Shown here: in pieces, positions 1 through 64,000 of the stretch
How positions within the stretch are numbered: the stretch's first letter is position 1
Layout: every line of letters begins with the position of its first letter
Origin: Seleniivibrio woodruffii
Lineage (GTDB): Bacteria; Chrysiogenota; Deferribacteres; Deferribacterales; Geovibrionaceae
Assembly (NCBI RefSeq): GCF_004339245.1
Contig: NZ_SMGG01000004.1
Span: 558,001 to 622,000, forward strand
Direction of reading: 5' to 3'
Length of the DNA stretch: 64,000 nt
Notes under the pieces: generated by a model
Told to the model about the DNA's origin: nothing
What the model saw: the letters and a program-made list of their open reading frames with translations, nothing else
Databases searched by the model: none
Position numbers and translations under genes: made by a program

Positions 1-771
1 GCCATGGGAACTATTGATTTACTCGGGGAGTTTACTGACGACATCAACAAGGCCAAACAAACGGTCGAAATGTACAAGCTTGTACTCGACAACATCGAGA
101 AGCAGAAACTTAACACAAACATATCCATTAAGCCCTCTGCATTCGGAATCCTCTTTAACGAGGAAACATCCACCAAGTTCATGACGGAAGTTATAAGCTA
201 TGCACACAGCAAAGGCATCTTTGTCCGCATAGACATGGAAAACCACCCCTACACGGACTACACGATCGATCTTTACCTCACACTCAGCAGGGAAATGCCC
301 AAAAGCTGCGGAACTGTTCTCCAGGCGTGCCTCAAGCGCACCATTGACGATATCAAGCACATCGCAGATTCAACAGAGCAGGCAAACATCCGTCTCTGCA
401 AAGGCATTTACAAAGAGCCAGATGAGATAGCATACAACAACAGAAAGAAAGTTCAGGACAACTTCCTTGAGTGCCTTGAGCTTCTTTTCCAGAAAAAGGC
501 ATATGTAGGCATAGCCACACACGACGATGTTCTTGTGAACGGCGCCATGGAACTGATCAAAAAATATAAGCTCGAAAAACACGAATACGAATTCCAGATG
601 CTTCTGGGAGTGCGTTCCGAGCTTCGCAAAAGACTTCTTGCCGATGGACACAGGCTCCGCATCTATACTCCTTTCGGAGAAGACTGGCTGCCTTACAGCA
701 TCCGTAGACTGAAAGAAAACCCCGCCATAGTCGGTTCGGCTATCAAAGGCATCCTCACTGGCGGAAGATAA
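1..771 (+). CDS. Proline dehydrogenase, 5' end outside the window
   Basis: This is a flavin-dependent proline dehydrogenase, which oxidises L-proline to delta-1-pyrroline-5-carboxylate (P5C) and passes electrons to the quinone pool. The frame is open to base 1, and the ATG at base 4 is internal, because the family usually has about 300 residues and only about 256 are present. The C-terminal half carries family hallmarks: a YEFQMLLGVR segment and a final YS-x-RRLKENP block that contacts the carboxylate of proline. The P5C dehydrogenase gene follows after 30 bases, so the two steps are separate proteins rather than a PutA fusion. Product assignment is confident; the true start cannot be seen. 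Confidence 0.92.
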   Translation, partial: AMGTIDLLGEFTDDINKAKQTVEMYKLVLDNIEKQKLNTNISIKPSAFGILFNEETSTKFMTEVISYAHSKGIFVRIDMENHPYTDYTIDLYLTLSREMPKSCGTVLQACLKRTIDDIKHIADSTEQANIRLCKGIYKEPDEIAYNNRKKVQDNFLECLELLFQKKAYVGIATHDDVLVNGAMELIKKYKLEKHEYEFQMLLGVRSELRKRLLADGHRLRIYTPFGEDWLPYSIRRLKENPAIVGSAIKGILTGGR

Positions 772-801
772 CATATAATACAAGACATATAGGAGGAGAA
801 A

Positions 802-2436
802 ATGAATAACAGCATTTTTAAAGTGCCATTTCCCCAGAACGAACCGGTATTCGAATACCGTGAAGGCAGTAAAGAGAAAAAAGAGCTCAAAGCAGCCCTT
901 AAGGAACTTTCTGAAAAATACATAGAAATACCTGTTGTTATTGGCGGCAAAGAAGTTAAAACAGGAGATACTGTTGAAATAACCGCTCCCTTTGACCACT
1001 CAATAAGACTCGGCAAATACCATAAAGCAGGCCAGCCCGAAATACAGCAGGCAATAGACGCCGCAATGGCAGCCAGAGAAGCATGGGGCAAAATGCCCTG
1101 GTTTCACAGAGCAGGCATTTTCCTCAAAATCGCAGAGCTGATCTCCACCAAATACCGTGCGCAGATGAATGCGGCAACCATGCTTTCCATAGGCAAAACC
1201 GCTGTTCAGGCTGAGATCGACTCCGCATGTGAGCTTATCGACTTCCTCCGCTTCAACGTTCACTTTATGCAGCAGATATACGGAGAGCAGCCCATGCATA
1301 ACTCAAAAGGCGTGTGGAACTCTCTTCAGTACCGCCCTCTTGAAGGCTTCATACTCGCTGTTACGCCTTTCAACTTCACGGCGATTTCCGGCAACCTGCC
1401 CCTCGCCCCTGCGATGATGGGCAATGTGGTTCTCTGGAAACCATCAGGCGACGCCGCTTATGTTCCGAATCTTCTTATGAAGATATTCAAGGAAGCGGGA
1501 CTGCCTGACGGCGTTGTCAACTATGTACCTTCCGATGCGAAGGACATATCAGCGGCAACATTCTCCAGCCCCGACTTCGGCGGTATCCACTTCACAGGCA
1601 GCACAGGCGTATTCAAAAATATCTGGGAAACAATCGGCAAAAACATCTACACATACAAATCATATCCGAGAATTGTCGGCGAAACCGGAGGCAAGGACTT
1701 CATCTTCGCTCACAAATCTGCCGACCTTGATGAACTGGCTGTAGCTTCAGTCAGAGGTGCTTTTGAGTATCAGGGACAGAAATGCTCCGCCGCTTCAAGA
1801 GCATACATTCCCATGAGCATGAAAGACGCTTACCTCAAAAGAATGAAGGAGCTTGTCGGCGAAATCAAAATGGGTTCACCCATGGATTTCAGAAACTTCA
1901 TGACAGCAGTTGTCTCCAAAAGAGCCTATAAGTCAATCACAGCCTTCATCGACTATGCTAAACAGGCATCAGACGCCGAGATAGTGATAGGCGGAGGATA
2001 TGACGAGTCAAAAGGCTGGTTCATTGAACCCACTGTAATCACAACTCAGAACCTTGAGTTCAAAACTTTCAGAGAGGAGATCTTCGGACCCGTTCTGACA
2101 GTTACCTTCTATGAAGACGAAAAATACGAAGAATACCTGAAACTCTGCAACTCCGGCAACGAATATGCCCTTACCGGCTCAATATTCGCAAGATGCAGGG
2201 AAGCGATAATCACAGCGGTTGAACTGCTTGAGGACGCAGCAGGAAACTTCTACATAAACGACAAACCCACAGGAGCAGTTGTGGGACAGCAGCCTTTCGG
2301 AGGCGGCAGAGGCTCGGGCACAAACGATAAGGCAGGCAGCTACCTCAACCTTATCCGTTGGGTTAACACCCGCACAGTGAAAGAAACCTTTGTTCCGCCC
2401 CTTGCAATAGGCTATCCTCATATGGAAGCAGAGTAA
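802..2436 (+). CDS. pruA: L-glutamate gamma-semialdehyde (P5C) dehydrogenase
   Basis: This NAD-dependent aldehyde dehydrogenase oxidises glutamate semialdehyde, the open form of P5C, to glutamate. Its 544 residues match the long ALDH4 (mitochondrial-type) class. The catalytic cysteine lies in YQGQKCSAASR and the general-base glutamate in GETGGKD; the PFNFTAISGN block belongs to the NAD-binding region. A strong AGGAGG ribosome site sits about six bases before the ATG. It is co-directional with proline dehydrogenase (30-base gap), so it should take P5C from that enzyme. It could equally take P5C made by the HypD-like enzyme about 5.6 kb downstream. Confidence 0.95.
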   Translation: MNNSIFKVPFPQNEPVFEYREGSKEKKELKAALKELSEKYIEIPVVIGGKEVKTGDTVEITAPFDHSIRLGKYHKAGQPEIQQAIDAAMAAREAWGKMPWFHRAGIFLKIAELISTKYRAQMNAATMLSIGKTAVQAEIDSACELIDFLRFNVHFMQQIYGEQPMHNSKGVWNSLQYRPLEGFILAVTPFNFTAISGNLPLAPAMMGNVVLWKPSGDAAYVPNLLMKIFKEAGLPDGVVNYVPSDAKDISAATFSSPDFGGIHFTGSTGVFKNIWETIGKNIYTYKSYPRIVGETGGKDFIFAHKSADLDELAVASVRGAFEYQGQKCSAASRAYIPMSMKDAYLKRMKELVGEIKMGSPMDFRNFMTAVVSKRAYKSITAFIDYAKQASDAEIVIGGGYDESKGWFIEPTVITTQNLEFKTFREEIFGPVLTVTFYEDEKYEEYLKLCNSGNEYALTGSIFARCREAIITAVELLEDAAGNFYINDKPTGAVVGQQPFGGGRGSGTNDKAGSYLNLIRWVNTRTVKETFVPPLAIGYPHMEAE

Positions 2437-2495
2437 CTTATTGTTTACTCAAATAGAGCTTTGAGAAAAGGAATTTTTGTGAAATGATATTCTAG

Positions 2496-2513
2496 TCGAT
2501 AGTTGGCTATCGA
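2496..2513. promoter_or_regulatory. Inverted repeat upstream of livK
   Basis: TCGATAG and CTATCGA arms (7 bp) surround a four-base TTGG loop in the 113-base gap between pruA and livK. The repeat ends 36 bases before the livK ATG. It could be an operator or a leader-RNA hairpin. There is no T-run, so it is not a terminator. Its function is unknown. Confidence 0.4.
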
Positions 2514-2549
2514 TGGATAGAATACAACACTAGTTAACAGGAGGAAGCT

Positions 2550-3677
2550 ATGAAAAAACTGTTTAGTCTGTCACTTATGCTGATGGCAAGTGCGATTTTC
2601 GCAGTTACGGCATTTGCCGCTGACACCATCAAAGTCGGAGTACAGGCACCTATCACAGGCGAGTACGCAAACGAAGGACAAGGTATTGACAACGCTGCAA
2701 GACTTCTTGCAGACCAGTACAACGCGAAAGGCGGACTGCTCGGCAAAAAGCTTGAAGTTTTCACATGCGATGATGAAGGTCAGGCAATGAAAGCAGCTAT
2801 CTGCGCCAAAGAACTTGTTGAAAAAGGCGTTATCATGGTTATCGGTTCTTACACTTCAAGCGCTGCTGAAGCTGCACAGAGAACCTACTACCGCGCAGGC
2901 GTTCTTCAGACAACTGACGGCACAAGCGACTCACTCGTAAAAGAAGGCTACTGGACTTTCTTCAGAAACTCCAACCCCAACTCAGCCGCTGCCACTTTCA
3001 CAGCAGAATACATGGTAAAAGTTGCAAAATTCAAACGTATAGCTATCATCTCCGACCACTCAAGCTATGCTACAGGACTTGCTGACGCTGTTACCGCTGA
3101 AGTGAAAAAACTTAAAGGCAACGTTGTTTATGCCGGCAAAATCAAAGCAAACAGCCAGAACTTCACACCTGTTCTCACAAGTGTAAAAGCTCTTAACCCT
3201 GATGTAATCTACTTCGCAGGCTACTACTCTGACGGCGGTCTTATCCGTGCTCAGCAGAAACAGCTCGGCATAAATGCTGAATTCATCGGCGGCGACGCTA
3301 ACGACAACGTTGACTTCGCTAAACTTGCCGGAGCAGCTGCGAAAGATGCGAAAATCATCAACGTTCCCACTCCCGACATGCTTCCCTATGACAGTGCGAA
3401 AAAATTCCTCGCTGCATACAAAGCAAAATACGGAAAAGAAATCCCCTCTATATGGTCTCTGCTGAATGCTGACGGAATGCTTGCGTTCCTTACTGCAATG
3501 GAAAAACTTAAGACAACAGATACCAAAAAAGTCTCTGACTGGCTGCACAAAAACACACTTAACGGCTACTCAGGCAAACTTAAATGGGACACAAGAGGAG
3601 AGCGCGTTGGTTCTACCTTCATGGTTTACAACATCAAAGCTGACGGAAGCTACGGTGTTGCATATCCCAAACAGTAA
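2550..3677 (+). CDS. livK: Liv-type ABC transporter periplasmic amino-acid-binding protein
   Basis: This is the periplasmic receptor of a branched-chain/hydrophobic amino-acid ABC importer (type I periplasmic-binding fold, Peripla_BP_6). It starts with a Sec signal peptide, a lysine pair followed by a hydrophobic stretch ending near AFA-A at residues 23-24. The mature part begins with the IKVGVQAPITG opening typical of LivK/LivJ. An AGGAGG site precedes the ATG. A terminator follows, then livHMGF. LivK families bind many amino acids and amides. The setting between proline-catabolic genes and a HypD-like enzyme makes proline or hydroxyproline plausible ligands, which is inference from context only. 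Confidence 0.92.
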   Translation: MKKLFSLSLMLMASAIFAVTAFAADTIKVGVQAPITGEYANEGQGIDNAARLLADQYNAKGGLLGKKLEVFTCDDEGQAMKAAICAKELVEKGVIMVIGSYTSSAAEAAQRTYYRAGVLQTTDGTSDSLVKEGYWTFFRNSNPNSAAATFTAEYMVKVAKFKRIAIISDHSSYATGLADAVTAEVKKLKGNVVYAGKIKANSQNFTPVLTSVKALNPDVIYFAGYYSDGGLIRAQQKQLGINAEFIGGDANDNVDFAKLAGAAAKDAKIINVPTPDMLPYDSAKKFLAAYKAKYGKEIPSIWSLLNADGMLAFLTAMEKLKTTDTKKVSDWLHKNTLNGYSGKLKWDTRGERVGSTFMVYNIKADGSYGVAYPKQ

Positions 3678-3697
3678 CAGATATTTACAAGAAACAC

Positions 3698-3725
3698 AGG
3701 GCGGCGCATACCGCCGCCCTTTTTA
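3698..3725 (+). terminator. Intrinsic terminator after livK
   Basis: A perfect 9-bp GC-rich stem (AGGGCGGCG / CGCCGCCCT) with a 5-base loop runs straight into a T-tract. It lies between the receptor gene and the permease genes. If partly read through, it would give more receptor than membrane complex, as is usual for binding-protein transporters. Confidence 0.88.
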
Positions 3726-3818
3726 CTCATTATTCCCATAGGGGGTTTCATCTTTCTAGGTAAAGGAAAGATACTCGCTTCCCTATACTTAGAATGACGA
3801 AATATTAAGGAAGAGCTT

Positions 3819-4724
3819 ATGGATATATTTCTTCAGCAGGTAGTTAACGGTTTAATAATCGGCAGTATTTACGCTCTGGTAGCCCTAGGCTACACAATGG
3901 TTTACGGCGTTATGAAGCTTATTAACTTTGCGCACGGCGATCTTGTTGCCTTTTCGGCCTATGTCGGCCTCATGTTTTATACGCAGCTTATAGGTATGGG
4001 CATAATTCCTCAGTCAATGGTCGTTGTTATGGTCTTTGTGCTGACGGCAATTGTCGCGGCCGCTGTTGCGCTGTTAGTGGAAAGGGTTGCATACAGACCC
4101 TTGCGCAATGCCTCAAGGCTTTCGGCAGTTGTTTCCGCACTCGGTGCGTCAATGATGATCCAGAACGGCATAATGCTTATCTGGGGTCCCAACATAACAA
4201 TATTCCCCTCTGACATTCTTCCCGCAGCAAGCTGGACAGTTTACGGCATCACAATAACCTTTGTTCAGGCTACAATGATAATAATCACATTGATTCTTAT
4301 GGTATCCCTGACACTTTTCATCAACTACACCAAAATGGGAACAGCCATCAGAGCCAGCGCCATCAATCAGGATGTTGCAAAGCTGATGGGCATAAACGTG
4401 AATTTGATAATAATGATCATCTTCGTGGTCGGCGCAATTCTCGGCTCCGTTGGCGGTCTTTTCATAGGAATGTACTACAGAGGAATCAGCTTCAACCTTG
4501 GATGGATCTACGGTCTCAACGCTTTCATAGCGGCGATTCTCGGCGGTATAGGAAACATTCCCGGCTCCATGGTGGGCGGATACCTCCTTGGTCTTTTCAC
4601 CGCTCTCATAGCAGGATATGTCTCCTCCACATGGGCAGAAGCTTTCACTTTCATTCTGCTTATACTCATACTCATAGTGCGCCCCAAAGGTATCCTTGGT
4701 GAGCGTGTAGCGGAGAAGGTGTAA
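3819..4724 (+). CDS. livH: Liv-type ABC transporter inner-membrane permease LivH
   Basis: This is one of the two permease subunits of the amino-acid importer. It has 301 residues and about eight hydrophobic segments, with the typical N-terminus (NGLIIGSIYALVALGYTMVYG) continuing into a KLINFAHGD segment. The EAA-like coupling region is near residues 170-200. The stop overlaps the livM start (TAATG), implying coupled translation. A GGAAGAG ribosome site lies before the ATG. Confidence 0.95.
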   Translation: MDIFLQQVVNGLIIGSIYALVALGYTMVYGVMKLINFAHGDLVAFSAYVGLMFYTQLIGMGIIPQSMVVVMVFVLTAIVAAAVALLVERVAYRPLRNASRLSAVVSALGASMMIQNGIMLIWGPNITIFPSDILPAASWTVYGITITFVQATMIIITLILMVSLTLFINYTKMGTAIRASAINQDVAKLMGINVNLIIMIIFVVGAILGSVGGLFIGMYYRGISFNLGWIYGLNAFIAAILGGIGNIPGSMVGGYLLGLFTALIAGYVSSTWAEAFTFILLILILIVRPKGILGERVAEKV

Positions 4725-5665
4725 TGAAAAACAAATCTGTAATCGGATACGCAATCTTTTTCGCAGCCCTGGCTCTTTTCCCCCTGCTGAACGACCCCAG
4801 ATGGCTTACCGTTGTGTCAACCTTCTGCATTTATTCAGTTGTGGCGCTCAGCCTTGACATAGTGCTCGGCCGTGCCGGAATGTTTGACATGGGTCATGCC
4901 CTCTTCTTCGGTCTCGGAGCCTATATAACAGCAATAATGAACGTCCATTTCGGGCTTAACATTCTTTTTGCAGTGCCGGTAGTAATAATTGTCCCTGCTC
5001 TTTTTGCCATTCTGCTCTCAATGCCCATTGTCCACCTCAGAGGCGATTATCTCCTTGTGGCGACAATAGGTATGAACATCGTGTTCGAACAGGCTCTTAA
5101 GAATGACCTTTTAGGTCTCACTGGCGGCCCTAACGGAATATTCGGTATCGAGGCAAAAATATTCGGATTTTATCTGGATGACGGCGTCACGATATACTAC
5201 ATAGCGTTTTTCCTTCTTCTGGCCACACTCCTGATTATCAGAAACCTTGAAAGAAGCAAAGTGGGCAGAGCCCTGCATTATATTCAGGAAGACCCCATCG
5301 CCGCAGAGAGTCTGGGGATCAGCACAAGGTTCTACCGTGTTTTCTCCTTCGCTCTGGGAGCCGCCATTGCGGGTCTCGCTGGCTTTGTGTTCTCCATACA
5401 GTACGCCGCAGTCAGCCCTGAGGCATTCAACTTCATGACATCGGTTATATTCTTTGCCATCATCCTCGTGGGGGGCAAGGCATCAATACCCGGCATTCTG
5501 GCAGGAACCTTCATAATGTTCGTCATCCCCGAAATTTTCAGGGAATTTGCGACAGCCAGATACTTCGTGTTCGGCCTTGCAATGGTTGTTTCAATGGTTC
5601 TCCGCCCGGAAGGCATGTTCCCCGCCAAATACGGCAGACTGCCGAAATACGTCACGGAGGACTAA
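4724..5665 (+). CDS. livM: Liv-type ABC transporter inner-membrane permease LivM
   Basis: This is the second permease subunit, 313 residues with multiple membrane spans. LivM hallmarks include the GRAGMFDMGHALFFGLGAY region and the TGGPNGIFGI motif. It overlaps livH by one base, and livG starts three bases after its stop. A heterodimer with LivH should form the channel fed by LivK. Length is normal for the family and no anomaly was seen. Confidence 0.95.
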   Translation: MKNKSVIGYAIFFAALALFPLLNDPRWLTVVSTFCIYSVVALSLDIVLGRAGMFDMGHALFFGLGAYITAIMNVHFGLNILFAVPVVIIVPALFAILLSMPIVHLRGDYLLVATIGMNIVFEQALKNDLLGLTGGPNGIFGIEAKIFGFYLDDGVTIYYIAFFLLLATLLIIRNLERSKVGRALHYIQEDPIAAESLGISTRFYRVFSFALGAAIAGLAGFVFSIQYAAVSPEAFNFMTSVIFFAIILVGGKASIPGILAGTFIMFVIPEIFREFATARYFVFGLAMVVSMVLRPEGMFPAKYGRLPKYVTED

Positions 5666-5668
5666 GCA

Positions 5669-6454
5669 ATGAGTCTGCTTGAACTTAGAAACGTTACAAA
5701 AGTATTCGGCGGCGTTGTCGCCATGGATAAGCTCTCTTTCAAAGTTGAAAAGGGGGACATATACGGAATAATCGGCCCCAACGGTGCGGGAAAAACCACA
5801 GCTTTTAACTGCATCACAGGGATATATAAACCCGAGGAAGGCGAAATCATCTGGAAAGGCGAGAATATAGCCGGAATGCACCCCTGCGACATAGCTGGAA
5901 AAGGCATTGTGCGCACATTCCAGAACATCAGGCTCTTCGGAAAGATGAGCGTTGCGGAGAACATTATCTCCGGCCGCCATCAGAAATCGAAACAGTCATG
6001 GTTACAGGGGCTCTTAAGCACACCCTTCTACAGAAAGGATGAAAAGGAAAACTGGCTGAAAGTGAAAGATATCATGAAGATCATGGGGCTTTCCGAATAC
6101 GCCACAATCCCCACTCAGTCACTTGCATACGGCATACAGAGACGTGTGGAGATAGGCAGGGCGCTTGCCACCGAACCGGAACTTCTCATCCTTGACGAAC
6201 CCGCTGCGGGACTGAACGAGAAGGAAACTCTGGAACTGATGGAACTCATCAACAGAATTAAAGACGAAGGCATCACCATACTCCTCATCGAGCATGATAT
6301 GGATATGGTTATGAAGCTTGTAAACAAGATAACCGTAATAAACTTCGGTAAAAAAATAAGCGAAGGAGATCCTGAATACATTCAGAATGACCCCGTGGTT
6401 ATTGAAGCATACCTCGGCAGTGATGATGATGATGAGGAGGAGGAGGAAAACTAA
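5669..6454 (+). CDS. livG: Liv-type ABC transporter ATP-binding protein LivG
   Basis: This is an ATPase subunit of the amino-acid importer, 261 residues. The Walker A motif is GPNGAGKTT (about residues 33-41), Walker B is LLILDEPAAGLN, and the FQNIRLF segment of the Q-loop region is present. The signature stretch reads LAYGIQRRVEIGRAL, with YGIQR in place of the usual LSGGQ-type motif, as is common in LivG. The C-terminus is unusual: a run of four Asp and five Glu codons followed by Asn (6422-6451). That purine-rich run doubles as the ribosome-binding site of livF. Confidence 0.95.
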   Translation: MSLLELRNVTKVFGGVVAMDKLSFKVEKGDIYGIIGPNGAGKTTAFNCITGIYKPEEGEIIWKGENIAGMHPCDIAGKGIVRTFQNIRLFGKMSVAENIISGRHQKSKQSWLQGLLSTPFYRKDEKENWLKVKDIMKIMGLSEYATIPTQSLAYGIQRRVEIGRALATEPELLILDEPAAGLNEKETLELMELINRIKDEGITILLIEHDMDMVMKLVNKITVINFGKKISEGDPEYIQNDPVVIEAYLGSDDDDEEEEEN

Positions 6455-6455
6455 C

Positions 6456-7172
6456 ATGGCAGAAAAACTCTTGGAAGTAAAAGACCTCATCGTAAACTAC
6501 GGCAGTATTCAGGCAATAAAAGGCATCAGCTTTTCAGTAAACAAAGGGGAGATAGTCTCAATCCTCGGTGCTAACGGCGCAGGCAAATCAACAACCCTGC
6601 GTACACTGAGCGGACTTATTAAGCCGAAATCAGGACAGATTCTTTATAAGGACGTTGATCTTGCTAAAATGCCTGCCCATAAAATAGTTAGAGAAGGTGT
6701 TTCCCACTCTCCCGAAGGACGTCAGGTTTTCGGCACACTCACAGTGGAAGAGAACATAAAAATAGGCGCATTTGTTAAAAAAAGCGTGGATAAAGACACT
6801 CTTGAGTGGATATACGCCCTCTTCCCCAGACTTCTGGAAAGACGCAAACAGCTTGCCGGAACTCTCTCCGGCGGAGAACAGCAGATGCTGGCCATCTCCA
6901 GAGCACTTATGTCCAAGCCGCAGCTTCTTCTTCTGGATGAGCCTTCACTGGGCATAGCACCCATACTCGTTAAAATGATATTTGCCGCCATCAAAGAAAT
7001 CTCGAAAACAGGCGTTACAGTTCTCCTCGTTGAACAGAACGCAAAAGCTGCACTCAAGCTTGCCGACAGAGGTTATGTTATTGACGTGGGCAGGGTGACG
7101 ATATCAGGCAGTTCCTCAGATCTGCTCAACGACCCCAAGGTTCAGGAAGCATATCTCGGTAAGAAAAAATAG
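6456..7172 (+). CDS. livF: Liv-type ABC transporter ATP-binding protein LivF
   Basis: This is the second ATPase subunit, 238 residues. It has Walker A GANGAGKST, signature LSGGEQQ and Walker B LLLLDEPSLG. I place the start at 6456 (MAEKLLEV) rather than the upstream in-frame ATG at 6387. Homologues begin here, and the GAGGAGGAGGAGG run inside the livG tail is positioned as its ribosome site. One base separates the livG stop from this ATG. Only 34 bases separate it from the activase gene, so transporter and glycyl-radical genes are probably one transcript. Confidence 0.94.
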   Translation: MAEKLLEVKDLIVNYGSIQAIKGISFSVNKGEIVSILGANGAGKSTTLRTLSGLIKPKSGQILYKDVDLAKMPAHKIVREGVSHSPEGRQVFGTLTVEENIKIGAFVKKSVDKDTLEWIYALFPRLLERRKQLAGTLSGGEQQMLAISRALMSKPQLLLLDEPSLGIAPILVKMIFAAIKEISKTGVTVLLVEQNAKAALKLADRGYVIDVGRVTISGSSSDLLNDPKVQEAYLGKKK

Positions 7173-7206
7173 AATAATTGTTATTTTAAGATTGTTTTAG
7201 TCTCAT

Positions 7207-8010
7207 TTGAGGTGTATAATAAAAGGTATAGTGTTTGACATAAAGAAATACGCAATCCATGACGGCCCCGGAATCCGCTCGACTGTGTTTCTTAAGGGCT
7301 GTCCCCTCTCCTGCATATGGTGTCACAACCCGGAGAGCAAGGGCTTTGCCATTGAGCAGATAAAGAAAGAACTGAAGCTTGACGGAAAAGTTCTGGAAAG
7401 CATGGAGACCGTAGGAAAAGAGATGACCGTCAGGGAAGTCATGGCGGAGATTGAAAAAGACATTCTCTTCTATGAGGAATCAGGCGGCGGGGTAACTTTC
7501 TCCGGAGGCGAGGTTTTTGCCCAGCATGAATTTCTGCTGGCTCTGCTTAAAAGCTGTAAGGAAAAAGGGATAAAAACCTGCGTGGACACATCAGGATATG
7601 TTAACAGAAACATACTTGAAAAGGCCATTCCTCTCACAGACCTGTTTCTTTATGACATCAAGCTCATGGATGATGAGCTACACAAAAAATACTGCGGTGT
7701 GCCGAACGGACAAATACTTGATAACTTCCGTGTCATATTCGAAAGCGGCACGGAAGTAAGACTGAGGTTCCCTGTTATCCCCACAATAACGGATACGGAG
7801 ATAAACCTCAGAAAAACGGCGGAGTTCACGGCACAGTTCCCCGGAGTTCCTCTGGATCTCCTTCCGTATCATAAGATCGGAAAGGACAAATACCGCAGGC
7901 TGGGACAAAAATACCTTATGGACGACATTGAAAAGCCGTCTGACGAATACATGCACCTGATTGCCGCTTTCTTCAGCGAATACGGCATAAAGACCAAAAT
8001 AGGAGGCTAA
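7207..8010 (+). CDS. Glycyl-radical enzyme activating enzyme (radical SAM), probably for HypD
   Basis: This radical SAM enzyme would install the glycyl radical on the partner encoded four bases downstream. The cluster motif is CPLSCIWC (residues 32-39), preceded by the activase-typical HDGPGIRSTVFLKGC; a GG-x-TFSGGE motif follows. The 8-cysteine ferredoxin-like insert found in many dehydratase activases is absent, so it resembles the single-cluster pyruvate-formate-lyase activase type. The start is uncertain: no ATG exists, TTG at 7207 lacks a ribosome site, and GAGGTG at 7209-7214 points to a start slightly downstream. The 3' end contains the TAGGAGG ribosome site of the next gene. Confidence 0.9.
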   Translation: MRCIIKGIVFDIKKYAIHDGPGIRSTVFLKGCPLSCIWCHNPESKGFAIEQIKKELKLDGKVLESMETVGKEMTVREVMAEIEKDILFYEESGGGVTFSGGEVFAQHEFLLALLKSCKEKGIKTCVDTSGYVNRNILEKAIPLTDLFLYDIKLMDDELHKKYCGVPNGQILDNFRVIFESGTEVRLRFPVIPTITDTEINLRKTAEFTAQFPGVPLDLLPYHKIGKDKYRRLGQKYLMDDIEKPSDEYMHLIAAFFSEYGIKTKIGG

Positions 8011-8014
8011 GCAT

Positions 8015-10369
8015 ATGACTGACAGGATCAAAAGACTCCGTGAAGAGAGCCTTGACGCAGTCCCCACAATTTCTTCTGAAAGGGGAGTTTTGTTAACAGA
8101 GTTTTTTAAAAGCGGTGAGGCGGACGGTCTGTCTGTTCCTGTTCAGCGGGCAAAAGCCTTCCACTACATAATGGCAAACAAGGAGCTTTACTTTCAGGAC
8201 GGCGAACTCATAGTCGGCGAAAGAGGCCCTGCACCCAAAGCAACCCCCACCTACCCTGAGGTGTGTATACATTCCAAAGAGGATTTCGAAATCCTCCACT
8301 CAAGACCGAAGGTCTCCTTCAAGGTCGATGAGAAAAACAGAAAACTCCACGATGATATTGTCTTTCCGTTCTGGTCGGGCAAATCCCACAGGGAAAAAGT
8401 TCTTGAGCACATGACCGAAGAATGGATGAGAGCCTATGAAGCAGGTGTTTTCACTGAGTTTCAGGAACAGAGAGCGCCCGGACATACGGTTCTGGGCAAA
8501 AAAATATTCAGAACAGGGCTTAACGGGCTGAAAGAGGAAGCCGCACAGGCTATTAAAGAGCTGGACTTCTTCAACGATCCCGAAGCATTCAATAAAAACG
8601 AAGAGCTCAAGGCGATGATCATCGCCGCAGATGCCGTCATAAACTTTGCCGAGCGCAATGCTCTGGCTCTGAAACAGATGGCAGACATGGAAACAGACCT
8701 GAAACGTAAGCTCGAACTTCAGGAAATGAGCGTTATCTGCTCCAAAGTGCCCGCAAACGCACCGGAAAACTTCTGGGAGGCTTTACAGCTTTACTGGTTC
8801 GTCCACATCGGCGTTATAACTGAAACAAACCCCTGGGATGCATTCAACCCCGGCAGGCTTGACCAGCATCTTTATCCTTTCTACAAGGCGGATATAGAAG
8901 CCGGCAGACTCACCGAGGAAGGTGCTAAGGAACTGCTCCACTCATTCTGGATCAAGTTCAACAACCACCCTGCCCCCCCTAAAGTGGGTATAACAGCCAA
9001 AGAATCCAACACCTACACCGACTTCGCCCTTATAAACGTGGGCGGCGTAAAAGAGGACGGTTCCGACGGAGTAAACGACCTCTCATACGTTCTCCTTGAT
9101 GTTATCGAGGAGATGAGGCTTCTCCAGCCCAGCTCAATGGTGCAGATATCCAAAAAAACACCCGACAGATTCCTGAAAAGGGCTCTGAATATAGTAAAAA
9201 CAGGCTTCGGACAGCCTTCCATATTTAACACTGATGCAATCATTCAGGAGCTTATGCGTCAGGGCAAGGACATAGTTGACGCCAGAAACGGCGGCGCATC
9301 AGGCTGTGTTGAATCAGGTGCATTCGGAACAGAGGCGTACATCCTCTCCGGATATTTCAACCTGTCCAAAATCCTTGAGCTTACCATCTACGGCGGATAT
9401 GACAAATATACGCAGAAGCAGATAGGGCTTGATATTCCCGCTGACTTCAAATCTTTTGAAGAGCTTACGGAAGCCTACAAAAAGCAGCTTAACTACTTCA
9501 TAGACATTAAAATACGTGGCAATATAGTTATTGAGCGCCTTTTCGCTGAATACATCCCCGTTCCTTTCCTCTCCATACTCACAGAGGACTGCATCAAAAA
9601 CGGCAGGGACTACAACGACGGCGGCGCAAGGTACAACACCACATATATTCAGGGCGTGGGTCTCGGTTCTGTGACAGACTCACTCGCGTCGCTGAAATAT
9701 AATGTTTACGATCAGGAGATAATCAGCCTTGATGAAATGAAGAAGGCTCTGGACGCAGACTTCGCAGGATATGACGAACTGCGTGCTCAGCTCCTTGAGA
9801 ATACTCCCAAATACGGCAATGACGATGACTATGCGGATGATCTGATGCGCATGGTTTTTGAAATCTTCTTTGAATCCGTAAACGGCAGACCGAACACAAG
9901 AGGCGGAGTGCACAGGATCAACCTTCTGCCCACCACATCTCATGTGTATTTCGGCAGCGTGATCGGCGCACTGCCCGACGGACGCAAGAAAGGCATCCCC
10001 CTTTCGGAAGGCATATCCCCTGTTCAGGGTGCGGACAGACACGGCCCCACGGCTGTTATCAAATCCGCCTCGAAGATCGACCACCTGCGCACAGGCGGCA
10101 CCCTGCTTAACCAGAGATTCGCTAAGGAATTTATGTACACCGACGAAGGCATAGACAACGTTTGCAGACTCGTCCGCTCATATTTCCGTATGGACGGACA
10201 CCACATACAGTTCAACGTTATGGATGAAAAAGTCCTCAGAGAAGCTCAGGTTCACCCTGAGAACTACAGAGACCTCATAGTAAGGGTTGCAGGCTACTCT
10301 GACTACTTCGTTGATATAACGGATGAACTGCAGGAAGAGATCATAAGAAGAACTGAACATCAGCATTGA
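8015..10369 (+). CDS. hypD: Glycyl-radical enzyme, probable trans-4-hydroxy-L-proline dehydratase
   Basis: This 784-residue glycyl-radical enzyme has the thiyl cysteine in GCVES (C431, with E433) and the radical glycine in RVAGYSDYF (G760). Published HypD residues, as I remember them, are F152, H160, D278, S334, F340, C434, E436 and Y450. Each has an identical residue here exactly three positions earlier: F149, H157, D275, S331, F337, C431, E433 and Y447. T645 corresponds to T640/T641 and G765 to G760. HypD (about 789 residues) dehydrates hydroxyproline to P5C. The usual HypD neighbour, P5C reductase, is missing; proline dehydrogenase and P5C dehydrogenase are nearby instead, suggesting oxidation to glutamate. 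Diol, glycerol or choline enzymes are less likely. Confidence 0.85.
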   Translation: MTDRIKRLREESLDAVPTISSERGVLLTEFFKSGEADGLSVPVQRAKAFHYIMANKELYFQDGELIVGERGPAPKATPTYPEVCIHSKEDFEILHSRPKVSFKVDEKNRKLHDDIVFPFWSGKSHREKVLEHMTEEWMRAYEAGVFTEFQEQRAPGHTVLGKKIFRTGLNGLKEEAAQAIKELDFFNDPEAFNKNEELKAMIIAADAVINFAERNALALKQMADMETDLKRKLELQEMSVICSKVPANAPENFWEALQLYWFVHIGVITETNPWDAFNPGRLDQHLYPFYKADIEAGRLTEEGAKELLHSFWIKFNNHPAPPKVGITAKESNTYTDFALINVGGVKEDGSDGVNDLSYVLLDVIEEMRLLQPSSMVQISKKTPDRFLKRALNIVKTGFGQPSIFNTDAIIQELMRQGKDIVDARNGGASGCVESGAFGTEAYILSGYFNLSKILELTIYGGYDKYTQKQIGLDIPADFKSFEELTEAYKKQLNYFIDIKIRGNIVIERLFAEYIPVPFLSILTEDCIKNGRDYNDGGARYNTTYIQGVGLGSVTDSLASLKYNVYDQEIISLDEMKKALDADFAGYDELRAQLLENTPKYGNDDDYADDLMRMVFEIFFESVNGRPNTRGGVHRINLLPTTSHVYFGSVIGALPDGRKKGIPLSEGISPVQGADRHGPTAVIKSASKIDHLRTGGTLLNQRFAKEFMYTDEGIDNVCRLVRSYFRMDGHHIQFNVMDEKVLREAQVHPENYRDLIVRVAGYSDYFVDITDELQEEIIRRTEHQH

Positions 10370-10398
10370 TGTAACGTCATACTGAACGCAGTATTATT

Positions 10399-10438
10399 AA
10401 AAAAAAACAGAAAACCTCCCGCAAGCGGGAGGTTTTTT
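10399..10438. terminator. Bidirectional intrinsic terminator between hypD and the EamA gene
   Basis: A perfect 10-bp stem AACCTCCCGC / GCGGGAGGTT with a two-base loop is flanked by an A-run on the left and a T-run on the right. It can end both the + strand liv-hyp operon and the - strand EamA gene. Confidence 0.92.
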
Positions 10439-10443
10439 ATGTT

Positions 10444-11304
10444 CTAGCCTCTGCCCTTCATGATAAGTATGGCTATGCCCAGAAACAGACAGGTGATCCC
10501 CATTCCGACCATGAAATTAATCCTTTCACCGACAAGGAATATGCCCAGAATAGTGGCCGTAAGCGGCTCCACCAGTGAAAGTGTGGCAGTTGCGGAGACC
10601 GAAACGGTTCTCAGCCCCTTCGCAAAAAGCACATATGACACAGTAGTGGTTATAAGCCCCAGATGAACAGCAACCGCAGCACCCTGCCAGCTCATTATCC
10701 AGCCTGTTTCCGAAACAAAAAGAATCGGAGAAAGAAGCACAGCTCCCAGAAAAAAGATTAAACCCACTGCGGCTGTTCCGTTATGATCCTTTATAAGCAT
10801 CTTGGTGAGCAGCGCATAAAGCGCATAGGAAAATCCCGCCCCGAAGGCGCATATTATCCCCGGCAGGCTGATCTGTATGTCCCCCCCGCCTGAAAGGGCA
10901 AGGAGAGCGCATCCGAGAATAGCGAGAGCTGATGAGATATACCAACGCATCCTGATTTTTTCATGAAGAATGAAATATCCGAGTATCCCCGCACTGACAG
11001 GCGCAGAACCGATTGCGACTATGGTTCCGACAGCAACGCCGGTAAGCTTGACCCCTGTGAAAAAAGTCACCTGATATGCCGCAACAGCAAGCCCGCCCAA
11101 AAGCACATGGAGCCTGTTCCAAGGCGCACCGCCCTTGAAGCTGCCTGAAAAAACAGCAAGCAGAAGAAGACCTGTTCCGCCGACCAGAAGCCTGAAAGCC
11201 CCCACCGTCATAGGGGATGCCCCCTCAGGGGCGAAAAACTGCGCAGTGCCTGTGGTTCCCCAGAGAACAGCCGCCGCTATGATAAAGAAAACGCCTTTGC
11301 TCAT
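10444..11304 (-). CDS. EamA/DMT-family transporter
   Basis: This 286-residue inner-membrane protein has two EamA repeats of about five helices each, the first starting right at the N-terminus (WGTTGTAQFFAP) and the second near residue 150. The family exports amino acids, nucleobases or other metabolites; substrate cannot be read from sequence. The ATG is preceded by AAAAGG. It stands alone between a terminator and the tRNA-Pro/repeat region. It is not closely similar to the other EamA protein at 18.6 kb. Confidence 0.88.
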   Translation of the reverse strand: MSKGVFFIIAAAVLWGTTGTAQFFAPEGASPMTVGAFRLLVGGTGLLLLAVFSGSFKGGAPWNRLHVLLGGLAVAAYQVTFFTGVKLTGVAVGTIVAIGSAPVSAGILGYFILHEKIRMRWYISSALAILGCALLALSGGGDIQISLPGIICAFGAGFSYALYALLTKMLIKDHNGTAAVGLIFFLGAVLLSPILFVSETGWIMSWQGAAVAVHLGLITTTVSYVLFAKGLRTVSVSATATLSLVEPLTATILGIFLVGERINFMVGMGITCLFLGIAILIMKGRG

Positions 11305-11482
11305 AAAATACCTTTTAATTTAAATAATTAGTAATATTAGGAGAATATGCTCTTTAAGAATTAAAAGCAACATTAAAGAATATACAGCAATTTTGAATAT
11401 AATAAAAGCATCAGACTAACGGCTGATGCATTTTCCATAATATCTGTCGTACACTGCTTAATCCAATGCTTGGGTTGAATTT

Positions 11483-11548
11483 GTCATGCTGAACGCAGTG
11501 AAGCATCTCAGTTTGAGCAGAGACTCTTCGGCTTCGCCTCAGAGTGAC
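11483..11548. repeat. Dispersed GTCAT...GTGAC intergenic repeat (hairpin pair)
   Basis: A GTCATGCTGAACGCAGTGAA unit is followed by GCATCTC and then by its inverted partner, GAGACTCTTCGGCTTCGCCT through AGAGTGAC. The two halves can fold into one long imperfect hairpin. Related units occur at 45308-45387 and 30404-30431, with a fragment near 10378-10394. It lies between the EamA gene and tRNA-Pro. The rest of 11305-11702 is AT-rich and shows no gene. The 63-codon frame read through this repeat is not a gene. Confidence 0.7.
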
Positions 11549-11702
11549 GTGAGTGGAGTTATCAGGGTGACGTTTTACGAATACAATCAATACGTTAATC
11601 ATTCTGAACTATGCTCTAATGCAAAGACTGCAGAACTGAACTCTCACACACACTATGATTGAGCCCGAAGCAAGTTCGGGCAATCCTGTCATCCTGCATA
11701 TT

Positions 11703-11740
11703 AAAAAAGGGCATCAGCCAAACGGCTAATGCCCTTTTTT
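11703..11740 (-). terminator. Intrinsic terminator of tRNA-Pro
   Basis: On the minus strand an 11-bp stem, GGGCATTAGCC paired with GGCTGATGCCC (one G-U pair), is followed by a T-run. It begins six bases after the tRNA discriminator base. Confidence 0.9.
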
Positions 11741-11745
11741 TCAAA

Positions 11746-11819
11746 TCGGGATGACAGGATTTGAACCTGCGACCACACCCACCCCAAGGGTGTACGCTAC
11801 CAGTCTGCGCTACATCCCG
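11746..11819 (-). tRNA. tRNA-Pro (anticodon GGG)
   Basis: Read on the minus strand, the sequence folds into a full cloverleaf: 7-bp acceptor CGGGATG / CATCCCG, anticodon stem CACCC / GGGTG around the loop TTGGGGT, and a T-arm GCAGG-TTCAAAT-CCTGT. Anticodon positions 34-36 are GGG, reading the proline codon CCC. The discriminator is A. The 3' CCA is not encoded and must be added after transcription. Confidence 0.95.
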
Positions 11820-11955
11820 AAACCTGTCTAACAGGAGAATGTTATATAACAAAGTAGATACTAAGTGTCAAGGAGTTTTACGAAAAAAATTTCATCCCCT
11901 CTGAACAGCCCTATTTAAAGCCTTTTCAGAGGCACTCCATATCTTTAATGAAATT

Positions 11956-11983
11956 TTGACATCGGCTTAACAAGTATTTTACA
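11956..11983 (+). promoter_or_regulatory. Pho-box-like array upstream of pstS
   Basis: Three direct repeats, TTGACA, TTAACA and TTTACA, start at 11956, 11967 and 11978, exactly 11 bp apart with five-base spacers. An 11-bp period with a conserved ACA core is the pattern bound by PhoB/PhoP-family regulators (TTAACA-type in Bacillus, CTGTCAT-type in E. coli). The array ends 58 bases before the pstS ATG. No phoB, phoR or phoU gene lies in the window. Confidence 0.65.
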
Positions 11984-12041
11984 TATTCATAGTAAATCTG
12001 ACTCAGGCAGAAAATGATTATCCAAAAGACAGGAGGATAAA

Positions 12042-13055
12042 ATGAAAAAGCTTTTCACGCTTGTGCTCTCAATAATAGCACTTGCAGGTCTCACAGTTTC
12101 AGCTCATGCCAGAGAGCAGATCAGAATCGTTGGTTCCAGCACAGTGTATCCCTTCTCTTCTTATGTTGCTGAAGAGTTCGGCGCAACAACCAAGTTTCAG
12201 ACTCCCATCATCGAGTCCACAGGTTCCGGCGGCGGCCACAAACTTTTCGCATCAGGCTCAGACCTGAACACTCCTGACATCACAAACTCTTCCAGAAGAA
12301 TGAAGGACAGCGAGTTCAACAAAAACATGGAAGTGGGCAACAAACTTATCTCCGAAGTTAAGATAGGTTTCGACGGCATCGCAATCGCCTTCAACAGGAA
12401 AGCGGCTCCCATGTCTCTTTCAAGAAAAGACATTCTGCTTGCAGTCGCAGCAGAGGTTCCCGTTGACGGCAAACTCGTTGCAAACCCCTACAAAACATGG
12501 AAAGACATTAACTCTGCTCTTCCCAACAAAAAAATAGTTATCTACGGCCCCCCCAGCTCATCCGGCACAAGAGATGCATTCGAAGAGATGGTAATGCAGG
12601 AAACAACTGCGAAAATGGATGAATACGGCAAAAAGGCCTACAGCAAGATCCGTCAGGACGGTGCATACATCCCCGCAGGTGAAAACGACAACCTTATCGT
12701 TCAGAAACTGGCGAAAGACCCCGACGCAATCGGTATCTTCGGCTACTCTTTCCTTGAAGAGAACATGGACAAACTTCAGGGTGCAACTGTAGACGGTTTC
12801 GCTCCCGTACCTGCAAACATCTCCACAGGCAAATACCCGATCTCCCGTTCACTGTTCTTCTATGTAAAACAGGAACACATCGGCAAAGTGCCCGGAATTC
12901 AGGAATATGTTGACCTCTTCCTCAGCGAAAAAATGATCGGCGACAGAGGCCTTCTGAAAAGAATCGGTCTGATCCCCCTTCCCAAAGCTGAAAGAGACGC
13001 AGAAAGAGCAAAATGGGGCAAGAAAACTGCTCTTAAGCTCAGCGACCTTAACTAA
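12042..13055 (+). CDS. pstS: Phosphate ABC transporter periplasmic binding protein PstS
   Basis: This is the high-affinity phosphate receptor of the Pst importer, 337 residues with a Sec signal peptide ending at about AHA-R (residues 23-24). The mature protein has the PstS pattern: IVGSSTVYPF near the start, a serine/glycine-rich STGSGGGHK loop and SSSGTRDAFEEM, all contributing phosphate ligands. AGGAGG precedes the ATG. It is the first gene of pstSCAB behind a Pho-box-like array, so it should be induced by phosphate starvation. A terminator separates it from pstC. Confidence 0.93.
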   Translation: MKKLFTLVLSIIALAGLTVSAHAREQIRIVGSSTVYPFSSYVAEEFGATTKFQTPIIESTGSGGGHKLFASGSDLNTPDITNSSRRMKDSEFNKNMEVGNKLISEVKIGFDGIAIAFNRKAAPMSLSRKDILLAVAAEVPVDGKLVANPYKTWKDINSALPNKKIVIYGPPSSSGTRDAFEEMVMQETTAKMDEYGKKAYSKIRQDGAYIPAGENDNLIVQKLAKDPDAIGIFGYSFLEENMDKLQGATVDGFAPVPANISTGKYPISRSLFFYVKQEHIGKVPGIQEYVDLFLSEKMIGDRGLLKRIGLIPLPKAERDAERAKWGKKTALKLSDLN

Positions 13056-13075
13056 CAACGGTTCTTAAGATACAT

Positions 13076-13108
13076 GGTCTGCCGCTGATACGGCGGCAGG
13101 CCTTTTTT
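13076..13108 (+). terminator. Intrinsic (partial) terminator between pstS and pstC
   Basis: A 10-bp stem GGTCTGCCGC / GCGGCAGGCC (one G-U pair) is followed by six T residues. As after livK, it probably lowers permease expression relative to the binding protein instead of ending all transcription, since pstC has no other obvious promoter in the short gap. Confidence 0.82.
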
Positions 13109-13131
13109 AAATTTTGTTTGGAGTTTTTCAG

Positions 13132-14373
13132 ATGCTCAAAATTCTTTTATACTTTCTCATCGGTGTGCTGCCCCTCTGCTACGCCGCTTTTTACATTGGG
13201 CGTAAAAAAGCCAGAACGGGCGAGCTTGAATCGGGAGAAAGGTTTCACTCCAGACCCGCTCACTACGGGTGGTACAGCGTAATCTGGATGGCTGTTCCCT
13301 CATTGGTAATCTCTTTTGCCTTCACCATTATCGGTTCCACTAAAATATTCAAAGTCCCTTTCACAATGCATTTGACAACAATCCTGCTCATTGCGGCTTT
13401 TGGCCTGTGGTATTCGCAGAAAAAGATAGCCAAAAACCTCAAGGCAAGGAATTTTATAGAGAAGACAATCAAGGTGACGCTCATAGCCGCATCCCTTGTT
13501 TCAATATTAACCACAATAGGGATTGTGTTCTCAATCCTTTTCGAGTCTATGAAGTTCTTCTCTCAGGTGAGCTTCTGGAACTTCATAACAGGCACAGAGT
13601 GGGATCCTGACACTGCATTCCTTCAGGGAGCAGGCAGAGACGCAGCCCACGCCGCAGAGGCGAAGTTCGGTTCTGTTCCGATATTTGCCGGAACCCTGAT
13701 GATAACCCTTATCGCTCTTGCAGTGGCGGTGCCGATAGGTCTTTTTTCCGCTATTTTCATGAGCGAATACGCATCGTCAAGGGTCAGAGGCTGGGTGAAG
13801 CCTGTCCTTGAGATTCTTGCGGGCATCCCTTCGGTGGTATACGGTTTCTTCGCCGCAATCACTGTCAGCCCGCTCATCGTTCATGCGGCAAACTTTTTCG
13901 GACTTCAGGCGGACTACACAAACGCCCTCACCCCCGGACTCGTCATGGGCATCATGATAATCCCGTTCGTATCGTCCCTTTCCGACGACGTTATAAACGC
14001 CATCCCTCAGAACATGAGAGAAGGCTCCCTTGCACTGGGAATGACCCGCTCAGAGACAATGAAGCACGTTCTGCTGCCTGCGGCAATGCCCGGCATCATC
14101 TCTTCTGTGCTTCTGGCCTTTTCAAGGGCAATAGGCGAAACAATGATCGTGGTGATGGCGGCAGGACTTCAGCCGAAACTCTCCGCAAACCCTCTGGACG
14201 GAATGACCACAGTAACGGTAAAGATTGTCGATGCGCTCACAGGCGACCAGTCGTTCGACAGCCTTGAAACGCTTTCGGCATTCGGTCTCAGCTTTGTACT
14301 TCTGATAATCACCCTGATACTGAACATCGTCTCCAGCGTCATCATCAGAAAATTCCGCAAACAATACGTATAG
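13132..14373 (+). CDS. pstC: Phosphate ABC transporter permease PstC
   Basis: This inner-membrane permease of the Pst system has 413 residues from the ATG at 13132. That ATG is preceded by GGAG, which decides against the upstream TTG at 13114. It is longer than the roughly 310-residue E. coli protein. An extra N-terminal region of about 100 residues contains three hydrophobic segments, followed by the normal core with the SEYAS region, EILAGIPSVVYGFFA and the EAA-type loop EGSLALGMTR. pstA follows after nine bases. Confidence 0.92.
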   Translation: MLKILLYFLIGVLPLCYAAFYIGRKKARTGELESGERFHSRPAHYGWYSVIWMAVPSLVISFAFTIIGSTKIFKVPFTMHLTTILLIAAFGLWYSQKKIAKNLKARNFIEKTIKVTLIAASLVSILTTIGIVFSILFESMKFFSQVSFWNFITGTEWDPDTAFLQGAGRDAAHAAEAKFGSVPIFAGTLMITLIALAVAVPIGLFSAIFMSEYASSRVRGWVKPVLEILAGIPSVVYGFFAAITVSPLIVHAANFFGLQADYTNALTPGLVMGIMIIPFVSSLSDDVINAIPQNMREGSLALGMTRSETMKHVLLPAAMPGIISSVLLAFSRAIGETMIVVMAAGLQPKLSANPLDGMTTVTVKIVDALTGDQSFDSLETLSAFGLSFVLLIITLILNIVSSVIIRKFRKQYV

Positions 14374-14382
14374 GACTTACAG

Positions 14383-15549
14383 ATGGATAATAAAGAATTA
14401 AGACGTCAGAAAAGAATAAGACAGAGATACAGAGGCGAGATCCTCTTCCGTATTCTGGCTGTTTCGGCAATCGTGGTTGCGGCATCGTTCCTTGTGTTCT
14501 TCATGACGGATATAATCCGCACAGGCTACACAGCAGCAAAACAGACAGTCATTCAGACAGAGGTGACATACAGCGCCGATTCAATGGAAGTTCCGCAGAT
14601 GGCGGTCACAGAGGAGATGGAGCTTCTCGTCAGCCGCGGTTTCCTCCGCCTCATCCCGATGCAGATGGAAGAGAACCCCAAGCTGATGAACACCGTCAAA
14701 ACCGAATGGGTTCTGGCGGATTCCGAGGTTGACCAGTATATGAAAGGCAAGCCAAACAGGCTTTCCGAAGATGACATAGCACTTGTGGACACCCTTAAAA
14801 AAGAGGGCAAGGCCAAGCTGGTGTTCAACAAGTGGTTCTTCTCCAACGGAGACTCCAAACTGCCCGAAATGGCGGGTCTCGCTTCCGCCGTGGTCGGTTC
14901 GCTTTATGTGCTCTTCCTGACCATACTCTTTTCGGCTCCTATCGGGGTCATGACGGCTATCTATCTTGAAGAGTTCGCTCCGGACAACTGGTTCACACGC
15001 ATAATTGAGGTTAATATCAACAACCTTGCGGCCATACCTTCGATAATCTTCGGTCTTCTGGGTCTGGCAATATTCATAAACCTTTTCGGTGTACCCCGTT
15101 CTTCCGCACTGGCGGGCGGTCTCACCCTTTCGCTTATGTCACTTCCCGTTATCATCATAAGCACACGTGCGGCTCTCTCTTCCGTGCCCGACACAATACG
15201 TCAGGCGGCTCAAGGTGTTGGCGCATCACCCTGGCAGGTGGTTTGGCACCATATCCTTCCTTTAAGTTTGCCAGGAATCATGACAGGAGCTATTATAAGT
15301 ATGGCAAGAGCCATTGGAGAAACCGCTCCTCTGCTCATTGTGGGTATGCTTGCATACATCCCGTCAGCACCCAAAACAATGACCGAGGCTGCAACAGTGC
15401 TCCCGGCACAAATATACACATGGTCGGGCGACTCGCTGAAAGCCTACACCGAAAGAACCGCACTTTGCATCATAGTACTGCTTACGGTTCTTCTGGTGCT
15501 TAACGCTACCGCAGTGCTTTTAAGAAATAAATACGAACGTAAATGGTAA
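14383..15549 (+). CDS. pstA: Phosphate ABC transporter permease PstA
   Basis: This is the second Pst permease, 388 residues, again longer than the usual 280-300. After the first membrane segment (about residues 25-48) there is a soluble stretch of about 110 residues, predicted periplasmic, before the five-helix core. The core has the expected INNLAAIPSIIFGLLG and the coupling loop QAAQGVGASPWQ. The insertion resembles long PstA forms of other phyla, as I recall them. pstB follows 17 bases later with AGGAG upstream. Confidence 0.92.
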   Translation: MDNKELRRQKRIRQRYRGEILFRILAVSAIVVAASFLVFFMTDIIRTGYTAAKQTVIQTEVTYSADSMEVPQMAVTEEMELLVSRGFLRLIPMQMEENPKLMNTVKTEWVLADSEVDQYMKGKPNRLSEDDIALVDTLKKEGKAKLVFNKWFFSNGDSKLPEMAGLASAVVGSLYVLFLTILFSAPIGVMTAIYLEEFAPDNWFTRIIEVNINNLAAIPSIIFGLLGLAIFINLFGVPRSSALAGGLTLSLMSLPVIIISTRAALSSVPDTIRQAAQGVGASPWQVVWHHILPLSLPGIMTGAIISMARAIGETAPLLIVGMLAYIPSAPKTMTEAATVLPAQIYTWSGDSLKAYTERTALCIIVLLTVLLVLNATAVLLRNKYERKW

Positions 15550-15566
15550 TCAGGAGCTTATAGACA

Positions 15567-16328
15567 ATGAAAAACATTAAAATGAAGTCTGAAAATCTCA
15601 ACTTTTACTACGGAGACTTCAAAGCATTAAAGGATATAAACCTTACTTTCCCCGAAAGAAAGGTGACGGCACTTATAGGCCCCTCGGGATGCGGAAAATC
15701 CACTTATCTCAGATGCTTCAACAGAATGAACGACCTTATCAAAGGCATCCGTGTCGAGGGCGGAATATTCCTTGACGATCAGGAGATCCACGACTCCAAA
15801 CTGGACGTGGTGGAACTGCGCCGCAGAGTGGGAATGGTCTTCCAGAAGCCCAACCCCTTTCCCAAAACCATCTACGAAAACATTGCCTATGCACCCAGAA
15901 TCCACGGTCTTGTTTCAAAAGGCAGTGAGATGGACGACCTCGTAGAGGGCTCACTCAGAAAGGCAGGCCTCTGGGAAGAGGTTAAGGACAGGCTCAGGTC
16001 TCAGGCGACAGAACTTTCAGGCGGTCAGCAGCAGAGGCTCTGCATAGCCCGTGCTCTGGCAATGGAACCCGAAGTGCTCCTTATGGACGAACCCGCATCG
16101 GCTCTTGACCCCATCGCAACCCAGAAGATCGAGGAGCTGATATACGAGCTGAAAGAGAGGCTCACCGTTATCATCGTTACCCACAACATGCAGCAGGCTG
16201 CAAGGGTTTCCGACTACACGGCGTTCTTTTACATGGGCGAGCTTATCGAAGTGGGCGACACCAGCACCATCTTCACAAACCCCACTGTAAAAAAGACAGA
16301 GGACTATATCACCGGACGTTTCGGTTAA
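15567..16328 (+). CDS. pstB: Phosphate ABC transporter ATP-binding protein PstB
   Basis: This is the ATPase of the Pst phosphate importer, 253 residues. It has Walker [10 protein letters not shown], the PstB-specific [14 protein letters not shown] segment, signature [15 protein letters not shown] and Walker [13 protein letters not shown]. It ends the operon directly before a terminator. PhoU, commonly encoded after pstB, is absent at this locus. Confidence 0.96.
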
Positions 16329-16353
16329 TACCGTTTCCCTATACAACCCCAAT

Positions 16354-16379
16354 GGCGGCTCACAAGGCCGCCTTTTTTT
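16354..16379 (+). terminator. Intrinsic terminator of pstSCAB
   Basis: A stem GGCGGC / GCCGCC with a short loop is followed by seven T residues, 26 bases after the pstB stop. Confidence 0.9.
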
Positions 16380-16458
16380 GTGGCCTGCACAGGATGTCAG
16401 ACAGCTGTCATAATCTTGCAAACTATTCTTAATATTATCAAATACACCAATCTAACAA

Positions 16459-16487
16459 TTGACGGATATGATAAGCCGCCTTAGAAT
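16459..16487 (+). promoter_or_regulatory. Sigma-70-type promoter of the chemoreceptor gene
   Basis: TTGACG (16459-16464) and TAGAAT (16482-16487) each match the consensus at five of six positions and are separated by exactly 17 bases. The predicted start lies about 20 bases before the ATG at 16517. No flagellar sigma-28 motif was seen. Confidence 0.7.
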
Positions 16488-16516
16488 TTCCCCATTATTA
16501 TTCATGGCGGTGAAAA

Positions 16517-18508
16517 ATGACCTTAAACATTAAAAATATGAGGATAAAAACAAAAACCCTCATACTCTTCGCAATCTGTATTCTTTTCAGCATAACCGTT
16601 ACGGGCTGGTCGGTGATAAGCACCATTGAGACACAGCTTTTCAGGCAGATAGAGACCCTGCTGACCTTTCAGGCAAACTCCTTAAAAGACAGACTGAAAG
16701 GGTTTGACGAGCTTTCGGCAAAACTGGCGGAGAGCAACAGGGGCGACATCAGCATGATACTTGAGAACGAGCTTGCCTCGGTCAACGACACTGCTGAGCG
16801 GATATCCGGTGCATACACCATTGCCGGAGAGGATTTTGAATCAATAAAATTCAGGATAATGGATATCATAGACAAAAAGCGCATAGGCAAATCAGGCTTC
16901 ACATTTGCCATAGATGCCGACGGTTTTATGACAGTAATGCCAAACGTTAAACTGGAGAATGAAGACTCACTGTCGGGCGTTCTGAAAGGCAGGAGCGATG
17001 TTTCGGTGATAAAATCACGCATGGGTGATAACCTGTATGCCCTTTGCAGCTGGAGCGATAAATACCAGTGGCTCCTTTGTGCCGCCCTGCCGGAGAAGGA
17101 GGCCTCCTCCGGTTCTATCTACATCGACAATTACGCAAAAAAATCATTCGAAAACATGGTCATGACCCAGAAGATAGGCAAAACAGGATCATACTTCGTA
17201 ATAGACATGAAAGGGAAAGTGCTTCTGCATCCTGACAAAAAGATGGCGGGCAAAGACCTTTCAAAAGAGAGCTATGTAAAAGAGATGCTGAAAAAGAAGC
17301 AGGGCTCGGTTACATACAGCCAGAACGGCCAGAGACATCTGGCAAGCTATGCCTACATAGACCCGCTGAACTGCATTCTGGTGGGCGGCGCACCTGCGGG
17401 TGAGCTTATCGGCGGAATAATCGGCAGCATCGTTCTGAAATTCGCCGTAATAGCCGTTCTGGTTATCGTTGCGGCATCTGTATTCATGAACATTCTCTTC
17501 AAAAGCAACATCTCACAGCCCATAAACAGGCTTGGAGGCTATCTGGAAGAGGTGGCATCCGGCGACCTGACATCCCGATATGACATAAACCGAAGGGACG
17601 AGATAGGCGAGATGGGCGAACACGTCAACAACATGGTTGAGAACTTCAGCACAACGCTGAACGATGTCAGCTATGCGGCGGACGACGTAAGCAGACATTC
17701 AAACGAGCTTCTGCAATCCAGCACTGTCCTCTCGGAGGCCATAAAGACCCAGTCCGAAAGAACCGCCAAGGTCGAACAGGCTGTGCGTGAGATACTTATA
17801 TCGTTCACCAACATAACGGAGAACATAGAAAGCGTCAGCAGCGAGGTCATGATGATAAGAAGCAGTGCGGCAAGCGGTCAGAACACACTGGAAAAGACCG
17901 TCTCAGGCATCAGCACCCTGACAGCCACAGTAATGAACACATCGAAGAACATGGACAGTCTGGGCAGTTCGTCCACACACATAACGGAGATTCTGAAGGT
18001 CATAACCGACATTGCCGAGCAGACAAACCTCCTTGCGCTCAATGCCGCAATTGAGGCCGCAAGAGCCGGAGAACACGGCAGAGGGTTCGCCGTTGTTGCG
18101 GATGAGGTTCGCAAGCTGGCGGAAAGAACCAGAAGCGCAACGGAGGAGATATCCGGCATGACAGAGAACATCCGCAGACAGGTTGACGTGTCTGTAAATG
18201 ACTTTGAAAAAGGCGCAAAACTCGCCAGAGAGGGAGAGGAGATGGTGACAGGGCTGAAAGACGCTCTGGAAGAGATAATAAACGGCGTGATAAGCGTCTC
18301 CGACCGCATCCAGTCCATATCCTCCGCAATGGAACAGCAGAACAGGTCCAGCCGTGAGATATCAGAAAACTCGGCCACCATAGCATCCTTCTCCAAAAAG
18401 AACGCACAGATAGCCCAGTCAAACAGCAGTCAGGCGGACATTCTGAACGGACTTGCAGAAAGCCTCGGCCGTGCCGTGCAAAAATTCAGGTTGAATAACA
18501 GAGTTTAG
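16517..18508 (+). CDS. Methyl-accepting chemotaxis protein with Cache sensor
   Basis: This 663-residue transmembrane chemoreceptor has a first membrane span at about residues 12-33 and a periplasmic sensor to about residue 295. The sensor's distal half ([11 protein letters not shown], then a VLLHPDKK element) is Cache-like. A second span lies near 302-325, followed by HAMP at about 325-380 and the signalling coiled coil. The hairpin tip contains the conserved [20 protein letters not shown], confirming interaction with CheA/CheW. The ligand is unknown. It is monocistronic behind its own promoter; its presence implies a motile cell. Confidence 0.94.
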
Positions 18509-18555
18509 AGGTGTAAAGTCCAAAGCTTATATTTACACGCTAAGGATTTTTAAAC

Positions 18556-19446
18556 ATGCAGCAGAAGTTCAGAGAGTATTTTGCGGACAGCTCACTCCTT
18601 TTCATATCACTGATATGGGGCAGTACGTTCATTGTTATAAAGCAGACGGTGGAGCTTTTCGAACCCATCACATTCGTGGGTCTGCGTTTCTCCCTCGCAC
18701 TGGCTATCATGATGGTTTTCTGCTATTTCAGGCGTGAGCTTTTCAGCATTCCCCTGCTGAAAGACGGCATAAAATTGGGATTCACACTGTTTCTGGTGTT
18801 CACCTTCCAGACCCTCGCCCTTAAATATGCAACAGCCACCGAAGTGGGCTTCCTGACCGGTACATACGTTCTGTTCGTGCCGATCCTCTCTGCTGTGTTT
18901 CTGAAAAAGAATCCTCACCTGTTCTCATGGATAGGAGTTCTGCTCTCCGCAGCCGGAATGCTGATGATAACCGTTGCCGACAGCATAAACCTGTCAGGCG
19001 GGCAGATTCTGGCTCTGGCAAACGCATTTTTTATCGGCGTTCAGATAATCCTTACCGACAAATATTCCAGAAAATATGACGCAATGCTTCTGACAACAGT
19101 CCAGATAGGCGTTGTGGCAGTTATGTCCATGCTCTATTCGCTGATGTTTGAAAACCCTGATTTCAGCCAGCTTAAGCACCCTTTCGTCTTCTGGTCGCTC
19201 CTTTTTAACGCCACAGTGGCCACAGTTTTCTGTTTTTTCATCCAGACTGCGATGCAGAAGTACACAACCCCCACAAAAGCGGCAATAATGTTCACCATGG
19301 AGCCGATTTCCTCGGCATTCTTCAGCTTTTTCATCGGCGGCGAGGTTTTAAAGCTGAAACAGTATATGGGAGCGGCGTTTATCGTCATTGCAATTCTGGT
19401 TGCCGAGCTGGGAACCTATTTCAGACTCAGGCGTAAACAGCCCTGA
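18556..19446 (+). CDS. EamA/DMT-family transporter
   Basis: This 296-residue integral membrane protein has about ten spans. The first EamA repeat contains WGSTFIVIKQ and a GLRFSLAL element; the second carries TMEPISSAFFSFFIGGE, typical of EamA metabolite exporters. An AAGGA site lies before the ATG. It is separated from the chemoreceptor by 47 bases and might share its transcript. The substrate cannot be assigned. Confidence 0.88.
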   Translation: MQQKFREYFADSSLLFISLIWGSTFIVIKQTVELFEPITFVGLRFSLALAIMMVFCYFRRELFSIPLLKDGIKLGFTLFLVFTFQTLALKYATATEVGFLTGTYVLFVPILSAVFLKKNPHLFSWIGVLLSAAGMLMITVADSINLSGGQILALANAFFIGVQIILTDKYSRKYDAMLLTTVQIGVVAVMSMLYSLMFENPDFSQLKHPFVFWSLLFNATVATVFCFFIQTAMQKYTTPTKAAIMFTMEPISSAFFSFFIGGEVLKLKQYMGAAFIVIAILVAELGTYFRLRRKQP

Positions 19447-19826
19447 AAAAGGCGTATTTTCGGGTGATTTCTGCAAAATAGCCTGAATTTTATATTTTAC
19501 AGCCTGTTTTTTGATGTTGTTTACTGAAATATCCAATATCAAGCCCTGTTTTTAGGCTCACATCCACATCACAGCATTGTATAGCCGGATTGAACAGATA
19601 TAATATTCATACTAAACAACAGTAACTTAAGAGATATGCTTTCATCATGCAAAATACATGCATATCAAATTTATATATTAAAGTAAAAAAATCTCAGGGT
19701 TTCGGGTCGAAACATATTTTTTTATTGACTATTTAAACCTTTCAGAATAATAACTGTCAACAATCTAATAATGATGCCGCAGACGCTGAAAAAACCAGCT
19801 CCGCCGCGGGTCAGGGAGTCAGATAA
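19447..19826. other. 380-base gene-free region upstream of the SpeD-like operon
   Basis: No coding frame is credible here. A promoter-like TTGTAT-16-TATAAT (19577-19604) points rightward, with a perfect -10. About 95 bases further, a GTTTCG/CGAAAC hairpin is followed by seven T residues (19699-19723). A second TTGACT-17-TAATAA pair (19725-19753) lies closer to the gene at 19827. The region may hold a leader RNA with a terminator, or a small RNA followed by the operon promoter. A 7-bp inverted repeat GATATGC / GCATATC also occurs near 19635-19670. Confidence 0.4.
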
Positions 19827-20249
19827 ATGGCAGAACAGACAACAATTTCCGCGGAGCCCGACAGGTGGAAAAAACTTGTTGACGAAGCGGTTCAGGCAAA
19901 GGTCTGGGGCATAGCCTCCAGTTTCGATATTTACGACTGCAATCCCGACACGATAAGAAGCGCAGAAGCCATAAAACAGTTCGTTCTCGAACTCTGCGAT
20001 CTCATAGAAATGAAACGTTTCGGAGAAACCGTTGTGGTTCACTTCGGCGAAGACGAAAAGGTCGCCGGATTCTCCATGACCCAGCTGATTGAGACATCCC
20101 TCATTTCGGCGCATTTTGCTAACCTTACAAACACGGTATATCTGGACGTTTTCAGCTGCAAACCCTATGACCCTTCTGTGGTGGAAGCCTTTGCCACAAA
20201 GTTTTTCGGCGGTTCACGCTGCAATACAAACGTTAATCTCAGGTACTGA
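19827..20249 (+). CDS. SpeD-like pyruvoyl-dependent decarboxylase (S-adenosylmethionine decarboxylase family)
   Basis: This 140-residue protein belongs to the short bacterial AdoMet decarboxylase family (PF02675). Aligned to the Thermotoga enzyme, the self-cleaving serine (S63), catalytic histidine (H68) and cysteine (C83) correspond to S91, H96 and C111 with identical spacing. It should therefore cleave itself and form a pyruvoyl cofactor. The neighbours of the serine differ: Glu62 is Thr and His64 is Leu. No aminopropyltransferase gene lies nearby, so the substrate may not be AdoMet; some SpeD homologues are ornithine or arginine decarboxylases. Its stop overlaps the next start (TGATG). Confidence 0.8.
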   Translation: MAEQTTISAEPDRWKKLVDEAVQAKVWGIASSFDIYDCNPDTIRSAEAIKQFVLELCDLIEMKRFGETVVVHFGEDEKVAGFSMTQLIETSLISAHFANLTNTVYLDVFSCKPYDPSVVEAFATKFFGGSRCNTNVNLRY

Positions 20250-21202
20250 TGCTCACCCTTTCAGTTACAGACGACTACGACGGATGCCGCAAACTCTGGG
20301 AACGTTTCATCCCGCAAAACGTAATTTTTGATCTGTGGGACGTGCGCAATTGTTTTCACAGGGCGTTCGGGCGCAGGCTATGCTTTGTAACCGCTGAGAA
20401 GGACGGACTGACAGTGGGCTTTCTGCCCTTGTGCATAGTTCCCGAAACCTCCACCCTAGCCTATTTTCCGGGCGAAACATGGCACGGCAAAACCTGGCTG
20501 GAACAGAACAGAACAGTTGCCGACAGCAGAGAGACACTCAATGCCATGATAGATTTCGCCTGCGAAAAGCACGGCCTAGGATATCACATACGCTACCTTC
20601 TGCCCGACAACGGACTTTCAATAGACGTTGAGGACGAAACGGGATATATCTTCGTTCCCTCAGCCCATTCATGTTCAATGGAGGGGTATTACTCCTCTTT
20701 TTCAGGAAAAAACGCCAAAAAAATGAAAAAGGAATCATCGGTATATGAAGAATCCGTCACCGTAGTTTATGACAGGGCGGAGGATTTCGAAGTGCTCATC
20801 AAAATGAACACCGACAATTTCGGCACTGACTCCTATTTTTCAGATCCCAGATTCGCAGACGGATTCAGGAATCTTGCAAGCTATCTGAACAGAAACGGAA
20901 TGCTTAGGGTAACGTCTGTTCTGGTAGACGGCGAGTTTGCCGCTGTGGATGCCGGAAGCATCTATAAAAACGTTTACACGCTCCTTGCAGGCGGCACATC
21001 ACCTAAATTCAGAGGCATAGCCAAATTTATAAACACGCTCCATCTGAAATACTCATGCGAAATGAATTTTGACCATGCGGATTTTCTCTGCGGCGATTTC
21101 GGCTGGAAAGCCATGTTCCACCTTCAGCCACGCCCGCTTTATAAACTGTCAAACACCGACGAATCCGTCTTCGAAAAATCTGCGGAGGCCTGCCATGCGT
21201 GA
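20249..21202 (+). CDS. GNAT-superfamily acyltransferase (FemAB/BioF2-like)
   Basis: This 317-residue protein looks like the GNAT_acetyltr_6 / FemAB-like class, with two tandem GNAT-type halves. The first half has FVTAEKDGLTVGFLPL. The second has an EFAAVDAGSIYKNVYTLLAGG strand pair, a short loop (SPKFRGIAK) and a DFLCGDFGWK segment, as in enzymes that transfer an aminoacyl or acyl group to an amine. I infer transfer of an acyl or aminoacyl group in a small-molecule pathway. It overlaps its upstream neighbour by one base and its downstream neighbour by eight. The substrate is unknown. Confidence 0.7.
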   Translation: MLTLSVTDDYDGCRKLWERFIPQNVIFDLWDVRNCFHRAFGRRLCFVTAEKDGLTVGFLPLCIVPETSTLAYFPGETWHGKTWLEQNRTVADSRETLNAMIDFACEKHGLGYHIRYLLPDNGLSIDVEDETGYIFVPSAHSCSMEGYYSSFSGKNAKKMKKESSVYEESVTVVYDRAEDFEVLIKMNTDNFGTDSYFSDPRFADGFRNLASYLNRNGMLRVTSVLVDGEFAAVDAGSIYKNVYTLLAGGTSPKFRGIAKFINTLHLKYSCEMNFDHADFLCGDFGWKAMFHLQPRPLYKLSNTDESVFEKSAEACHA

Positions 21203-22421
21203 AATGCGTGTTCTGGTGACGGGTTCAACACCCGACTACAACGAGATAATCCACCAGCGTTACGGAAGCGAGACCCTATTTCTCACCGACAAGAACCAGA
21301 GCGCAGAATGGAACGGATTCAAACCGCCTAAAAAGGATGAATGCCTGTTCGACCTGAGAGATATTTCAGGAGCCGTTGAGGCGATAATTAAACACGCAGA
21401 GACCCACAACATAGGCTTTTCGGGCATAACCTGCTTCGACTGCGAGGCTTTGCCCCTTGCCGCCCGCATAGCTGAGAGGCTCGGACTCAGATTCTCCCCC
21501 CTGGCGGCCATCGAAAACGCACGCTCCAAAGCAGGCTCACACCTCATCTGGCAGACAAAGAGCATCCCATGCCCGCACACAATAAAGCTCTTTTCCCCTG
21601 ACGACGTTGAGCAGGCGGAAAAGACCGCAAAGTTCCCCGCCGTTATAAAACCAGCCACAGGGAGCGGCAGCGAGCTTGTGTTTCTTGTTAAGGATATAGC
21701 GGAGACCGCAGAAAAATATCTGTACATAACCGACAGAATAGGCTGTCACCCGAATCAGCGCATGTACCCCACCTGCGGATGCACCCTTGAGGAATATATC
21801 GAAGGGGACGAGTTCAGCTGCGACTGGGTGATGAAAGACGGACAGGCGGAGATAATACGCATCGCCGAAAAGGTGCGGGATGATTCCCTCTCCTTCGGAA
21901 CGGCTCTGGCATACATTGTTCCCCCCTCAAAGCCTTTGGACACCGAAAAGCTCAAAAAGATACTGGTGAACGGAGCCAGAACCCTCGGTTTCAGCGAAAT
22001 GATAGCAATGACCGACTTTCTGGTGAAGGACGGTGAGATTTATCTCATAGAAATGACTCCCCGTTTCGGCGGCGACTGCCTGCCCGACACCGTAATGGCA
22101 TCCGCCGGATTCGATATTTTCCGTGCGGCTCTGGACTATGCCGCAGACGGCGAAATCTCAGTCCCCGACCTCTGGCTGACAACCGCATCCGTGCGGATTC
22201 TAGCAGACAGAAAAGGCTCGCTGGACAGAGTTGATATTCAGCCTGATGAAAGGATTATCTTCACCCGCATCGAGCGGGAAAAGGGTCACAAAATTGTCCT
22301 GCCCCCCGAAAACTATTTCTCACGGATCATAGGCCATGTGGTCTTCCGCCCCGATGAGAAAAAATGCGTCCACGAGCAGATACGGGAGATACGTTCTAAA
22401 ATTTCGGTGGAATACGCCTGA
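21195..22421 (+). CDS. ATP-grasp ligase
   Basis: This 408-residue ATP-grasp enzyme forms an amide or related bond through an acyl-phosphate. The ATP-binding lysine is in VIKPATGSGS (about residues 150-159), the adenine-contacting acidic stretch is EEYIEGDEFS (about 199-208), and the metal-binding motif is IEMTPRFGGD (about 285-294). The N-terminal pre-ATP-grasp domain is Rossmann-like (RVLVTGS). I place the start at 21195, where GGAGG lies just upstream inside the preceding gene; the in-frame ATG at 21069 is too far inside that gene. The closest functional analogues are amino-acid ligases, but no substrate can be named. Confidence 0.85.
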   Translation: MREMRVLVTGSTPDYNEIIHQRYGSETLFLTDKNQSAEWNGFKPPKKDECLFDLRDISGAVEAIIKHAETHNIGFSGITCFDCEALPLAARIAERLGLRFSPLAAIENARSKAGSHLIWQTKSIPCPHTIKLFSPDDVEQAEKTAKFPAVIKPATGSGSELVFLVKDIAETAEKYLYITDRIGCHPNQRMYPTCGCTLEEYIEGDEFSCDWVMKDGQAEIIRIAEKVRDDSLSFGTALAYIVPPSKPLDTEKLKKILVNGARTLGFSEMIAMTDFLVKDGEIYLIEMTPRFGGDCLPDTVMASAGFDIFRAALDYAADGEISVPDLWLTTASVRILADRKGSLDRVDIQPDERIIFTRIEREKGHKIVLPPENYFSRIIGHVVFRPDEKKCVHEQIREIRSKISVEYA

Positions 22422-23746
22422 TGTATATTGAAGAACACTCGGAGGCGCTGAAACACCTCCTGAAACACCGCACCCCTGCCCTGCCGCAGGAACTTCTGAA
22501 TAAATGCGTTGCAAAAGTACATTCCATGGCGGATGTTTTCCTTTCGGCAGCCGAAAAATTCGGTTCCCCTCTCTATTTTATAGACAAACAGGCACTTTTA
22601 AACAGCGCAGACCTTTTCAGATCGGCTTTTTCGTCAAAATTTGACGACTTCACGCCCTATTTCGCAATGAAAAGCTGTAATCATCCGTATATTATCAGAA
22701 CTCTGGCGGAAGCAGGTTTCGGAATAGACGTTTCAAGCGGCGTTGAGCTTCAGACGGCCATAGGCTGCGGAGCAGAAAAAATAGTGTTCAGCGGCCCCGC
22801 AAAAACGCTGAAAGAACTTTCACTGGCGGCGGAATATTCGGACAGAGTGACCATACTCTGCGACAGCTTCACCGAGCTTAACAAGCTGTCCTCTCTGGGC
22901 AGAAACGTGCGCATAGGCGTGCGGCTCACCACTGAAAATAACCCTCTGTGGCGCAAGTTCGGGATACCGCTGGATGAGCTGCAAAGATTCATCATGACCG
23001 CCGCGGAGATAAAACATATCAGCTTCTGCGGGGTGCAGTTCCACTCAAGCTGGAACCTCACACCGGATAACCACACGGCGCTTATAAAACTCATCGGCGA
23101 AACAATAGCCGAACTGCCGGAAAAATTGAGAAATATGATTGAGTTCATGGACATAGGCGGGGGCTACTGGCCGGAGGACGGCGAATGGCTTCTGGCTGAT
23201 TCCGCAGAGGAGATGAAGCTGAACAAACAGCTGTTAAAGAATCCCTGCGACCCGCTGGATCACCGCTGTGTGCCTTCAACAGGCATAGATATCTATGCGG
23301 ATGCAGTCTGGGCGGCAGTGGAAACTCATATCAGACCGCACCTGAAATGTGCAATATATGCCGAACCGGGCAGATGGGTCTGCCACGAGTCAATCCACCT
23401 TCTTCTGAGGGTTGAGGATATAAAACTTCCGGATATCGCCATAACCGACGGCGGCACGAATATGATAGGCTGGGAAAGGTTCGAGATGGACTACTTTCCG
23501 GTGGTGAACGTTTCAGATATTTCCATGACCGAGCACCCTATGATGATCCTCGGTTCTCTCTGCACGCCCCACGACATCTGGGGACACACATTCCACGGCG
23601 GCGGCGTAAAAATCGGCGACGTACTGGTGATTCCCAATCAGGGGGCATACACCTACAGCCTCAGGCAGAATTTCATTAAATCCGTACCAGAAAGCGTTGT
23701 TTTTGACGGCAAAAACATAAACGGGGTAAATTGCACTTCATTTTAA
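22421..23746 (+). CDS. PLP-dependent fold-type III decarboxylase (DAP/Orn/carboxynorspermidine decarboxylase superfamily)
   Basis: This 441-residue alanine-racemase-fold decarboxylase keeps all the catalytic elements. K84 in FAMKSCNHP forms the PLP aldimine, H208 stacks on the cofactor, G246-G248 and EPGR (315-318) bind its phosphate, and C381 with D385 (LCTPHDIW) form the shared active site across the dimer. The substrate loop CTPHD differs from CESGD in diaminopimelate decarboxylase and CDGLD in ornithine decarboxylase, so the substrate is likely non-standard. It overlaps the ATP-grasp gene by one base (TGATG). A second decarboxylase in the same operon as a SpeD homologue is unusual. Confidence 0.85.
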   Translation: MYIEEHSEALKHLLKHRTPALPQELLNKCVAKVHSMADVFLSAAEKFGSPLYFIDKQALLNSADLFRSAFSSKFDDFTPYFAMKSCNHPYIIRTLAEAGFGIDVSSGVELQTAIGCGAEKIVFSGPAKTLKELSLAAEYSDRVTILCDSFTELNKLSSLGRNVRIGVRLTTENNPLWRKFGIPLDELQRFIMTAAEIKHISFCGVQFHSSWNLTPDNHTALIKLIGETIAELPEKLRNMIEFMDIGGGYWPEDGEWLLADSAEEMKLNKQLLKNPCDPLDHRCVPSTGIDIYADAVWAAVETHIRPHLKCAIYAEPGRWVCHESIHLLLRVEDIKLPDIAITDGGTNMIGWERFEMDYFPVVNVSDISMTEHPMMILGSLCTPHDIWGHTFHGGGVKIGDVLVIPNQGAYTYSLRQNFIKSVPESVVFDGKNINGVNCTSF

Positions 23747-23783
23747 AAAGATTACAGTTAGACTGCCTGAAATAGGAGGTCTT

Positions 23784-24227
23784 ATGAAAAAATCTGCAAT
23801 ATTGTTTCTTTTCTCTTTCGTCGTTCTTTCCTCAACAGCGGCAAAAGCTGACATAAACGTAAATATCGACATAAACGGTATGCCTTCGGTATCCGTTTCC
23901 GCTGACGCAACCGTTGTTCTTATACCGGACACACCCGACGTATATTTTGTGGACAATTCCCAGGAAGATATCTTTTTATGGAACGGTTTCTGGTGGAAAT
24001 CCATGAACGGAAAATGGTTCAAATCCGAGAGTGCAAACAGCGGATGGCAGGTGTTTGTGGGCACACCCCAATTCTTCACCACTGTAAAACCGGATTGGAG
24101 AAAGGAGTATAAGTCAGGCAAATGGAACGGCAAACCCTGGAGATATGAGAAAGTGCCCTATGGTCATATGAAAAAAGGAAAAAAAGATAAAGGGCACGGA
24201 AAAGAAAAAGGTCACAAAAAAGACTGA
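23784..24227 (+). CDS. Small secreted protein, aromatic-rich with Lys/His-rich tail
   Basis: This 147-residue protein has a clear Sec signal peptide ending near AKA-D (residues 22-23). The mature part has short alternating beta-like segments (INVNIDINGMPSVSVSADA), then repeated Trp/Phe/Tyr elements (WNGFWWKS, GKWFKS, KWNGKPWRYEK). It ends in a basic tail of repeated Gly, Lys and His, which could bind metal or polyanions. I recognise a family of periplasmic WNG-type small proteins but no known function. AGGAGG precedes the ATG. It lies 37 bases after the PLP decarboxylase gene and may be in the same transcript. Confidence 0.75.
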   Translation: MKKSAILFLFSFVVLSSTAAKADINVNIDINGMPSVSVSADATVVLIPDTPDVYFVDNSQEDIFLWNGFWWKSMNGKWFKSESANSGWQVFVGTPQFFTTVKPDWRKEYKSGKWNGKPWRYEKVPYGHMKKGKKDKGHGKEKGHKKD

Positions 24228-24239
24228 TAAATCAAATAA

Positions 24240-24277
24240 AACGCCGTACTTTCAAAGTAGTGCGGCGTTATTTTTTC
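24240..24277. terminator. Bidirectional terminator between convergent genes
   Basis: An AACGCCG / CGGCGTT stem extended by TACT/AGTA with a small bulge is followed by a T-run on the plus strand and by T residues on the minus strand. It separates the secreted-protein gene from the convergent acyltransferase gene, whose stop codon lies inside it. Confidence 0.8.
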
Positions 24278-26262
24278 AAAATATCGTCAAAAATCCATTT
24301 CCCCTGCTCCACAACATATTTCGAACCGTAAATTGAAAGATGGTCGTCATCCGCATAAAGGGATTTTCCGCTCTCGGTAAGCCTACATTCACCGTCTTTG
24401 CAAAATACGTTCTGAATATCTATGACTTTTACGTTTGTCTTCTGCCTCACACGCTCCAGAACCTTTAAAACATCCTCGTTCCGCTCTTCATAATGGCTGT
24501 AGGGAAGAGTTGAGGACACGAATGAGGTCAGCGCAGGAAAAACGTGTTTAAAATACTCTATTTTACCCATTTCCGAAGGCACGTCATAGGGCACTTCCGG
24601 AACGTCCATAACAAAATAAACGTTCTTGCCCGCCCGCTCCAGAGAACCCACTGTGCGGATGAGCGCCTCTTCGAAAACTTTCAGATTGTCCTTCTCTATA
24701 ACGTTTTTGGTAAGGGCACTGTCCAGAGTTATCTCGGTGCCGAAATCGTTGCCCAGCATGGGTTTTCCGGAGTAAACCTCCCATCTGCCAACAAGGAAGA
24801 TATCCCTTATTCCGGCATCGGCGGTCACTTCATTAAAGATAATATCGTTAAACTGGCGGCAGTTGGTGGGAACATCGTTCAGCAGAATACGCACCAGACG
24901 CAGAGGCGGACATGAGGACTTTCCGGCAAAAACTCCGGTAATGCCGTTCTCTTGACCGTATCTGTTCATTCCGTCTGTCAGCGAAAGCGCATGGGAATCC
25001 CCCCACACTATGAAGCTGGGCAGTCTGTCGCTGTCGCCCATGCGGCAGAGATTGCTTATCTTGGCTTTCATTGGGTCACGGTAGTAGCATTCGGTGCTTC
25101 TGTAGGTGCTCTCCTGAACGTCTGTAACAACGCTTACGGATTCGGGCATCCTAGAGGGCATTCCGTCTGTCTTATAGACCACAGCACCCGCCAGAGTGAA
25201 CAGAGCCATCACCGCCGCTGTGCCGATGAACAGCCTGCGGGGGCTTGTGAACTTCATCCGCCTGAAAGGCTGTTCCACAAGATAAAACGATATAACTGCC
25301 AGAAGGAAAGTAAGCCCTATTGCAAACCAGTCGGAAACGAAAAATACGTCACCCACCAGATTCTTATAATAATTACGGAACGCTATGAAAGGCCAGTGCC
25401 ACAGATAGAGCGCATATGACAGCAGACCGATGAACACCATCGGACGGAGGGAAAGGATGCGGTTTATGATACCCCTCTCACCTGCGTATATCACCAGTGC
25501 AGTACCCACGCACGGAATAAGCGCACTGTAGCCCGGAAAAGGAGTTGCGGAATTGAAAAGCACCACGGATGCCGCTATCATCCCGAAACCTGCCGCAGAA
25601 AGCACGTTAAGCACTGCATAGTTATCGGTGCGTCTGAAAACCCCCAGAGCCAGCATAGAGCCGAGCATCAGCTCCCAAGCCCTTGTGGGCAGAAGATAAA
25701 AAGACATTTCAGGCTTACGGTAGGTCAGAAAAACACTGAGCAGAAGGGACACGGCAAAAACCGCCGTAACGGCGAATCCTGCGTTTTTCCGCTTTCTGTA
25801 GAGCCAGAAAAGAAACAGCGGGAAAAGAATATAAAACTGTTCCTCAACTCCCAGCGACCATGTATGCAATAGGGGTTTTGTCTCCGCCGCCTCGTCAAAA
25901 TAGCCGCTCTGTTTCCAGAAAAAAAAGTTTGAGCCAAAAAACACCGTTGCGGCAACACTCTTTCCGAAATTGCGGAAATGCTCCGGCAGAAGCAGAAACC
26001 ACGACATGATTATGGTGGCAAACATCATGAAATAGAGCGCAGGGAAGATACGCTTGATACGGCGCACATAGAAGTTTGAAACGGAGAAAGTGCCCTCCGC
26101 CATCTCAGCGGAGATTATCCCCGTTATGAGGTAGCCGGAAATTACAAAAAAGATGTCCACGCCCACATAGCCGCCGGAAAAAGCTGATATCCCCGCATGA
26201 TAGAGAATCACCGGCAAAACGGCAATCGACCTGAGTCCGTCAACGTCTTTTCTGTACTGCAC
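24268..26262 (-). CDS. OafA/OatA-type O-acyltransferase with C-terminal SGNH domain
   Basis: This 664-residue enzyme acylates cell-surface polysaccharide or lipopolysaccharide. The N-terminal acyltransferase-3 domain (about residues 1-350, around ten membrane spans) opens with RKDVDGLRSIAVL and contains the HTWSLGVEEQFY motif. The C-terminal periplasmic SGNH hydrolase-like domain has GDSHALS (near residue 418) and the DDDHLS catalytic Asp-His near the end. The start is GTG at 26262, the only start codon between an in-frame stop and the conserved N-terminus, with GGCGGTG just upstream. The target polymer is unknown. Confidence 0.92.
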   Translation of the reverse strand: MQYRKDVDGLRSIAVLPVILYHAGISAFSGGYVGVDIFFVISGYLITGIISAEMAEGTFSVSNFYVRRIKRIFPALYFMMFATIIMSWFLLLPEHFRNFGKSVAATVFFGSNFFFWKQSGYFDEAAETKPLLHTWSLGVEEQFYILFPLFLFWLYRKRKNAGFAVTAVFAVSLLLSVFLTYRKPEMSFYLLPTRAWELMLGSMLALGVFRRTDNYAVLNVLSAAGFGMIAASVVLFNSATPFPGYSALIPCVGTALVIYAGERGIINRILSLRPMVFIGLLSYALYLWHWPFIAFRNYYKNLVGDVFFVSDWFAIGLTFLLAVISFYLVEQPFRRMKFTSPRRLFIGTAAVMALFTLAGAVVYKTDGMPSRMPESVSVVTDVQESTYRSTECYYRDPMKAKISNLCRMGDSDRLPSFIVWGDSHALSLTDGMNRYGQENGITGVFAGKSSCPPLRLVRILLNDVPTNCRQFNDIIFNEVTADAGIRDIFLVGRWEVYSGKPMLGNDFGTEITLDSALTKNVIEKDNLKVFEEALIRTVGSLERAGKNVYFVMDVPEVPYDVPSEMGKIEYFKHVFPALTSFVSSTLPYSHYEERNEDVLKVLERVRQKTNVKVIDIQNVFCKDGECRLTESGKSLYADDDHLSIYGSKYVVEQGKWIFDDILKK

Positions 26263-26329
26263 CCTGCACCGCCATTGTTATTTGCAGTGGGGATTATATT
26301 ATCAAATCCGGCGAAACACAAGAAAACCG

Positions 26330-26361
26330 TTGAAATCCCCAGATTAAAGTGTATATACACT
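26330..26361 (+). promoter_or_regulatory. Promoter and palindromic operator of the MarR gene
   Basis: AGTGTATATACACT (26348-26361) is a perfect 14-base palindrome. It contains the -10 candidate TATATA (26352-26357), placed 16 bases after TTGAAA (26330-26335). The ATG of the MarR gene begins seven bases after the -10 element, so the mRNA is probably leaderless. A near-identical palindrome lies before the next gene. Confidence 0.65.
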
Positions 26362-26364
26362 ATT

Positions 26365-26787
26365 ATGAAAAAAGAAAGCTCGGTCTGCAACTGCGTAAAC
26401 ATCCGCAGGGCATCGCAGGCAGTCACAGAAATTTATGACGGATATCTTTCGGAGAGCGGTCTGAAAATCGGCCAGTTTTCCATGCTGAGACACATCAGCT
26501 ACATGGAGCCTGTTAATGTCAGCAGACTGGCTGAGAAGATGCGTCTGGACAGAACCACCCTTGTCAGAGGGCTGAAGATATTGGAAAAAGAGGGATATGT
26601 CGCCGACACATCCGATGCGGGAACCAGAAGCAGAAGCCTGAAACTGACAGTTGAGGGTCACAATGTTCTTGCTGAGGCAGAACCCATGTGGCAGGCGGCT
26701 CAAAAACATCTGGAAGAACATATGGGCAAGGACACTCTGAAAGATCTGGTCTCTCTCCTTTCAAAGTTGGAATCCCTCACGCCCTGA
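26365..26787 (+). CDS. MarR-family transcriptional regulator
   Basis: This 140-residue winged-helix regulator has the MarR helix-turn-helix at about residues 45-70 (VNVSRLAEKMRLDRTTLVRGLKILEKEG), followed by the wing and a dimerising C-terminal helix. The start is ATG 26365; the longer frame upstream runs through the promoter and is rejected. No ribosome site precedes it, consistent with a leaderless transcript. Palindromes overlapping its own promoter and preceding the adjacent Fe-S gene suggest autorepression and joint control. Cysteines near the N-terminus (V-C-N-C) could sense redox or electrophiles, which is inference. Confidence 0.87.
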   Translation: MKKESSVCNCVNIRRASQAVTEIYDGYLSESGLKIGQFSMLRHISYMEPVNVSRLAEKMRLDRTTLVRGLKILEKEGYVADTSDAGTRSRSLKLTVEGHNVLAEAEPMWQAAQKHLEEHMGKDTLKDLVSLLSKLESLTP

Positions 26788-26804
26788 TTTTATTTAACCA
26801 TAAT

Positions 26805-26818
26805 CGTGCATATACACG
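26805..26818 (+). promoter_or_regulatory. Second MarR-type operator
   Basis: CGTGCATATACACG is a near-perfect palindrome differing slightly from the AGTGTATATACACT site at 26348. It sits between the MarR stop and the ribosome site of the QueG-like gene and probably binds the same regulator. Confidence 0.6.
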
Positions 26819-26834
26819 TTTTTCAGGAGGATAT

Positions 26835-27683
26835 ATGAAACAGCAGCTAATCAAAAGGATAAAAGACTTTTTATTCAACCATCCGGAAAATCTGCACCCC
26901 GCCACAGGTAAAAAGTTTTATGACGAACCGGATGTTTTCTTCGCCTCCGCAGACGACCCCATATTCGAAAAATTTAAAGATGTGGTCTCGCCGGAACATC
27001 TGACCCCAAAAGAGATAATAGAACTGGAATATGGCGAAGGCAGTTACAGCGGCGGAACCGTCATTGTAATTGTTCAGGCCATTCAGGAGGACGTGCGGAA
27101 AAGCAACCGCAGCCGCACGGAAATGGCTTCTGCAGAGTGGGCTATGAGCCGAGCTTACGGTGATGAGATTTTTCTGAAAACCCGCATCAAAGAGATAGCC
27201 GGACAGCTGAAAGAGGAAGGGTACAAGGCTGTGATGCCATGGCTTTCAGACTGGTTCAGAGTTATGCGGAACAAAAGAGACCTGACCTCAAACTGGTCGG
27301 AGCGCCACGCCGCATATGCCGCAGGAGCAGGCACCTTCGGGCTGAACGACGGATTTATCAGCGACAAAGGGATGAGCATCAGGATCATGACCATTGTCAC
27401 CGACCTTGTGATAGAGCCGGACGTGCGTCAGGAAGGAAGCCATACCCGCAGCTGTCTTTTCCTCTCAAAAGGACTCTGCGGGGCATGCATAAAAAGATGT
27501 CCAGCGGATGCTATCTCAAAAGACGGCCACGACAAGATGAAATGTTACATGTTTGTATACGGAGAGGCATCGAAAAAGTTTGCTGTTGAGGCAGGCGGAC
27601 TGGAGAAGGCGGGAAGCGGATGCGGACTGTGCCAGACGAAAGTCCCCTGCGAGTTCCGAAATCCAATGGCAAAGATAGCTTAG
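26835..27683 (+). CDS. QueG-like [4Fe-4S] oxidoreductase
   Basis: This 282-residue protein belongs to the epoxyqueuosine-reductase-like iron-sulfur group (COG1600-type). The GTFGLNDGFISDKG region resembles the cobalamin-pocket side of QueG, and the C-terminal ferredoxin-like part has CGACIKRCP and a second cysteine group CGLCQTKVPC, enough for two clusters. It is shorter than QueG and lacks QueG's C-terminal repeats, so it is probably not the tRNA enzyme. A reductase for a small molecule sensed by the neighbouring MarR protein is a reasonable guess. The ATG at 26835 has CAGGAGG upstream, which rejects the longer frame. Confidence 0.78.
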   Translation: MKQQLIKRIKDFLFNHPENLHPATGKKFYDEPDVFFASADDPIFEKFKDVVSPEHLTPKEIIELEYGEGSYSGGTVIVIVQAIQEDVRKSNRSRTEMASAEWAMSRAYGDEIFLKTRIKEIAGQLKEEGYKAVMPWLSDWFRVMRNKRDLTSNWSERHAAYAAGAGTFGLNDGFISDKGMSIRIMTIVTDLVIEPDVRQEGSHTRSCLFLSKGLCGACIKRCPADAISKDGHDKMKCYMFVYGEASKKFAVEAGGLEKAGSGCGLCQTKVPCEFRNPMAKIA

Positions 27684-27689
27684 AAAAAC

Positions 27690-27722
27690 AAAAAGGCCAT
27701 ACTAGTTATCAGTATGGCCTTA
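27690..27722 (-). terminator. Intrinsic terminator of tRNA-Val
   Basis: A perfect 11-bp stem AAGGCCATACT / AGTATGGCCTT is followed on the minus strand by a T-rich run. It is positioned directly after tRNA-Val. On the plus strand it may also help end the QueG-like transcript, though without a T-run. Confidence 0.85.
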
Positions 27723-27727
27723 ATATA

Positions 27728-27799
27728 TAGGCACGGCAGGGATTGAACCAGCGACCCTCGCCACGTCAAGGCGATGCTCTCCCACTGAGCTACGTGCCT
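27728..27799 (-). tRNA. tRNA-Val (anticodon GAC)
   Basis: The minus strand gives a cloverleaf with acceptor AGGCACG / CGTGCCT, D-stem GCTC / GAGC, anticodon stem TCGCC / GGCGA around TTGACGT, and a T-arm GCTGG-TTCAATC-CCTGC with one T-T mismatch in the stem. The anticodon is GAC (valine). CCA is not encoded. Confidence 0.92.
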
Positions 27800-27848
27800 G
27801 TGGAAGTGAGATAATACATATTCATAAAAACTTTTTCAACAACTTTTT

Positions 27849-28529
27849 TCAACCCCAGCTGAGTTTTCCGCCGTTGAAACCTATGATCCCCAATACAGGC
27901 ACGTTTGCAAAGAGCAGAACGTTGTAAAGTGCGCCGTCGTCACCTGCGGAAAAATATAAAACTATCTCCAGAAGACACATGGCAAGGAGAATGAATGAAA
28001 AAATGATCTTTGTCATAAAGAGTTTGTTTTTTGTCATGCCATAGTTGACCCACCAGCTGACAAAGCCCGCACCTATTGTCGGCACCATGAAAACAGTTGC
28101 CGTCACCAGAGAATAGAACCCCGCTGTGGAGAACGACGGATAGCCGGTTATGTAATACATCAGCTGCATTATCACCGTGAAATTGATGAGTCCCATAGGA
28201 AAGTGAATAAGCATGGGGTGGGGGTGAAAAATGCGGTAGAGGCTTCTGATGGTCTCTTTAAGGCCGGACTCCTGCTCGGTCTTCTCTTTCGCCTCTTTCA
28301 TGGACTCAACATCGCCCACATGTGAAAAACGCTCAAGAACCTCCACACCGTGGGGGGCTGATTTCAATGCCTCGGTCAGATCCATTCCCGCAAAATGTTT
28401 GCCGGCATGCTTCCCGTTTTTCCAGAGTCTGCTCTCAGTAACGTCATAGACCCTGCCCTCGTTTGATACAAAGCTCTTCCGACCATCCTTTCCATCAAAA
28501 TTTTGCAGTTCTTCTTTTTTCACTTTCAT
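27849..28529 (-). CDS. Cytochrome b5-like haem-binding domain fused to DUF2231 membrane domain
   Basis: This 226-residue protein has an N-terminal cytochrome b5-like domain (about residues 5-75) with a VYDVTESRLW core and haem-type histidines in the GKHAGKHFAG region. A C-terminal DUF2231 domain has HPHPMLIHFPMGL and four membrane spans (about 100-226). Such proteins probably carry electrons at the membrane, but no partner has been established to my knowledge. It is transcribed away from the SPOR-NlpC gene and stands alone next to tRNA-Val. Confidence 0.82.
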   Translation of the reverse strand: MKVKKEELQNFDGKDGRKSFVSNEGRVYDVTESRLWKNGKHAGKHFAGMDLTEALKSAPHGVEVLERFSHVGDVESMKEAKEKTEQESGLKETIRSLYRIFHPHPMLIHFPMGLINFTVIMQLMYYITGYPSFSTAGFYSLVTATVFMVPTIGAGFVSWWVNYGMTKNKLFMTKIIFSFILLAMCLLEIVLYFSAGDDGALYNVLLFANVPVLGIIGFNGGKLSWG

Positions 28530-28570
28530 CTCCGGAAAAATTTGGTTAATATCTGAATCTAGTATACATG

Positions 28571-28608
28571 ATAAACACTTTCAAGTCTTTAGAAGTGTTT
28601 ATTTTTTT
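28571..28608 (+). terminator. Terminator-like hairpin in the leader of the SPOR-NlpC/P60 gene
   Basis: The stem ATAAACACTT / AAGTGTTTAT (10 bp) is followed by seven T residues on the plus strand. Nothing upstream on the plus strand needs a terminator because the neighbouring gene diverges. It therefore either attenuates the downstream gene or ends a short RNA. A weak TTTGGT-16-TATACA promoter lies just before it. Confidence 0.5.
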
Positions 28609-28638
28609 ATTCCAATAATTGATAATAACGGTAAATAT

Positions 28639-29406
28639 ATGATAAAAATAAAACTTCTCTTTTTCGCCCTCATGTTCATGACCTACGCATGCTCCATAGC
28701 AGCCCCCAGCTTCACAGATTCACCGGACACTATAAACCTTAACCAGCAGAACAGACGACTTAAATCGATGCAATATACCATTCAGGCCGGAGCCTTCGGC
28801 GACGTTAACAACGCAAAACGCCTCGAAGCCAAACTGGACAGCAACGGACTGGATACCTACCACTTCCTCGACAAGGACGGACTCTATAAGGTGCGTTTCG
28901 GAAACTTCCGCACCAGAGCGGAAGCTGTTGCCACAGCCAAAAAGCTTCAGCGTGCAGGCTCAATCGACGTTTTCTATGTTGTTGCTCCGGAAGAGTATGA
29001 AGCGGCAAAACCCGAATATCTGGGCGACGTTTCAGGTCTGCGCAAGGCTATAGTTGAAACCGCCATGAGATACATCGGCGTGCCCTATGAGTGGGGCGGA
29101 ACTTCTGATGCGGGATTCGACTGCAGCGGACTTACAATGGCTGTTTACAGACTGAACGGTCTTGATCTGCCCAGAGTTTCCAAAGAACAGTTCGAAGAGG
29201 GAAGCTATGTCAGCAGAGATGAGCTCCTGCCCGGCGACCTTGTTTTCTTTGACACAAGACGCCTCGGCAGAGTATCCCACGTCGGGATATATGTTGGCGA
29301 CGGCAAGTTTGTTCATGCGCCCAGCCGAGGAAAACACGTTCGTGTTGAAAGACTCGACCTCGACTACTTCGTAAGATCATACAGAGGCGGCAGAAGCTAC
29401 TTCTAA
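28639..29406 (+). CDS. SPOR-domain NlpC/P60 peptidoglycan hydrolase
   Basis: This 255-residue exported cell-wall endopeptidase has an N-terminal signal with a cysteine at about residue 18 (MTYACS), which could be a lipobox although the -3 residue is Thr instead of Leu. A SPOR domain (about 44-115; YTIQAGAFGDVNNAKRLEAK) should bind denuded glycan at the division site. The NlpC/P60 domain follows (about 130-250), with the catalytic cysteine in FDCSG, the histidine in SHVGIY and the polar third residue in KFVHAPS. The product would cut stem peptides during division. It ends four bases into the convergent AEC gene. Confidence 0.9.
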   Translation: MIKIKLLFFALMFMTYACSIAAPSFTDSPDTINLNQQNRRLKSMQYTIQAGAFGDVNNAKRLEAKLDSNGLDTYHFLDKDGLYKVRFGNFRTRAEAVATAKKLQRAGSIDVFYVVAPEEYEAAKPEYLGDVSGLRKAIVETAMRYIGVPYEWGGTSDAGFDCSGLTMAVYRLNGLDLPRVSKEQFEEGSYVSRDELLPGDLVFFDTRRLGRVSHVGIYVGDGKFVHAPSRGKHVRVERLDLDYFVRSYRGGRSYF

Positions 29407-30344
29407 GAAAGTACCCGCATAAAAAACGCTATCCAGAGGGGGATGGTGAACATTCCCGCTATTGTGGTAGTGAATATTGTCTGCGCCGCCGTTTCCACAT
29501 CTCCGCCGAAATATTTAACAATAACGATGCTCAGCATCCCCGCAGGCATAGACGCCTGAACGGCAGTTATCATCTTAAGCTCGTGGGACACGGGCAATAT
29601 CATTACGGTCAGCACCATCAGAGCCGGAATAACAAACATTCTCAACAGAACTGCACCGAAAGAAACGAGCCATCCGCCCTTTTTTATCAGTGCGGAAGCG
29701 TTTTCGGCCAGTGTTGCGCCGCTCACAAAAATACCTATAGGTATCGCTGCTACCACTACCGGATGCATTATCTTTCTTGCCCATTCGGGAATAACGTCCC
29801 CGCCTATCGCAAAGTTGACCGCAAGAGATGCGAAAATAGCTATCAGCGGCGGATTTTTCAGAAGAGCTTTCATGTTCTTGATGGAAAATCCCGTAAGCAT
29901 CCCTATTCCAACCGACCAATAGGCAGTATCTATCCCTATGTTGTGAACCAGAAGAAGCCCCACTGCGCTTTTGCCCAGAATATGCTCTGTCAGGGGGATT
30001 GATATGAAGCCGTAGTTATAGATACCCACGGTAAATGCGAAGGATGCGGCGGAGGCTTTTTCTCTGATGCCGAAATATTTCACCGTCGCCAGAGAAACAA
30101 TGTAGCCTATCACGATGCCGTAGAAACCCACCAGCGGAGCGGCAATAACGTTTCCGATATCTTTCAGGGCATCGTTTCCCACCACATAGTTAACTATCAG
30201 AACGGGAACAAGAACATTGATATAAAACTTCAGTATCAGTTTTTCGGGGCGGCCTCTGGTGATGCCCAGCCTGTTTGTTGCACCGCCCAGAAAGGCGAAC
30301 GCCATGTAAGGAAGAAGAATAGCAAAAATACCGGAATAGCTCAT
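29403..30344 (-). CDS. AEC (auxin efflux carrier) family transporter
   Basis: This 313-residue membrane protein has about ten spans and the two-bundle AEC fold, with the FLGGATNRLGI beginning and GFISIPL motif of the family. Bacterial AEC proteins move malate, malonate or other organic acids; the substrate here is unknown. I place the start at ATG 30344, which has AGGAAA upstream. The TTG at 30401 lies before the terminator of the preceding operon and is rejected. Its 3' end overlaps the convergent SPOR-NlpC gene by four bases. Confidence 0.88.
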   Translation of the reverse strand: MSYSGIFAILLPYMAFAFLGGATNRLGITRGRPEKLILKFYINVLVPVLIVNYVVGNDALKDIGNVIAAPLVGFYGIVIGYIVSLATVKYFGIREKASAASFAFTVGIYNYGFISIPLTEHILGKSAVGLLLVHNIGIDTAYWSVGIGMLTGFSIKNMKALLKNPPLIAIFASLAVNFAIGGDVIPEWARKIMHPVVVAAIPIGIFVSGATLAENASALIKKGGWLVSFGAVLLRMFVIPALMVLTVMILPVSHELKMITAVQASMPAGMLSIVIVKYFGGDVETAAQTIFTTTIAGMFTIPLWIAFFMRVLS

Positions 30345-30356
30345 TGTGTTTCCTAT

Positions 30357-30382
30357 AAAAAAACCCTCCGCAACGGAGGGTT
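30357..30382 (-). terminator. Intrinsic terminator of the ridA operon
   Basis: Read on the minus strand, the perfect 9-bp stem AACCCTCCG / CGGAGGGTT with a three-base loop runs into a T-run. It lies between ridA and the AEC gene. Confidence 0.88.
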
Positions 30383-30403
30383 CGGATTGATAAAAAAGCA
30401 AAT

Positions 30404-30431
30404 GTCATCCCGAGCGTGAGCGAAGGATGAC
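30404..30431. repeat. Short GTCATCC...GGATGAC repeat unit
   Basis: GTCATCC and GGATGAC form a 7-bp inverted repeat around CGAGCGTGAGCGAA. It is related to the dispersed units at 11483 and 45308 and lies in the ridA-terminator spacer. Confidence 0.6.
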
Positions 30432-30451
30432 GGCATTGTGCATCTGAACTG

Positions 30452-30829
30452 CTATCTGACGCAGATGCAGTCGAGTTCTATCAGAACGTCCTTGGGCAGT
30501 CTGGCCACCTCAACAACAGCTCTGGCGGGTCTGTGGTCGCCCATTGCTTCGGAATATATCTCGTTTATAGTGCCGAAATCGTCCATGTTCTTAATGTAGA
30601 TCGTGACCTTAGCTATGCTCTTTTTACCGAACTCGGCATCCTCAACAACTGCCAGCAGGCTGTCGATAGCTCTTTTCGCCTGTTCCTTTATGCCGCCCTC
30701 GACAATCTTCATGCTCTCAGGGTCAAGGGGTATCTGACCGGAAACAAAAAGCATGTTACCGGAGATAATAGCCTGACTGTAGGGTCCTATGGCCGAAGGT
30801 GCTCTGTCTGTCTGAAAAGGTATGTTCAT
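30452..30829 (-). CDS. ridA: RidA family deaminase
   Basis: This 125-residue RidA/YjgF protein hydrolyses reactive enamine/imine intermediates released by PLP enzymes. It has APSAIGPYSQA near the N-terminus, the catalytic arginine in RPARAVVEVARLP and the C-terminal glutamate in IELDCIC. The start at 30829 gives an ATGA overlap with the upstream gene stop, so the two are translationally coupled. Length and motifs are typical. Confidence 0.93.
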   Translation of the reverse strand: MNIPFQTDRAPSAIGPYSQAIISGNMLFVSGQIPLDPESMKIVEGGIKEQAKRAIDSLLAVVEDAEFGKKSIAKVTIYIKNMDDFGTINEIYSEAMGDHRPARAVVEVARLPKDVLIELDCICVR

Positions 30830-31500
30830 ATTCTCAACCCCCTGATGATAGTCCATGACATATAATATTTCTGTTCTTCGCTCATAGGTTCGAAGAACAT
30901 TTCATGTTCGGTTTCGTTTTTGAAAAGATATCTGTTGAAAACGTCGCTGCCGAAAAGGGACTGAACCTCGCTCACTGAAGAATCGCATATCAGCTCTTCG
31001 GTCTTAATGTTCATGAAAAGGTTGTGGATTGCGTTGCTGACGGTGACCGACCATCTGCTGAGCTTGTCCTTTATAGGAAGCTGAGCCGCATCAGACAGCA
31101 TAGCCAGAACGTCCCTGCCCTGAGAATCGTATATCTTCGGATAAACCGAAAGCACCAGCCGCCCGCCGACGTTCAATGAACCGTGCAGAGCGTATACGAC
31201 ATCGTGAATAGGCTGAAAAACGAAAGAGCCGCCGAGGGATACGTGGGTGTCCACCCTCGCCCTGCGCATGGTCTGGGAAACTGACATCTCAACCTTCATG
31301 GGGTTTATGTTCTCCGGAACAGACGACATATCGTATGTCAGCGCATTGACGGTGTCGAATATTTTTTTATCTGCCAGATATTTCGCAGTGAAAAAGTTAT
31401 TGAAAGAAGATTCGCAGACCTTCCCTCCCGGTTTCAGAAACAGGCCGTCCAGCAGTTTATAGTAAATAATCTGTAAATCTTCAGTCTGTCTTCTGTTCAA
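30826..31500 (-). CDS. Uncharacterised protein, methyltransferase-like
   Basis: This is a 224-residue cytoplasmic protein I do not recognise. The middle (DVVYALHGSLNVGGRLVLSV, about residues 100-120) resembles motif IV-V of Rossmann methyltransferases, where a product reaction-summary function would sit. The glycine-rich SAM loop expected earlier is replaced by KVCESSFNNFF, so SAM binding is doubtful. The start appears to be TTG 31500, with AAAGG a few bases upstream; no ATG is usable. It overlaps ridA by four bases and diverges from the polyprenyl synthase gene, with an 11-bp inverted repeat between them. Confidence 0.6.
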   Translation of the reverse strand: MNRRQTEDLQIIYYKLLDGLFLKPGGKVCESSFNNFFTAKYLADKKIFDTVNALTYDMSSVPENINPMKVEMSVSQTMRRARVDTHVSLGGSFVFQPIHDVVYALHGSLNVGGRLVLSVYPKIYDSQGRDVLAMLSDAAQLPIKDKLSRWSVTVSNAIHNLFMNIKTEELICDSSVSEVQSLFGSDVFNRYLFKNETEHEMFFEPMSEEQKYYMSWTIIRGLRI

Positions 31501-31535
31501 AGCATTACCTTTTTATTTACACGCGTTTAATTATC

Positions 31536-31574
31536 GTATATTGTTAAAATACTTGTGCGTGGGTAACAATATAC
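31536..31574. promoter_or_regulatory. Large inverted repeat between divergent genes
   Basis: GTATATTGTTA (31536-31546) and TAACAATATAC (31564-31574) are perfect 11-bp arms 17 bases apart, in the divergent spacer between the methyltransferase-like gene and the polyprenyl synthase gene. Because the arms are 17 bases apart, each strand shows TTGTTA-17-TAACAA, which could serve as paired promoters or as an operator for both genes. Confidence 0.5.
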
Positions 31575-31619
31575 TCTGATTTTCTAAATCGACAACCAAA
31601 TTTTGCGGAGATCTCTCGA

Positions 31620-32594
31620 ATGAATATTAACGATGTACTGGCTCTGGTGGACAAAGAAAGGGACGCTGTTGAGAAGGAACTTCTGGCCAATCTGGATTCC
31701 GATGTCAAGATGGTGAACGAAGTGGCCTCCTATGTGTTTGAAAGCGGAGGCAAAAGACTTCGCCCCGTGTTTCTCATTCTGTCTGCCATGATGTCCGGCT
31801 ATAAAGGCGAAAGAACCGCAACGCTTTCAGGCGTTGTCGAATATATCCACACGGCAACACTGCTCCATGACGATGTTATCGACGGAGCTAAATTCCGCAG
31901 AGGCAAAGAGAGCGCAAACAGGGTGTTCGGAAACGACATAGCCGTTCTCTGCGGCGACTTCCTCTATTCCCGTGCGTTCATGAACCTTGTGAAAGACGGC
32001 GACAGCCGCATCCAGATGCTTCTGGCGGTTGCAGCCAGAACAATGAGCGAGGGCGAGGTCTTCCAGCTGGTTAAGACCGCTGACGTTAAAATTAAATTCG
32101 AAGACTATCTTAAAATCATAAACTCAAAAACGGCGGTTCTCTTCTCCGCATGCTGTGAAACGGGAGCGATCCTCGGCGGCGTGAGCGACGAAAGACAGGC
32201 CGCAATGCGAGACTACGGAACGAAGCTTGGAATCGCATTCCAGATGGCGGACGATATCCTCGACTATCTGGGCGATCCCGAAAAAACGGGCAAAAAACCC
32301 GGAACCGACCTGAACGAGGGCAAGATAACCCTTCCGGTTCTCAAACTGCTTGAAGCATCCACAGAGGCTGAGCAGAAACGTATCCGAGAGATAATCGTCG
32401 ATGAAAAAGCCACCGACGAAAACCTTGAATACATCCTCGGCCTGATGAAAAAATATGACGTGAAAAAACGCTCCGAGGCAGTGGTTGACGAATACATCTC
32501 AGCCGCCAAGGCAAACCTGAAACTCTTCCCCGAATCGCCCTACAGGGATGCGCTTGACTTCCTCGCCGACTACATGGTAGCCCGGGAAAAATAA
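31620..32594 (+). CDS. ispB: Polyprenyl (octaprenyl-type) diphosphate synthase
   Basis: This trans-isoprenyl diphosphate synthase makes the long prenyl chain of the respiratory quinone. It has 324 residues. The first aspartate-rich motif is LLHDDVIDGAKFRRG and the second is QMADDILDYLGD; GGKRLRP near residue 41 binds diphosphate. Chain length cannot be set with certainty from sequence. It is the first gene of a long + strand run ending with priA, and the radical SAM gene follows after four bases. Confidence 0.93.
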   Translation: MNINDVLALVDKERDAVEKELLANLDSDVKMVNEVASYVFESGGKRLRPVFLILSAMMSGYKGERTATLSGVVEYIHTATLLHDDVIDGAKFRRGKESANRVFGNDIAVLCGDFLYSRAFMNLVKDGDSRIQMLLAVAARTMSEGEVFQLVKTADVKIKFEDYLKIINSKTAVLFSACCETGAILGGVSDERQAAMRDYGTKLGIAFQMADDILDYLGDPEKTGKKPGTDLNEGKITLPVLKLLEASTEAEQKRIREIIVDEKATDENLEYILGLMKKYDVKKRSEAVVDEYISAAKANLKLFPESPYRDALDFLADYMVAREK

Positions 32595-32598
32595 GCCT

Positions 32599-33576
32599 AT
32601 GAAAGCACGATATTGGCAGGCTGAAGATAATCAGTGTGTCAGATGTGTGCTTTGTCCCCATACATGCATGATCGAAAACGGCAGATCAGGCAAATGCCTG
32701 ATACGGAAAAATATCGGCGGTGTGCTGACCGCATCCGCATACGGCCGTGTTGCCTCCGCCGCTGTTGACCCCATAGAAAAAAAACCTCTCTATCACTTTC
32801 ATCCGGCGTCAAACATCCTTTCCATTGGGTTCAACGGGTGCAACATGTCCTGTCTTTTCTGTCAGAACTGGCAGATCAGCACACGGGAAACGGCAACTCA
32901 GGAAGCGTCACCCCAAAGACTTATCGAAACAGCTCTGGATGCAAAGAGCATCGGCATAGCCTACACCTACAATGAACCCCTCACCAACTTCGAGTTTGTG
33001 ATGGACTGCGCAAAGGCGTTCCGTCAGGCGGGGCTTAAAAACGTTATAGTATCCAACGGCATGATAAACCCCGAACCGCTCAGGGAACTGATACCGTTTC
33101 TGGATGCCGCCAACATTGACCTGAAAGGCTTCACCGAGGAGTTCTATCAGGAACACGGCGGACGGCTGAAAACAGTTAAACACACCATAGAGGCTCTTTT
33201 CAGAGGCGGTGTGCATCTGGAGGTGACTAACCTTCTTATCCCCGAAAAGAACGGCAGAGAAGAGGATTTTGAGAGAATGTGTTCCTTTCTGGCGAACATA
33301 AGCCCTGAGATACCTCTGCACATCTCAGGCTATTTTCCCCAATACAAATACGACTTTCCGCCCACCCCAAACAATACATTGACCGAATACGCAAAAAAGG
33401 CTAAAAAATATCTTAACTTCATATATATAGGCAACCGTGGCGACTGCGGATTCACTGACACTGTGTGTGCCGGATGCGGACACACTCTGATAAGGCGCAA
33501 CGGCTACGAAACCTGTTGCCTCACGGATAAAAACACATGCCCAGCCTGTTTGCGAAAATTTTATGCTGTCTTCTGA
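32599..33576 (+). CDS. amrS: AmrS-type radical SAM enzyme (AmmeMemoRadiSam system)
   Basis: This 325-residue radical SAM protein has the core motif CNMSCLFC followed by QNWQIS, and the N-terminal CxxC-rich stretch CVRCVLCPHTC typical of AmrS/PflX-like proteins. The family is part of the AmmeMemoRadiSam set, whose reaction is still poorly defined; the usual Memo and AMMECR1 partners are not in this window. The C-terminus carries extra cysteine pairs (CAGCGH, CPACLRK) that resemble a zinc or rubredoxin-like knuckle. The 3' end overlaps apbE by 40 bases. Confidence 0.85.
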   Translation: MKARYWQAEDNQCVRCVLCPHTCMIENGRSGKCLIRKNIGGVLTASAYGRVASAAVDPIEKKPLYHFHPASNILSIGFNGCNMSCLFCQNWQISTRETATQEASPQRLIETALDAKSIGIAYTYNEPLTNFEFVMDCAKAFRQAGLKNVIVSNGMINPEPLRELIPFLDAANIDLKGFTEEFYQEHGGRLKTVKHTIEALFRGGVHLEVTNLLIPEKNGREEDFERMCSFLANISPEIPLHISGYFPQYKYDFPPTPNNTLTEYAKKAKKYLNFIYIGNRGDCGFTDTVCAGCGHTLIRRNGYETCCLTDKNTCPACLRKFYAVF

Positions 33577-34445
33577 TTGTAGCTCTGTTCGGATGCAAGG
33601 AATCCTATAAAACCGAACAGTTCTACGCAATGGGCACGTTCGTTTCCATAACCGTTCCGGAGAAGAACGCAGACATAATAGTCAACGCCAGAAGCAAGAT
33701 AACCTCTCTGGAGGCGGCTGTTAAAGAGGATACGGAAAAGTTTAACCGCAACCCCAGATATAAACCCAGACCCGCAGTTGCAGAACTTATCGAAAGGGGC
33801 AGTTCATACGAACTTATCACCGACGGAAGATTCAGCGTCTATGCGGCAACCATCTCCAAGCTCTATGGATTTCCCGAAGGTGCATACCGTGTGCCCGACC
33901 AGAGCGAACTGGACACAGCCCTTGACAACATAAGCAGAGGGACTAACGTTAGTCTTGATCTGGGAGCCTATGCGAAGGGCTGGATTGTCGACGAGGCCAT
34001 CCGCACCATTAAGGAGGCCGGAATAAAAACCGCAATGGTGAACGCCGGAGGCGACCTTTACGCTCTGGGCAAAAGACCCGACAGGGACTGGAGAGTTGCC
34101 ATTCAGGATCCCAAAAACAGCAGAGACTATATCTCAATAGTCAACCTTGAGAATATGGCGGTCGCCACCAGCGGCGACTATGAGCGGGCATTCAAAGCTC
34201 CCGACGGCAGAATGATATTCCACATATTTGACGCCACAACAGGGCAGAACCCCGAATATTACCACAGCGTCAGTGTTATAGCCCCCACAACCGAAGAGGC
34301 GGACGGGCTGTCCACTGCGTTTTTCCTGATAAACCCTTCGGAAGTGCGGGCGAAATGCGCAAAGCTCAAGACACCCGTTCTGCTGTACACCGTGAACGGA
34401 AATCTTATGAAGCTCTGCGGATGGGAAAAATTTGAAAAGAAGTAA
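33537..34445 (+). CDS. apbE: FAD:protein FMN transferase (ApbE), lipoprotein
   Basis: ApbE attaches FMN covalently to threonine or serine residues of exported flavoproteins such as Rnf/Nqr subunits. This 302-residue form has a lipoprotein signal (LFGC, cysteine at about residue 20) and AMGTFVSI. It also carries the dinucleotide-binding DLGAYAKGWIVD and NAGGDLYALG segments and the ATSGDYERAF motif. It overlaps the 3' end of amrS by 40 bases. The following NusG-domain and Gx-transporter genes are the usual partners in flavinylation loci, but no Rnf genes are present here. Confidence 0.93.
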   Translation: MPSLFAKILCCLLIVALFGCKESYKTEQFYAMGTFVSITVPEKNADIIVNARSKITSLEAAVKEDTEKFNRNPRYKPRPAVAELIERGSSYELITDGRFSVYAATISKLYGFPEGAYRVPDQSELDTALDNISRGTNVSLDLGAYAKGWIVDEAIRTIKEAGIKTAMVNAGGDLYALGKRPDRDWRVAIQDPKNSRDYISIVNLENMAVATSGDYERAFKAPDGRMIFHIFDATTGQNPEYYHSVSVIAPTTEEADGLSTAFFLINPSEVRAKCAKLKTPVLLYTVNGNLMKLCGWEKFEKK

Positions 34446-34776
34446 GCTCGACATCCTCATAATATCTGCACTTATAGCCGCATCGCTGTTTTACATGCTA
34501 AATGTATCCGGCGGCGAAAAGCGTCTGTATCTCATTGACACAAAGAAGAAAGAGGAAATCAAACTGAAAGACGCAAACATCAGTCTGGACAACGGACATG
34601 TTATCATACAGGTTACGGCTGAAGGGGCAAGGTTTCTGGAATCGGACTGCCCAAATAAAGTATGCATAAAACAGGGCTGGGTGAAAAACTGCGGGGATAC
34701 CGCCGTATGTGTGCCCAAGCATCTGGCACTGGTTATGGAATGCAAAGAGCAGGACTATGACGCAATCTCCCAATAG
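34432..34776 (+). CDS. NusG domain II-containing membrane-anchored protein
   Basis: This 114-residue protein has one N-terminal membrane anchor (about residues 8-24) and an exported NusG-II-type beta domain containing the cysteine pair region SDCPNKVCIKQGW. Such proteins commonly accompany ApbE and Rnf/flavin-transfer systems; their exact role is not settled. The start is TTG 34432, preceded by GGGAAAAA; no ATG fits the conserved N-terminus. It overlaps apbE by 14 bases and the Gx transporter by 20. Confidence 0.82.
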   Translation: MKRSKLDILIISALIAASLFYMLNVSGGEKRLYLIDTKKKEEIKLKDANISLDNGHVIIQVTAEGARFLESDCPNKVCIKQGWVKNCGDTAVCVPKHLALVMECKEQDYDAISQ

Positions 34777-35293
34777 CCACAACAGACTGGCAATGACAGG
34801 GCTTTTCGCCGCAATGACTGTTGCGCTGGGAGTTCTGGAGTCTTTTATCGCCCTGCCCGTTCCGGGTGTGCGTATCGGTCTGTCAAACGTCGGCATAATG
34901 CTCTGCCTCTATCTGATAGATTTTCCTGCCGCACTCTATGTTGCTGTGACAAAGGCAATTCTGGTTCCGCTTCTCACAGGAAACCTTATCGTAAAAATGT
35001 CCATTGCACTCCCCTCCACCCTTGCGGCAACAGTCGTTATGGGTATTTTTGTGTTTGTGCTGGGCAGGTTCACAACACCGCTGTCAATAGGCGCTCTTGG
35101 AGCGGTTGCTCACATCTGCACTCAGTTTCTGGTAGTAAAAACCCTTTACATAAAAGCGGATGCGATTTATAACCTATTACCGTTTTTTTGCTTTTTCTCC
35201 GTGCTGACGGGCGTCCTTACGGGCTATATCACACGGATAATCATAAACAATATTCGAGAGGATGAAAGGTGCATCACATGTTTCAGAAAATAA
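34757..35293 (+). CDS. Gx transporter family membrane protein
   Basis: This 178-residue integral membrane protein has about five or six spans and belongs to the family earlier called heptaprenyl diphosphate synthase component I, now Gx transporters (ECF S-component-like). The GVRIGLSNVGIMLCLYL segment is typical. It probably supports flavin or quinone precursor uptake with the ApbE/NusG-II genes. I use the ATG at 34757, which has GAGCAGGA upstream; the earlier start lies inside the preceding gene in a non-conserved extension. Confidence 0.85.
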   Translation: MTQSPNSHNRLAMTGLFAAMTVALGVLESFIALPVPGVRIGLSNVGIMLCLYLIDFPAALYVAVTKAILVPLLTGNLIVKMSIALPSTLAATVVMGIFVFVLGRFTTPLSIGALGAVAHICTQFLVVKTLYIKADAIYNLLPFFCFFSVLTGVLTGYITRIIINNIREDERCITCFRK

Positions 35294-35871
35294 TACTCGC
35301 CAGCGGCTCACCCAGACGCAGGGAAATGATGACACGTCTGGGAATCAACTTCCAATACGTCACATCCACAGCAAAAGAGGACATGAACCCCGAAACACCT
35401 GTAGCAGACCTCACAATAAAAAATGCGGCAATGAAAGGCTATGACGTTGCCAGTATCTATGACGAAGCATTCATTATTGCGGCGGACACTATTGTCTCCT
35501 GCGAAGGCAGGATCTTCGGCAAACCCAACGGCGAAGAAGACATCTATGACGCACTTCGTTTTCTGAGCGGAAAAAAACATCAGGTCACCACAGGCGTGGC
35601 CATCATAAACAAAAGAGCGGGCGTTTGCGAACGCTTCTCAAAAACGACAGACGTTTATTTTAAAAAGTACAGCGACAGTTTTATCAAGTGGTACATAGCC
35701 ACGGACGAACCCAAGGACAAGGCCGGCTCATACGCAATTCAGGGCAAGGGCTGTCTTATGGTTGATAAGATTGAAGGCTGTTATGATAACGTAGTGGGGC
35801 TGCCGGTTTCCGAACTTTTCGAAAGGCTGATAAAGTTCGGCGTCAGACCCGGAGGACTTAATGCCTATTAA
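35278..35871 (+). CDS. maf: Maf-family nucleoside triphosphate pyrophosphatase
   Basis: Maf proteins hydrolyse non-canonical nucleoside triphosphates (dTTP/UTP or modified pyrimidine nucleotides). This 197-residue protein opens with IILASGSPRRREMM. It also contains ADTIVSCEGRIFGKP with the metal-binding Asp, and a QGKGCLMVDKIEGCYDNVVGLP C-terminal block. The start is ATG 35278 with AAAGG upstream; GTG 35269 is a possible alternative. It overlaps the Gx gene by 16 bases and the next gene by 11. Confidence 0.92.
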   Translation: MFQKIILASGSPRRREMMTRLGINFQYVTSTAKEDMNPETPVADLTIKNAAMKGYDVASIYDEAFIIAADTIVSCEGRIFGKPNGEEDIYDALRFLSGKKHQVTTGVAIINKRAGVCERFSKTTDVYFKKYSDSFIKWYIATDEPKDKAGSYAIQGKGCLMVDKIEGCYDNVVGLPVSELFERLIKFGVRPGGLNAY

Positions 35872-37396
35872 ACTGGTTCATCAAACACTGGAAACCCATG
35901 CCGCCGAAAGAGGCGGTAAAAAGTACCTGACATTCGGCAAGGACAAATTCAGCTACAGAGAGATTAACTCAAAAGCCCAGAAACTTGCCAATTTATTGAA
36001 CACGAGGGGATTTCAAAAGGGCGACCGCATCTGTCTGATGCTAGAGAACAGCCCGGAGTTTTTCATCAGCTTTTTCGGTATTCTTAAAGCCGGATGCGTA
36101 TGCATCCCCATCAACACATTCTTTATAAAAGAGGAAGTCGCTTACATAATAAACGACTCCGAAGCAAAACTTTTTATCACTTCGGCTGATTTTGCCGAAG
36201 TTGCCGACAGCATCAGCAAGAAATGCCCGACCCTTAAAACCGTTATGACCTTTGAGGACACAAAGTTCATGTCGGAGAACATCTATCGCCTGCTGAACAA
36301 GATGACCGATGAAAAACTCAGCATTGAGCTTACATCAGACGATCTTGCGGTGTTCGTCTATTCTTCGGGCACAACAGGCCACCCAAAAGGCGCAATGCTG
36401 ACCCACGGAAACATGGTCGCAAACGCATACGCATGCCTTATGCGATTCCATGTGACCACCAGCGATGTTTTCCTTCTTTTCCTCCCCTCTTTCCATTCTT
36501 ATGCCCTTATGACGTGTGTTCTTCTGCCCACATATGTGGGTTCGTCCATCATCATTCTGGGCAGCGTGAACGACCTGAAAAAGAAATCGTTCCGCAACAT
36601 TCTGCTGTTCCAGCGACCGACATTCTTCCTCGGCGTTCCGCAGGTATACACTGCACTGCTGAAGGCAAAAATGCCCGCATGGTTCATCAAGTTCTTCTAC
36701 CCCATAAAGCTCCACGTCAGCGGCGGTGCGCCCCTGCCGGAGGAGACGCTTGTCAAATTCAGAGAAAAGTTCAGGCATCCCATCATAGAGGGCTACGGAC
36801 TTTCTGAAGCCTCCCCCGTGGTCAGCGTAAACAGACTGGACTTTCAGAAACCCATGTCCGTAGGTCCCGCTCTTGACGGAGTTGAGGTCAAAGTTGTCAA
36901 CGAAAACGAAATGGAACTCCCCGCCGGACAGGTGGGCGAGCTTATCGTAAAAGGTCCCAACGTGATGAAGGGCTACTGGAACATGCCCGGACTCACCGAC
37001 ATGACCCTGCGCAACGGATGGCTCTTCACAGGCGACCTTGCAAAAATTGACGAAGACGGCTACATCTACATAGTCGACCGCAAAAAGGATCTCATCATCG
37101 TTAAGGGTATCAACGTTTACCCAAGAGAGATCGAGGAACAGCTCCACAAGCACGAAGCTGTGGATGCGGCGGCGGTCATAGGTCTGCCCGACAGAAACAG
37201 CGGCGAGATCCCCGTGGCATACATAAAGCCGAAACCGGGAATGACCATTAACGAAAAGGACATAAAAGGCTACCTGCGCAACTATCTGGCGCATTTCAAA
37301 ATACCCAAGCAGGTTCACGTCTGCGAGGATATGCCCATGACAGCCACAGGCAAAGTTCTTAAAAGGGAGCTCAAGAAACGGGTTCTCAATATATGA
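35861..37396 (+). CDS. Long-chain acyl-CoA synthetase (AMP-forming ligase)
   Basis: This 511-residue ANL-superfamily ligase activates a fatty or other carboxylic acid to the acyl-AMP and then the CoA thioester. It has the P-loop YSSGTTGHPKGAMLTH (about residues 167-182), the GYGLSEASPV motif, the hinge DRKKDLIIVKG and the catalytic lysine in TATGKVLKREL. Sequence suggests a long-chain acid substrate but does not prove it. It overlaps maf by 11 bases and priA by four (ATGA). Confidence 0.88.
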   Translation: MPIKLVHQTLETHAAERGGKKYLTFGKDKFSYREINSKAQKLANLLNTRGFQKGDRICLMLENSPEFFISFFGILKAGCVCIPINTFFIKEEVAYIINDSEAKLFITSADFAEVADSISKKCPTLKTVMTFEDTKFMSENIYRLLNKMTDEKLSIELTSDDLAVFVYSSGTTGHPKGAMLTHGNMVANAYACLMRFHVTTSDVFLLFLPSFHSYALMTCVLLPTYVGSSIIILGSVNDLKKKSFRNILLFQRPTFFLGVPQVYTALLKAKMPAWFIKFFYPIKLHVSGGAPLPEETLVKFREKFRHPIIEGYGLSEASPVVSVNRLDFQKPMSVGPALDGVEVKVVNENEMELPAGQVGELIVKGPNVMKGYWNMPGLTDMTLRNGWLFTGDLAKIDEDGYIYIVDRKKDLIIVKGINVYPREIEEQLHKHEAVDAAAVIGLPDRNSGEIPVAYIKPKPGMTINEKDIKGYLRNYLAHFKIPKQVHVCEDMPMTATGKVLKRELKKRVLNI

Positions 37397-39339
37397 AATA
37401 CTACGATGTTATGCTCCCCGTTCCGGCGGGGGGCATCTACACCTATATCTGCGAAACCGAACTTAAAGCGGGGCAGAGGGTGGAGGTTCCGCTGGGCAGA
37501 AGAGAACTGTGCGGAATCGTTACAGGCGAAAACATCGAACCCAGACCGGACATAACCTACAGAGAAATCAAAACAATCAAAGACGACGAACCGGTGTTCG
37601 GCGAGAAATATCTGAAATTCATCCGTATGATATCAGACTATTACTGCGTCGAGGTCGGCGGCGTTCTCAACGGAATACTCTCAGGCGCAGTTCTTGAGTC
37701 ACAGCGGACAAATCCGGAGGTGAAATCCTTCGAGAGAAGGGATATCACCCTGAACGTTCACCAGATACCCGTTTATGATGCAATCAGCAGTGAGCTTAAC
37801 AGCGGGTTTTCGGTGCATCTTGTCTACGGGGTAACTGGAAGCGGCAAAACCGAGATATTCATTGAACTGGCGAAGCAGGTCATAGCTCAGGGCAAAAAGG
37901 TTATGTACCTTGTGCCGGAGATATCGCTTACGCCCCAGATTGAGAACAGGCTCTCAGCCCGGATCGGTTTCGACGTTATGTCATATCACAGCAAAAAGAC
38001 ACCGAAGAAGCGGAACGACACCTTCTGGGCCTTCGCCAAAGGCGACCTTAAGATGGTGCTGGGCGCACGGAGCGCACTGTTTCTGCCGTCCGACGACATA
38101 GGGCTTATCATTGTAGACGAGGAGCACGAATCCAGCTATAAGCAGGAGGACACCCCGCCCTACCACCTCAGAGACATGGCCGTGCTCTACGGCAAGCTGC
38201 TCGACATACCCGTCATACTCGCCAGTGCCACGCCGTCACTTGAGAGCTGGCAGAATGCTGTCAGCGGGCGATACCGACTGCATACCATTCCCTGCCGTCC
38301 CGACACCGACATGCCCGATATCGAGATAGTCGATATGAAAAAAGAGGAACCCATAGGCGGTGTGCTGTCCGAAAGGCTATACAACGAACTCTACAAAACC
38401 ATAGAGAACGGCGAACAGGCCATCCTGCTCATAAACCGCAAAGGCTATTCCCATACTCTCTACTGCCGTTCATGCGGCGAAATGATAATGTGCTCCAACT
38501 GCTCCGTGGCAGTGACCTATTACAAATCCAAAGGGCTTTGCAAGTGCAACTACTGTTCGCAGGAGATTCGCAGACCGAAGTGCCACAAATGCGGCAGTGA
38601 TGATATATCCGAATACGGAGCGGGAACCGAGAAGGTCGCCGAAGCGTTGGAGAACCTTTTCGAGAAAAAGATACTGCGTCTGGATACTGAAAGCGCAACC
38701 ACATACAATCAGCTTTCAAAAATGCTGAAAGACTTTGAAACGGGTGAATATTCAATCATGGCGGGCACTCAGCTTGTGGCCAAAGGACTGGATTTCGCCA
38801 ACGTTACACTTGCTGGAGTAATAAACATAGACAACATGTTCGGTCTGCCCGACTTCAGGTCGAAAGAGCGGGCATATCAGCTTCTGGTGCAGGTTTCAGG
38901 CCGTGCCGGAAGAGCATCGAAAAAAGGCAGGGTGATAATTCAGACAAACGCACCGGAAACGGACGTTTTCACTCATCTGAACTGTACCGACACGGGATTT
39001 TATGAAGCGGAACTCATCCGCAGAAAGCTCTTCAACTATCCTCCGTTTGTCAAAATGTGCCGTGTGACCCTCTCCCACACCAAAGAGGAGACGGCAAAAG
39101 AAGCCGCACATTATATTTACGGCGTACTTAAAAGTGTTGGCGGTGATGCGGAAATATTCTATCCCGCTCAGGCTCCGGTATATAAAATATCAAACCGCTA
39201 CCGCTACGGCATGGTTATCAAAACCAAGACAAACAGCGAAATGTCACGCCTGATAAACATCGCTTCAAAATCACTCAAAGAGAACATGAAATCGACCCTC
39301 AGGGTACGTTTCGACCGTGACCCTCAGTTCTTCATGTAA
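37393..39339 (+). CDS. priA: Primosomal protein N' (replication restart helicase PriA)
   Basis: PriA recognises stalled forks and loads the replicative helicase. The 648 residues include a 3'-DNA-binding N-terminal domain, the Walker A motif GVTGSGKTEI (near residue 150), the DEEH box and zinc-binding cysteines in the CRSCGEMIMCSNC and CNYCSQEIRRPKCHKC groups. Helicase motif V (AGTQLVAKGLDF) and the arginine-finger QVSGRAGR follow. The N-terminal domain is somewhat short compared with E. coli (732 residues). It is the last gene of its operon. Confidence 0.96.
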   Translation: MKYYDVMLPVPAGGIYTYICETELKAGQRVEVPLGRRELCGIVTGENIEPRPDITYREIKTIKDDEPVFGEKYLKFIRMISDYYCVEVGGVLNGILSGAVLESQRTNPEVKSFERRDITLNVHQIPVYDAISSELNSGFSVHLVYGVTGSGKTEIFIELAKQVIAQGKKVMYLVPEISLTPQIENRLSARIGFDVMSYHSKKTPKKRNDTFWAFAKGDLKMVLGARSALFLPSDDIGLIIVDEEHESSYKQEDTPPYHLRDMAVLYGKLLDIPVILASATPSLESWQNAVSGRYRLHTIPCRPDTDMPDIEIVDMKKEEPIGGVLSERLYNELYKTIENGEQAILLINRKGYSHTLYCRSCGEMIMCSNCSVAVTYYKSKGLCKCNYCSQEIRRPKCHKCGSDDISEYGAGTEKVAEALENLFEKKILRLDTESATTYNQLSKMLKDFETGEYSIMAGTQLVAKGLDFANVTLAGVINIDNMFGLPDFRSKERAYQLLVQVSGRAGRASKKGRVIIQTNAPETDVFTHLNCTDTGFYEAELIRRKLFNYPPFVKMCRVTLSHTKEETAKEAAHYIYGVLKSVGGDAEIFYPAQAPVYKISNRYRYGMVIKTKTNSEMSRLINIASKSLKENMKSTLRVRFDRDPQFFM

Positions 39340-39422
39340 ATATCTGTCTTAACAAACTTAATTTGCCATTTACGACCTATGCTCCTATTATTTAATAAAG
39401 ACGGGTAAGACAGGAGGACTCC

Positions 39423-39788
39423 ATGACAGACTTTCTCAGACAGATGGCGGAAAAAGCGGACGACGGGATTCTCTATGCCGACAAAGAGGGCATAATAAGA
39501 TACTGGAACTACGGCTGTGAGCGCATTTTCGGCTTTACTAGGGACGAAGCTGAGGGAGCGAACCTCGATCTTATCATCCCCGAAAAGCACAGAGACAGAC
39601 ACTGGAAAGGCTGGTTTAAAGTCCTTGAAACAGGAGAAACGTCCTACAGAGGAAAAATGCTGAAAGTTCCCGCAATAAAGAAGAGCGGCGAAAAGCTGAT
39701 AATAGAGTTTTCAATGCAGATAATCGAAGAAAACGGCGAAAACGTCGGGTTCACGTCTGTGATAAGGGACGTGACTTTGCGCTCCTGA
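39423..39788 (+). CDS. Single-domain PAS protein
   Basis: This 121-residue protein consists of one PAS domain and nothing else: ADGILYAD-type start, GIIRYWNYGCERIFGF helix region, and a VIRDVT ending that normally leads into an output domain. The IPEKHRDRHWKGW segment has histidines where some haem-binding PAS proteins hold their ligand, so a redox or gas sensor is possible but unproven. AGGAGG precedes the ATG. It probably acts by binding a separate partner. Its end overlaps convergent tadA by 38 bases. Confidence 0.85.
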   Translation: MTDFLRQMAEKADDGILYADKEGIIRYWNYGCERIFGFTRDEAEGANLDLIIPEKHRDRHWKGWFKVLETGETSYRGKMLKVPAIKKSGEKLIIEFSMQIIEENGENVGFTSVIRDVTLRS

Positions 39789-40239
39789 TGGTTTTGAAAA
39801 AGTCTTTGAGCATCAGAGATATCTCATCGGCAAAGAGACCGCCCGCATAGTTCACCCTGTGGTTGAGCTTCTCTATGTCGAATGTGTTTGCCAGTGAAAC
39901 AACGCCGCCGAATTTGGGCTCTGCCGCACCGAAGATAACATTGCGCACCCTGGCATGAATTATGGCTCCCGCGCACATGAGACAGGGTTCAAGGGTGACA
40001 TACAGCGAGCATTCATCAAGCCGCCAGTCGCCGAAATGCTTCGATGCGTCCTCTATGGCCACTATCTCCGCATGCTTCAGAGCAGACCTGCCGGAGTTTT
40101 TGCGGTTAAATCCCCTGCCGATAACCTCGCCGTTATAAACGACCACGGCACCGATGGGCACTTCGCCCTCCTCCCCCGCCAGTTTCGCCTGCTCTATGGC
40201 AAGACGCATAAATTTTTCATCGTCTGCGGTAAAGGTCAT
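39751..40239 (-). CDS. tadA: tRNA-specific adenosine deaminase
   Basis: TadA converts A34 of tRNA-Arg(ACG) to inosine. This 162-residue form has the zinc and catalytic motif HAEIVAIE and the paired cysteines PCLMCAGAI, with VPIGAVVV at the N-terminus. It is coupled to rsmE by an ATGA overlap and ends convergently within the PAS gene. It is the last gene of a prmA-phosphatase-rsmE-tadA operon. Confidence 0.94.
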   Translation of the reverse strand: MTFTADDEKFMRLAIEQAKLAGEEGEVPIGAVVVYNGEVIGRGFNRKNSGRSALKHAEIVAIEDASKHFGDWRLDECSLYVTLEPCLMCAGAIIHARVRNVIFGAAEPKFGGVVSLANTFDIEKLNHRVNYAGGLFADEISLMLKDFFKTIRSAKSRPLSQT

Positions 40240-40922
40240 ATATTATCCTGCATCATACGGACGTAGCCTGTGAAAACCACAGACGCCGTCTCCGCTTTCA
40301 ATATCTGACTGACAGGTTTTATGATTTTAAATCCTTTGGCGGCAAGCATTGAGATCTCTTCCTCGGTAAACCCGCCCTCAGGCCCTATGACAATGCTCAT
40401 ATCCTTTGAAACGGGAGGCATTCCCATAGTCTCTGCTCTCTCGTAGAAAACAATATTCTCAGTTCCGCAGGGGGTTATATCGCTGATATCGATGCTGTCG
40501 GCTATGACTGGAAGCTGTTCGTTCTCCGACTGGAGCACAGCCTTAACGGCTATGTCCGTGAACCTGTCACGGGTCTTGTCCTTAAGCTCGTTCAGGCTTC
40601 GTCTGCTCACAACGGGGACTATCTCGGTCGCTCCCAGTTCGCTGTATTTCTCAACGGCAAAATCCATGTATTCACGCTTTAAAAGGCACTGATAGACAGT
40701 CAGCCTGTAGTCGTGCCTTTTAGTCTCACGAACTATGTCCGCATGGACGGAGGCCGACCGTTTGCCCAGTTCGGTGATCGTGCATTCGGCATATTGTGAG
40801 GGTGTCAGAACTCCGAGAGTATCACCCTCTTTCGCCCTGACCACGTTTTTCAGATAATGGAAAACATCGCCTTCAAGGCTGAAAACATCATTTATCATGC
40901 CTTCATAGAATATGCGTTTCAA
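40236..40922 (-). CDS. rsmE: 16S rRNA m3U1498 methyltransferase RsmE
   Basis: This SPOUT-fold methyltransferase modifies U1498 of 16S rRNA. The 228 residues have an N-terminal PUA-like domain and the knotted SAM site VIGPEGGFTEEE, then ILKAETASVV. I choose the TTG at 40922 as start because the protein then begins KRIFYEG like its homologues. It also overlaps the upstream stop (TTGA) and has GAGAGG upstream. The longer frame reaches into the phosphatase gene and has no conserved residues. Confidence 0.9.
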   Translation of the reverse strand: MKRIFYEGMINDVFSLEGDVFHYLKNVVRAKEGDTLGVLTPSQYAECTITELGKRSASVHADIVRETKRHDYRLTVYQCLLKREYMDFAVEKYSELGATEIVPVVSRRSLNELKDKTRDRFTDIAVKAVLQSENEQLPVIADSIDISDITPCGTENIVFYERAETMGMPPVSKDMSIVIGPEGGFTEEEISMLAAKGFKIIKPVSQILKAETASVVFTGYVRMMQDNI

Positions 40923-41689
40923 TCCATACACCTCTCGCTGACGAACTCGAAATCCCCCGCATCGTCTATCACCATTGCGCTCAGGGCATAGCCGTAGACG
41001 CATCCTGTGTCCAGATTGACCGACACAAGCTCTCCCGCCTTATTCCTGTTAACGAACGGGGTTCTGGGGTTATGCTGGGGATCGACCTTTTTAACGGGTG
41101 TGTGCCCGTGAACCATGGTATAACCGAAATGCTTCTTCTGGCTTTGTTCTGTGTCCCTTGTCCAGATATAAAGATAATCCTTGCGGCGGCTGTATTCTGT
41201 CACCCTGCCCACCTTGCCGTTTGAGGGGCCGAGGCCGGCATGGGAGAACATATATTTGTTTCTGGGATAGTCGTAGCCGAAATACATCTCCGCCGAATCA
41301 AAAAACTCCTGATACGGCTCCAGATAGGGTTTGAAATCCCAGTTGGTTACGGTTCCCAGAGTCAGCTTGTTATCCAGTTCCTTCCTGCTGAATGACGAAA
41401 CGGTGAGCTTTCCGCCTGTGCCGAACCACGCATTCGGCGCATAAACGGCGGACAGACCAGTGTAGTCCAGCATCATGTCCTCATGGTTGCCCAGAAGCAT
41501 GCGGAACCTGCCCTGCTTTTTCATCTCCATGAACAGCTCCGTGACCTCAAGGCTGTGGAATCCACGGTCGACTATATCCCCCAGAGAGATGTAGTTTACG
41601 TCCGAGTAGCGTGCCTCAATGCGGTTTATCAGCCTGTCCAGAGTGCGGATGCACCCGTGGATGTCGCCGATTACTGCTGTGAACGGCAT
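40919..41689 (-). CDS. Metallophosphoesterase (serine/threonine phosphatase-like)
   Basis: This 256-residue calcineurin-type phosphatase has all metal-binding motifs in order: GDIHGC (near residue 8), GDIVDRG (near 37), GNHEDMM (near 67), and later HAG and VHGHTPV histidines. It resembles bacterial PrpA/PrpE or ApaH-like enzymes, so the substrate may be a phosphoprotein or a dinucleoside polyphosphate. It overlaps prmA by 19 bases and rsmE by four. The role in a translation-related operon is not known. Confidence 0.88.
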   Translation of the reverse strand: MPFTAVIGDIHGCIRTLDRLINRIEARYSDVNYISLGDIVDRGFHSLEVTELFMEMKKQGRFRMLLGNHEDMMLDYTGLSAVYAPNAWFGTGGKLTVSSFSRKELDNKLTLGTVTNWDFKPYLEPYQEFFDSAEMYFGYDYPRNKYMFSHAGLGPSNGKVGRVTEYSRRKDYLYIWTRDTEQSQKKHFGYTMVHGHTPVKKVDPQHNPRTPFVNRNKAGELVSVNLDTGCVYGYALSAMVIDDAGDFEFVSERCMD

Positions 41690-42447
41690 TTAAGAAGCAC
41701 CCCGCACCACTCCGCCTCGTTCACCGTGCGGACGATATCGTAATCCTTTATGTCTATCTCTTTCATAAACTCTTCATATTCCTCTGCCAGAATGCCCGAA
41801 TAGACGATGTATTCCGGTTTCATCTCAAGCACGGGGGGATGGATGACCTTCAGAACGCTTGTTATGATGTTCGCCACAATAACGTCAACCTTCTCTGTAA
41901 GGCTGTCGATATCCCCTGTCCATGCCTTAACGTTCACATGGTTGCGCTCGATGTTCTCAAGTGTGTTGTCAAGGGCTTCAGGATCAATGTCGAACGCATA
42001 AACGTCCTTTGCGCCCCTCTTTGCCGCCGCAATGGCCAGAATGCCGCTTCCGCAGCCCACATCGGCAACATTTTTGCCGCTGACCACGTCCTCAAGCAGG
42101 CGTGCCGCACAGCGTGTTGTTGCGTGTGTCCCCGTGCCGAATGCCATGGCGGGGTTGATGATTATTGTTCCGCTGTCGGAGACCGCATCAAGGTCGAAAA
42201 CGTATTTCAGGCTGTCTGTCAGGTTGCCGGGCTTGATGAACTCCTTCCATTTGGTGTCCCATCCCGTCTCTTCAACCTCAACCTTCTGATACCATTCGTC
42301 TTTAATGATGTCCTCCAGCCCGTCGCCAAAGTACACCACAAAGCACAGTTCCTGACCTTTGAAGTCTTCCTCTATGGGATAAATTCCCATATCTTCCAGA
42401 ATTGTTACGGATTCCTCCGATAATTGTTTAAATCTGTATTCGTACAT
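41671..42447 (-). CDS. prmA: Ribosomal protein L11 methyltransferase
   Basis: PrmA trimethylates ribosomal protein L11. The 258 residues contain the family-specific MAFGTGTHATTR block, the SAM-binding DVGCGSGILAIAA motif and VANIITSVL (the NII-type substrate motif). It is the first gene of the operon and diverges from the pseudouridine synthase gene. Confidence 0.93.
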   Translation of the reverse strand: MYEYRFKQLSEESVTILEDMGIYPIEEDFKGQELCFVVYFGDGLEDIIKDEWYQKVEVEETGWDTKWKEFIKPGNLTDSLKYVFDLDAVSDSGTIIINPAMAFGTGTHATTRCAARLLEDVVSGKNVADVGCGSGILAIAAAKRGAKDVYAFDIDPEALDNTLENIERNHVNVKAWTGDIDSLTEKVDVIVANIITSVLKVIHPPVLEMKPEYIVYSGILAEEYEEFMKEIDIKDYDIVRTVNEAEWCGVLLKCRSQQ

Positions 42448-42502
42448 AGAAATCCTTATATCATATCTTGAAAAAAGTTAAAGCATGTGAGATTAAAAAT
42501 AT

Positions 42503-43243
42503 ATGAAAATCTCAAAAAAATTGTCGGTAAAATACGGAATTTCTGCAAGAAGCGCAAAACAGTATATTCTGGAAGGGCTTGTAACCCTTAACGGAAAACC
42601 AGTCCGCAAGGACACAGACTGTATCGATGAGGATTTTGAGCTGAAAATACCCGAAAAGCAGAAAACAGAGCCGGAAAAGTATCTTTTGGCGGATTCCGGC
42701 GACGTTATTTTCTTCGATAAGCCGGTTTTCATGCACTCAGAACGCCACAGGATAGACGATCCCGTCACCATGGAGGATATTCTGGCGGCTTATTCACATG
42801 AACATGAACTCATCTCAAGACTGGATTTCACCACAGACGGGGTGATAGCCGCAGTTCGCAAAGGGGTTGAGGTTGTCTCCCAGAAAAAAATATATCTGGC
42901 TTATGTTTCAGGCGAAATGACAGGATCCGTCACCATGGATAATCTGATTGATGCCGGGAAACGGACAAAGGTTAAAGTTACAGACCTGTCCGGCGGCAAC
43001 AGAACGGTCTTCACCCCTCTGTCATACAAAAACGGATTCACACTGGTTCAGGCGGAGATAGAAAAAGCCGCCCGACATCAGCTGAGAGCCTTTCTTGCAC
43101 ACCTCAGACACCCCATCGCAGGGGACACGCTATACGGCGGAACCGAACACTGCCGCATCATGCTCCACTGTGCATTCACCGAAATAAACGGATTTTCCGC
43201 AAACAGCCGCCTCACCGACTCATTTTACTTATTTTCAAATTGA
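42503..43243 (+). CDS. RluA-family pseudouridine synthase with S4 domain
   Basis: This 246-residue enzyme has an N-terminal S4-like RNA-binding segment (ISARSAKQYILEGLVTLNGK) and a RluA-type catalytic domain. The catalytic aspartate is in SRLDFTTDGV, and the C-terminal motif is ARHQLRAFLAHLRHPIAGD. It is shorter than RluD (about 320 residues) and the region before the active site is abbreviated. The target uridine in rRNA or tRNA is not predictable. No clear ribosome site is visible before the ATG. Confidence 0.88.
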   Translation: MKISKKLSVKYGISARSAKQYILEGLVTLNGKPVRKDTDCIDEDFELKIPEKQKTEPEKYLLADSGDVIFFDKPVFMHSERHRIDDPVTMEDILAAYSHEHELISRLDFTTDGVIAAVRKGVEVVSQKKIYLAYVSGEMTGSVTMDNLIDAGKRTKVKVTDLSGGNRTVFTPLSYKNGFTLVQAEIEKAARHQLRAFLAHLRHPIAGDTLYGGTEHCRIMLHCAFTEINGFSANSRLTDSFYLFSN

Positions 43244-43278
43244 TTTGTAAACCGCACTGTTTGATGTTAATTTATCTT

Positions 43279-44226
43279 ATGAAAAAATATATCCTTTCAG
43301 CCCTCATCGCAGTTTTAACCTTATTTTCAGTGCAGAAGTCTTTTGCCGCGCCAAATGAGTTCAGATTTTGCGGCGGCCCCGACGGCGGCACATTCATGTA
43401 TTTTGCCAACGGGATAGCAAAACTGGGTGAAAAATACGGAATGAAGATAACACCCGTGCCCACCAAAGGCTCCATAGAGAACATCCGTATGCTGAACAGC
43501 GGACAGGCTGGCTTTGCCACTGTTTATGCCGAAGACGCATATCTGGCCAGACGGGGACTTCTGAAAGGCGACAACACAAAATATACCCGAATATACGGCG
43601 CAGGCCTGCTTTTCACAGCAAAGGCACACGTTCTGGTGCAGAACAGCTCCACAATAAAAACCCTGCACGATCTTGCTGACAAACGGGTTGCTGTGGGAGA
43701 GGCAGGAACGGGAGCCGCCAGCAGTGCGGAGAGGATTCTTTCGTCCATAGGCGTGTGGAACAGCACAACTAAATATTTCATAGGCTATCGTCAGGCCGAA
43801 GCCGCCTTTAAAGCGGGAATAATAGATGCGGTATGGATTCTGGCGGGAGTGCCAAATCCCTCGGTAACCGATATGCTGAACAACAACAATGCCCGCCTGA
43901 TAAGCATGGAAAGCGATATGAAGCGGATTCTGGCCGCAAACAGATATTACCGTTCGGTCAAAATACCCATAGGGACCTACAACGGGGTCAATAAAAATAT
44001 TGATACTGTAGAATCAGATGTTATACTTCTGACAAACCTCTATACTTCGGAAAAAGAGGTCAGGGATATGCTGAACATGATATATAACCCTTCGTCTGTC
44101 AGCTATATGACCACCCAGCATCCGGCGGCAGTTGAAATTCCGCTTAACTATGAGCAGCAACGCATGCTTATCCCTCCCCATGACGGAGCTGTCCGTTTCT
44201 GGAGAGAAAAAGGTATGATTAGATAA
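43279..44226 (+). CDS. TAXI-family TRAP transporter substrate-binding protein
   Basis: This 315-residue periplasmic protein has a Sec signal peptide ending near SFAAP. The mature part has the TAXI pattern: FCGGPDGGTFMYFANGIAK, then TKGSIENIRML, and VGEAGTGAASSAERIL. TAXI proteins usually feed glutamate or similar acids to a fused TRAP permease, but none is encoded in this window, so it is an orphan receptor here. The ATG at 43279 begins the signal peptide; upstream ATG/ATT frames add a non-signal extension. Confidence 0.85.
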   Translation: MKKYILSALIAVLTLFSVQKSFAAPNEFRFCGGPDGGTFMYFANGIAKLGEKYGMKITPVPTKGSIENIRMLNSGQAGFATVYAEDAYLARRGLLKGDNTKYTRIYGAGLLFTAKAHVLVQNSSTIKTLHDLADKRVAVGEAGTGAASSAERILSSIGVWNSTTKYFIGYRQAEAAFKAGIIDAVWILAGVPNPSVTDMLNNNNARLISMESDMKRILAANRYYRSVKIPIGTYNGVNKNIDTVESDVILLTNLYTSEKEVRDMLNMIYNPSSVSYMTTQHPAAVEIPLNYEQQRMLIPPHDGAVRFWREKGMIR

Positions 44227-44243
44227 ATTTTATTAGGTTATAG

Positions 44244-44272
44244 TTGACAAAATTTGTCCTAAAATATATCAT
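44244..44272 (+). promoter_or_regulatory. Promoter with overlapping operator of the Fur-family gene
   Basis: TTGACA (44244-44249) and TATCAT (44267-44272) are 17 bases apart. The spacer carries GACAAA-A-TTTGTC (44246-44258), a 6-bp inverted repeat around one base. The ATG begins six bases after the -10, so the mRNA is probably leaderless. The dyad is a candidate autoregulatory operator. Confidence 0.65.
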
Positions 44273-44277
44273 TAGAC

Positions 44278-44688
44278 ATGGAAAATATGTATAACGTTGA
44301 ACACATACTTAGAAGCCACGGCCTGAGAGCTACGGCTCAAAGACTTCTCATCTGCGGAGAGATACTTGATGCGGGGCACATCGACATTGATACGCTCTAC
44401 ACAAGGCTGAAAAAGAAGATAATATCTCTGTCGCTTGCAACTGTATACAAAAATATCCACTCACTCATGGAAGCGGGAATAGTCAGCGAGCTGAACGTTG
44501 AAGGTAAAAAAACCTTATACGAGCTAAATATACACCAGCACATCCACCACATCTGCGACAACTGCGGAAAGATAGAAGACCTTCATATCGAAACTGAAGA
44601 CGTCAGAGAAAAAATCGCTTCACTTTCAGGTAGAAATATTATAGGCTGTAAAATCACAGTATACGGCAAATGTTCGGATTGCGCTTAA
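44278..44688 (+). CDS. Fur-family transcriptional regulator (PerR-like)
   Basis: This 136-residue metal-dependent regulator has an N-terminal winged helix (LRATAQRLLICGEIL, then SLATVYKNIHSLMEAGIV). The dimerisation domain has metal ligands HQHIHHICDNCGKIEDL, and the structural zinc pair C-x2-C is repeated at the end (C-S-D-C). The HQHIHHICDNCG pattern fits Fur or PerR, and I cannot separate the two. There is no ribosome site before the ATG. Confidence 0.9.
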   Translation: MENMYNVEHILRSHGLRATAQRLLICGEILDAGHIDIDTLYTRLKKKIISLSLATVYKNIHSLMEAGIVSELNVEGKKTLYELNIHQHIHHICDNCGKIEDLHIETEDVREKIASLSGRNIIGCKITVYGKCSDCA

Positions 44689-44810
44689 TCTGACAATCTT
44701 TTTACGTCTTTTTTACTCCTTTTTCTATCTTACTCTCATTCTTTTAAAAACTGCCCATTGATTTATATTTTGTTTTCGTCTATGATTCTCCATTACTTAT
44801 GGTGGGTAAT

Positions 44811-45263
44811 ATGAGCAAAAATGCCTGCATGCAAACCATCGTCCAGATTCGTAAGCTTTCACGCTTCCTGGACAAATATTCCAAGCACCTCGATAAGCAG
44901 TATCATGTTACGCTTCCGCAGATGCTGTGTCTTTATGAAATCACTAGCAGGAGTTCGATGAACCTCACCGAACTTACAAAATCCGTCAACCTGAACAACA
45001 GCGCCCTGACAGGTATTGTTGACAGACTTGAGAGCAAGGGCTTTGTTAAACGTGTTAAAAAAGACGCAGACAGAAGAACTATCTATCTGGAAGCGACCGA
45101 AGAAGGTATTAGTTATACGGCGCAGCTGATGAGACAAATGGAAGACGATTGTTTTTTTGATAAGGATAAGCTGTCGCCGGCGGATCTCCAGAATATCCTG
45201 AACACTCTGGATATTATCATCAACTCACTGGATCCGGACATTAAAAAAATCGAGCTGGAATAA
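44811..45263 (+). CDS. MarR-family transcriptional regulator
   Basis: This 150-residue winged-helix regulator has LPQMLCLYEI, the recognition-helix region NLTELTKSVNLNNSALTGIVDRLESKG and the wing VKKDADRRTIYLEATEEG, all typical of MarR. The start at 44811 has GGTGGG upstream; an ATG 12 bases earlier lacks a site. The effector and target genes are unknown. It stands between the Fur-family gene and a bidirectional terminator. A pyrimidine-rich spacer of about 120 bases separates it from the Fur-family gene. Confidence 0.9.
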   Translation: MSKNACMQTIVQIRKLSRFLDKYSKHLDKQYHVTLPQMLCLYEITSRSSMNLTELTKSVNLNNSALTGIVDRLESKGFVKRVKKDADRRTIYLEATEEGISYTAQLMRQMEDDCFFDKDKLSPADLQNILNTLDIIINSLDPDIKKIELE

Positions 45264-45264
45264 G

Positions 45265-45296
45265 AAAAAAGGTCATCCAAGGATGACCTTTTTTTT
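45265..45296. terminator. Bidirectional terminator after the MarR gene
   Basis: A perfect 10-bp stem AAGGTCATCC / GGATGACCTT with a two-base loop has an A-run on the left and a T-run on the right. It sits just after the MarR stop. Confidence 0.92.
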
Positions 45297-45307
45297 GTAT
45301 ACTGAAG

Positions 45308-45387
45308 GGTCTCGTTAGCGAGATTCTTCGCTGCGCTCAGAATGACACCACACAACCGTCATCCTGAGGCTTAGCTGAAGGATCTCG
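45308..45387. repeat. Dispersed GTCAT...CTCG repeat pair
   Basis: A GAGATTCTTCGCTGCGCTCA unit ending in GAATGAC is followed by a ten-base spacer and by GTCATCCTGAGGCTTAGCTG continuing to GGATCTCG. It is the same family as the repeat at 11483 but with the two halves in the opposite order. It abuts the stop codon of the phosphoesterase gene at 45388. Confidence 0.7.
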
Positions 45388-46686
45388 TCAGAGAGTAATT
45401 ATCAGATCATTATCACCGGGTGCCCCGTCCTGCGCAAAATCATACATAGCATATCCCAGCTGCTGTGCCGAAGCATCCGTGCTTGCCATCATGGCCTGAA
45501 CCACACCCTGAGACTGTGCGCTGAGAGAGGCGAAGGTCTCGTCCCCTTTGTAGTGGGCAACGTGAATCTCTGCACCCACAGAAGCATATGCCGTCGGCAG
45601 ACCGTATGAAGGTCCCAGAGCCGTGTAAAGCTCAAGCATCCCCTGCTCCACAAAGTCCTTTTTATACGTCGCAAAATCGGTTTTTGACGGGATTGAATCT
45701 ATCTCGTAGCTTTTGATATCGAATTTCTTAGCGGGTATATCCAGATCTATTATTCTGTAAGGACAGGGAGCCGTCACTCCGGAACCCGTCTCAACATCAT
45801 ACATCACGCTGTTTGAGAAGCTGTATTTAACAACGTCCTGCGCATGGAAATGTCCTGTGAAAACAATGTTCATCCCTGCGTTGGCGAGAGCCGCACCCAC
45901 TGTGGTGTATTCGTCCAGAACGTATTCGGCAAAAAGCAGAGGCTGGGCGGCGAAGTGGGCTATTATACCGTGGTGCATCATGCCTATCACGAGTTTACCC
46001 TTAGATTTTGCCTCGGTCAGCTTGGAAAGGATCCAGCTGAGTGTTGCGGCGGATATTTCTCCGGACGTTTCCGGATAGGTGCCGTTGTCGTCATATTTGC
46101 ATGAGTCGATGGCGAACAGCCACACGTTGTCAGCGGGTTCGGCGATGTAGCTCAGTGAGTTTGAATCCCTGTAGATAGCATTGCTAAAGCCGCTGTTTTT
46201 GTGTATCTCCGCAAACTCAGCAGGGGTAACGGAAGCGACCTTTGTTGTTGTGCTGCCGCTGAAAGAGACGGCATGGGGATTGTTTATGTCGTGGTTACCG
46301 GGGACAACGTAGGTCGCTATCCCTTTACTGTTTAGAGTTGCAAGTATTGAAGCCATTTTCTGATGGCTCACTTTTTCGCCGTCCTTTGTCAGATCACCGG
46401 GGATAAGCAGGAAATCGAGCTTATCCACAGCCGAAAGTTTCGCCGCCATGGCTTCCATTATCTCCGTGCTTTCGGCGAGCATTTTTCTGTCGTGGGCGAG
46501 GTAGTCTTCGAAAGCTGTGCCTGTTGTTCCCAGCGATGTGTCATAAACGTGAGGATCGGAGAGGACTGCGAATCTGGCCTGTGTCTGAGTGTCGGAATCG
46601 GAACAGCCCGTGGTAAGACCCAGAGAAAGGCCTGTACCGATTACGGCAGTGGAGCGGAGCAGATTTCTTCTTGAAATGCTGAACAT
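45388..46686 (-). CDS. Tat-exported metallophosphoesterase
   Basis: This 432-residue calcineurin-type phosphoesterase has a twin-arginine signal (SRRNLLRS) followed by a hydrophobic stretch and a cysteine in TTGCS that could be lipidated. The catalytic domain has SDPHVY (in the position of the usual D-x-H motif), IPGDLTKDGE, VVPGNHD, GMMHHGI and TGHFHAQD, binding two metal ions. Its substrate is unknown; relatives include acid phosphatases and phosphodiesterases. The ribosome site GGAGG lies inside a long stem (46689-46726), so translation may be regulated. Confidence 0.9.
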   Translation of the reverse strand: MFSISRRNLLRSTAVIGTGLSLGLTTGCSDSDTQTQARFAVLSDPHVYDTSLGTTGTAFEDYLAHDRKMLAESTEIMEAMAAKLSAVDKLDFLLIPGDLTKDGEKVSHQKMASILATLNSKGIATYVVPGNHDINNPHAVSFSGSTTTKVASVTPAEFAEIHKNSGFSNAIYRDSNSLSYIAEPADNVWLFAIDSCKYDDNGTYPETSGEISAATLSWILSKLTEAKSKGKLVIGMMHHGIIAHFAAQPLLFAEYVLDEYTTVGAALANAGMNIVFTGHFHAQDVVKYSFSNSVMYDVETGSGVTAPCPYRIIDLDIPAKKFDIKSYEIDSIPSKTDFATYKKDFVEQGMLELYTALGPSYGLPTAYASVGAEIHVAHYKGDETFASLSAQSQGVVQAMMASTDASAQQLGYAMYDFAQDGAPGDNDLIITL

Positions 46687-46688
46687 AA

Positions 46689-46726
46689 AAGAGACCTCCG
46701 GATAAATAAAGTATCTGAGGTCTCTT
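46689..46726 (-). promoter_or_regulatory. Hairpin sequestering the ribosome site of the phosphoesterase gene
   Basis: On the minus strand the arms AAGAGACCTC and GAGGTCTCTT pair over 10 bp around an 18-base loop. The distal arm overlaps the GGAGG ribosome site and ends two bases before the ATG. It may block translation until melted or bound. Alternatively, with the T residues that follow, it could help end the trp transcript. Confidence 0.55.
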
Positions 46727-46757
46727 AACCTATTTATTTCACGGGCGTATCAGATGG

Positions 46758-46775
46758 TTGTTCAATATTGAACAA
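46758..46775. promoter_or_regulatory. 18-base perfect palindrome downstream of trpA
   Basis: TTGTTCAATATTGAACAA is perfectly self-complementary. It lies 15 bases beyond the trpA stop and 72 bases upstream of the phosphoesterase ATG, where an operator would be expected. The binding regulator is unknown. Confidence 0.55.
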
Positions 46776-46790
46776 ATTTGATTATGCCGC

Positions 46791-47489
46791 TTAACGGAAA
46801 TCGGCTATGTATTTTGAGAACTCCTCAAAATTTCCTTGTCTTTTAACCACTTCCGTACCGATCACAAAACCGCCCGTTGCCGCTATGGCTTTTGATGCAT
46901 CCTCCGGAGTGCGGATACCGAAACCAGTCACAACGGTCTTCCCGGTGAGTTTTTTCGCCAGCTCCGCCCTGTCGTTCTGCGTACCCTGCCTGTCAGAGCC
47001 TGTAACACCCATGATGCTGATGTAGTAGACGAAAGGCGCATCCGTATCCTTTATGGCTTCGATGTCCTCATCCCTTGAAACAGGGGTGACAAAAGGGATA
47101 ACGGGAATGGTCAGCCCCTTCTCCTTCATCCAGTAGTGCATTCTGGCGGGCAGATCGGGGATTATGACCCCGCTCAGGATATCGCCGAAATCTTCGGAGA
47201 ATTTCTTTTCGCCGTAGCCGTGGATAATGTTTGCATAGGTCATTACAGTGGCGCACACGGACGGGTATTTCTGCTTCATCTCCCGCACTTCCGCCATGAT
47301 AGCCTCAATATCCACTCCCTTTGTGACAGCCTCGTGTATTGCAGATGCAATAACGGGACCGTCCGCCACAGGTTCGCTGAAGGGAATGCCTATCTCTATG
47401 AACTCAAAGCCCGCTTCCGCCAGTGCGTTCAGGCATTTTCTAAAACTTTCCCTGTCGGGGTATCCGCCGACAATATAAAAACCTCTCAT
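46791..47489 (-). CDS. trpA: Tryptophan synthase alpha subunit
   Basis: TrpA cleaves indole-3-glycerol phosphate and passes indole to TrpB. It has 232 residues, compared with about 268 in E. coli, because the N-terminal helix is missing and the protein starts at strand 1 (FYIVGGYPD). The catalytic glutamate (EIGIPFSEP, replacing the usual FSDP) and aspartate (VADGP) are kept, as is the VTGSDRQGT loop and GFGI near the phosphate site. It overlaps trpB by four bases (ATGA) and ends the operon. Confidence 0.93.
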
Positions 47490-48652
47490 ACAAGCCCCCT
47501 TTCAAGGATGGATGCCATGTCCTTATCGCCCCTGCCCGAAAGATTCACGAGCACTTTTTTTCCTTTGAACTGCTCTTTGTTCTCAATAACATACGCAAGA
47601 GCATGGCTTGATTCCAGAGCGGGAATTATCCCCTCTCTGCGGGTGAGCAGTTTGAATGCGTTCAGAGCGTGGTCGTCACGCACATAGCCGTATGTGACAC
47701 GACCGGAATCGTTCAGCATGGCATGGACGGGGCCTATGCCCGGATAGTCAAGCCCTGCGGAAATGGAATGTACGTCCGCCACCTGATGCTCGGGGGTCTG
47801 AACGAGATAGGAATATGCACCGTGGAGTATACCCGGTTTGCCCATGCCTATTGTTCTGGCATGCTCACCGTCCTTGTCGGACACTCCGCCCGCCTCAACT
47901 CCATAGATGCTGACGGCAGGGTTGTCCAGAAATCCCTGAAAGATTCCGATGGCGTTGCTTCCGCCGCCAACACAAGCAACAACACAGTCGGGGTCGAACC
48001 CCAGTTCTCTGCACTGTGCGTTCGCCTCAATGCCTATCACCGACTGGAAGTATGCCACCATCTCAGGGAAAGGATAAGGGCCGACGATACTTCCGATTAT
48101 GTAATGTGTTGTTTCGACACTGGCCACCCACTCACGCAGAGCTGCGTTTGTTGCGTCTTTCAGAGTGCGCTGACCGTCCTGAACACGGACGACCTCCGCA
48201 CCCAGAAGCTGCATACGCTTTACATTCGGCTCCTGTCTGCGGGCGTCCACCTCACCCATGAAGACCGTGCATTCCATGCCGAACAGTGCCGCCGCAGTGG
48301 CGGTTGCCACCCCGTGCTGACCTGCGCCTGTTTCGGCTATCACACGTTTTTTGCCCATATATTTGGTCACCAGAGCCTGCCCCAGAGTGTTGTTGACCTT
48401 GTGCGCACCCGTGTGCATCAGGTCTTCCCTTTTCAGATACAGCTCACAGCCAAGCTCTTTCGACAGATTCTCAGCCTTATAAACGGGAGTGGGTCTTCCC
48501 GCATAGGATTTCAGCAGTGAATCCAGTTCTTTATTGAATTTTTCATCATTTTTCAGCTTATTGAACCAGAATTCCAGCTCATCCAGAGCAGGAATCAGGG
48601 TTTCAGGCACAAACTGCCCGCCGTATTCTCCATAAAAAGCCTTTTTAATCAT
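47486..48652 (-). CDS. trpB: Tryptophan synthase beta subunit
   Basis: This PLP enzyme joins indole and serine to make tryptophan. The 388 residues carry the family [14 protein letters not shown] start, the PLP lysine in [13 protein letters not shown], the phosphate-binding GGGSNAIG loop and the serine site ETGAGQHG. It is coupled to both neighbours by four-base overlaps. The 283-residue frame on the opposite strand is a shadow. Confidence 0.97.
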
Positions 48653-49176
48653 TTGAACGCCTCATTAGCCCGTTTTATAAATTCTGCTATCTTTTTTATA
48701 TCTTTAACGCCGTCAGTCTCGACCCCGCTGGAAACGTCCACACCGAATGGCCTGTATCTGCGGATGACATCGCCCACGTTCTCAGGCGTCAGCCCGCCCG
48801 CAAGGATCAGCCTGTCTGCAAATTCTGCTGTCCATTCCGGATATTCGCAGGTTTCGCCCTTTCCGCTGCTCTTGTCGAACAGAAAGTATCGGAAAGTGCC
48901 GGATGGTCTCTCATGTCCGCTCAGAATGTGGTTCTCCGCAAAATTTGCATCGTTTGCCTGAACGTAGTCAGTTTCATAGCCTTTGCACTCGGCCAGAGTA
49001 AACCCGACAGCACAGGTCTTTACTCTGCCACCGATAGCGTTTACTATAGTTTTAACGTCATCCGCTGAAAGATATCTTCTGCTTGCCCTGTGGGCAACGA
49101 AACCTATGATGTCCGCACCCAGCTCAATACATTTTTCAGCGGTTTCAAGGTCTTTCACCCCGCATATCTTTATCAC
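48649..49176 (-). CDS. trpF: Phosphoribosylanthranilate isomerase
   Basis: TrpF isomerises phosphoribosylanthranilate in tryptophan synthesis. At 175 residues it is a compact (beta/alpha)8 barrel, about 25 residues shorter than E. coli's domain. The N-terminal [11 protein letters not shown] (catalytic cysteine) and the late [11 protein letters not shown] phosphate-binding motif, with its catalytic aspartate, are present. It overlaps trpB and trpC by four bases each. Confidence 0.93.
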
Positions 49177-49928
49177 GCTTTAAGCCCCGATGCCATATCG
49201 GCAAACACAGCCTCCGGATTTTCAGACGACATAAGCCCCGAGCCAACCAGAAAAGCATCGGCTCCCGCCGCACGCATCTTTCTGATATCGTCCGCAGTCT
49301 TCATGCCGCTTTCGGCAACCCTGAAATGACCGCCTCCAAGACGGGAGATTATCCCCGCCGCTTTGTCCATATCTATCTCAAGTGTTTTCAGATTGCGGGC
49401 GTTCACTCCCACAATATCTGGGTTTACGGAGGCTACGATATCGTATTCCTCCTCCTCGTGAATCTCCGTCAGCACCGCCAGCCCTTTTGTTTTTGCGCAG
49501 TCGTACAGCCTCGCATACTGACCTTTCGACAGTGCCGTTGCCATCAGAAGAACGGCATCCGCACCGTAAACGTATGCTGTGTTTATCTGTTTTTCGTCTA
49601 TAATGAAATCTTTGCAGAGCACGGGAACGTTTATGTCCTCCGCCACCTCACGCATATATTCAAAACTTCCTTTAAAGAACTCCTTATCCGTCAGCACGCT
49701 GACTGCTCCTGCCCCCATCCTTTCATAGCGCAGGGCGGTCACCACGGGATCAGCCCCCACGTTTATGTCCCCCAGTGTCGGCGAGGCTTTTTTTACCTCG
49801 CAGATGAAAGGCTTTGCAGTCAGAGAGGCTTTAAAATCCAGAACCGCCTTTTTTCTCTGAAAAGCGGGAACTGTCATAACCGCAACTTCTTTCTTTTTGT
49901 TTTCCAGAATCTTTGCCAGTACAGACAT
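49173..49928 (-). CDS. trpC: Indole-3-glycerol phosphate synthase
   Basis: TrpC closes the indole ring. The 251 residues contain the catalytic lysine and substrate site in CEVKKASPTLGDIN, the second lysine in VLCKDFIID, and the later VGVNARNLKT and VAESGM blocks. It starts one base after the trpD stop. It is a single-function enzyme, separate from trpF, unlike the fused E. coli protein. Confidence 0.95.
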   Translation of the reverse strand: MSVLAKILENKKKEVAVMTVPAFQRKKAVLDFKASLTAKPFICEVKKASPTLGDINVGADPVVTALRYERMGAGAVSVLTDKEFFKGSFEYMREVAEDINVPVLCKDFIIDEKQINTAYVYGADAVLLMATALSKGQYARLYDCAKTKGLAVLTEIHEEEEYDIVASVNPDIVGVNARNLKTLEIDMDKAAGIISRLGGGHFRVAESGMKTADDIRKMRAAGADAFLVGSGLMSSENPEAVFADMASGLKA

Positions 49929-49929
49929 A

Positions 49930-50919
49930 TCAGTTTCCTTTCAGGCTGGAGAGTTTCTCAAGCACTGCGCCGCTGTTTATAACAGCCAGAGCCTGTCCGA
50001 ATCCGTCACGGATGTTGTCCGCTTTGCCGAAAACCGTGAGCGCAAGTCCTGCGTTCAGTGCTATCAGCTTCGAATATTCACCGCCCTTCGGTGATATCGC
50101 CAGATTAAAGTAATATTCCGCCTCTTTGTTGTCCTTTATAATCGGCATGTGGAAGGGTGTAAAATATTCGGCAGGGTTGATGAAATGCTTGATTATCCTG
50201 CCTGCGGAAACCTCATGAACCTCTGTGGGGGCGAAAGAGGATATCTCATCGTATCCATCCAGAGACGAATAGACCGCTACCCTGTCACGCCCCAGCATCA
50301 GAAGACTTTCGGCCAGAATTGCCAGTTTGTCGCGCATCGCCATCCCCACAATCTGCCCGCCAACGTTGGCAGGGTTTGCCAGCGGCCCCAGAAAGTTGAA
50401 TATGGTGGGCACACGCAGTTTTCTGCGCACAGCTCCCGCATATTTCAGAGCGGGATGGTACATCGGCGCAAAGAGGAAAGCGAAATTATGTTTCAGGAAA
50501 TAACCCTGCATATCGTTCTTTTCACTGCTGACGGGAACGCCCGACATTTCAAAAATATCCGCAGAACCGACTACGCCGCTCACCGCACGGTTCCCGTGTT
50601 TAACGACGGGATAGCCCATCGCCGAAAGCAGAACCGCAACGGCGGAGGATACGTTCATTGTGGATTTTCCGCTGCCGCCTGTTCCGCAGGTGTCATAGAC
50701 CTGCGTGTCGGTGTCGAATGATATCTTTTTCTCGTTCATAGCTCTGGCGGCTCCGGCTATCTCGTCCACGGTCTCGCCTCTCAGGCGCATGGAGATGAGT
50801 ATTCCGGCTATTTCCGCCTCTTCCATCTTGCCGTCCATCATGTCGATGAAGGCGCTGTACGTCTCTTCGAAGGTCAGGCTTCCGCCCATGCATGATTTTT
50901 TTACAAGTTCAACGCTCAT
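49930..50919 (-). CDS. trpD: Anthranilate phosphoribosyltransferase
   Basis: TrpD transfers a phosphoribosyl group to anthranilate. The 329 residues from ATG 50919 include the PRPP/diphosphate loop DTCGTGGSGKSTMNVS, the KHGNRAVSG motif and the FNFLGPLANPA segment. The start overlaps the trpG stop (TGATG). The longer frame starting at 51042 reads through trpG and is rejected. Confidence 0.95.
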   Translation of the reverse strand: MSVELVKKSCMGGSLTFEETYSAFIDMMDGKMEEAEIAGILISMRLRGETVDEIAGAARAMNEKKISFDTDTQVYDTCGTGGSGKSTMNVSSAVAVLLSAMGYPVVKHGNRAVSGVVGSADIFEMSGVPVSSEKNDMQGYFLKHNFAFLFAPMYHPALKYAGAVRRKLRVPTIFNFLGPLANPANVGGQIVGMAMRDKLAILAESLLMLGRDRVAVYSSLDGYDEISSFAPTEVHEVSAGRIIKHFINPAEYFTPFHMPIIKDNKEAEYYFNLAISPKGGEYSKLIALNAGLALTVFGKADNIRDGFGQALAVINSGAVLEKLSSLKGN

Positions 50920-51476
50920 CACTTCACCCCGCAGATGTTCATGAAATTTCTGACCATAACGTCGCCATGGGCACTCAGCACCGATTCGGGGTGAAACTGC
51001 ACCCCGTAAAGTTTGTTTGCCTCGTCCTCCATCGCCATACATTCGCCGTCCGACCCTGCAACAGAGGTTATAACGCTTTCGGGAGCGGACACCGCAAGGG
51101 AATGGTAGCGAACGGCTGTGAACCCGTCCTTGATTCCCGCAAACAGTTTCGACTCACGGGTCTTTTTCATAATGTCGGTCTTGCCGTGCATAACCGATTT
51201 CGCACTGCGCACCTCGTAGCCCAGATGATAACCCATTGCCTGCATCCCCAGACAAACGCCCATCATGGGAATTTTGCCTGTGTAAAGCTCTAGGTATTTA
51301 AGTGTGGTTCCTGAGTTTTTGGGGCTTGATGGGCCGGGGGAAAGGATTATCCCCTTATAGCCATCAGCCTCTCTGAACTCGGTGTTTTTTATAACGTCAA
51401 CCTCTGCGCCTGCCAGTCTGAACAGTGCGTACAGGTTGTATGTGAACGAATCGTAGTTATCAACTAACAGAAACAT
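50919..51476 (-). CDS. trpG: Anthranilate synthase glutamine amidotransferase subunit
   Basis: TrpG delivers ammonia from glutamine to TrpE. This 185-residue class-I amidotransferase starts at ATG 51476 (MFLLVDNYDSFTYNLY) with GGAGG upstream. The catalytic cysteine is in MGVCLGMQ and the His-Glu pair in FHPESV. It overlaps trpE by 17 bases. It may also serve folate synthesis (PabA role), as in some bacteria. Confidence 0.95.
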   Translation of the reverse strand: MFLLVDNYDSFTYNLYALFRLAGAEVDVIKNTEFREADGYKGIILSPGPSSPKNSGTTLKYLELYTGKIPMMGVCLGMQAMGYHLGYEVRSAKSVMHGKTDIMKKTRESKLFAGIKDGFTAVRYHSLAVSAPESVITSVAGSDGECMAMEDEANKLYGVQFHPESVLSAHGDVMVRNFMNICGVK

Positions 51477-52941
51477 CTCTTCCCTCCGCAGCCGCAATGC
51501 TTTTGTATGCGGCGAATAATGCGCCGAGCTTGTTCTCGACCTCTTTAAATTCCTTTTCGGGCACTGAATCGTAAACTATCCCCGCACCGGCTCTGAGCAC
51601 CGTTTCTTTAGGAGTTACGAATGCGCTTCTGATTGTTATGCAGGTGTCCATGTTGCCGCTGTAGCCGAAATAGCCCACGCATCCCGCATAAAAACCTCTC
51701 TCGGATTTTTCATACTGCTCGATAAGCTCCATCGCACGAACCTTAGGCGCACCGGAAACCGTTCCGGCGGGGAAACTGCGCATGAAGAGAGCCAGCGGTG
51801 TCGCCCTGTCCTCCAGAACGCCCTGAACTTCGCTGACGATATGGATAACGTGGCTGTAGACCTCAGGAATGAACTCCTGAACAACCTGCACGCTTTCAGG
51901 CTTACAGCAGGTGTAGAGGTCGTTGCGGGCAAGATCCAGCAGCATCAGGTGCTCTGCACATTCTTTGGTGTCCGCCAGCAGTGCCGCCTTCGCCGCCTCA
52001 ATGTCCGCTGTGATGGGATATGTGCCTGCGATAGGCTTAAGTGTAGCTGTTCTGTTGCGTATTTTAAGGTGTATCTCGGGTGATGCACCCAGAAGCACCT
52101 CTTTTCCGAATTTCAGGAAGAACATGTAGGGCGAAGGGTTGATGTTTCTCAGTGCTCTGTAGAGGCTCAGAGGGTTCAGACTGCCCTTGATGCGGTATGC
52201 GTTGCTTATGACTATCTGTATGCCCTCGCCTTCGGTTATCTCGCCCTTGACCTGCTCAACGGCTCTCATGAACTCTTCCTGCTCCATGTCCTTAACTATT
52301 TCGCAGTCAAGATCGGAATCGAAGTTGTCGAAGTTGAACCGGTTAAGCTCACCCGCCATTTTCTGTGTGCGTTTCAGAGCCTTTTCGTATGCCTCTTCAC
52401 CGTTTGCGGTTTTCATGCTCACAGCGGCATAGAGTTTTGAAAGATGGTTGTCGAATACAAAGAACTCGTCAACCTCCATGAACCCCAGAAGTTTGCTGTC
52501 CTTTGAGCATTTTACGGGCTGTTTCAGCACTCCCATGTAGTTTATGGACTCGTAAGCGAAAAATCCCGCAAAACCTCCGGCGAAATCGCCGAATTTACCG
52601 TCATTGTAACCCTTTTCAGCATAAAATTGCTGTGCCATGTAGTCCATGGGGTTCATTGAAAAGGTCTTCTTTTTGCCGCCGGATTTCTCTGTTACAGTGT
52701 CGTTCTGAAAGGTTATGACCCTTTTGGGGTTGTTTCCGAAAAATGAGAAACGGGAGAATGTTTTATCCAGATTCGCACTCTCCAGAAGAAACACATTCTC
52801 TTCGTTGGTGAAGTTGCGCAGGAGGGAGATAGGGGTGAAGGTGTCGCCCATTATCTCGCGGTAGACAGTCACTCTGTCGTATTCCTTCGCCAGTTCCAGA
52901 AACGATTCCCTGTCGGGGTAAACGGGCTGTCTGAGGTTCAT
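51460..52941 (-). CDS. trpE: Anthranilate synthase component I
   Basis: TrpE makes anthranilate from chorismate. The 493 residues have the tryptophan feedback site LLESA near the N-terminus. The chorismate-binding core has KPIAGTYP, DLARNDL, the AGTVSGAPKVRAMELI block and GAGIVYDS. The ATG at 52941 has AAGGAG upstream; the upstream extension overlaps the attenuator terminators and is rejected. It is the first structural gene of trpEGDCFBA and is controlled by the leader at 52966-53170. Confidence 0.96.
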   Translation of the reverse strand: MNLRQPVYPDRESFLELAKEYDRVTVYREIMGDTFTPISLLRNFTNEENVFLLESANLDKTFSRFSFFGNNPKRVITFQNDTVTEKSGGKKKTFSMNPMDYMAQQFYAEKGYNDGKFGDFAGGFAGFFAYESINYMGVLKQPVKCSKDSKLLGFMEVDEFFVFDNHLSKLYAAVSMKTANGEEAYEKALKRTQKMAGELNRFNFDNFDSDLDCEIVKDMEQEEFMRAVEQVKGEITEGEGIQIVISNAYRIKGSLNPLSLYRALRNINPSPYMFFLKFGKEVLLGASPEIHLKIRNRTATLKPIAGTYPITADIEAAKAALLADTKECAEHLMLLDLARNDLYTCCKPESVQVVQEFIPEVYSHVIHIVSEVQGVLEDRATPLALFMRSFPAGTVSGAPKVRAMELIEQYEKSERGFYAGCVGYFGYSGNMDTCITIRSAFVTPKETVLRAGAGIVYDSVPEKEFKEVENKLGALFAAYKSIAAAEGRDVSVS

Positions 52942-52965
52942 TTTATCTCCTTGTGGTTTAAAATT

Positions 52966-53000
52966 CAAAAAAAAAGGCCGTGTCTTGTTAGAACACGGCC
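52966..53000 (-). terminator. Second tandem terminator of the trp leader
   Basis: On the minus strand, GGCCGTGT and ACACGGCC (8 bp) form a hairpin followed by nine T residues. It lies between the attenuator and the trpE ribosome site, so transcription must pass two terminators to reach trpE. Confidence 0.85.
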
Positions 53001-53012
53001 CTGTAAGGCAAC

Positions 53013-53043
53013 AAAAAAGCCGTGCGGTTTTCACCGCACGGCT
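53013..53043 (-). promoter_or_regulatory. trp attenuator terminator
   Basis: A perfect 11-bp stem AGCCGTGCGGT / ACCGCACGGCT with a GAAA loop is followed by six T residues. The segment at 53026-53035 can pair alternatively with 53061-53070 (GGTTTTCGCC), which would prevent this terminator. That segment can itself pair with 53089-53093 next to the Trp codons. This is the mutually exclusive 1:2, 2:3, 3:4 arrangement of classical trp attenuation. Confidence 0.9.
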
Positions 53044-53072
53044 GTTATACACAAACTCATGGCGAAAACCTC

Positions 53073-53135
53073 TTATTCAGAAGATGAACGCCACCACCAA
53101 TTTTTAACGTTTGATTTAGCTGCAAAAATATTCAT
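53073..53135 (-). CDS. trpL: trp operon leader peptide
   Basis: This 20-codon frame is too short for automatic calling. It encodes a peptide with three consecutive tryptophan codons (53091-53099) at residues 13-15, followed by Arg, three Ser and Glu. Ribosome stalling at the Trp codons would free segment 2 (53061-53070) for antitermination. Translation to the stop at 53073 covers that segment and lets the terminator form. There is no ribosome site before the ATG. The promoter at 53142-53170 places the transcript start at or next to the A of the ATG, so it is probably leaderless, as has been reported for trpL in Sinorhizobium. Confidence 0.9.
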   Translation of the reverse strand: MNIFAAKSNVKNWWWRSSSE

Positions 53136-53141
53136 GAACGT

Positions 53142-53170
53142 ATAATGCATAAAATTTATCACCTAGTCAA
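53142..53170 (-). promoter_or_regulatory. trp operon promoter
   Basis: On the minus strand TTGACT (53165-53170) and CATTAT (53142-53147) are 17 bases apart. The -35 box overlaps the stop codon of the preceding radical SAM gene (codons Ile-Asp-stop). The leader ATG begins seven bases after the -10. No TrpR-like palindrome was recognised. Confidence 0.7.
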
Positions 53171-53924
53171 TATATTTTTTTAGCCACAATGTTCCGCAGC
53201 CTCCTTTCTCCTGTCTGCGGAATGCGTTAGCCCTGCGGACGTTTATGCCCTGTCCCCTGAGAAGCTGAAATATCTCATCCCTGCGGGCATGGCTGACAGG
53301 CTGAAAAGGGCTGTTTGGCACTTTGTTGAGACTGAGCAGATGAACGGACGATTCCGGAAACTTCAACGCCGCCTGAGCGAAAAGCTCAATCTCCTCTTCG
53401 CTGTCATTTATTCCGGCCACGGGCAGATAGTTCAGCCCCACCCTTTTTCTGGCTCTGACAGACATCTGCTCCCATGCGGAAGCAAGTGCACTGTATATCT
53501 CTATTAGCGGAGGAGCCTTGGGCACAAGTTTTTTGTGAGCTTCCTCAGTGCCGCCGTGGATGGAGATCATCACTCCGTTGTGTGGCAGTAGCAGGAGTTT
53601 TTTCAGCAGTTCGGTACTGCTTGCCGTAGTGGTCACGGAGACGGGAAGCGGACACAGGGCAATGAACCTCGCCACCTCATCAAAGTTGTCCAGAGGTTCG
53701 CCTATGCCGGAAACAGTGACCCGCTTTGCGGACGGTGCGGTCTCAACCTGCAAAAGCATCTCCTCTGCGGTGAGACTTCTGACCAGTCCCTTGCGGCCTG
53801 ACGCACAGAAAGGGCACGCCATGCGGCATCCTGCCTGAGACGATATGCATACGGTGCCATATGGATACACGACAGTCTCCACCGCCAGACCGTCATGCAA
53901 GTCAACAGCGGTGAGCCTGTTCAT
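53163..53924 (-). CDS. Short RlmN/Cfr-like radical SAM protein
   Basis: This 253-residue radical SAM protein resembles the catalytic core of RlmN, the rRNA/tRNA adenine C2-methylase. It has VCISSQAGCRMACPFC, with cluster cysteines C33, C37 and C40 and the RlmN-type C26. A GIGEPLDNFD motif follows, and a resolving cysteine lies near the end (GGCGTL, C243). The N-terminal RNA-binding domain of about 90 residues found in RlmN is absent. It may methylate a different RNA or need a partner. It lies three bases after the HD-domain gene. Confidence 0.8.
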   Translation of the reverse strand: MNRLTAVDLHDGLAVETVVYPYGTVCISSQAGCRMACPFCASGRKGLVRSLTAEEMLLQVETAPSAKRVTVSGIGEPLDNFDEVARFIALCPLPVSVTTTASSTELLKKLLLLPHNGVMISIHGGTEEAHKKLVPKAPPLIEIYSALASAWEQMSVRARKRVGLNYLPVAGINDSEEEIELFAQAALKFPESSVHLLSLNKVPNSPFQPVSHARRDEIFQLLRGQGINVRRANAFRRQEKGGCGTLWLKKYID

Positions 53925-53927
53925 GGT

Positions 53928-54485
53928 TTACACTCCAAGTTCGTCGGATATCTCAGCCAGAGCCGATATCACAAACGCAATATGTTCGTCGGCGTCAACC
54001 CCCATCTCCTCCATGCCCAGAGTGATGTCCTCACGGTTGACCGCACGGGCGAACGCCTTATCTTTCAGTTTCTTCTTAACGCTTTTGACCTCAACGTTTG
54101 CAATGGACTTATCCGGTCTTACATATGCGCAGGCAAGCAGAAAACCGCAAAGCTCGTCCACCGCAAAAAGGGTTTTTGCCATAGGGGTGACCCTTGCAAC
54201 ACCCGTTGATGTTCCGTGCCCCATGATGGCTTCCAGAATGTCCTCCGGATATCCTATCCCCCGCAGAATTTCCACTCCTTTGTAGGGGTGTTCTTCCAGT
54301 GTGGGGTATTTTTCGTAGTCAAAATCGTGAAGAAGACCTGTAACTCCCCATTTTTCGGCATCTTCGCCGAATTTTTCAGCATATTTTTTCATGGCCTGTT
54401 CAACGCTCAAGGCATGCTTTATGAGAGAATCGGATTTGGTGTATTCAGTAAGAATTTTGTAGGCATCAGCCCTGTTGACCTGCAT
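53928..54485 (-). CDS. HD-domain hydrolase
   Basis: This 185-residue HD-superfamily protein has metal ligands in KHALSVEQAM, GLLHDFDYEKYP (the HD pair), EHPYKG and AIMGHG, and a later DELCGF aspartate. The layout is that of small HDIG hydrolases acting on nucleotides. It precedes the radical SAM gene by three bases and is probably cotranscribed with it. The substrate is unknown. Confidence 0.85.
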   Translation of the reverse strand: MQVNRADAYKILTEYTKSDSLIKHALSVEQAMKKYAEKFGEDAEKWGVTGLLHDFDYEKYPTLEEHPYKGVEILRGIGYPEDILEAIMGHGTSTGVARVTPMAKTLFAVDELCGFLLACAYVRPDKSIANVEVKSVKKKLKDKAFARAVNREDITLGMEEMGVDADEHIAFVISALAEISDELGV

Positions 54486-54566
54486 GGTGTCCTCCGGTCA
54501 TTTTTTCTTACATGATAATGAAAAAGATTGGTTTTGGGTAGATGTCTTTTTTGGCTGTCTGTAGAT

Positions 54567-54601
54567 TAAAAACGGTGCAGGGTCTGCCTTCCCCGCACCG
54601 T
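54567..54601 (-). terminator. Intrinsic terminator of the HK-RR operon or of a short RNA
   Basis: On the minus strand ACGGTGCGGGG / CCCTGCACCGT (one mismatch) is followed by a TTTTT run. It lies 94 bases beyond the response-regulator stop. A TTGACA-16-TATCGT promoter (54647-54674, minus strand) sits between that stop and this hairpin, so it could also end a separate short transcript. Confidence 0.8.
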
Positions 54602-54646
54602 CTAATCGTATATTTGACGTTTTTTGCAAAAGGAGTATTTGAAACT

Positions 54647-54674
54647 ACGATAGGAGCTATTGTAATTCTGTCAA
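54647..54674 (-). promoter_or_regulatory. Promoter in the gap before the HD gene
   Basis: TTGACA (54669-54674) is a perfect -35, separated by 16 bases from TATCGT (54647-54652). It directs transcription toward the HD gene but meets the terminator at 54567-54601 first, giving a predicted RNA of about 70-75 bases. Confidence 0.5.
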
Positions 54675-54694
54675 GACCTTTTTTGTCTTAAAAT

Positions 54695-55735
54695 TTAGTC
54701 GTCCTCGTAGTTGCGGGTTATGTCCAGAAAAGCTCCCTTGAGTTTGTCGAAAGCATCGACCACACAAGGATCGAACATCACCCCGCTGTTCTCCTTTATA
54801 AACTGTCTGGCATCATCATACTGCCATTTTTCTTTATAAGTACGCTTGGAAAGGAGCGCGTCGAAAACATCGCTGACAGCGACAATACGCCCGCATATGG
54901 GAATATTTTCCTCTGCAAGCCCCTGCGGATAGCCTTTGCCGTCCCAGCGTTCGTGATGGGAAAGGGCTATCTCAGCACCGAATTTAAGATATTTACCTTC
55001 GGAATCTGCCAGAATCTTATAGCCGATGGTGGTGTGCTGTTTCATCACCGCAAATTCTTCAACGTCCAGCTTGCCCGGTTTCAGCAGAATGCTGTCGGGT
55101 ATGCCCAGCTTGCCTATGTCGTGCAGAGGTGCGGAAAAATAGAGGGCATCCGTAAACTCCGGATCCATGCCGATATGCTCGGAAAGTGCCTTGCTGTAGT
55201 GAGCAACCCGCTTGATGTGGTTTCCTGTCTCCGTGTCTTTATATTCACTGGCACGGCCTATAATGGTCAGCGTTTCAAACTCCCGCATGCGGATCTTTTC
55301 CGTGGCCATCTCCACCTCCTGCTGAAGCAGAGCCGCACGGTCTTTCAGCAGAAGCTGATTTTTTCTGAGCGACAGCAGGTTTTTCACCCGCACCTGAAAC
55401 TCATACAGCTTTAAAGGCTTATATAAAAAGTCCGAAGCTCCGGCGTTCAGAGCCGAAAGCTTGATGCTGTCGTCATCGTCCACAGCGGTTATCATTACCA
55501 TGGGAACGTCATGGTCGAACTCACGCACACTGCGTATCAGAGATATGCCGTCCATGTCGGGCATCATGTAGTCCGTAAGGATAAGATCCGGCTGGGATGA
55601 TCTTATATAGTGAAGCGCCTGTCTGGGGTCTGTGAAACTTTTTATCTCCAGATGCATGCTTTCCAGCATCGATTCTATGAGCATCAGGTTCAGTTTATTA
55701 TCGTCAACAGAGACAATTTTACCGTTAATGCCCAT
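54695..55735 (-). CDS. Response regulator with HD-GYP output domain
   Basis: This 346-residue response regulator has an N-terminal receiver domain (about 1-125), with the phospho-acceptor aspartate in ILTDYMMPDMDG and the conserved lysine in FLYKPLK. A C-terminal HD-GYP domain has HDIGKLGIPD and HHERWDGKGYPQG and should degrade cyclic di-GMP. The start at 55735 overlaps closely with the kinase stop. It is the likely partner of the histidine kinase encoded immediately upstream. Confidence 0.93.
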   Translation of the reverse strand: MGINGKIVSVDDNKLNLMLIESMLESMHLEIKSFTDPRQALHYIRSSQPDLILTDYMMPDMDGISLIRSVREFDHDVPMVMITAVDDDDSIKLSALNAGASDFLYKPLKLYEFQVRVKNLLSLRKNQLLLKDRAALLQQEVEMATEKIRMREFETLTIIGRASEYKDTETGNHIKRVAHYSKALSEHIGMDPEFTDALYFSAPLHDIGKLGIPDSILLKPGKLDVEEFAVMKQHTTIGYKILADSEGKYLKFGAEIALSHHERWDGKGYPQGLAEENIPICGRIVAVSDVFDALLSKRTYKEKWQYDDARQFIKENSGVMFDPCVVDAFDKLKGAFLDITRNYEDD

Positions 55736-55736
55736 T

Positions 55737-58700
55737 TCAGTCACGCCTTTCGGTTTCAAATTTAATCAGATCAAGCATAGCAGTTATCTCCCGAATAAGT
55801 TCTTTAACATAATCAACATTATTCTTCTTAACAAATTCATCGGCATTTTTCAATTTTTCCGACAGCATCTCAAGCCTGAGATTTCCTGCGGCACTCCGAA
55901 CGGAGTGGAGCAGGTCGGAAGCGTTCCGGACGTTTCCTGCGGATATCTCCTCCATGGCCTTTTTCAGCTCCTGAGACGAGTTGATGCAGAACTCGGACAA
56001 AAGCCCCGACAGAACAGGAGCCGCAAGCCCTATCTGCCCTGAAAGCTCATTCAGCGAAAAACGGAAAAGCGGCTTTGAGTCCGCCCCGCCCGCTGTTTGA
56101 TTCTGTCTGGGTTCCTCGCTGAACCGCTCAAACTCTATTTCGAACCAGAAACGGCTTCCTTCGCCCTTTCTGCTCTCAACCTTAAGTTCTGAATTGAATT
56201 TTTTCAGTATGTTCGCCGCAATGCTTAAGCCGAGACCGGCACCGCCGAACCTGCGTGTTACTCCGGAATCGCCCTGTTCGAAATTTTCGAAAATTATTGC
56301 CAGCTTCTGCTCAGAGATGCCTATTCCGGTATCCTTCACCTCAAACTCAACGCTGACAGTGTTCTCCGTCTCCGCAGTTTTGCGGATGTTAAGCTCAATG
56401 CGGCCGCCGTTTTCAGTGAACTTCACAGCGTTTGACAGCAGGTTTGAAACCACCTGCCCCACCCTGAACGAATCGCCTTTCAGTTTTTTAGGAATTGCTG
56501 GGTCGATGTAGTTGAGGAACGATATTTTCTTAACCTCTGCCGCCCTTCTGTGCACCCTGTTTACGGTCTCCGCCATAACGTCCACGTTGACCATGTGGCT
56601 GTCTATGGAGAACTCCTCGCTCTCGGTGTCCGCCAGATCCATTATTCCGTTGAATATGTCCAGCAAAGTCTCCGCATTTGACCGCACAGTGGCCAGATAG
56701 CCCCTCTGCTTATCGTTCAGACCTGTTATTTTCAGCACGTCGCTGAAACCGATTATGCTGTTCAGCGGGGTGCGTATCTCATGGCTTATGTTGGCTATGA
56801 AGCGGGATTTGGCGATGTTCGCATCCTCAGCCCGTTTTCTGGCCAGCAGAAGCTCGGTTATATCCTCTTTTATGGCAACAAAGCTGATTATCTCCCCGTC
56901 CGTATTGGTTATAGGGGCAATAACTGCCGATTCATAATATTTTTCGCCGTTCTTTCTCTTGTTGGTGAAGGTTCCCTGCCATACCTGTCCGCTTTTAATG
57001 GTGTCCCAAAGCTCAACGAAAATATGGGTGGAAGACTCGTCCCATTTCAGGATGCTGGGCTTTTTGCCAAGTGCTTCCGCCTGAGAATATCCGGTGACCT
57101 TTTCAAACATGGGGTTGACGTACTCTATCACCCCTTCCGTATCGGTTATCAGTATGCTGACAGGGCTTTGATCCATGACCAGAGCCAGCTTACGTATCTC
57201 TTTTTCCGCTGTTTTTCTGGCGGAAACGTCACGGATGTTAAACACTATTCCCGCAACCACAGGATCTTCGGACATATTAACGGCTGAGGCCTCCGCAAAC
57301 ATTATGTCCCCGCCCCGCTTGACTATACGGAACTCGCCGTATCTCGTCTCCGTTCCGCCGGATTTTATATCCGACATCCATTCGTTGAAGAAATGGCGGT
57401 CGGAATCGAAAATTATATCCTCAAGGAATTTGCTGCGTATCTGTCTGCTGTTAAAGCCCACAATTCTGTCCATAGACGGGCTTGCATATTTTATTCTGCC
57501 GGAGCTATCAAGCACCACGATAACATCCGTAATATTCTCAATAAGATATCTGAACCGCTTTTCCTTGTCCTCCAGCCTGACCTCTGCATTCTGCCTCAGT
57601 CTTGACTGCTCATTGGCTATTCTGGAATAGTCCGCCAGTTTTTCCTCCAGTGCCTTCTGCTGCTGGATAAGGAACTTTTCGGTCTGTTTCCACTCGGAGA
57701 TATCCACCGATATCTCAAGCATCTTAACAACCTCGCCGTATTCGTCTTTTATCGGGTATGCCCGTATTTCAAAATAGTGATCTGTGCCGTCGGCTGTTCT
57801 GTGGATATGCTCCACAGTAACGGGTTTCCCCGTGGATGTGACTATCTGAAGAGGACAGGGATGATCCTTTCCGCTGCACGGGAGCAGCTGTTTGTGGGTT
57901 GCGGAATGACAGGTTTTGCCCAGAATATTCTCACGGTCGGATGCATGGCTGTTTGCGTAGACTATCTCATAATTTTTTACGTCTATAACATAGAAAGAGC
58001 TGTTCATAGAATCCAGCACTTTCATCATCTGTTCGTAGCGGAGTTTATAGTCGCTTTCACTTTTTATAATTTCGTCCAGCCTGCCGAAGAGCTCCAGCGT
58101 GCGGGATTTAAGCTTAGTGTCAAAGTTCATGCTGAGATCATCGTAGCTGCGCTTCATGTCCGAAGCGTCCTTGAGCACCGACCAGATAACATACGACAGT
58201 CTGGCACCGTACAGAACGATGGCTGTGCCGAAGAACAGGGATATCCACATGGAAAGTCTGTCCATCCGGCGCCCCTCGGAGTTGATATAGTCACTAAGAA
58301 CCTTCATGTCAGAAAGCCCCGATGCGTAGGCCTCGTTGGTTATCATCTGAAAATCGGTAAAGAAGTTATCTATCTCCTTGGTCATGACCCTGATGGATTT
58401 TTCCGATGCAAAGCCCAGCTCAAAAGAGCCCGTCTCCTCTGCAGAAACTCTGTTTATGAGATAGTTCCTGTAGCTTCTGACGATTATCCTGAGCTCCTCC
58501 AGCTTCGCCCGCATATCTATGATTCTGGGGTCATAGTGCTTTCCGTCATTTTTCAGATATCTGTATTCGTTGGTGAAAACATCCTGAGAAGCACCGCCCA
58601 AAGGCAGTTTCTCGTTCAGCACCCCTCCGTTCTCAAGAACGTTCAGCTCTTCACGGATGCTGTCCAGATCTTCAAATATTCTGGCTTCGTATCTGTCCAT

Positions 58701-58943
58701 CTCGCTGAATTTTTTAGATTCAATGTATAGATGGAGATAGTTGTTAACCTCGCTGACCCTGATCCGGATGAATCTGTGGATGTCGACTCTGGACTTGGTG
58801 TTGTCCATAAGCGATTTAAGGTAGTGCATTCTTTCTCTTTCAAAGTTATACATGCCGAACATAACAGTTACGGCCGTAACACAGAGCAGAAGAAAACCTG
58901 CGAAAAATAGAAAATATCTTTTATATTTATAAAAATTTATCAT
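55737..58943 (-). CDS. Multi-PAS sensor histidine kinase with HPt domain
   Basis: This 1068-residue membrane kinase has spans near residues 10-31 and 235-255 around an all-helical periplasmic sensor. Three PAS/PAC domains follow (about 305-420, 470-590, 595-715). The HisKA phospho-acceptor is H721 (NISHEIRTPLNS). The ATPase domain has NAVKFTENGG, DTGIGISEQ and GAGLGLSIA motifs. A C-terminal HPt domain has H1013 (LLHSVRSAAGNL). The first PAS domain holds cysteines and a histidine (CHSATHKQLLPC, then HPCP), possibly binding metal or haem. The absence of an attached receiver suggests the HPt works with the HD-GYP regulator. It overlaps the binding-protein gene by four bases. Confidence 0.92.
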   Translation of the reverse strand: MINFYKYKRYFLFFAGFLLLCVTAVTVMFGMYNFERERMHYLKSLMDNTKSRVDIHRFIRIRVSEVNNYLHLYIESKKFSEMDRYEARIFEDLDSIREELNVLENGGVLNEKLPLGGASQDVFTNEYRYLKNDGKHYDPRIIDMRAKLEELRIIVRSYRNYLINRVSAEETGSFELGFASEKSIRVMTKEIDNFFTDFQMITNEAYASGLSDMKVLSDYINSEGRRMDRLSMWISLFFGTAIVLYGARLSYVIWSVLKDASDMKRSYDDLSMNFDTKLKSRTLELFGRLDEIIKSESDYKLRYEQMMKVLDSMNSSFYVIDVKNYEIVYANSHASDRENILGKTCHSATHKQLLPCSGKDHPCPLQIVTSTGKPVTVEHIHRTADGTDHYFEIRAYPIKDEYGEVVKMLEISVDISEWKQTEKFLIQQQKALEEKLADYSRIANEQSRLRQNAEVRLEDKEKRFRYLIENITDVIVVLDSSGRIKYASPSMDRIVGFNSRQIRSKFLEDIIFDSDRHFFNEWMSDIKSGGTETRYGEFRIVKRGGDIMFAEASAVNMSEDPVVAGIVFNIRDVSARKTAEKEIRKLALVMDQSPVSILITDTEGVIEYVNPMFEKVTGYSQAEALGKKPSILKWDESSTHIFVELWDTIKSGQVWQGTFTNKRKNGEKYYESAVIAPITNTDGEIISFVAIKEDITELLLARKRAEDANIAKSRFIANISHEIRTPLNSIIGFSDVLKITGLNDKQRGYLATVRSNAETLLDIFNGIMDLADTESEEFSIDSHMVNVDVMAETVNRVHRRAAEVKKISFLNYIDPAIPKKLKGDSFRVGQVVSNLLSNAVKFTENGGRIELNIRKTAETENTVSVEFEVKDTGIGISEQKLAIIFENFEQGDSGVTRRFGGAGLGLSIAANILKKFNSELKVESRKGEGSRFWFEIEFERFSEEPRQNQTAGGADSKPLFRFSLNELSGQIGLAAPVLSGLLSEFCINSSQELKKAMEEISAGNVRNASDLLHSVRSAAGNLRLEMLSEKLKNADEFVKKNNVDYVKELIREITAMLDLIKFETERRD

Positions 58944-59725
58944 TTGGTCTTATTCTCAATGCCGTATTTGGAGAATATCTGAAGTCCCTGCGGAGACACC
59001 GCCATTTTCAGGAAATCCTCGGCGCAGGACTTTTCAACGGAAAAATTCAGCAGAGCAGCCTTAACGGGAACATAGCCGAAATAAGGTGATTTGATAGGGA
59101 TTGTCCGGGTTCCTTTTGAAACCGTACTGTATTTAAGCGATTCCCATCCGACTGCGAGATCGGCTTCGTTGTCCGCTACAGATTTCAGAAGTGATTTTGA
59201 ATCCGGCGCAAGAAAATCGATAGATTCGGATACCCTTTCCAGAATACCGGCTTTCTGTAAAGTTCTGTGGGTCTGCTCCCCTGCTCCGCTCGTCAGATAC
59301 GAACCGATGACCAGCCTGATACTGTCATTTTCCAGCCAGCTGAGGTTTCCGTCAATACCCATGGGGTTTCCGTAGGCAACGTAGTAAACTAGCCGGTTTC
59401 TGCCAAGGGTATACGGCTCTGAAGCCATGCCCTTCTCTTTCAGACCGTCCGCATATTCCCCCACGGAAGTGAAGAAAAGATCACCTTTTTTGCTTATCTC
59501 AATGGCCCGAAACTGATGTGCGCTCCCTCCGGTGAGAATGTCAACGGCACAATCGCCGCTCTTCTCATAAACGGACGCAATCTCTGCCACAGGTTCTGAA
59601 AGCACAGGTGAACTGTAGACCAGAATATACTTTTTGCCGTTCTGTTCAGCGAAAGGATGCTCAGTCGGGCTGCATCCGGCAAGGCAAAAAAATAACAATG
59701 TATAAACCGCAAGGATGATCCGCAT
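58940..59725 (-). CDS. ModA-like periplasmic binding lipoprotein
   Basis: This 261-residue lipoprotein (signal ending CLAGCS) has the fold of extracellular oxyanion-binding proteins (SBP_bac_11/ModA-like): YSSPVLSEPVAEIASVYE near the start and the GGSAHQ ligand loop. There is no ABC transporter next to it. The stop overlaps the kinase start, so it is probably the periplasmic input module of the kinase rather than a transport receptor. Candidate ligands are an oxyanion or metal, unproven. Confidence 0.8.
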   Translation of the reverse strand: MRIILAVYTLLFFCLAGCSPTEHPFAEQNGKKYILVYSSPVLSEPVAEIASVYEKSGDCAVDILTGGSAHQFRAIEISKKGDLFFTSVGEYADGLKEKGMASEPYTLGRNRLVYYVAYGNPMGIDGNLSWLENDSIRLVIGSYLTSGAGEQTHRTLQKAGILERVSESIDFLAPDSKSLLKSVADNEADLAVGWESLKYSTVSKGTRTIPIKSPYFGYVPVKAALLNFSVEKSCAEDFLKMAVSPQGLQIFSKYGIENKTK

Positions 59726-59828
59726 CTTCTCACCACTGAAAGCAATTATTAAAGATTACACTAAAACAGTGACCTGCGAAAGTTAATTTGCATTTATGGA
59801 TAAAAAGAATATTTTTATCGCTTTTAAC

Positions 59829-59857
59829 TTGCACCAGCAGTTAAACAGGTATATGAT
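59829..59857 (+). promoter_or_regulatory. Promoter of the NosL-like operon
   Basis: TTGCAC (59829-59834) and TATGAT (59852-59857) are 17 bases apart, with the ATG at 59888 and an AAGGGG ribosome site in between. No palindrome was found in the spacer. Confidence 0.6.
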
Positions 59858-59887
59858 TTTCCATATATTCATCACAAGGGGATACAT

Positions 59888-61000
59888 ATGAAAAGATTAT
59901 TTTTAGGTGTTATGCTTCTGTTCAGCTTATTCGCCTTTGCGGCCGATATGGCCGATGAGTTCGACAGAAGCGCAACAGGCACTCCCGAACTTCTGCAGAC
60001 CGGAGCAGACAAGAGCTGGTGCCCTGTATGTGGAATGAATCTGCCCATGTACTACAAAACCAATTTCGCCGTTAAGCTGAAAAACGGAACAGCAAAACAA
60101 TACTGCTCAATAAGGTGTTTTGCTGAGGATTCCGGCAATATATCCGAAAACATAAAAGAGATTCTGACCATGGATGCGGCCAAAGAAAAGTTTACTAATG
60201 CTAAAACAGCTCACTATGTAATCGGAAGCTCCGCTCCCGGTACCATGACAAACGTCAGCAAATATGCCTTCGCCTCCCTGAACGATGCAAAGGCCTTCCA
60301 GAAGACATACGGCGGCGAGATAGTCAACTATGACAAGGTAATGAAGGCAACTCTGGACACCATTCAGACCGACAGGGACGCATCCGCCGAGCGCAAAACC
60401 AAAATGATGTACCCCATGGGTGAAAAGATATATAAATCTGTCTGTAAGCCCGTTGAGCCTTCCGAGTTTGAAACCATCAGCGCAATGAAGGCATATATTA
60501 AGAACAACGCAGTCTGCGGCGAACTGAAAGAGGGTCAGCTTCAAGCACTATCTCTGTACCTCTGGGAGGTAAGCAGAAAGAACGCCCCCGGCTACAGCGT
60601 CATATCCGTTCCTGAGAAAGCAAAATGCCCAGTCTGCGGAATGTTTGTTGCGAAATATCCCAAATGGGCGGCACAGATAACCTATACAGACAAAAAAGGT
60701 GCTGAAAACAGCCTCTATTTTGACGGCATGAAGGATCTCATCAAGTTCAAAGAGAGCCCTGCAAAATGGGGAAAATATAAGGGTATAAAAATAACTAAGG
60801 TGCTCGTAACCGACTATTACAGTGGGAAGGCAATTGACGGCACTGCGGCGTTTTATGTTTCCGGCTCCGATGTTTACGGCCCGATGGGACACGAGCTTAT
60901 CCCGTTTGAATCAGAGAAGAACGCAAAAACATTCATGACAGACCATAACGGAAAAGAGATCGTGAAATATGCGGATATCAAGGCTTCAAAGATAAAGTGA
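59888..61000 (+). CDS. NosL-family protein with two CPVCGM domains and a cytochrome-c-like linker
   Basis: This 370-residue exported protein has a signal peptide ending near AFA-A. Two NosL-type copper-binding domains begin with CPVCGM (C45, C48, M50; again near residue 247) and carry a further cysteine pair in the first (CSIRC, residues 73-77). Between them, at about 165-235, is a segment shaped like a c-type cytochrome (YPMGEKIYKSVC ... LSLYLWEV) but with no CxxCH, so it cannot bind haem covalently. NosL delivers copper to nitrous-oxide reductase. The nos structural genes are not seen here. Confidence 0.85.
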   Translation: MKRLFLGVMLLFSLFAFAADMADEFDRSATGTPELLQTGADKSWCPVCGMNLPMYYKTNFAVKLKNGTAKQYCSIRCFAEDSGNISENIKEILTMDAAKEKFTNAKTAHYVIGSSAPGTMTNVSKYAFASLNDAKAFQKTYGGEIVNYDKVMKATLDTIQTDRDASAERKTKMMYPMGEKIYKSVCKPVEPSEFETISAMKAYIKNNAVCGELKEGQLQALSLYLWEVSRKNAPGYSVISVPEKAKCPVCGMFVAKYPKWAAQITYTDKKGAENSLYFDGMKDLIKFKESPAKWGKYKGIKITKVLVTDYYSGKAIDGTAAFYVSGSDVYGPMGHELIPFESEKNAKTFMTDHNGKEIVKYADIKASKIK

Positions 61001-61242
61001 TGCCGAGAGCACGCAGGTTTCTCATAATATTATCCATATTGACAGCATTTACGGCGGCGGAGACAATAGTTTTTACCGCCCTTTTATCTCCCGACAGTGA
61101 AGCTCTGGCCGAAAAACAGGCCTTCACTGCACTTACCGACAGATACCTTCCGGCGGTCTACAGCGAATATACGCATAAACCTTTACCGGACGAACCCTTT
61201 GCCCCCGATACCAACCTTTCCTCTGCGGTATACGGAAGATGA
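61000..61242 (+). CDS. Small membrane-anchored protein of the NosL operon
   Basis: This 80-residue protein has one N-terminal membrane anchor (about residues 7-27) and a short polar exported tail rich in Pro. It starts at ATG 61000, overlapping the NosL stop (TGATG), and overlaps the permease by four bases. I do not recognise a family; position implies it is part of the ABC/NosL assembly. Confidence 0.65.
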   Translation: MPRARRFLIILSILTAFTAAETIVFTALLSPDSEALAEKQAFTALTDRYLPAVYSEYTHKPLPDEPFAPDTNLSSAVYGR

Positions 61243-62402
61243 AAGCGGGACTTTTCGAACTTGCTCTCTCCTCTCTGAGCGGGCGAAGGTCAAAATCAAT
61301 CTTTGTTTTCCTGATACTCACTCTGCTGATATTCATCTGCTCATCGGTTTTTTTCATAACTGCCTCGCTGAGAGCCGAAAGCGTTTATAGTGCCGATGCT
61401 GCCGCCGACATAACCGTCCGCACGGACAGAGGCGGCCGGACAGAGCTGATAAAGGAGTCCTATGCGGAGGAGATACTGCTTATTCCGGGTGTTGAATATG
61501 CCGCACCCATGTATACGGGGCTGTATCATTTTGAATATCTTAAATCCAACCTCATAATAGTCGGGATAGATCCATTTGCAGAGCAATACTCCGAGGACTT
61601 TTCAAAAGCGGTTACCAAACTCCCCTCCACAACTAACTGGATGGTCACAGGGGAAAAACTGTCCGAGACTCTGAAAGCGATGTACAACAAGCAGTCATTC
61701 AGCTTCGCCCTGCCGAATGGTGAATATCTGGAATTGCCTGTGGCAGGTACTTTTAAGCCGGCATCACAGATGATGTCATCATCCGCCATCCTCACCGACA
61801 TCGATTCCGCCAGACAGATACTGGGGATACCTGAGGGAAGAGCTTCATACATCGCCGTTTACACCGGAAATCCCGATGAAACTGACAATATCGCACAGAA
61901 AATAGCCGGAATGTACCCTGACACAAGGGTCACCACAAAAAAACAACGGCTTGCGGCGGAGGGCAACCTTTTTGATTTCAGATCAGGGGTGTTCATGCTG
62001 ATATTCTCCGTGAGTCTTTTCACCTTCTTCATAATAGTTTTCGACAGAGCTTCAGGCCTGACAGCCGAGGAGCGCAGAGAGACAGCTATTCTGAAGGCGG
62101 TGGGCTATGCCCCGTCCGACATAATTACAGTGCGGCTCTACGAAGCACTGATAATCTCGGTGTTGGCCATACTGACGGCGGTTTCGCTGGCCATGCTCTA
62201 TGTTTACGGGATGCAGGCGCCTCTGCTGAAATCTGTTTTCACAGGCTATTCATACCTGAGGCCTGAGTTTGCCCTTCCGTTTGTTTTCCCGGCCAGGGAG
62301 ATGGCGCTGACCTGTCTGACGGTGATACCTGTTTATGCGGCGGCGGTCATCATTCCCGCATGGAGGGCATCGGTAACGGATGCCCATGAGAGCCTGAGAT
62401 GA
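61239..62402 (+). CDS. ABC transporter permease (FtsX/MacB type)
   Basis: This 387-residue protein has an N-terminal span (about 20-45), a periplasmic MacB-like domain (about 50-230) and three C-terminal spans with the FtsX region (ERRETAILKAVGYAPSDI). It should act with the ATPase encoded next as a mechanotransmission-type complex. Overlaps of four bases on both sides indicate one operon. Substrate unknown; a role in copper or haem-protein maturation is inferred from context. Confidence 0.87.
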   Translation: MKAGLFELALSSLSGRRSKSIFVFLILTLLIFICSSVFFITASLRAESVYSADAAADITVRTDRGGRTELIKESYAEEILLIPGVEYAAPMYTGLYHFEYLKSNLIIVGIDPFAEQYSEDFSKAVTKLPSTTNWMVTGEKLSETLKAMYNKQSFSFALPNGEYLELPVAGTFKPASQMMSSSAILTDIDSARQILGIPEGRASYIAVYTGNPDETDNIAQKIAGMYPDTRVTTKKQRLAAEGNLFDFRSGVFMLIFSVSLFTFFIIVFDRASGLTAEERRETAILKAVGYAPSDIITVRLYEALIISVLAILTAVSLAMLYVYGMQAPLLKSVFTGYSYLRPEFALPFVFPAREMALTCLTVIPVYAAAVIIPAWRASVTDAHESLR

Positions 62403-63040
62403 TAAGATTTGTCAACGTCACCAAGAGCTACGGCGAGATAGTGCCGCTGAAAGATTTCAGCATGGATATCCCTGCCGGAAAAACAGTCATTCTGGACGGC
62501 AGGAGCGGAAGCGGAAAAAGCACCGTGCTTGCTCTGGCCGCTGCACTGACCAGACCCGACAGCGGAGATATCGAGGTCTGCGGAAAACTCATAGCCAAGC
62601 TGCCTGAGGAATTTGCCGCAGTTTTCAGACGGCAGAGAGTTGGCATAATATTCCAGAACTACAACCTGATACCCAATCTGTCGGTTTTCGACAACATAAC
62701 CATCCCCCTGCTCCCCTCCGGCGTACCCTTTAAAGAGCAGAAAGAACGTGCGCAGGCTGTTATGGAGCGGCTGAAAATTGCCGACAGAAGCGCCGAGACG
62801 GTCAAAAAGCTGTCAGGCGGCGAACAGCAGCGGGTAGCCATCGCAAGGGCACTCATAAACAACCCGTCGGTTGTTCTGGCTGACGAGCCCACATCAAATC
62901 TGGATGCGAAACTCACCGACAGCATTCTCGATATATTCAGAGGAATGAAGGCCGAAGGCCGTACCATACTTATAGCCACCCACGACAGAGCCATCATAGA
63001 GAGCGGAATTGCGGACACGATAATCCGGATGGAAAAATGA
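62399..63040 (+). CDS. ABC transporter ATP-binding protein (LolD/MacB type)
   Basis: This 213-residue ATPase has Walker A DGRSGSGKST, a Q-loop FQNYNLIP, signature LSGGEQQRVAIARAL and Walker B VVLADEPTSNLD. It pairs with the FtsX-type permease upstream. Length is typical. Four-base overlaps link it to both neighbours. Confidence 0.94.
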   Translation: MIRFVNVTKSYGEIVPLKDFSMDIPAGKTVILDGRSGSGKSTVLALAAALTRPDSGDIEVCGKLIAKLPEEFAAVFRRQRVGIIFQNYNLIPNLSVFDNITIPLLPSGVPFKEQKERAQAVMERLKIADRSAETVKKLSGGEQQRVAIARALINNPSVVLADEPTSNLDAKLTDSILDIFRGMKAEGRTILIATHDRAIIESGIADTIIRMEK

Positions 63041-63984
63041 GCTTTCTGATACCGGAAATCTTTATTCAGCTGATAATCTACGCTGTTTCAATGTTCTTTC
63101 TTTCCGTCGGTTTTGTTATCAGCATCAGAATCATAAGACGATGGGATTTCAGCAGTTCTTCGGCTGTTCAGTATGGTCTGGAGAAGCAGTCATACCTGAT
63201 TTCGGTGCTGATGAAATATATCTTCATAATCAATATCCCCGTTTTTCTGCTGTTCATCTTCGCAAACGACAAGCTCTCGGCTTATCTTGAGGGTGCGATG
63301 TGCGCCGCAGGGGTCGTTAATGCCACCGTTTACGGCAAATATCTGATAACGGTGAAAATAATTAACCTGATCCTCTATGCCGCATGGCTGTCGCTTAACC
63401 GTCTTGATTCGAAAAGTGAAACAATGGCATATACTCCTTTAAAATCAAAACTGATCCCGTTAATTTTCGTTTCGTTTGTGTCAGAGCTTATACTGTTTAT
63501 CCTCCATTTCGGCTCCATAGATCCCACTGTGGCGGTTAGCTGCTGTAATGTCATCTTCGGCAACAACACTTCTGTTTTCAAAACCTTTTCGGCGGATTAC
63601 TCAGTTCAGATATATGCGGCCGCTTTCATTCTGCTCACGCTGTCTGCACTCTCCCGAAAATTGCTCATCCTATCGAACCTGCTTCACCTTGCGGCGGGAA
63701 TATCCGTTCTGACATATGCCGTATCACCATATATTTATGAACTGCCTACCCATAAATGCCCATTCTGCATTCTCCAGCCGGAATACGGTTTTATAGGATA
63801 TGTGTTCTATGTCCTTATCTATGCCGGAACAGCTTTGGGAGTTTCAGCGGGATTCATATCGATAATATCCGGAAAAACACCCGAAAAGGCTGTGCGGTAT
63901 GCGCTTATTTTCAACACAGCCTATATGCTCCTCTGCCTCAGTTTCCCGCTATCGTATTATCTCAGAAACAGCACATGGCTGTGA
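63037..63984 (+). CDS. Polytopic membrane protein with CPFC motif
   Basis: This 315-residue protein has about eight predicted spans. A CPFC motif (HKCPFCILQ, about residues 244-252) lies in a loop and resembles a thioredoxin-type or metal-binding cysteine pair, as does the SCCN pair near 168. I recognise no named family. Coupled by a four-base overlap to the ATPase gene, it is probably the membrane cysteine component of the NosL-ABC system. The transcript may continue past the window. Confidence 0.72.
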   Translation: MSFLIPEIFIQLIIYAVSMFFLSVGFVISIRIIRRWDFSSSSAVQYGLEKQSYLISVLMKYIFIINIPVFLLFIFANDKLSAYLEGAMCAAGVVNATVYGKYLITVKIINLILYAAWLSLNRLDSKSETMAYTPLKSKLIPLIFVSFVSELILFILHFGSIDPTVAVSCCNVIFGNNTSVFKTFSADYSVQIYAAAFILLTLSALSRKLLILSNLLHLAAGISVLTYAVSPYIYELPTHKCPFCILQPEYGFIGYVFYVLIYAGTALGVSAGFISIISGKTPEKAVRYALIFNTAYMLLCLSFPLSYYLRNSTWL

Positions 63985-64000
63985 CCATTCTTCATTGACA

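Follow-up and report, generated by a model that had tools for sequence, protein, structure and literature searches.

What do the four mutually overlapping plus-strand genes that fill positions 19827-23746 of the window (the whole 64,000-nucleotide stretch of Seleniivibrio woodruffii DNA analyzed here) make together? A first-pass annotation had read them as an amine-building operon of four named enzyme families with one-base and eight-base overlaps. Open reading frames and Pfam matches, all of which exceed the curated cut-offs, confirm both the families and the overlaps (1 base for SPED/FEM, 8 for FEM/GRASP and 1 for GRASP/PLP). We denote the genes as follows.

19827..20249, + strand: SPED, a SpeD-like pyruvoyl decarboxylase (140 aa; Pfam AdoMet_dc, 3.1e-21)
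20249..21202, + strand: FEM, a FemX-like tandem-GNAT transferase (317 aa; Pfam Acetyltransf_6, 5.7e-16)
21195..22421, + strand: GRASP, an ATP-grasp carboxylate-amine ligase (408 aa with the ATG at 21195 as start, though the in-frame ORF extends further back, to 21069; Pfam ATP-grasp_4, 5.3e-15)
22421..23746, + strand: PLP, a fold-III (alanine-racemase fold) PLP decarboxylase (441 aa; Pfam Orn_Arg_deC_N, 6.5e-29)

Across the genus Seleniivibrio the synonymous sites of the operon genes are near saturation and within-genus pN/pS is low (0.14-0.18 for SPED; 0.25-0.42 for FEM, GRASP and PLP), which indicates purifying selection on all four genes, strongest on SPED. This selection, together with the recurrence of the same gene order in other phyla, argues that the block is not a chance arrangement.

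The complete set in the identical order SPED-FEM-GRASP-PLP was identified in 21 genomes from at least three phyla: five of Seleniivibrio (Deferribacterota), five of Omnitrophota, ten of Desulfobacterota and G1075, which belongs to a further group. Two more operons are split across contig ends (G200, G434). The operon lies at one common genomic place in all five Seleniivibrio genomes, and the PLP gene is absent from the searched genomes of the other genera of the family. A search of the PLP alignment against 84,980 species genomes returned four Seleniivibrio-group records, two Omnitrophota, two Desulfatibacillum and one remote match; all eight close matches sit in the SPED-FEM-GRASP-PLP order. 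Using profile searches of 395 Desulfobacterota and 384 Omnitrophota genomes, followed by reading of the neighbourhoods, we found the PLP clade in 14 of the Desulfobacterota genomes, the SPED clade in 17 and both in 12 (12/14 PLP-positive genomes; Fisher p ~2e-17, a value that ignores shared ancestry). The co-occurrence of the four families was one of the checks proposed at first reading, with scattering of the genes among relatives as the counter-case; the genes are not scattered and their order is fixed across phyla. PLP relatives were absent from the viral contigs and plasmids searched, and a viral or plasmid origin was rejected. Sinorhizobium phages yielded distant matches only, and the homologue in Sinorhizobium phage phiN3 is a bona fide AdoMet decarboxylase (AdoMetDC) (PMC9992855).

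Departures from the full set indicate which parts hold together. In G111 the PLP-clade exception is no more than a fragment, lying where the contig ends. FEM-GRASP-PLP is retained in G199, whose genome gave no SPED match in the profile search, as expected if SPED merely supplies a common diamine. Standalone SPED-clade copies occur in five Desulfobacterota genomes in different surroundings (L125, L126, L130, L131, L132), so SPED need not be pathway-specific. Most of these copies lie near a PALP-fold enzyme resembling tryptophan synthase beta 2 and also near genes resembling indolepyruvate oxidoreductase subunits. In G1142 and G1027, more distant relatives of PLP adjoin other ATP-grasp genes, one of them of the D-Ala-D-Ala ligase type, without SPED or FEM. 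This pairing makes ligase and decarboxylase look like the stable core of the system and suggests ligation followed by decarboxylation. In the Omnitrophota genome G653 only SPED-FEM is left, adjoining an IS30-like transposase gene (L141 6880-9816), probably as a recent truncation.

Li et al. 2023 (PMC10407285) established that SpeD homologues have turned into decarboxylases of ornithine (SpeDC) or of arginine (SpeDA). In SpeDC the catalytic Ser, His and Cys are surrounded by four diagnostic residues, Gln, Thr, Phe and Tyr (residue order taken from the text of that paper, not its figure). Alignment revealed Gln86, Thr90, Ser91, His96, Phe97, Tyr105 and Cys111 in 23/23 operon SPEDs. The SpeDC signature residues are absent from 9/9 AdoMetDC-type sequences, in which Val, Glu/Asp, Thr and Ala occupy the corresponding four positions. 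In the SPED tree the operon clade is sister to Omnitrophota SpeDC-like proteins, apart from AdoMetDC, with support of 97/84 for this grouping in a tree that does not include the assayed SpeDC sequences; the inner forks are weak because only 128 columns were available. PDB sequence searches with SPED and with FEM gave nothing usable. Judged by residues and tree position, SPED is SpeDC-like (ornithine type) and not an AdoMet decarboxylase, and it is predicted to cleave itself at Thr90-Ser91. We regard amine making by SPED as moderately supported.

The operon SPEDs share with SpeDC the Gln/Thr/Phe/Tyr signature, the Ser/His/Cys catalytic residues and the sister position in the tree, but form a distinct tight clade. 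Peculiar to this clade is Asn99, present in 23/23 operon SPEDs, where AdoMetDC has Pro (HTWP, after the catalytic His) and SpeDC has Glu/Asp; the invariant Asn99 leaves room for a substrate other than ornithine. The partners also differ: SpeDC genes are accompanied by speE, casdh, hss or speY, and SPED by FEM, ATP-grasp and PLP genes. Elsewhere in the AdoMet_dc family, proteins from two genomes of the window's phylum (L015, L016) are without the pyruvoyl-forming Ser (TADIRVSI, TPEIRISI), one of them also without the catalytic His, and may be inactive or recruited for another job. Long SpeD-domain ORFs of 259-300 aa in order relatives of Seleniivibrio (L021-L028) may be fusions of SpeD and SpeDC type.

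The Pfam AdoMet_dc match of SPED would fit an ordinary AdoMet decarboxylase of SpeD class 1b that serves spermidine synthesis or another aminopropyl transfer. We rejected this role as highly improbable: SPED carries the SpeDC residues and not those of AdoMetDC, it scores 23.3 bits on the AdoMetDC equivalog TIGR03330 (cut-off 75.65), and a family search found no aminopropyltransferase (SpeE) gene in the five Seleniivibrio genomes. A complete speA-CASDH-CASDC-speB cluster lies apart from the operon (G000:C3:562286-567507; L195 4286-9508), and by its gene content spermidine in Seleniivibrio is made by the carboxyspermidine-type route (CASDH/CASDC). With this cluster elsewhere, the operon was rejected as the ordinary spermidine supply. 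The first-pass view that ordinary spermidine synthesis does not fit is thereby upheld, and its counter-case, a SpeD serving a spermidine synthase encoded elsewhere, did not materialize in Seleniivibrio. The sister genus G005 has SpeE and an ordinary SpeD, and the Omnitrophota operon genome G060 has SpeE elsewhere in its genome. The AdoMet_dc annotation is thus misleading for operon SPEDs.

The nearest solved relative of PLP by single sequence is FslC (7KH2), an N-citrylornithine decarboxylase. The PLP profile matches SbnH (6KNH), diaminopimelate decarboxylases (DAPDCs), FslC and BtrK, and scores the DAPDCs nearly as high as SbnH. The specificity positions of fold-III decarboxylases were listed by Michael and co-workers, and FigC His357 and SbnH Lys347 contact the citryl group (PMC7857480). 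By alignment, the active-site Cys loop of PLP is CTPHD (C381-T-P-H384-D): Thr382 follows the catalytic Cys, as in SbnH, where ODC, ADC and DAPDC are acidic; His384 aligns with FigC His357 and SbnH Lys347; and Trp351 of the specificity helix aligns with SbnH Trp309, a position held by Arg in DAPDC. Cys-Glu is retained in the LysA that this genome also encodes. We rejected PLP as a diaminopimelate decarboxylase (LysA) on its TIGR01048 score (135.9 bits, below the cut-off of 297.9), on Trp351 in place of Arg and on the separate LysA-like gene. Besides LysA, the genome encodes another fold-III decarboxylase, whose loop reads CENCD (L167, G000:C3:1104347-1105090); similar matches occur in all five Seleniivibrio.

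These active-site residues, together with the pairing of the gene with ligases, suggest that PLP probably takes as its substrate an amino acid that has already been conjugated, and does not make a second free amine. The first-pass logic of two decarboxylases supplying amines to two amide-forming enzymes thus survives as a unit of four enzymes, and gives way on the substrate of PLP. The same kinship raises the question of a siderophore or metallophore, in which PLP would act like SbnH or FslC on a citryl-type conjugate and GRASP would replace the NIS synthetase. PLP shares with SbnH (staphyloferrin B) and FigC/FslC (rhizoferrin) the fold and a basic residue replacing the acidic one of ODC and DAPDC, and with SbnH the Thr-Pro of the Cys loop (PMC7857480); it also shares the CTPxD / HisD loop with the citryl-amino-acid decarboxylases, a group that includes SbnH, FigC and AcsE. 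A citrate synthase-like gene lies downstream in two Desulfobacterota loci. PLP differs from these enzymes in its low identity and its Trp-rich conserved positions, and a citrate-using NIS synthetase was not recognised among its flanking genes. Against the siderophore reading, genes for uptake, export or NIS synthetases do not recur beside the operon in the neighbourhoods read. The SbnH and FslC pathways, moreover, require no separate diamine maker, and the operon hosts come from mostly anaerobic groups. A siderophore-like product, one of the options listed at first reading, gained no positive evidence beyond the decarboxylase kinship, and we consider it improbable.

The predicted structure of GRASP (pLDDT 90) matches the L-amino acid ligase BL00235 (3VOT) with a TM of ~0.8, combining an ATP-grasp domain with the BL00235 three-domain fold. 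GRASP has this fold and domain in common with the BL00235-type ligases, BacD and RizA, but identity is ~20% and GRASP sits in a fixed operon with decarboxylases. For the FEM model (pLDDT 80), Foldseek ranks 1-7 are FemX (TM 0.56-0.59), and the fold matches include FemX, FemA, MprF and the tRNA-dependent Sba18/Sbb17 (TM 0.5-0.6, ~12% identity). FEM shares the tandem-GNAT fold with FemX/MprF and with the tRNA-dependent natural-product transferases VlmA, PacB, Orf11 and Sba18, again at just ~12% identity. CoA-using tandem GNATs rank just behind the FemX-type matches, and on these models the donor of FEM may be an aminoacyl-tRNA or an acyl-CoA. Lys287 of FEM is invariant in the alignment; the catalytic residue of FemXWv is Lys305.

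The place of FemX, FemA and MprF among the best fold matches would also suit surface modification, with FEM attaching an amine-bearing group made by the other three genes to peptidoglycan or lipids. An AT3-SGNH acyltransferase gene downstream of the operon in Seleniivibrio (window 24268-26262) points the same way, but this gene is convergent and is missing beside the operons of other phyla. Small molecules are also substrates of FemX-fold enzymes (PMC12945691), and a conserved cell-wall gene was not found nearby. On balance we hold surface modification to be unlikely, about as much so as the siderophore. Two more AT3-SGNH-like proteins are encoded in tandem in the same genome (L195 12077-15969).

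Instead, we propose, with a probability of roughly 0.6, that the four genes form a mobile cassette dedicated to the biosynthesis of a small polyamine conjugate with amide linkages. In this pathway SPED would cleave itself at Thr90-Ser91 to gain its pyruvoyl group and would then decarboxylate L-ornithine or a close relative to a diamine, e.g. putrescine, as its signature residues and tree position predict. GRASP, going by its family and fold, would activate a carboxylate, most simply the side chain of an acidic amino acid, and join it to an amine. PLP would decarboxylate the conjugated amino acid at its alpha position and thereby expose a new amine, as its active-site residues and gene pairing suggest. 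FEM, by its fold, would transfer an aminoacyl or acyl group onto an amine. GRASP, PLP and FEM are named here without implying an order of their steps. In this reading an amide analogue of a polyamine would be made, additional to ordinary spermidine. Beta-alanyl- or 4-aminobutyryl-putrescine would be the amide analogue of spermidine or homospermidine, and either of them carrying one more acyl or aminoacyl group would be an example of a fitting product. Tentatively, and with considerably less confidence than in the cassette itself, we suggest that such an amide-linked triamine, optionally tRNA-aminoacylated, built by neither aminopropyltransferase nor carboxyspermidine chemistry and distributed among anaerobic bacteria by horizontal transfer, could represent a new polyamine class.

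Every enzyme family involved is known, and a description of the four-gene combination was not found in the open-access literature searched, a scope without most subscription journals. The butirosin pair BtrJ-BtrK resembles the proposed scheme in that an ATP-grasp enzyme loads an amino acid and a fold-III PLP decarboxylase then acts, but it uses a carrier protein, of which there is none in the operon. By analogy, the nearest published logic of diamine maker plus ATP-grasp amide ligase is the fungal E-64 pathway, in which a dedicated amine supply and an ATP-grasp amide ligase yield putrescine, cadaverine or agmatine amides (PMC12568646). That pathway differs in its unrelated ATP-grasp enzyme, its ANL amide synthetase and its PLP-dependent, not pyruvoyl, decarboxylase, and is without a second decarboxylation of the conjugate or a FemX-like enzyme. 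Through the operon, SpeD homologues of an orphan clade gain a defined set of partners with a testable chemical logic, and as only four small enzymes are involved, it is easily rebuilt in E. coli. Should the product be an amide-type polyamine, bacteria of several phyla would possess a new chemistry for making polyamine-like molecules.

Comparison of the flanking genes revealed an orthologous TetR gene (41-65% identity) immediately upstream of the operon and co-directional with it in five loci (L032 of Seleniivibrio; L118, L119 and L121 of Desulfobacterota; L213 of G1075); in the window, the 380 bases upstream of the operon contain no TetR gene. This placement makes it appear that a TetR regulator controls the operon in several lineages. 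Besides TetR in these five loci, no recurring flanking gene was identified in the neighbourhoods read. The TetR gene, along with the make-up of the set (four small enzymes on common metabolites), could also fit a TetR-induced N-acylated amine or peptide that acts as a compatible solute or protects from stress. Solute-related or stress genes do not recur nearby, however, and we find a stress protectant harder to credit than either the siderophore or surface modification, though not as far-fetched as the AdoMet decarboxylase; the polyamine-conjugate cassette remains our preferred reading.

Downstream, a gene for a secreted Lys/His-rich protein (23784-24227) had been noted at first reading to follow without a terminator. 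The interval from 23746 to the start of this gene (23784) yielded no terminator, and a hairpin resembling a strong terminator follows the gene at 24240-24269, so that part of the observation stands. The gene is confined to part of the genus Seleniivibrio and was not seen elsewhere; for this reason it does not belong to the cassette, and we rejected it as a fifth operon gene and treat it as a local neighbour only. EamA/DMT transporter genes lie near several copies, at varying positions. In other Seleniivibrio, a gene for a membrane sensor-GGDEF protein, missing from the window, separates the EamA gene from the operon (L034 7638-9209, with equivalents in L031-L033).

Follow-up and report, generated by a model that had tools for sequence, protein, structure and literature searches.

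In its textbook form, the transcription attenuator is an RNA switch that a ribosome reads and in which each sensor governs one terminator. In the window analysed here, a stretch of 64,000 nucleotides of the Seleniivibrio woodruffii genome, the leader of the trp operon combines one short peptide with two successive terminators (T1 and T2) in front of trpE. Because a T2 outside the control of the ribosome would oppose induction, its presence in every leader of this type needs explaining. The best explanation, which we regard as probable, is a leaderless trp attenuator in which two serial intrinsic terminators would be read by one ribosome.

The operon lies on the minus strand of the window in the order trpLEGDCFBA, with the attenuator in front (Table 1); trpG, trpD, trpC and trpF were assigned by NCBIfam, and trpB and trpA by eye from their translations. 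The leader region is located between trpE (52941-51460, minus strand) and a gene encoding an RlmN-like radical-SAM protein (53924-53163, minus strand), for which the nearest NCBIfam models were RNA methyltransferases of the RlmN/Cfr group, all scoring below the cut-off. This RlmN/Cfr-like product is short, at 253 aa, and has no counterpart of the N-terminal part of RlmN. Among named sequences, those closest to TrpE were from Seleniivibrio MAGs, with 87-90% identity, as expected of a Seleniivibrio-like genome within Deferribacterota, and TrpE homologues were present in 32 of the 51 Deferribacterota genomes searched.

Table 1. Coordinates of the trp leader elements and trp genes in the window, in the order of transcription.
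Feature	Position	Strand	Evidence or remark
Predicted sigma-70 promoter of trpL	53142..53170	-	Consensus match; conserved -10-to-ATG distance
trpL leader peptide MNIFAAKSNVKNWWWRSSSE*, 20 codons, predicted leaderless	53073..53135	-	Stop codon 53075-53073
Regulatory Trp codons TGGTGGTGG (53099-53091) and region 1 (53093-53089)	53089..53099	-	Sequence; 1:2 permutation
Region 2, partner of region 1 or region 3	53060..53070	-	Covariation, folding
Region 3 core GGTGAAAACC, the part that pairs in the 2:3 antiterminator	53026..53035	-	Covaries with region 2
Terminator T1 (3:4), stem 53043-53018, U run to 53013	53013..53043	-	Folding, conservation, covariation
Region 4 GCACGGCUUU, 3' arm of T1 and start of the U run	53016..53025	-	Proposed partner of region 5 once 2:3 forms
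Region 5 AGGGCCGUGU, 5' arm of T2	52993..53002	-	Proposed to oppose T2 by forming 10 pairs with region 4
Terminator T2 (5:6), stem 53002-52974, U run to 52967	52967..53002	-	Present in 25/25 leaders; pairs covary
Shine-Dalgarno AAGGAG of trpE	52947..52952	-	Anti-SD energy -8.5 kcal/mol
trpE, first structural gene controlled	51460..52941	-	Start 52941
trpG, trpD, trpC, trpF, trpB, trpA	46791..51497	-	Same strand, closely spaced

The 20-codon peptide with three consecutive Trp codons, reported in an earlier note on this DNA, was confirmed, and the design proved to be widespread among relatives. The comparison covered 25 loci upstream of trpE; apart from an unplaced Deferribacteres MAG and a MAG labelled Sumerlaeota, they belonged to six families of Deferribacterota. 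All 25 leader ORFs contained a run of three or four Trp codons, and in every case a strong hairpin with a U tail lay 28-38 nt past the leader stop, with a second such hairpin downstream; Trp codons and stems alike were conserved in 25/25. A covariance model built from the leaders recovered them at E ≤3.2e-7, and the ten places with weaker matches that were inspected were ordinary single terminators. The leader had no match at the gathering score in Rfam release 15, which includes the trp leader and T-box, and at E up to 10 it gave unrelated families only, below threshold. No convincing leader peptide for another amino acid was found in ~860 kb of this and related genomes. Control data, here and below, were taken from sampled genome stretches.

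Translation of trpL appears to start at the very 5' end of its mRNA. On the minus strand, a -35 box TTGACT (53170-53165) is followed by a 17-nt spacer, a -10 box CATTAT (53147-53142), 6 nt and the leader ATG at 53135. The -35 box does overlap the stop codon of the upstream gene, as had been noted before, by one base at 53165, the last T of TTGACT being the first base of the TAG (53165-53163). When the best promoter was taken for each leader, the -10 box ended 5-9 nt before the ATG in 22/24 leaders, compared with 5-8 nt in 27 of 287 control ORFs; one further leader (L024) fits this distance with an alternative choice of promoter, read by eye. The mean anti-SD energy before the leader ATG was -0.9 kcal/mol vs -4.9 kcal/mol in control ORFs, and that of trpE itself was -7.9 to -9.3 kcal/mol in the genomes where it was computed. 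Before the leader ATG no usable Shine-Dalgarno was found, nor did the leaders share an upstream start preceded by a ribosome site; the few SD-like matches lie partly within the -10 box, so that the residual one in genus g2 would be absent from the transcript. Because the -10-to-ATG distance is conserved and a Shine-Dalgarno is missing, a leaderless trpL with a predicted mRNA 5' end at 53135 is well supported. The earlier claim that the mRNA begins at the leader ATG agrees with the position of the promoter and the lack of a Shine-Dalgarno, the start itself being predicted from the promoter. Genera differ in the upstream gene but keep the leader, which therefore belongs to trp and most likely has a promoter of its own.

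The pairings 1:2 (53093-53089 with 53064-53060), 2:3 (53070-53061 with 53035-53026, 10 pairs) and 3:4 were all present and mutually exclusive, in agreement with the earlier note. For 3:4 that note had given 53013-53043; the terminator is there, its stem ending at 53018 and its U run at 53013. The leader folded better than 200/200 shuffles (z -4.6), and T1 and T2 alone gave a folding z of -6.7. When partners were exchanged between genera, duplex energies of own vs swapped partners were -18.9 vs -13.7 kcal/mol for 1:2, -21.6 vs -13.3 kcal/mol for 2:3 and -25.2 vs -17.5 kcal/mol for 3:4 (0/5000 permutations each), and the own partner was also better for 5:6 (0/5000 permutations); permutations and shuffles ignore kinship. 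The covariation of the three stems in related genomes, proposed earlier as a check, is thus found for 1:2, 2:3 and 3:4 alike. Region 2 varied from GGTTTTCGCC to GGTTGTTCACC, GGTTGTCCCC, GCTGTTCTGCCACC, GGTTGCCACC and GGACCTGTCCC, and region 3 followed every change. Region 2 starts two bases past the leader stop codon and would therefore be covered by a ribosome at the stop. Sequence distances and two-step folding, with ~13 nt of cover assumed ahead of the A site, indicated that region 2 is covered once the ribosome has reached the stop and stays accessible while the ribosome sits on the Trp codons. The reading as a complete trp attenuator is thereby borne out, its Trp codons, stems and terminators being conserved and covarying in the 25 leaders; because this pattern extends across the phylum, a ribosome-mediated trp transcription attenuator, ordinary in kind and with a predicted response to tryptophan, is strongly supported.

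The earlier note regarded the second terminator as a further gate before trpE. T2 is present, and this description understates it: T1 and T2 have complementary arms, which suggests that the same ribosome may control both terminators. RNA polymerase would initiate at the A of the trpL ATG, and a ribosome would load onto the bare 5' end. With ample tryptophan, the ribosome would reach the stop codon and cover region 2, T1 (3:4) would form and transcription would end, while polymerases leaking past T1 would meet T2 (5:6) as a second lock. When Trp-tRNA is scarce, the ribosome would stall on TGGTGGTGG and 2:3 would form before region 4 is made, blocking T1; the freed region 4 would capture region 5 as it emerges (4:5), T2 would be prevented and trpEGDCFBA would be transcribed. 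If there is no translation, 1:2 would form and T1 would terminate. We lean towards such a relay, in which one ribosome would control the serial terminators through the chain 1:2, 2:3, 3:4, 4:5 and 5:6, antitermination at T1 freeing the segment that disarms T2. The elements, their conservation and their covariation are observed; from sequence we infer the start site, the response to tryptophan, both terminations and the kinetic order, including the 4:5 step.

The duplex energy of 4:5 was between -13.4 and -23.7 kcal/mol across the 25 leaders, whereas strong terminators drawn from six genomes and paired at random had a mean of -7.5 kcal/mol. Control terminators matching region 4 or 5 equally well amounted to ≤0.9% outside genus g3, and to 2-16% in that genus. 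Own pairs were ~4 kcal/mol better than swapped ones (0/5000 permutations). In alignment A2, 94.4% of the 4:5 cells were paired, with two-sided changes in 5/10 pairs (ten cells); none of 500 shuffles equalled these measures, and when the register was slid, pairing fell to 18-54%. In two-step folds that placed the ribosome on the Trp codons, 24/25 leaders formed 2:3 at the threshold adopted, after which region 5 paired with region 4, now free; placing the ribosome at the stop gave T1 and T2 in 25/25. However, control terminators put in place of T2 reached at least 8 pairs in 38% of cases. These pair counts are therefore unspecific, and support for 4:5 comes from duplex energies and covariation instead. 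In minimum-energy folds with T2 complete, T2 was favoured over 4:5 in 24/25 leaders, and 4:5 would therefore have to win kinetically, by forming first, which is the same kinetic situation as that of 2:3 against the more stable T1. A folding simulation with irreversible growth was set aside as unphysical, its outcome hanging on an ad hoc locking rule.

A classical attenuator might act at T1 only, with T2 as an independent back-up that cuts leakage in every state and that resembles T1 through duplication or gene conversion. T2 is usually a complete and stable terminator that is preferred to 4:5 once made, and in genus g3 it has drifted from T1 in sequence, both of which suit this arrangement; genus g3 is indeed the weakest case for a 4:5 relay, its T2 (-23 to -30 kcal/mol) being far stronger than its G-U rich 4:5 (-13 to -15 kcal/mol). 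Yet an uncontrolled T2 would block most of the transcripts induced by starvation, and it is kept in 25/25 leaders. If T1 and T2 were mere copies, moreover, 3:6, taken as the homology control, should equal 4:5, since copying would affect both alike; it was weaker, with two two-sided cells and 91/5000 permutations, which counts against copying. In genus g2 (L008, L009), the 5' arm of T2 tracks T1 (CTGTG), but the 3' arm of T2 lags behind as CACGG in two of the three species, and T2 there contains an internal wobble; in G006, the U tail of T1 carries a C, and a matching G precedes T2. The lag and the match both speak for selection on 4:5 rather than copying, and regulation at T1 only, with an independent T2, appears doubtful. 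A common genomic terminator motif was ruled out as the source of the likeness between T1 and T2, since the GCCGTG stem occurred in 4/424 terminator-like hairpins over ~464 kb of the same genome, two of them being T1 and T2 themselves.

That trpL is not leaderless is highly improbable. Translation would then start at the in-frame ATG at 53150 (MHYTFMNIF...), behind an AGGTGAT (53163-53157) that is complementary to the anti-Shine-Dalgarno in this genome, on an mRNA initiated further upstream or produced by read-through from the preceding gene. However, the upstream ATG is limited to 4/5 leaders of genus g1 and the AGGTGAT to this genome, both coincide in part with the promoter spacer and the -10 box, and upstream genes that differ between genera make read-through no shared source of transcripts; the ATG with its AGGTGAT was rejected as the true start, not being conserved. 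A leader RNA terminated at T1 or T2, or the peptide, might also act in trans like rnTrpL or peTrpL, which would be compatible with a leaderless attenuator with two serial terminators. The terminated product would be a leaderless mRNA of ~120 nt ending in a stable 3' hairpin, a product of the rnTrpL type (PMC7298713). Nevertheless, the peptide varies freely among genera apart from its Trp codons, and with a single trp operon there is no obvious counterpart of the separate, trans-controlled trpDC operon of S. meliloti, so that such a role seems improbable.

Among known systems, the trp attenuator of E. coli follows the same logic of regions 1-4, and there too region 2 is masked by a ribosome that has reached the stop codon. 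In E. coli, trpL is preceded by a 5' UTR with a ribosome binding site and followed by a single attenuator terminator, whereas the present leader has no predicted 5' UTR and two extra regions, 5 and 6. More than one terminator is present in the ermK leader. Both ermK of Bacillus and bmrBCD of B. subtilis are ribosome-mediated transcription attenuators in which, as proposed here, stalling of a ribosome on a leader ORF tips the balance from an intrinsic terminator to an antiterminator, but they sense antibiotics and do not use Trp codons (PMC5418344, PMC4191407). The earlier note was correct that a leaderless trpL is known from Sinorhizobium (PMC7298713), and another has been described in Streptomyces (PMC8079986). 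The trpLE(G) attenuator of Sinorhizobium meliloti, with its rnTrpL and peTrpL, shares with the present one consecutive Trp codons, competition of 2:3 with 3:4, and a start at the trpL ATG and a terminated leader RNA (both predicted here); it differs in its 14-codon peptide, its separate trpE(G) operon and the one attenuator terminator described (PMC7298713), against 20 codons, an operon of trpEGDCFBA and two terminators in series whose adjacent arms are complementary. In Streptomyces lividans, the leaderless trpL1 upstream of trpE likewise encodes a Trp-Trp-Trp peptide of similar length, MFAHSTRNWWWTAHPAAH, and two hairpins with a U-rich stretch precede trpE; there, however, a single U-rich stretch is described for the two hairpins, trpE is monocistronic, the phylum is another and a coupling of two terminators is not described (PMC8079986). 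No attenuator from Deferribacterota and no coupled tandem-terminator attenuator was found in the open-access literature and, as far as that literature goes, no relay attenuator with such a coupled double terminator has been described.

If the relay is true, one ribosome position would set two serial terminators, and leakage would be cut multiplicatively without loss of induction, a natural design for low-leak switches. It would also have been kept, together with the leaderless trpL, through much of Deferribacterota. The predicted leaderless start by itself would place leaderless trpL in a further phylum.

Several loci depart from the common arrangement or lie outside its expected range. In L003, L004, L010 and L011, ~120-250 extra bases with inverted repeats lie between T2 and trpE, and the attenuator is undisturbed. 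The MAG labelled Sumerlaeota (L036, PWGE01000305.1) also has the trp leader with tandem terminators, in this case with four Trp codons; either its trp operon was acquired horizontally or the contig was misbinned. In family f6 (L030, G031), a T-box-like sequence with the motif GGTGGCACCGCGG precedes trpE, so that trp appears to be controlled differently in this lineage of the order. A candidate Trp leader in family f7 (L029, G039), MKKFSLYLKPLFVSYFFSQSWRVLWWRFNA, lies upstream of trpE with a promoter near its ATG and without tandem terminators, and is perhaps another leaderless form. The sole leader found in Chrysiogenetes (L027, G001) encodes the peptide MKYRVAVTLFSCSWRWWR upstream of trpE, with AGGAG before its ATG, a single terminator and an ATG well beyond the predicted transcription start; as a leadered outgroup, it lets leadered and leaderless versions of the same switch be compared.
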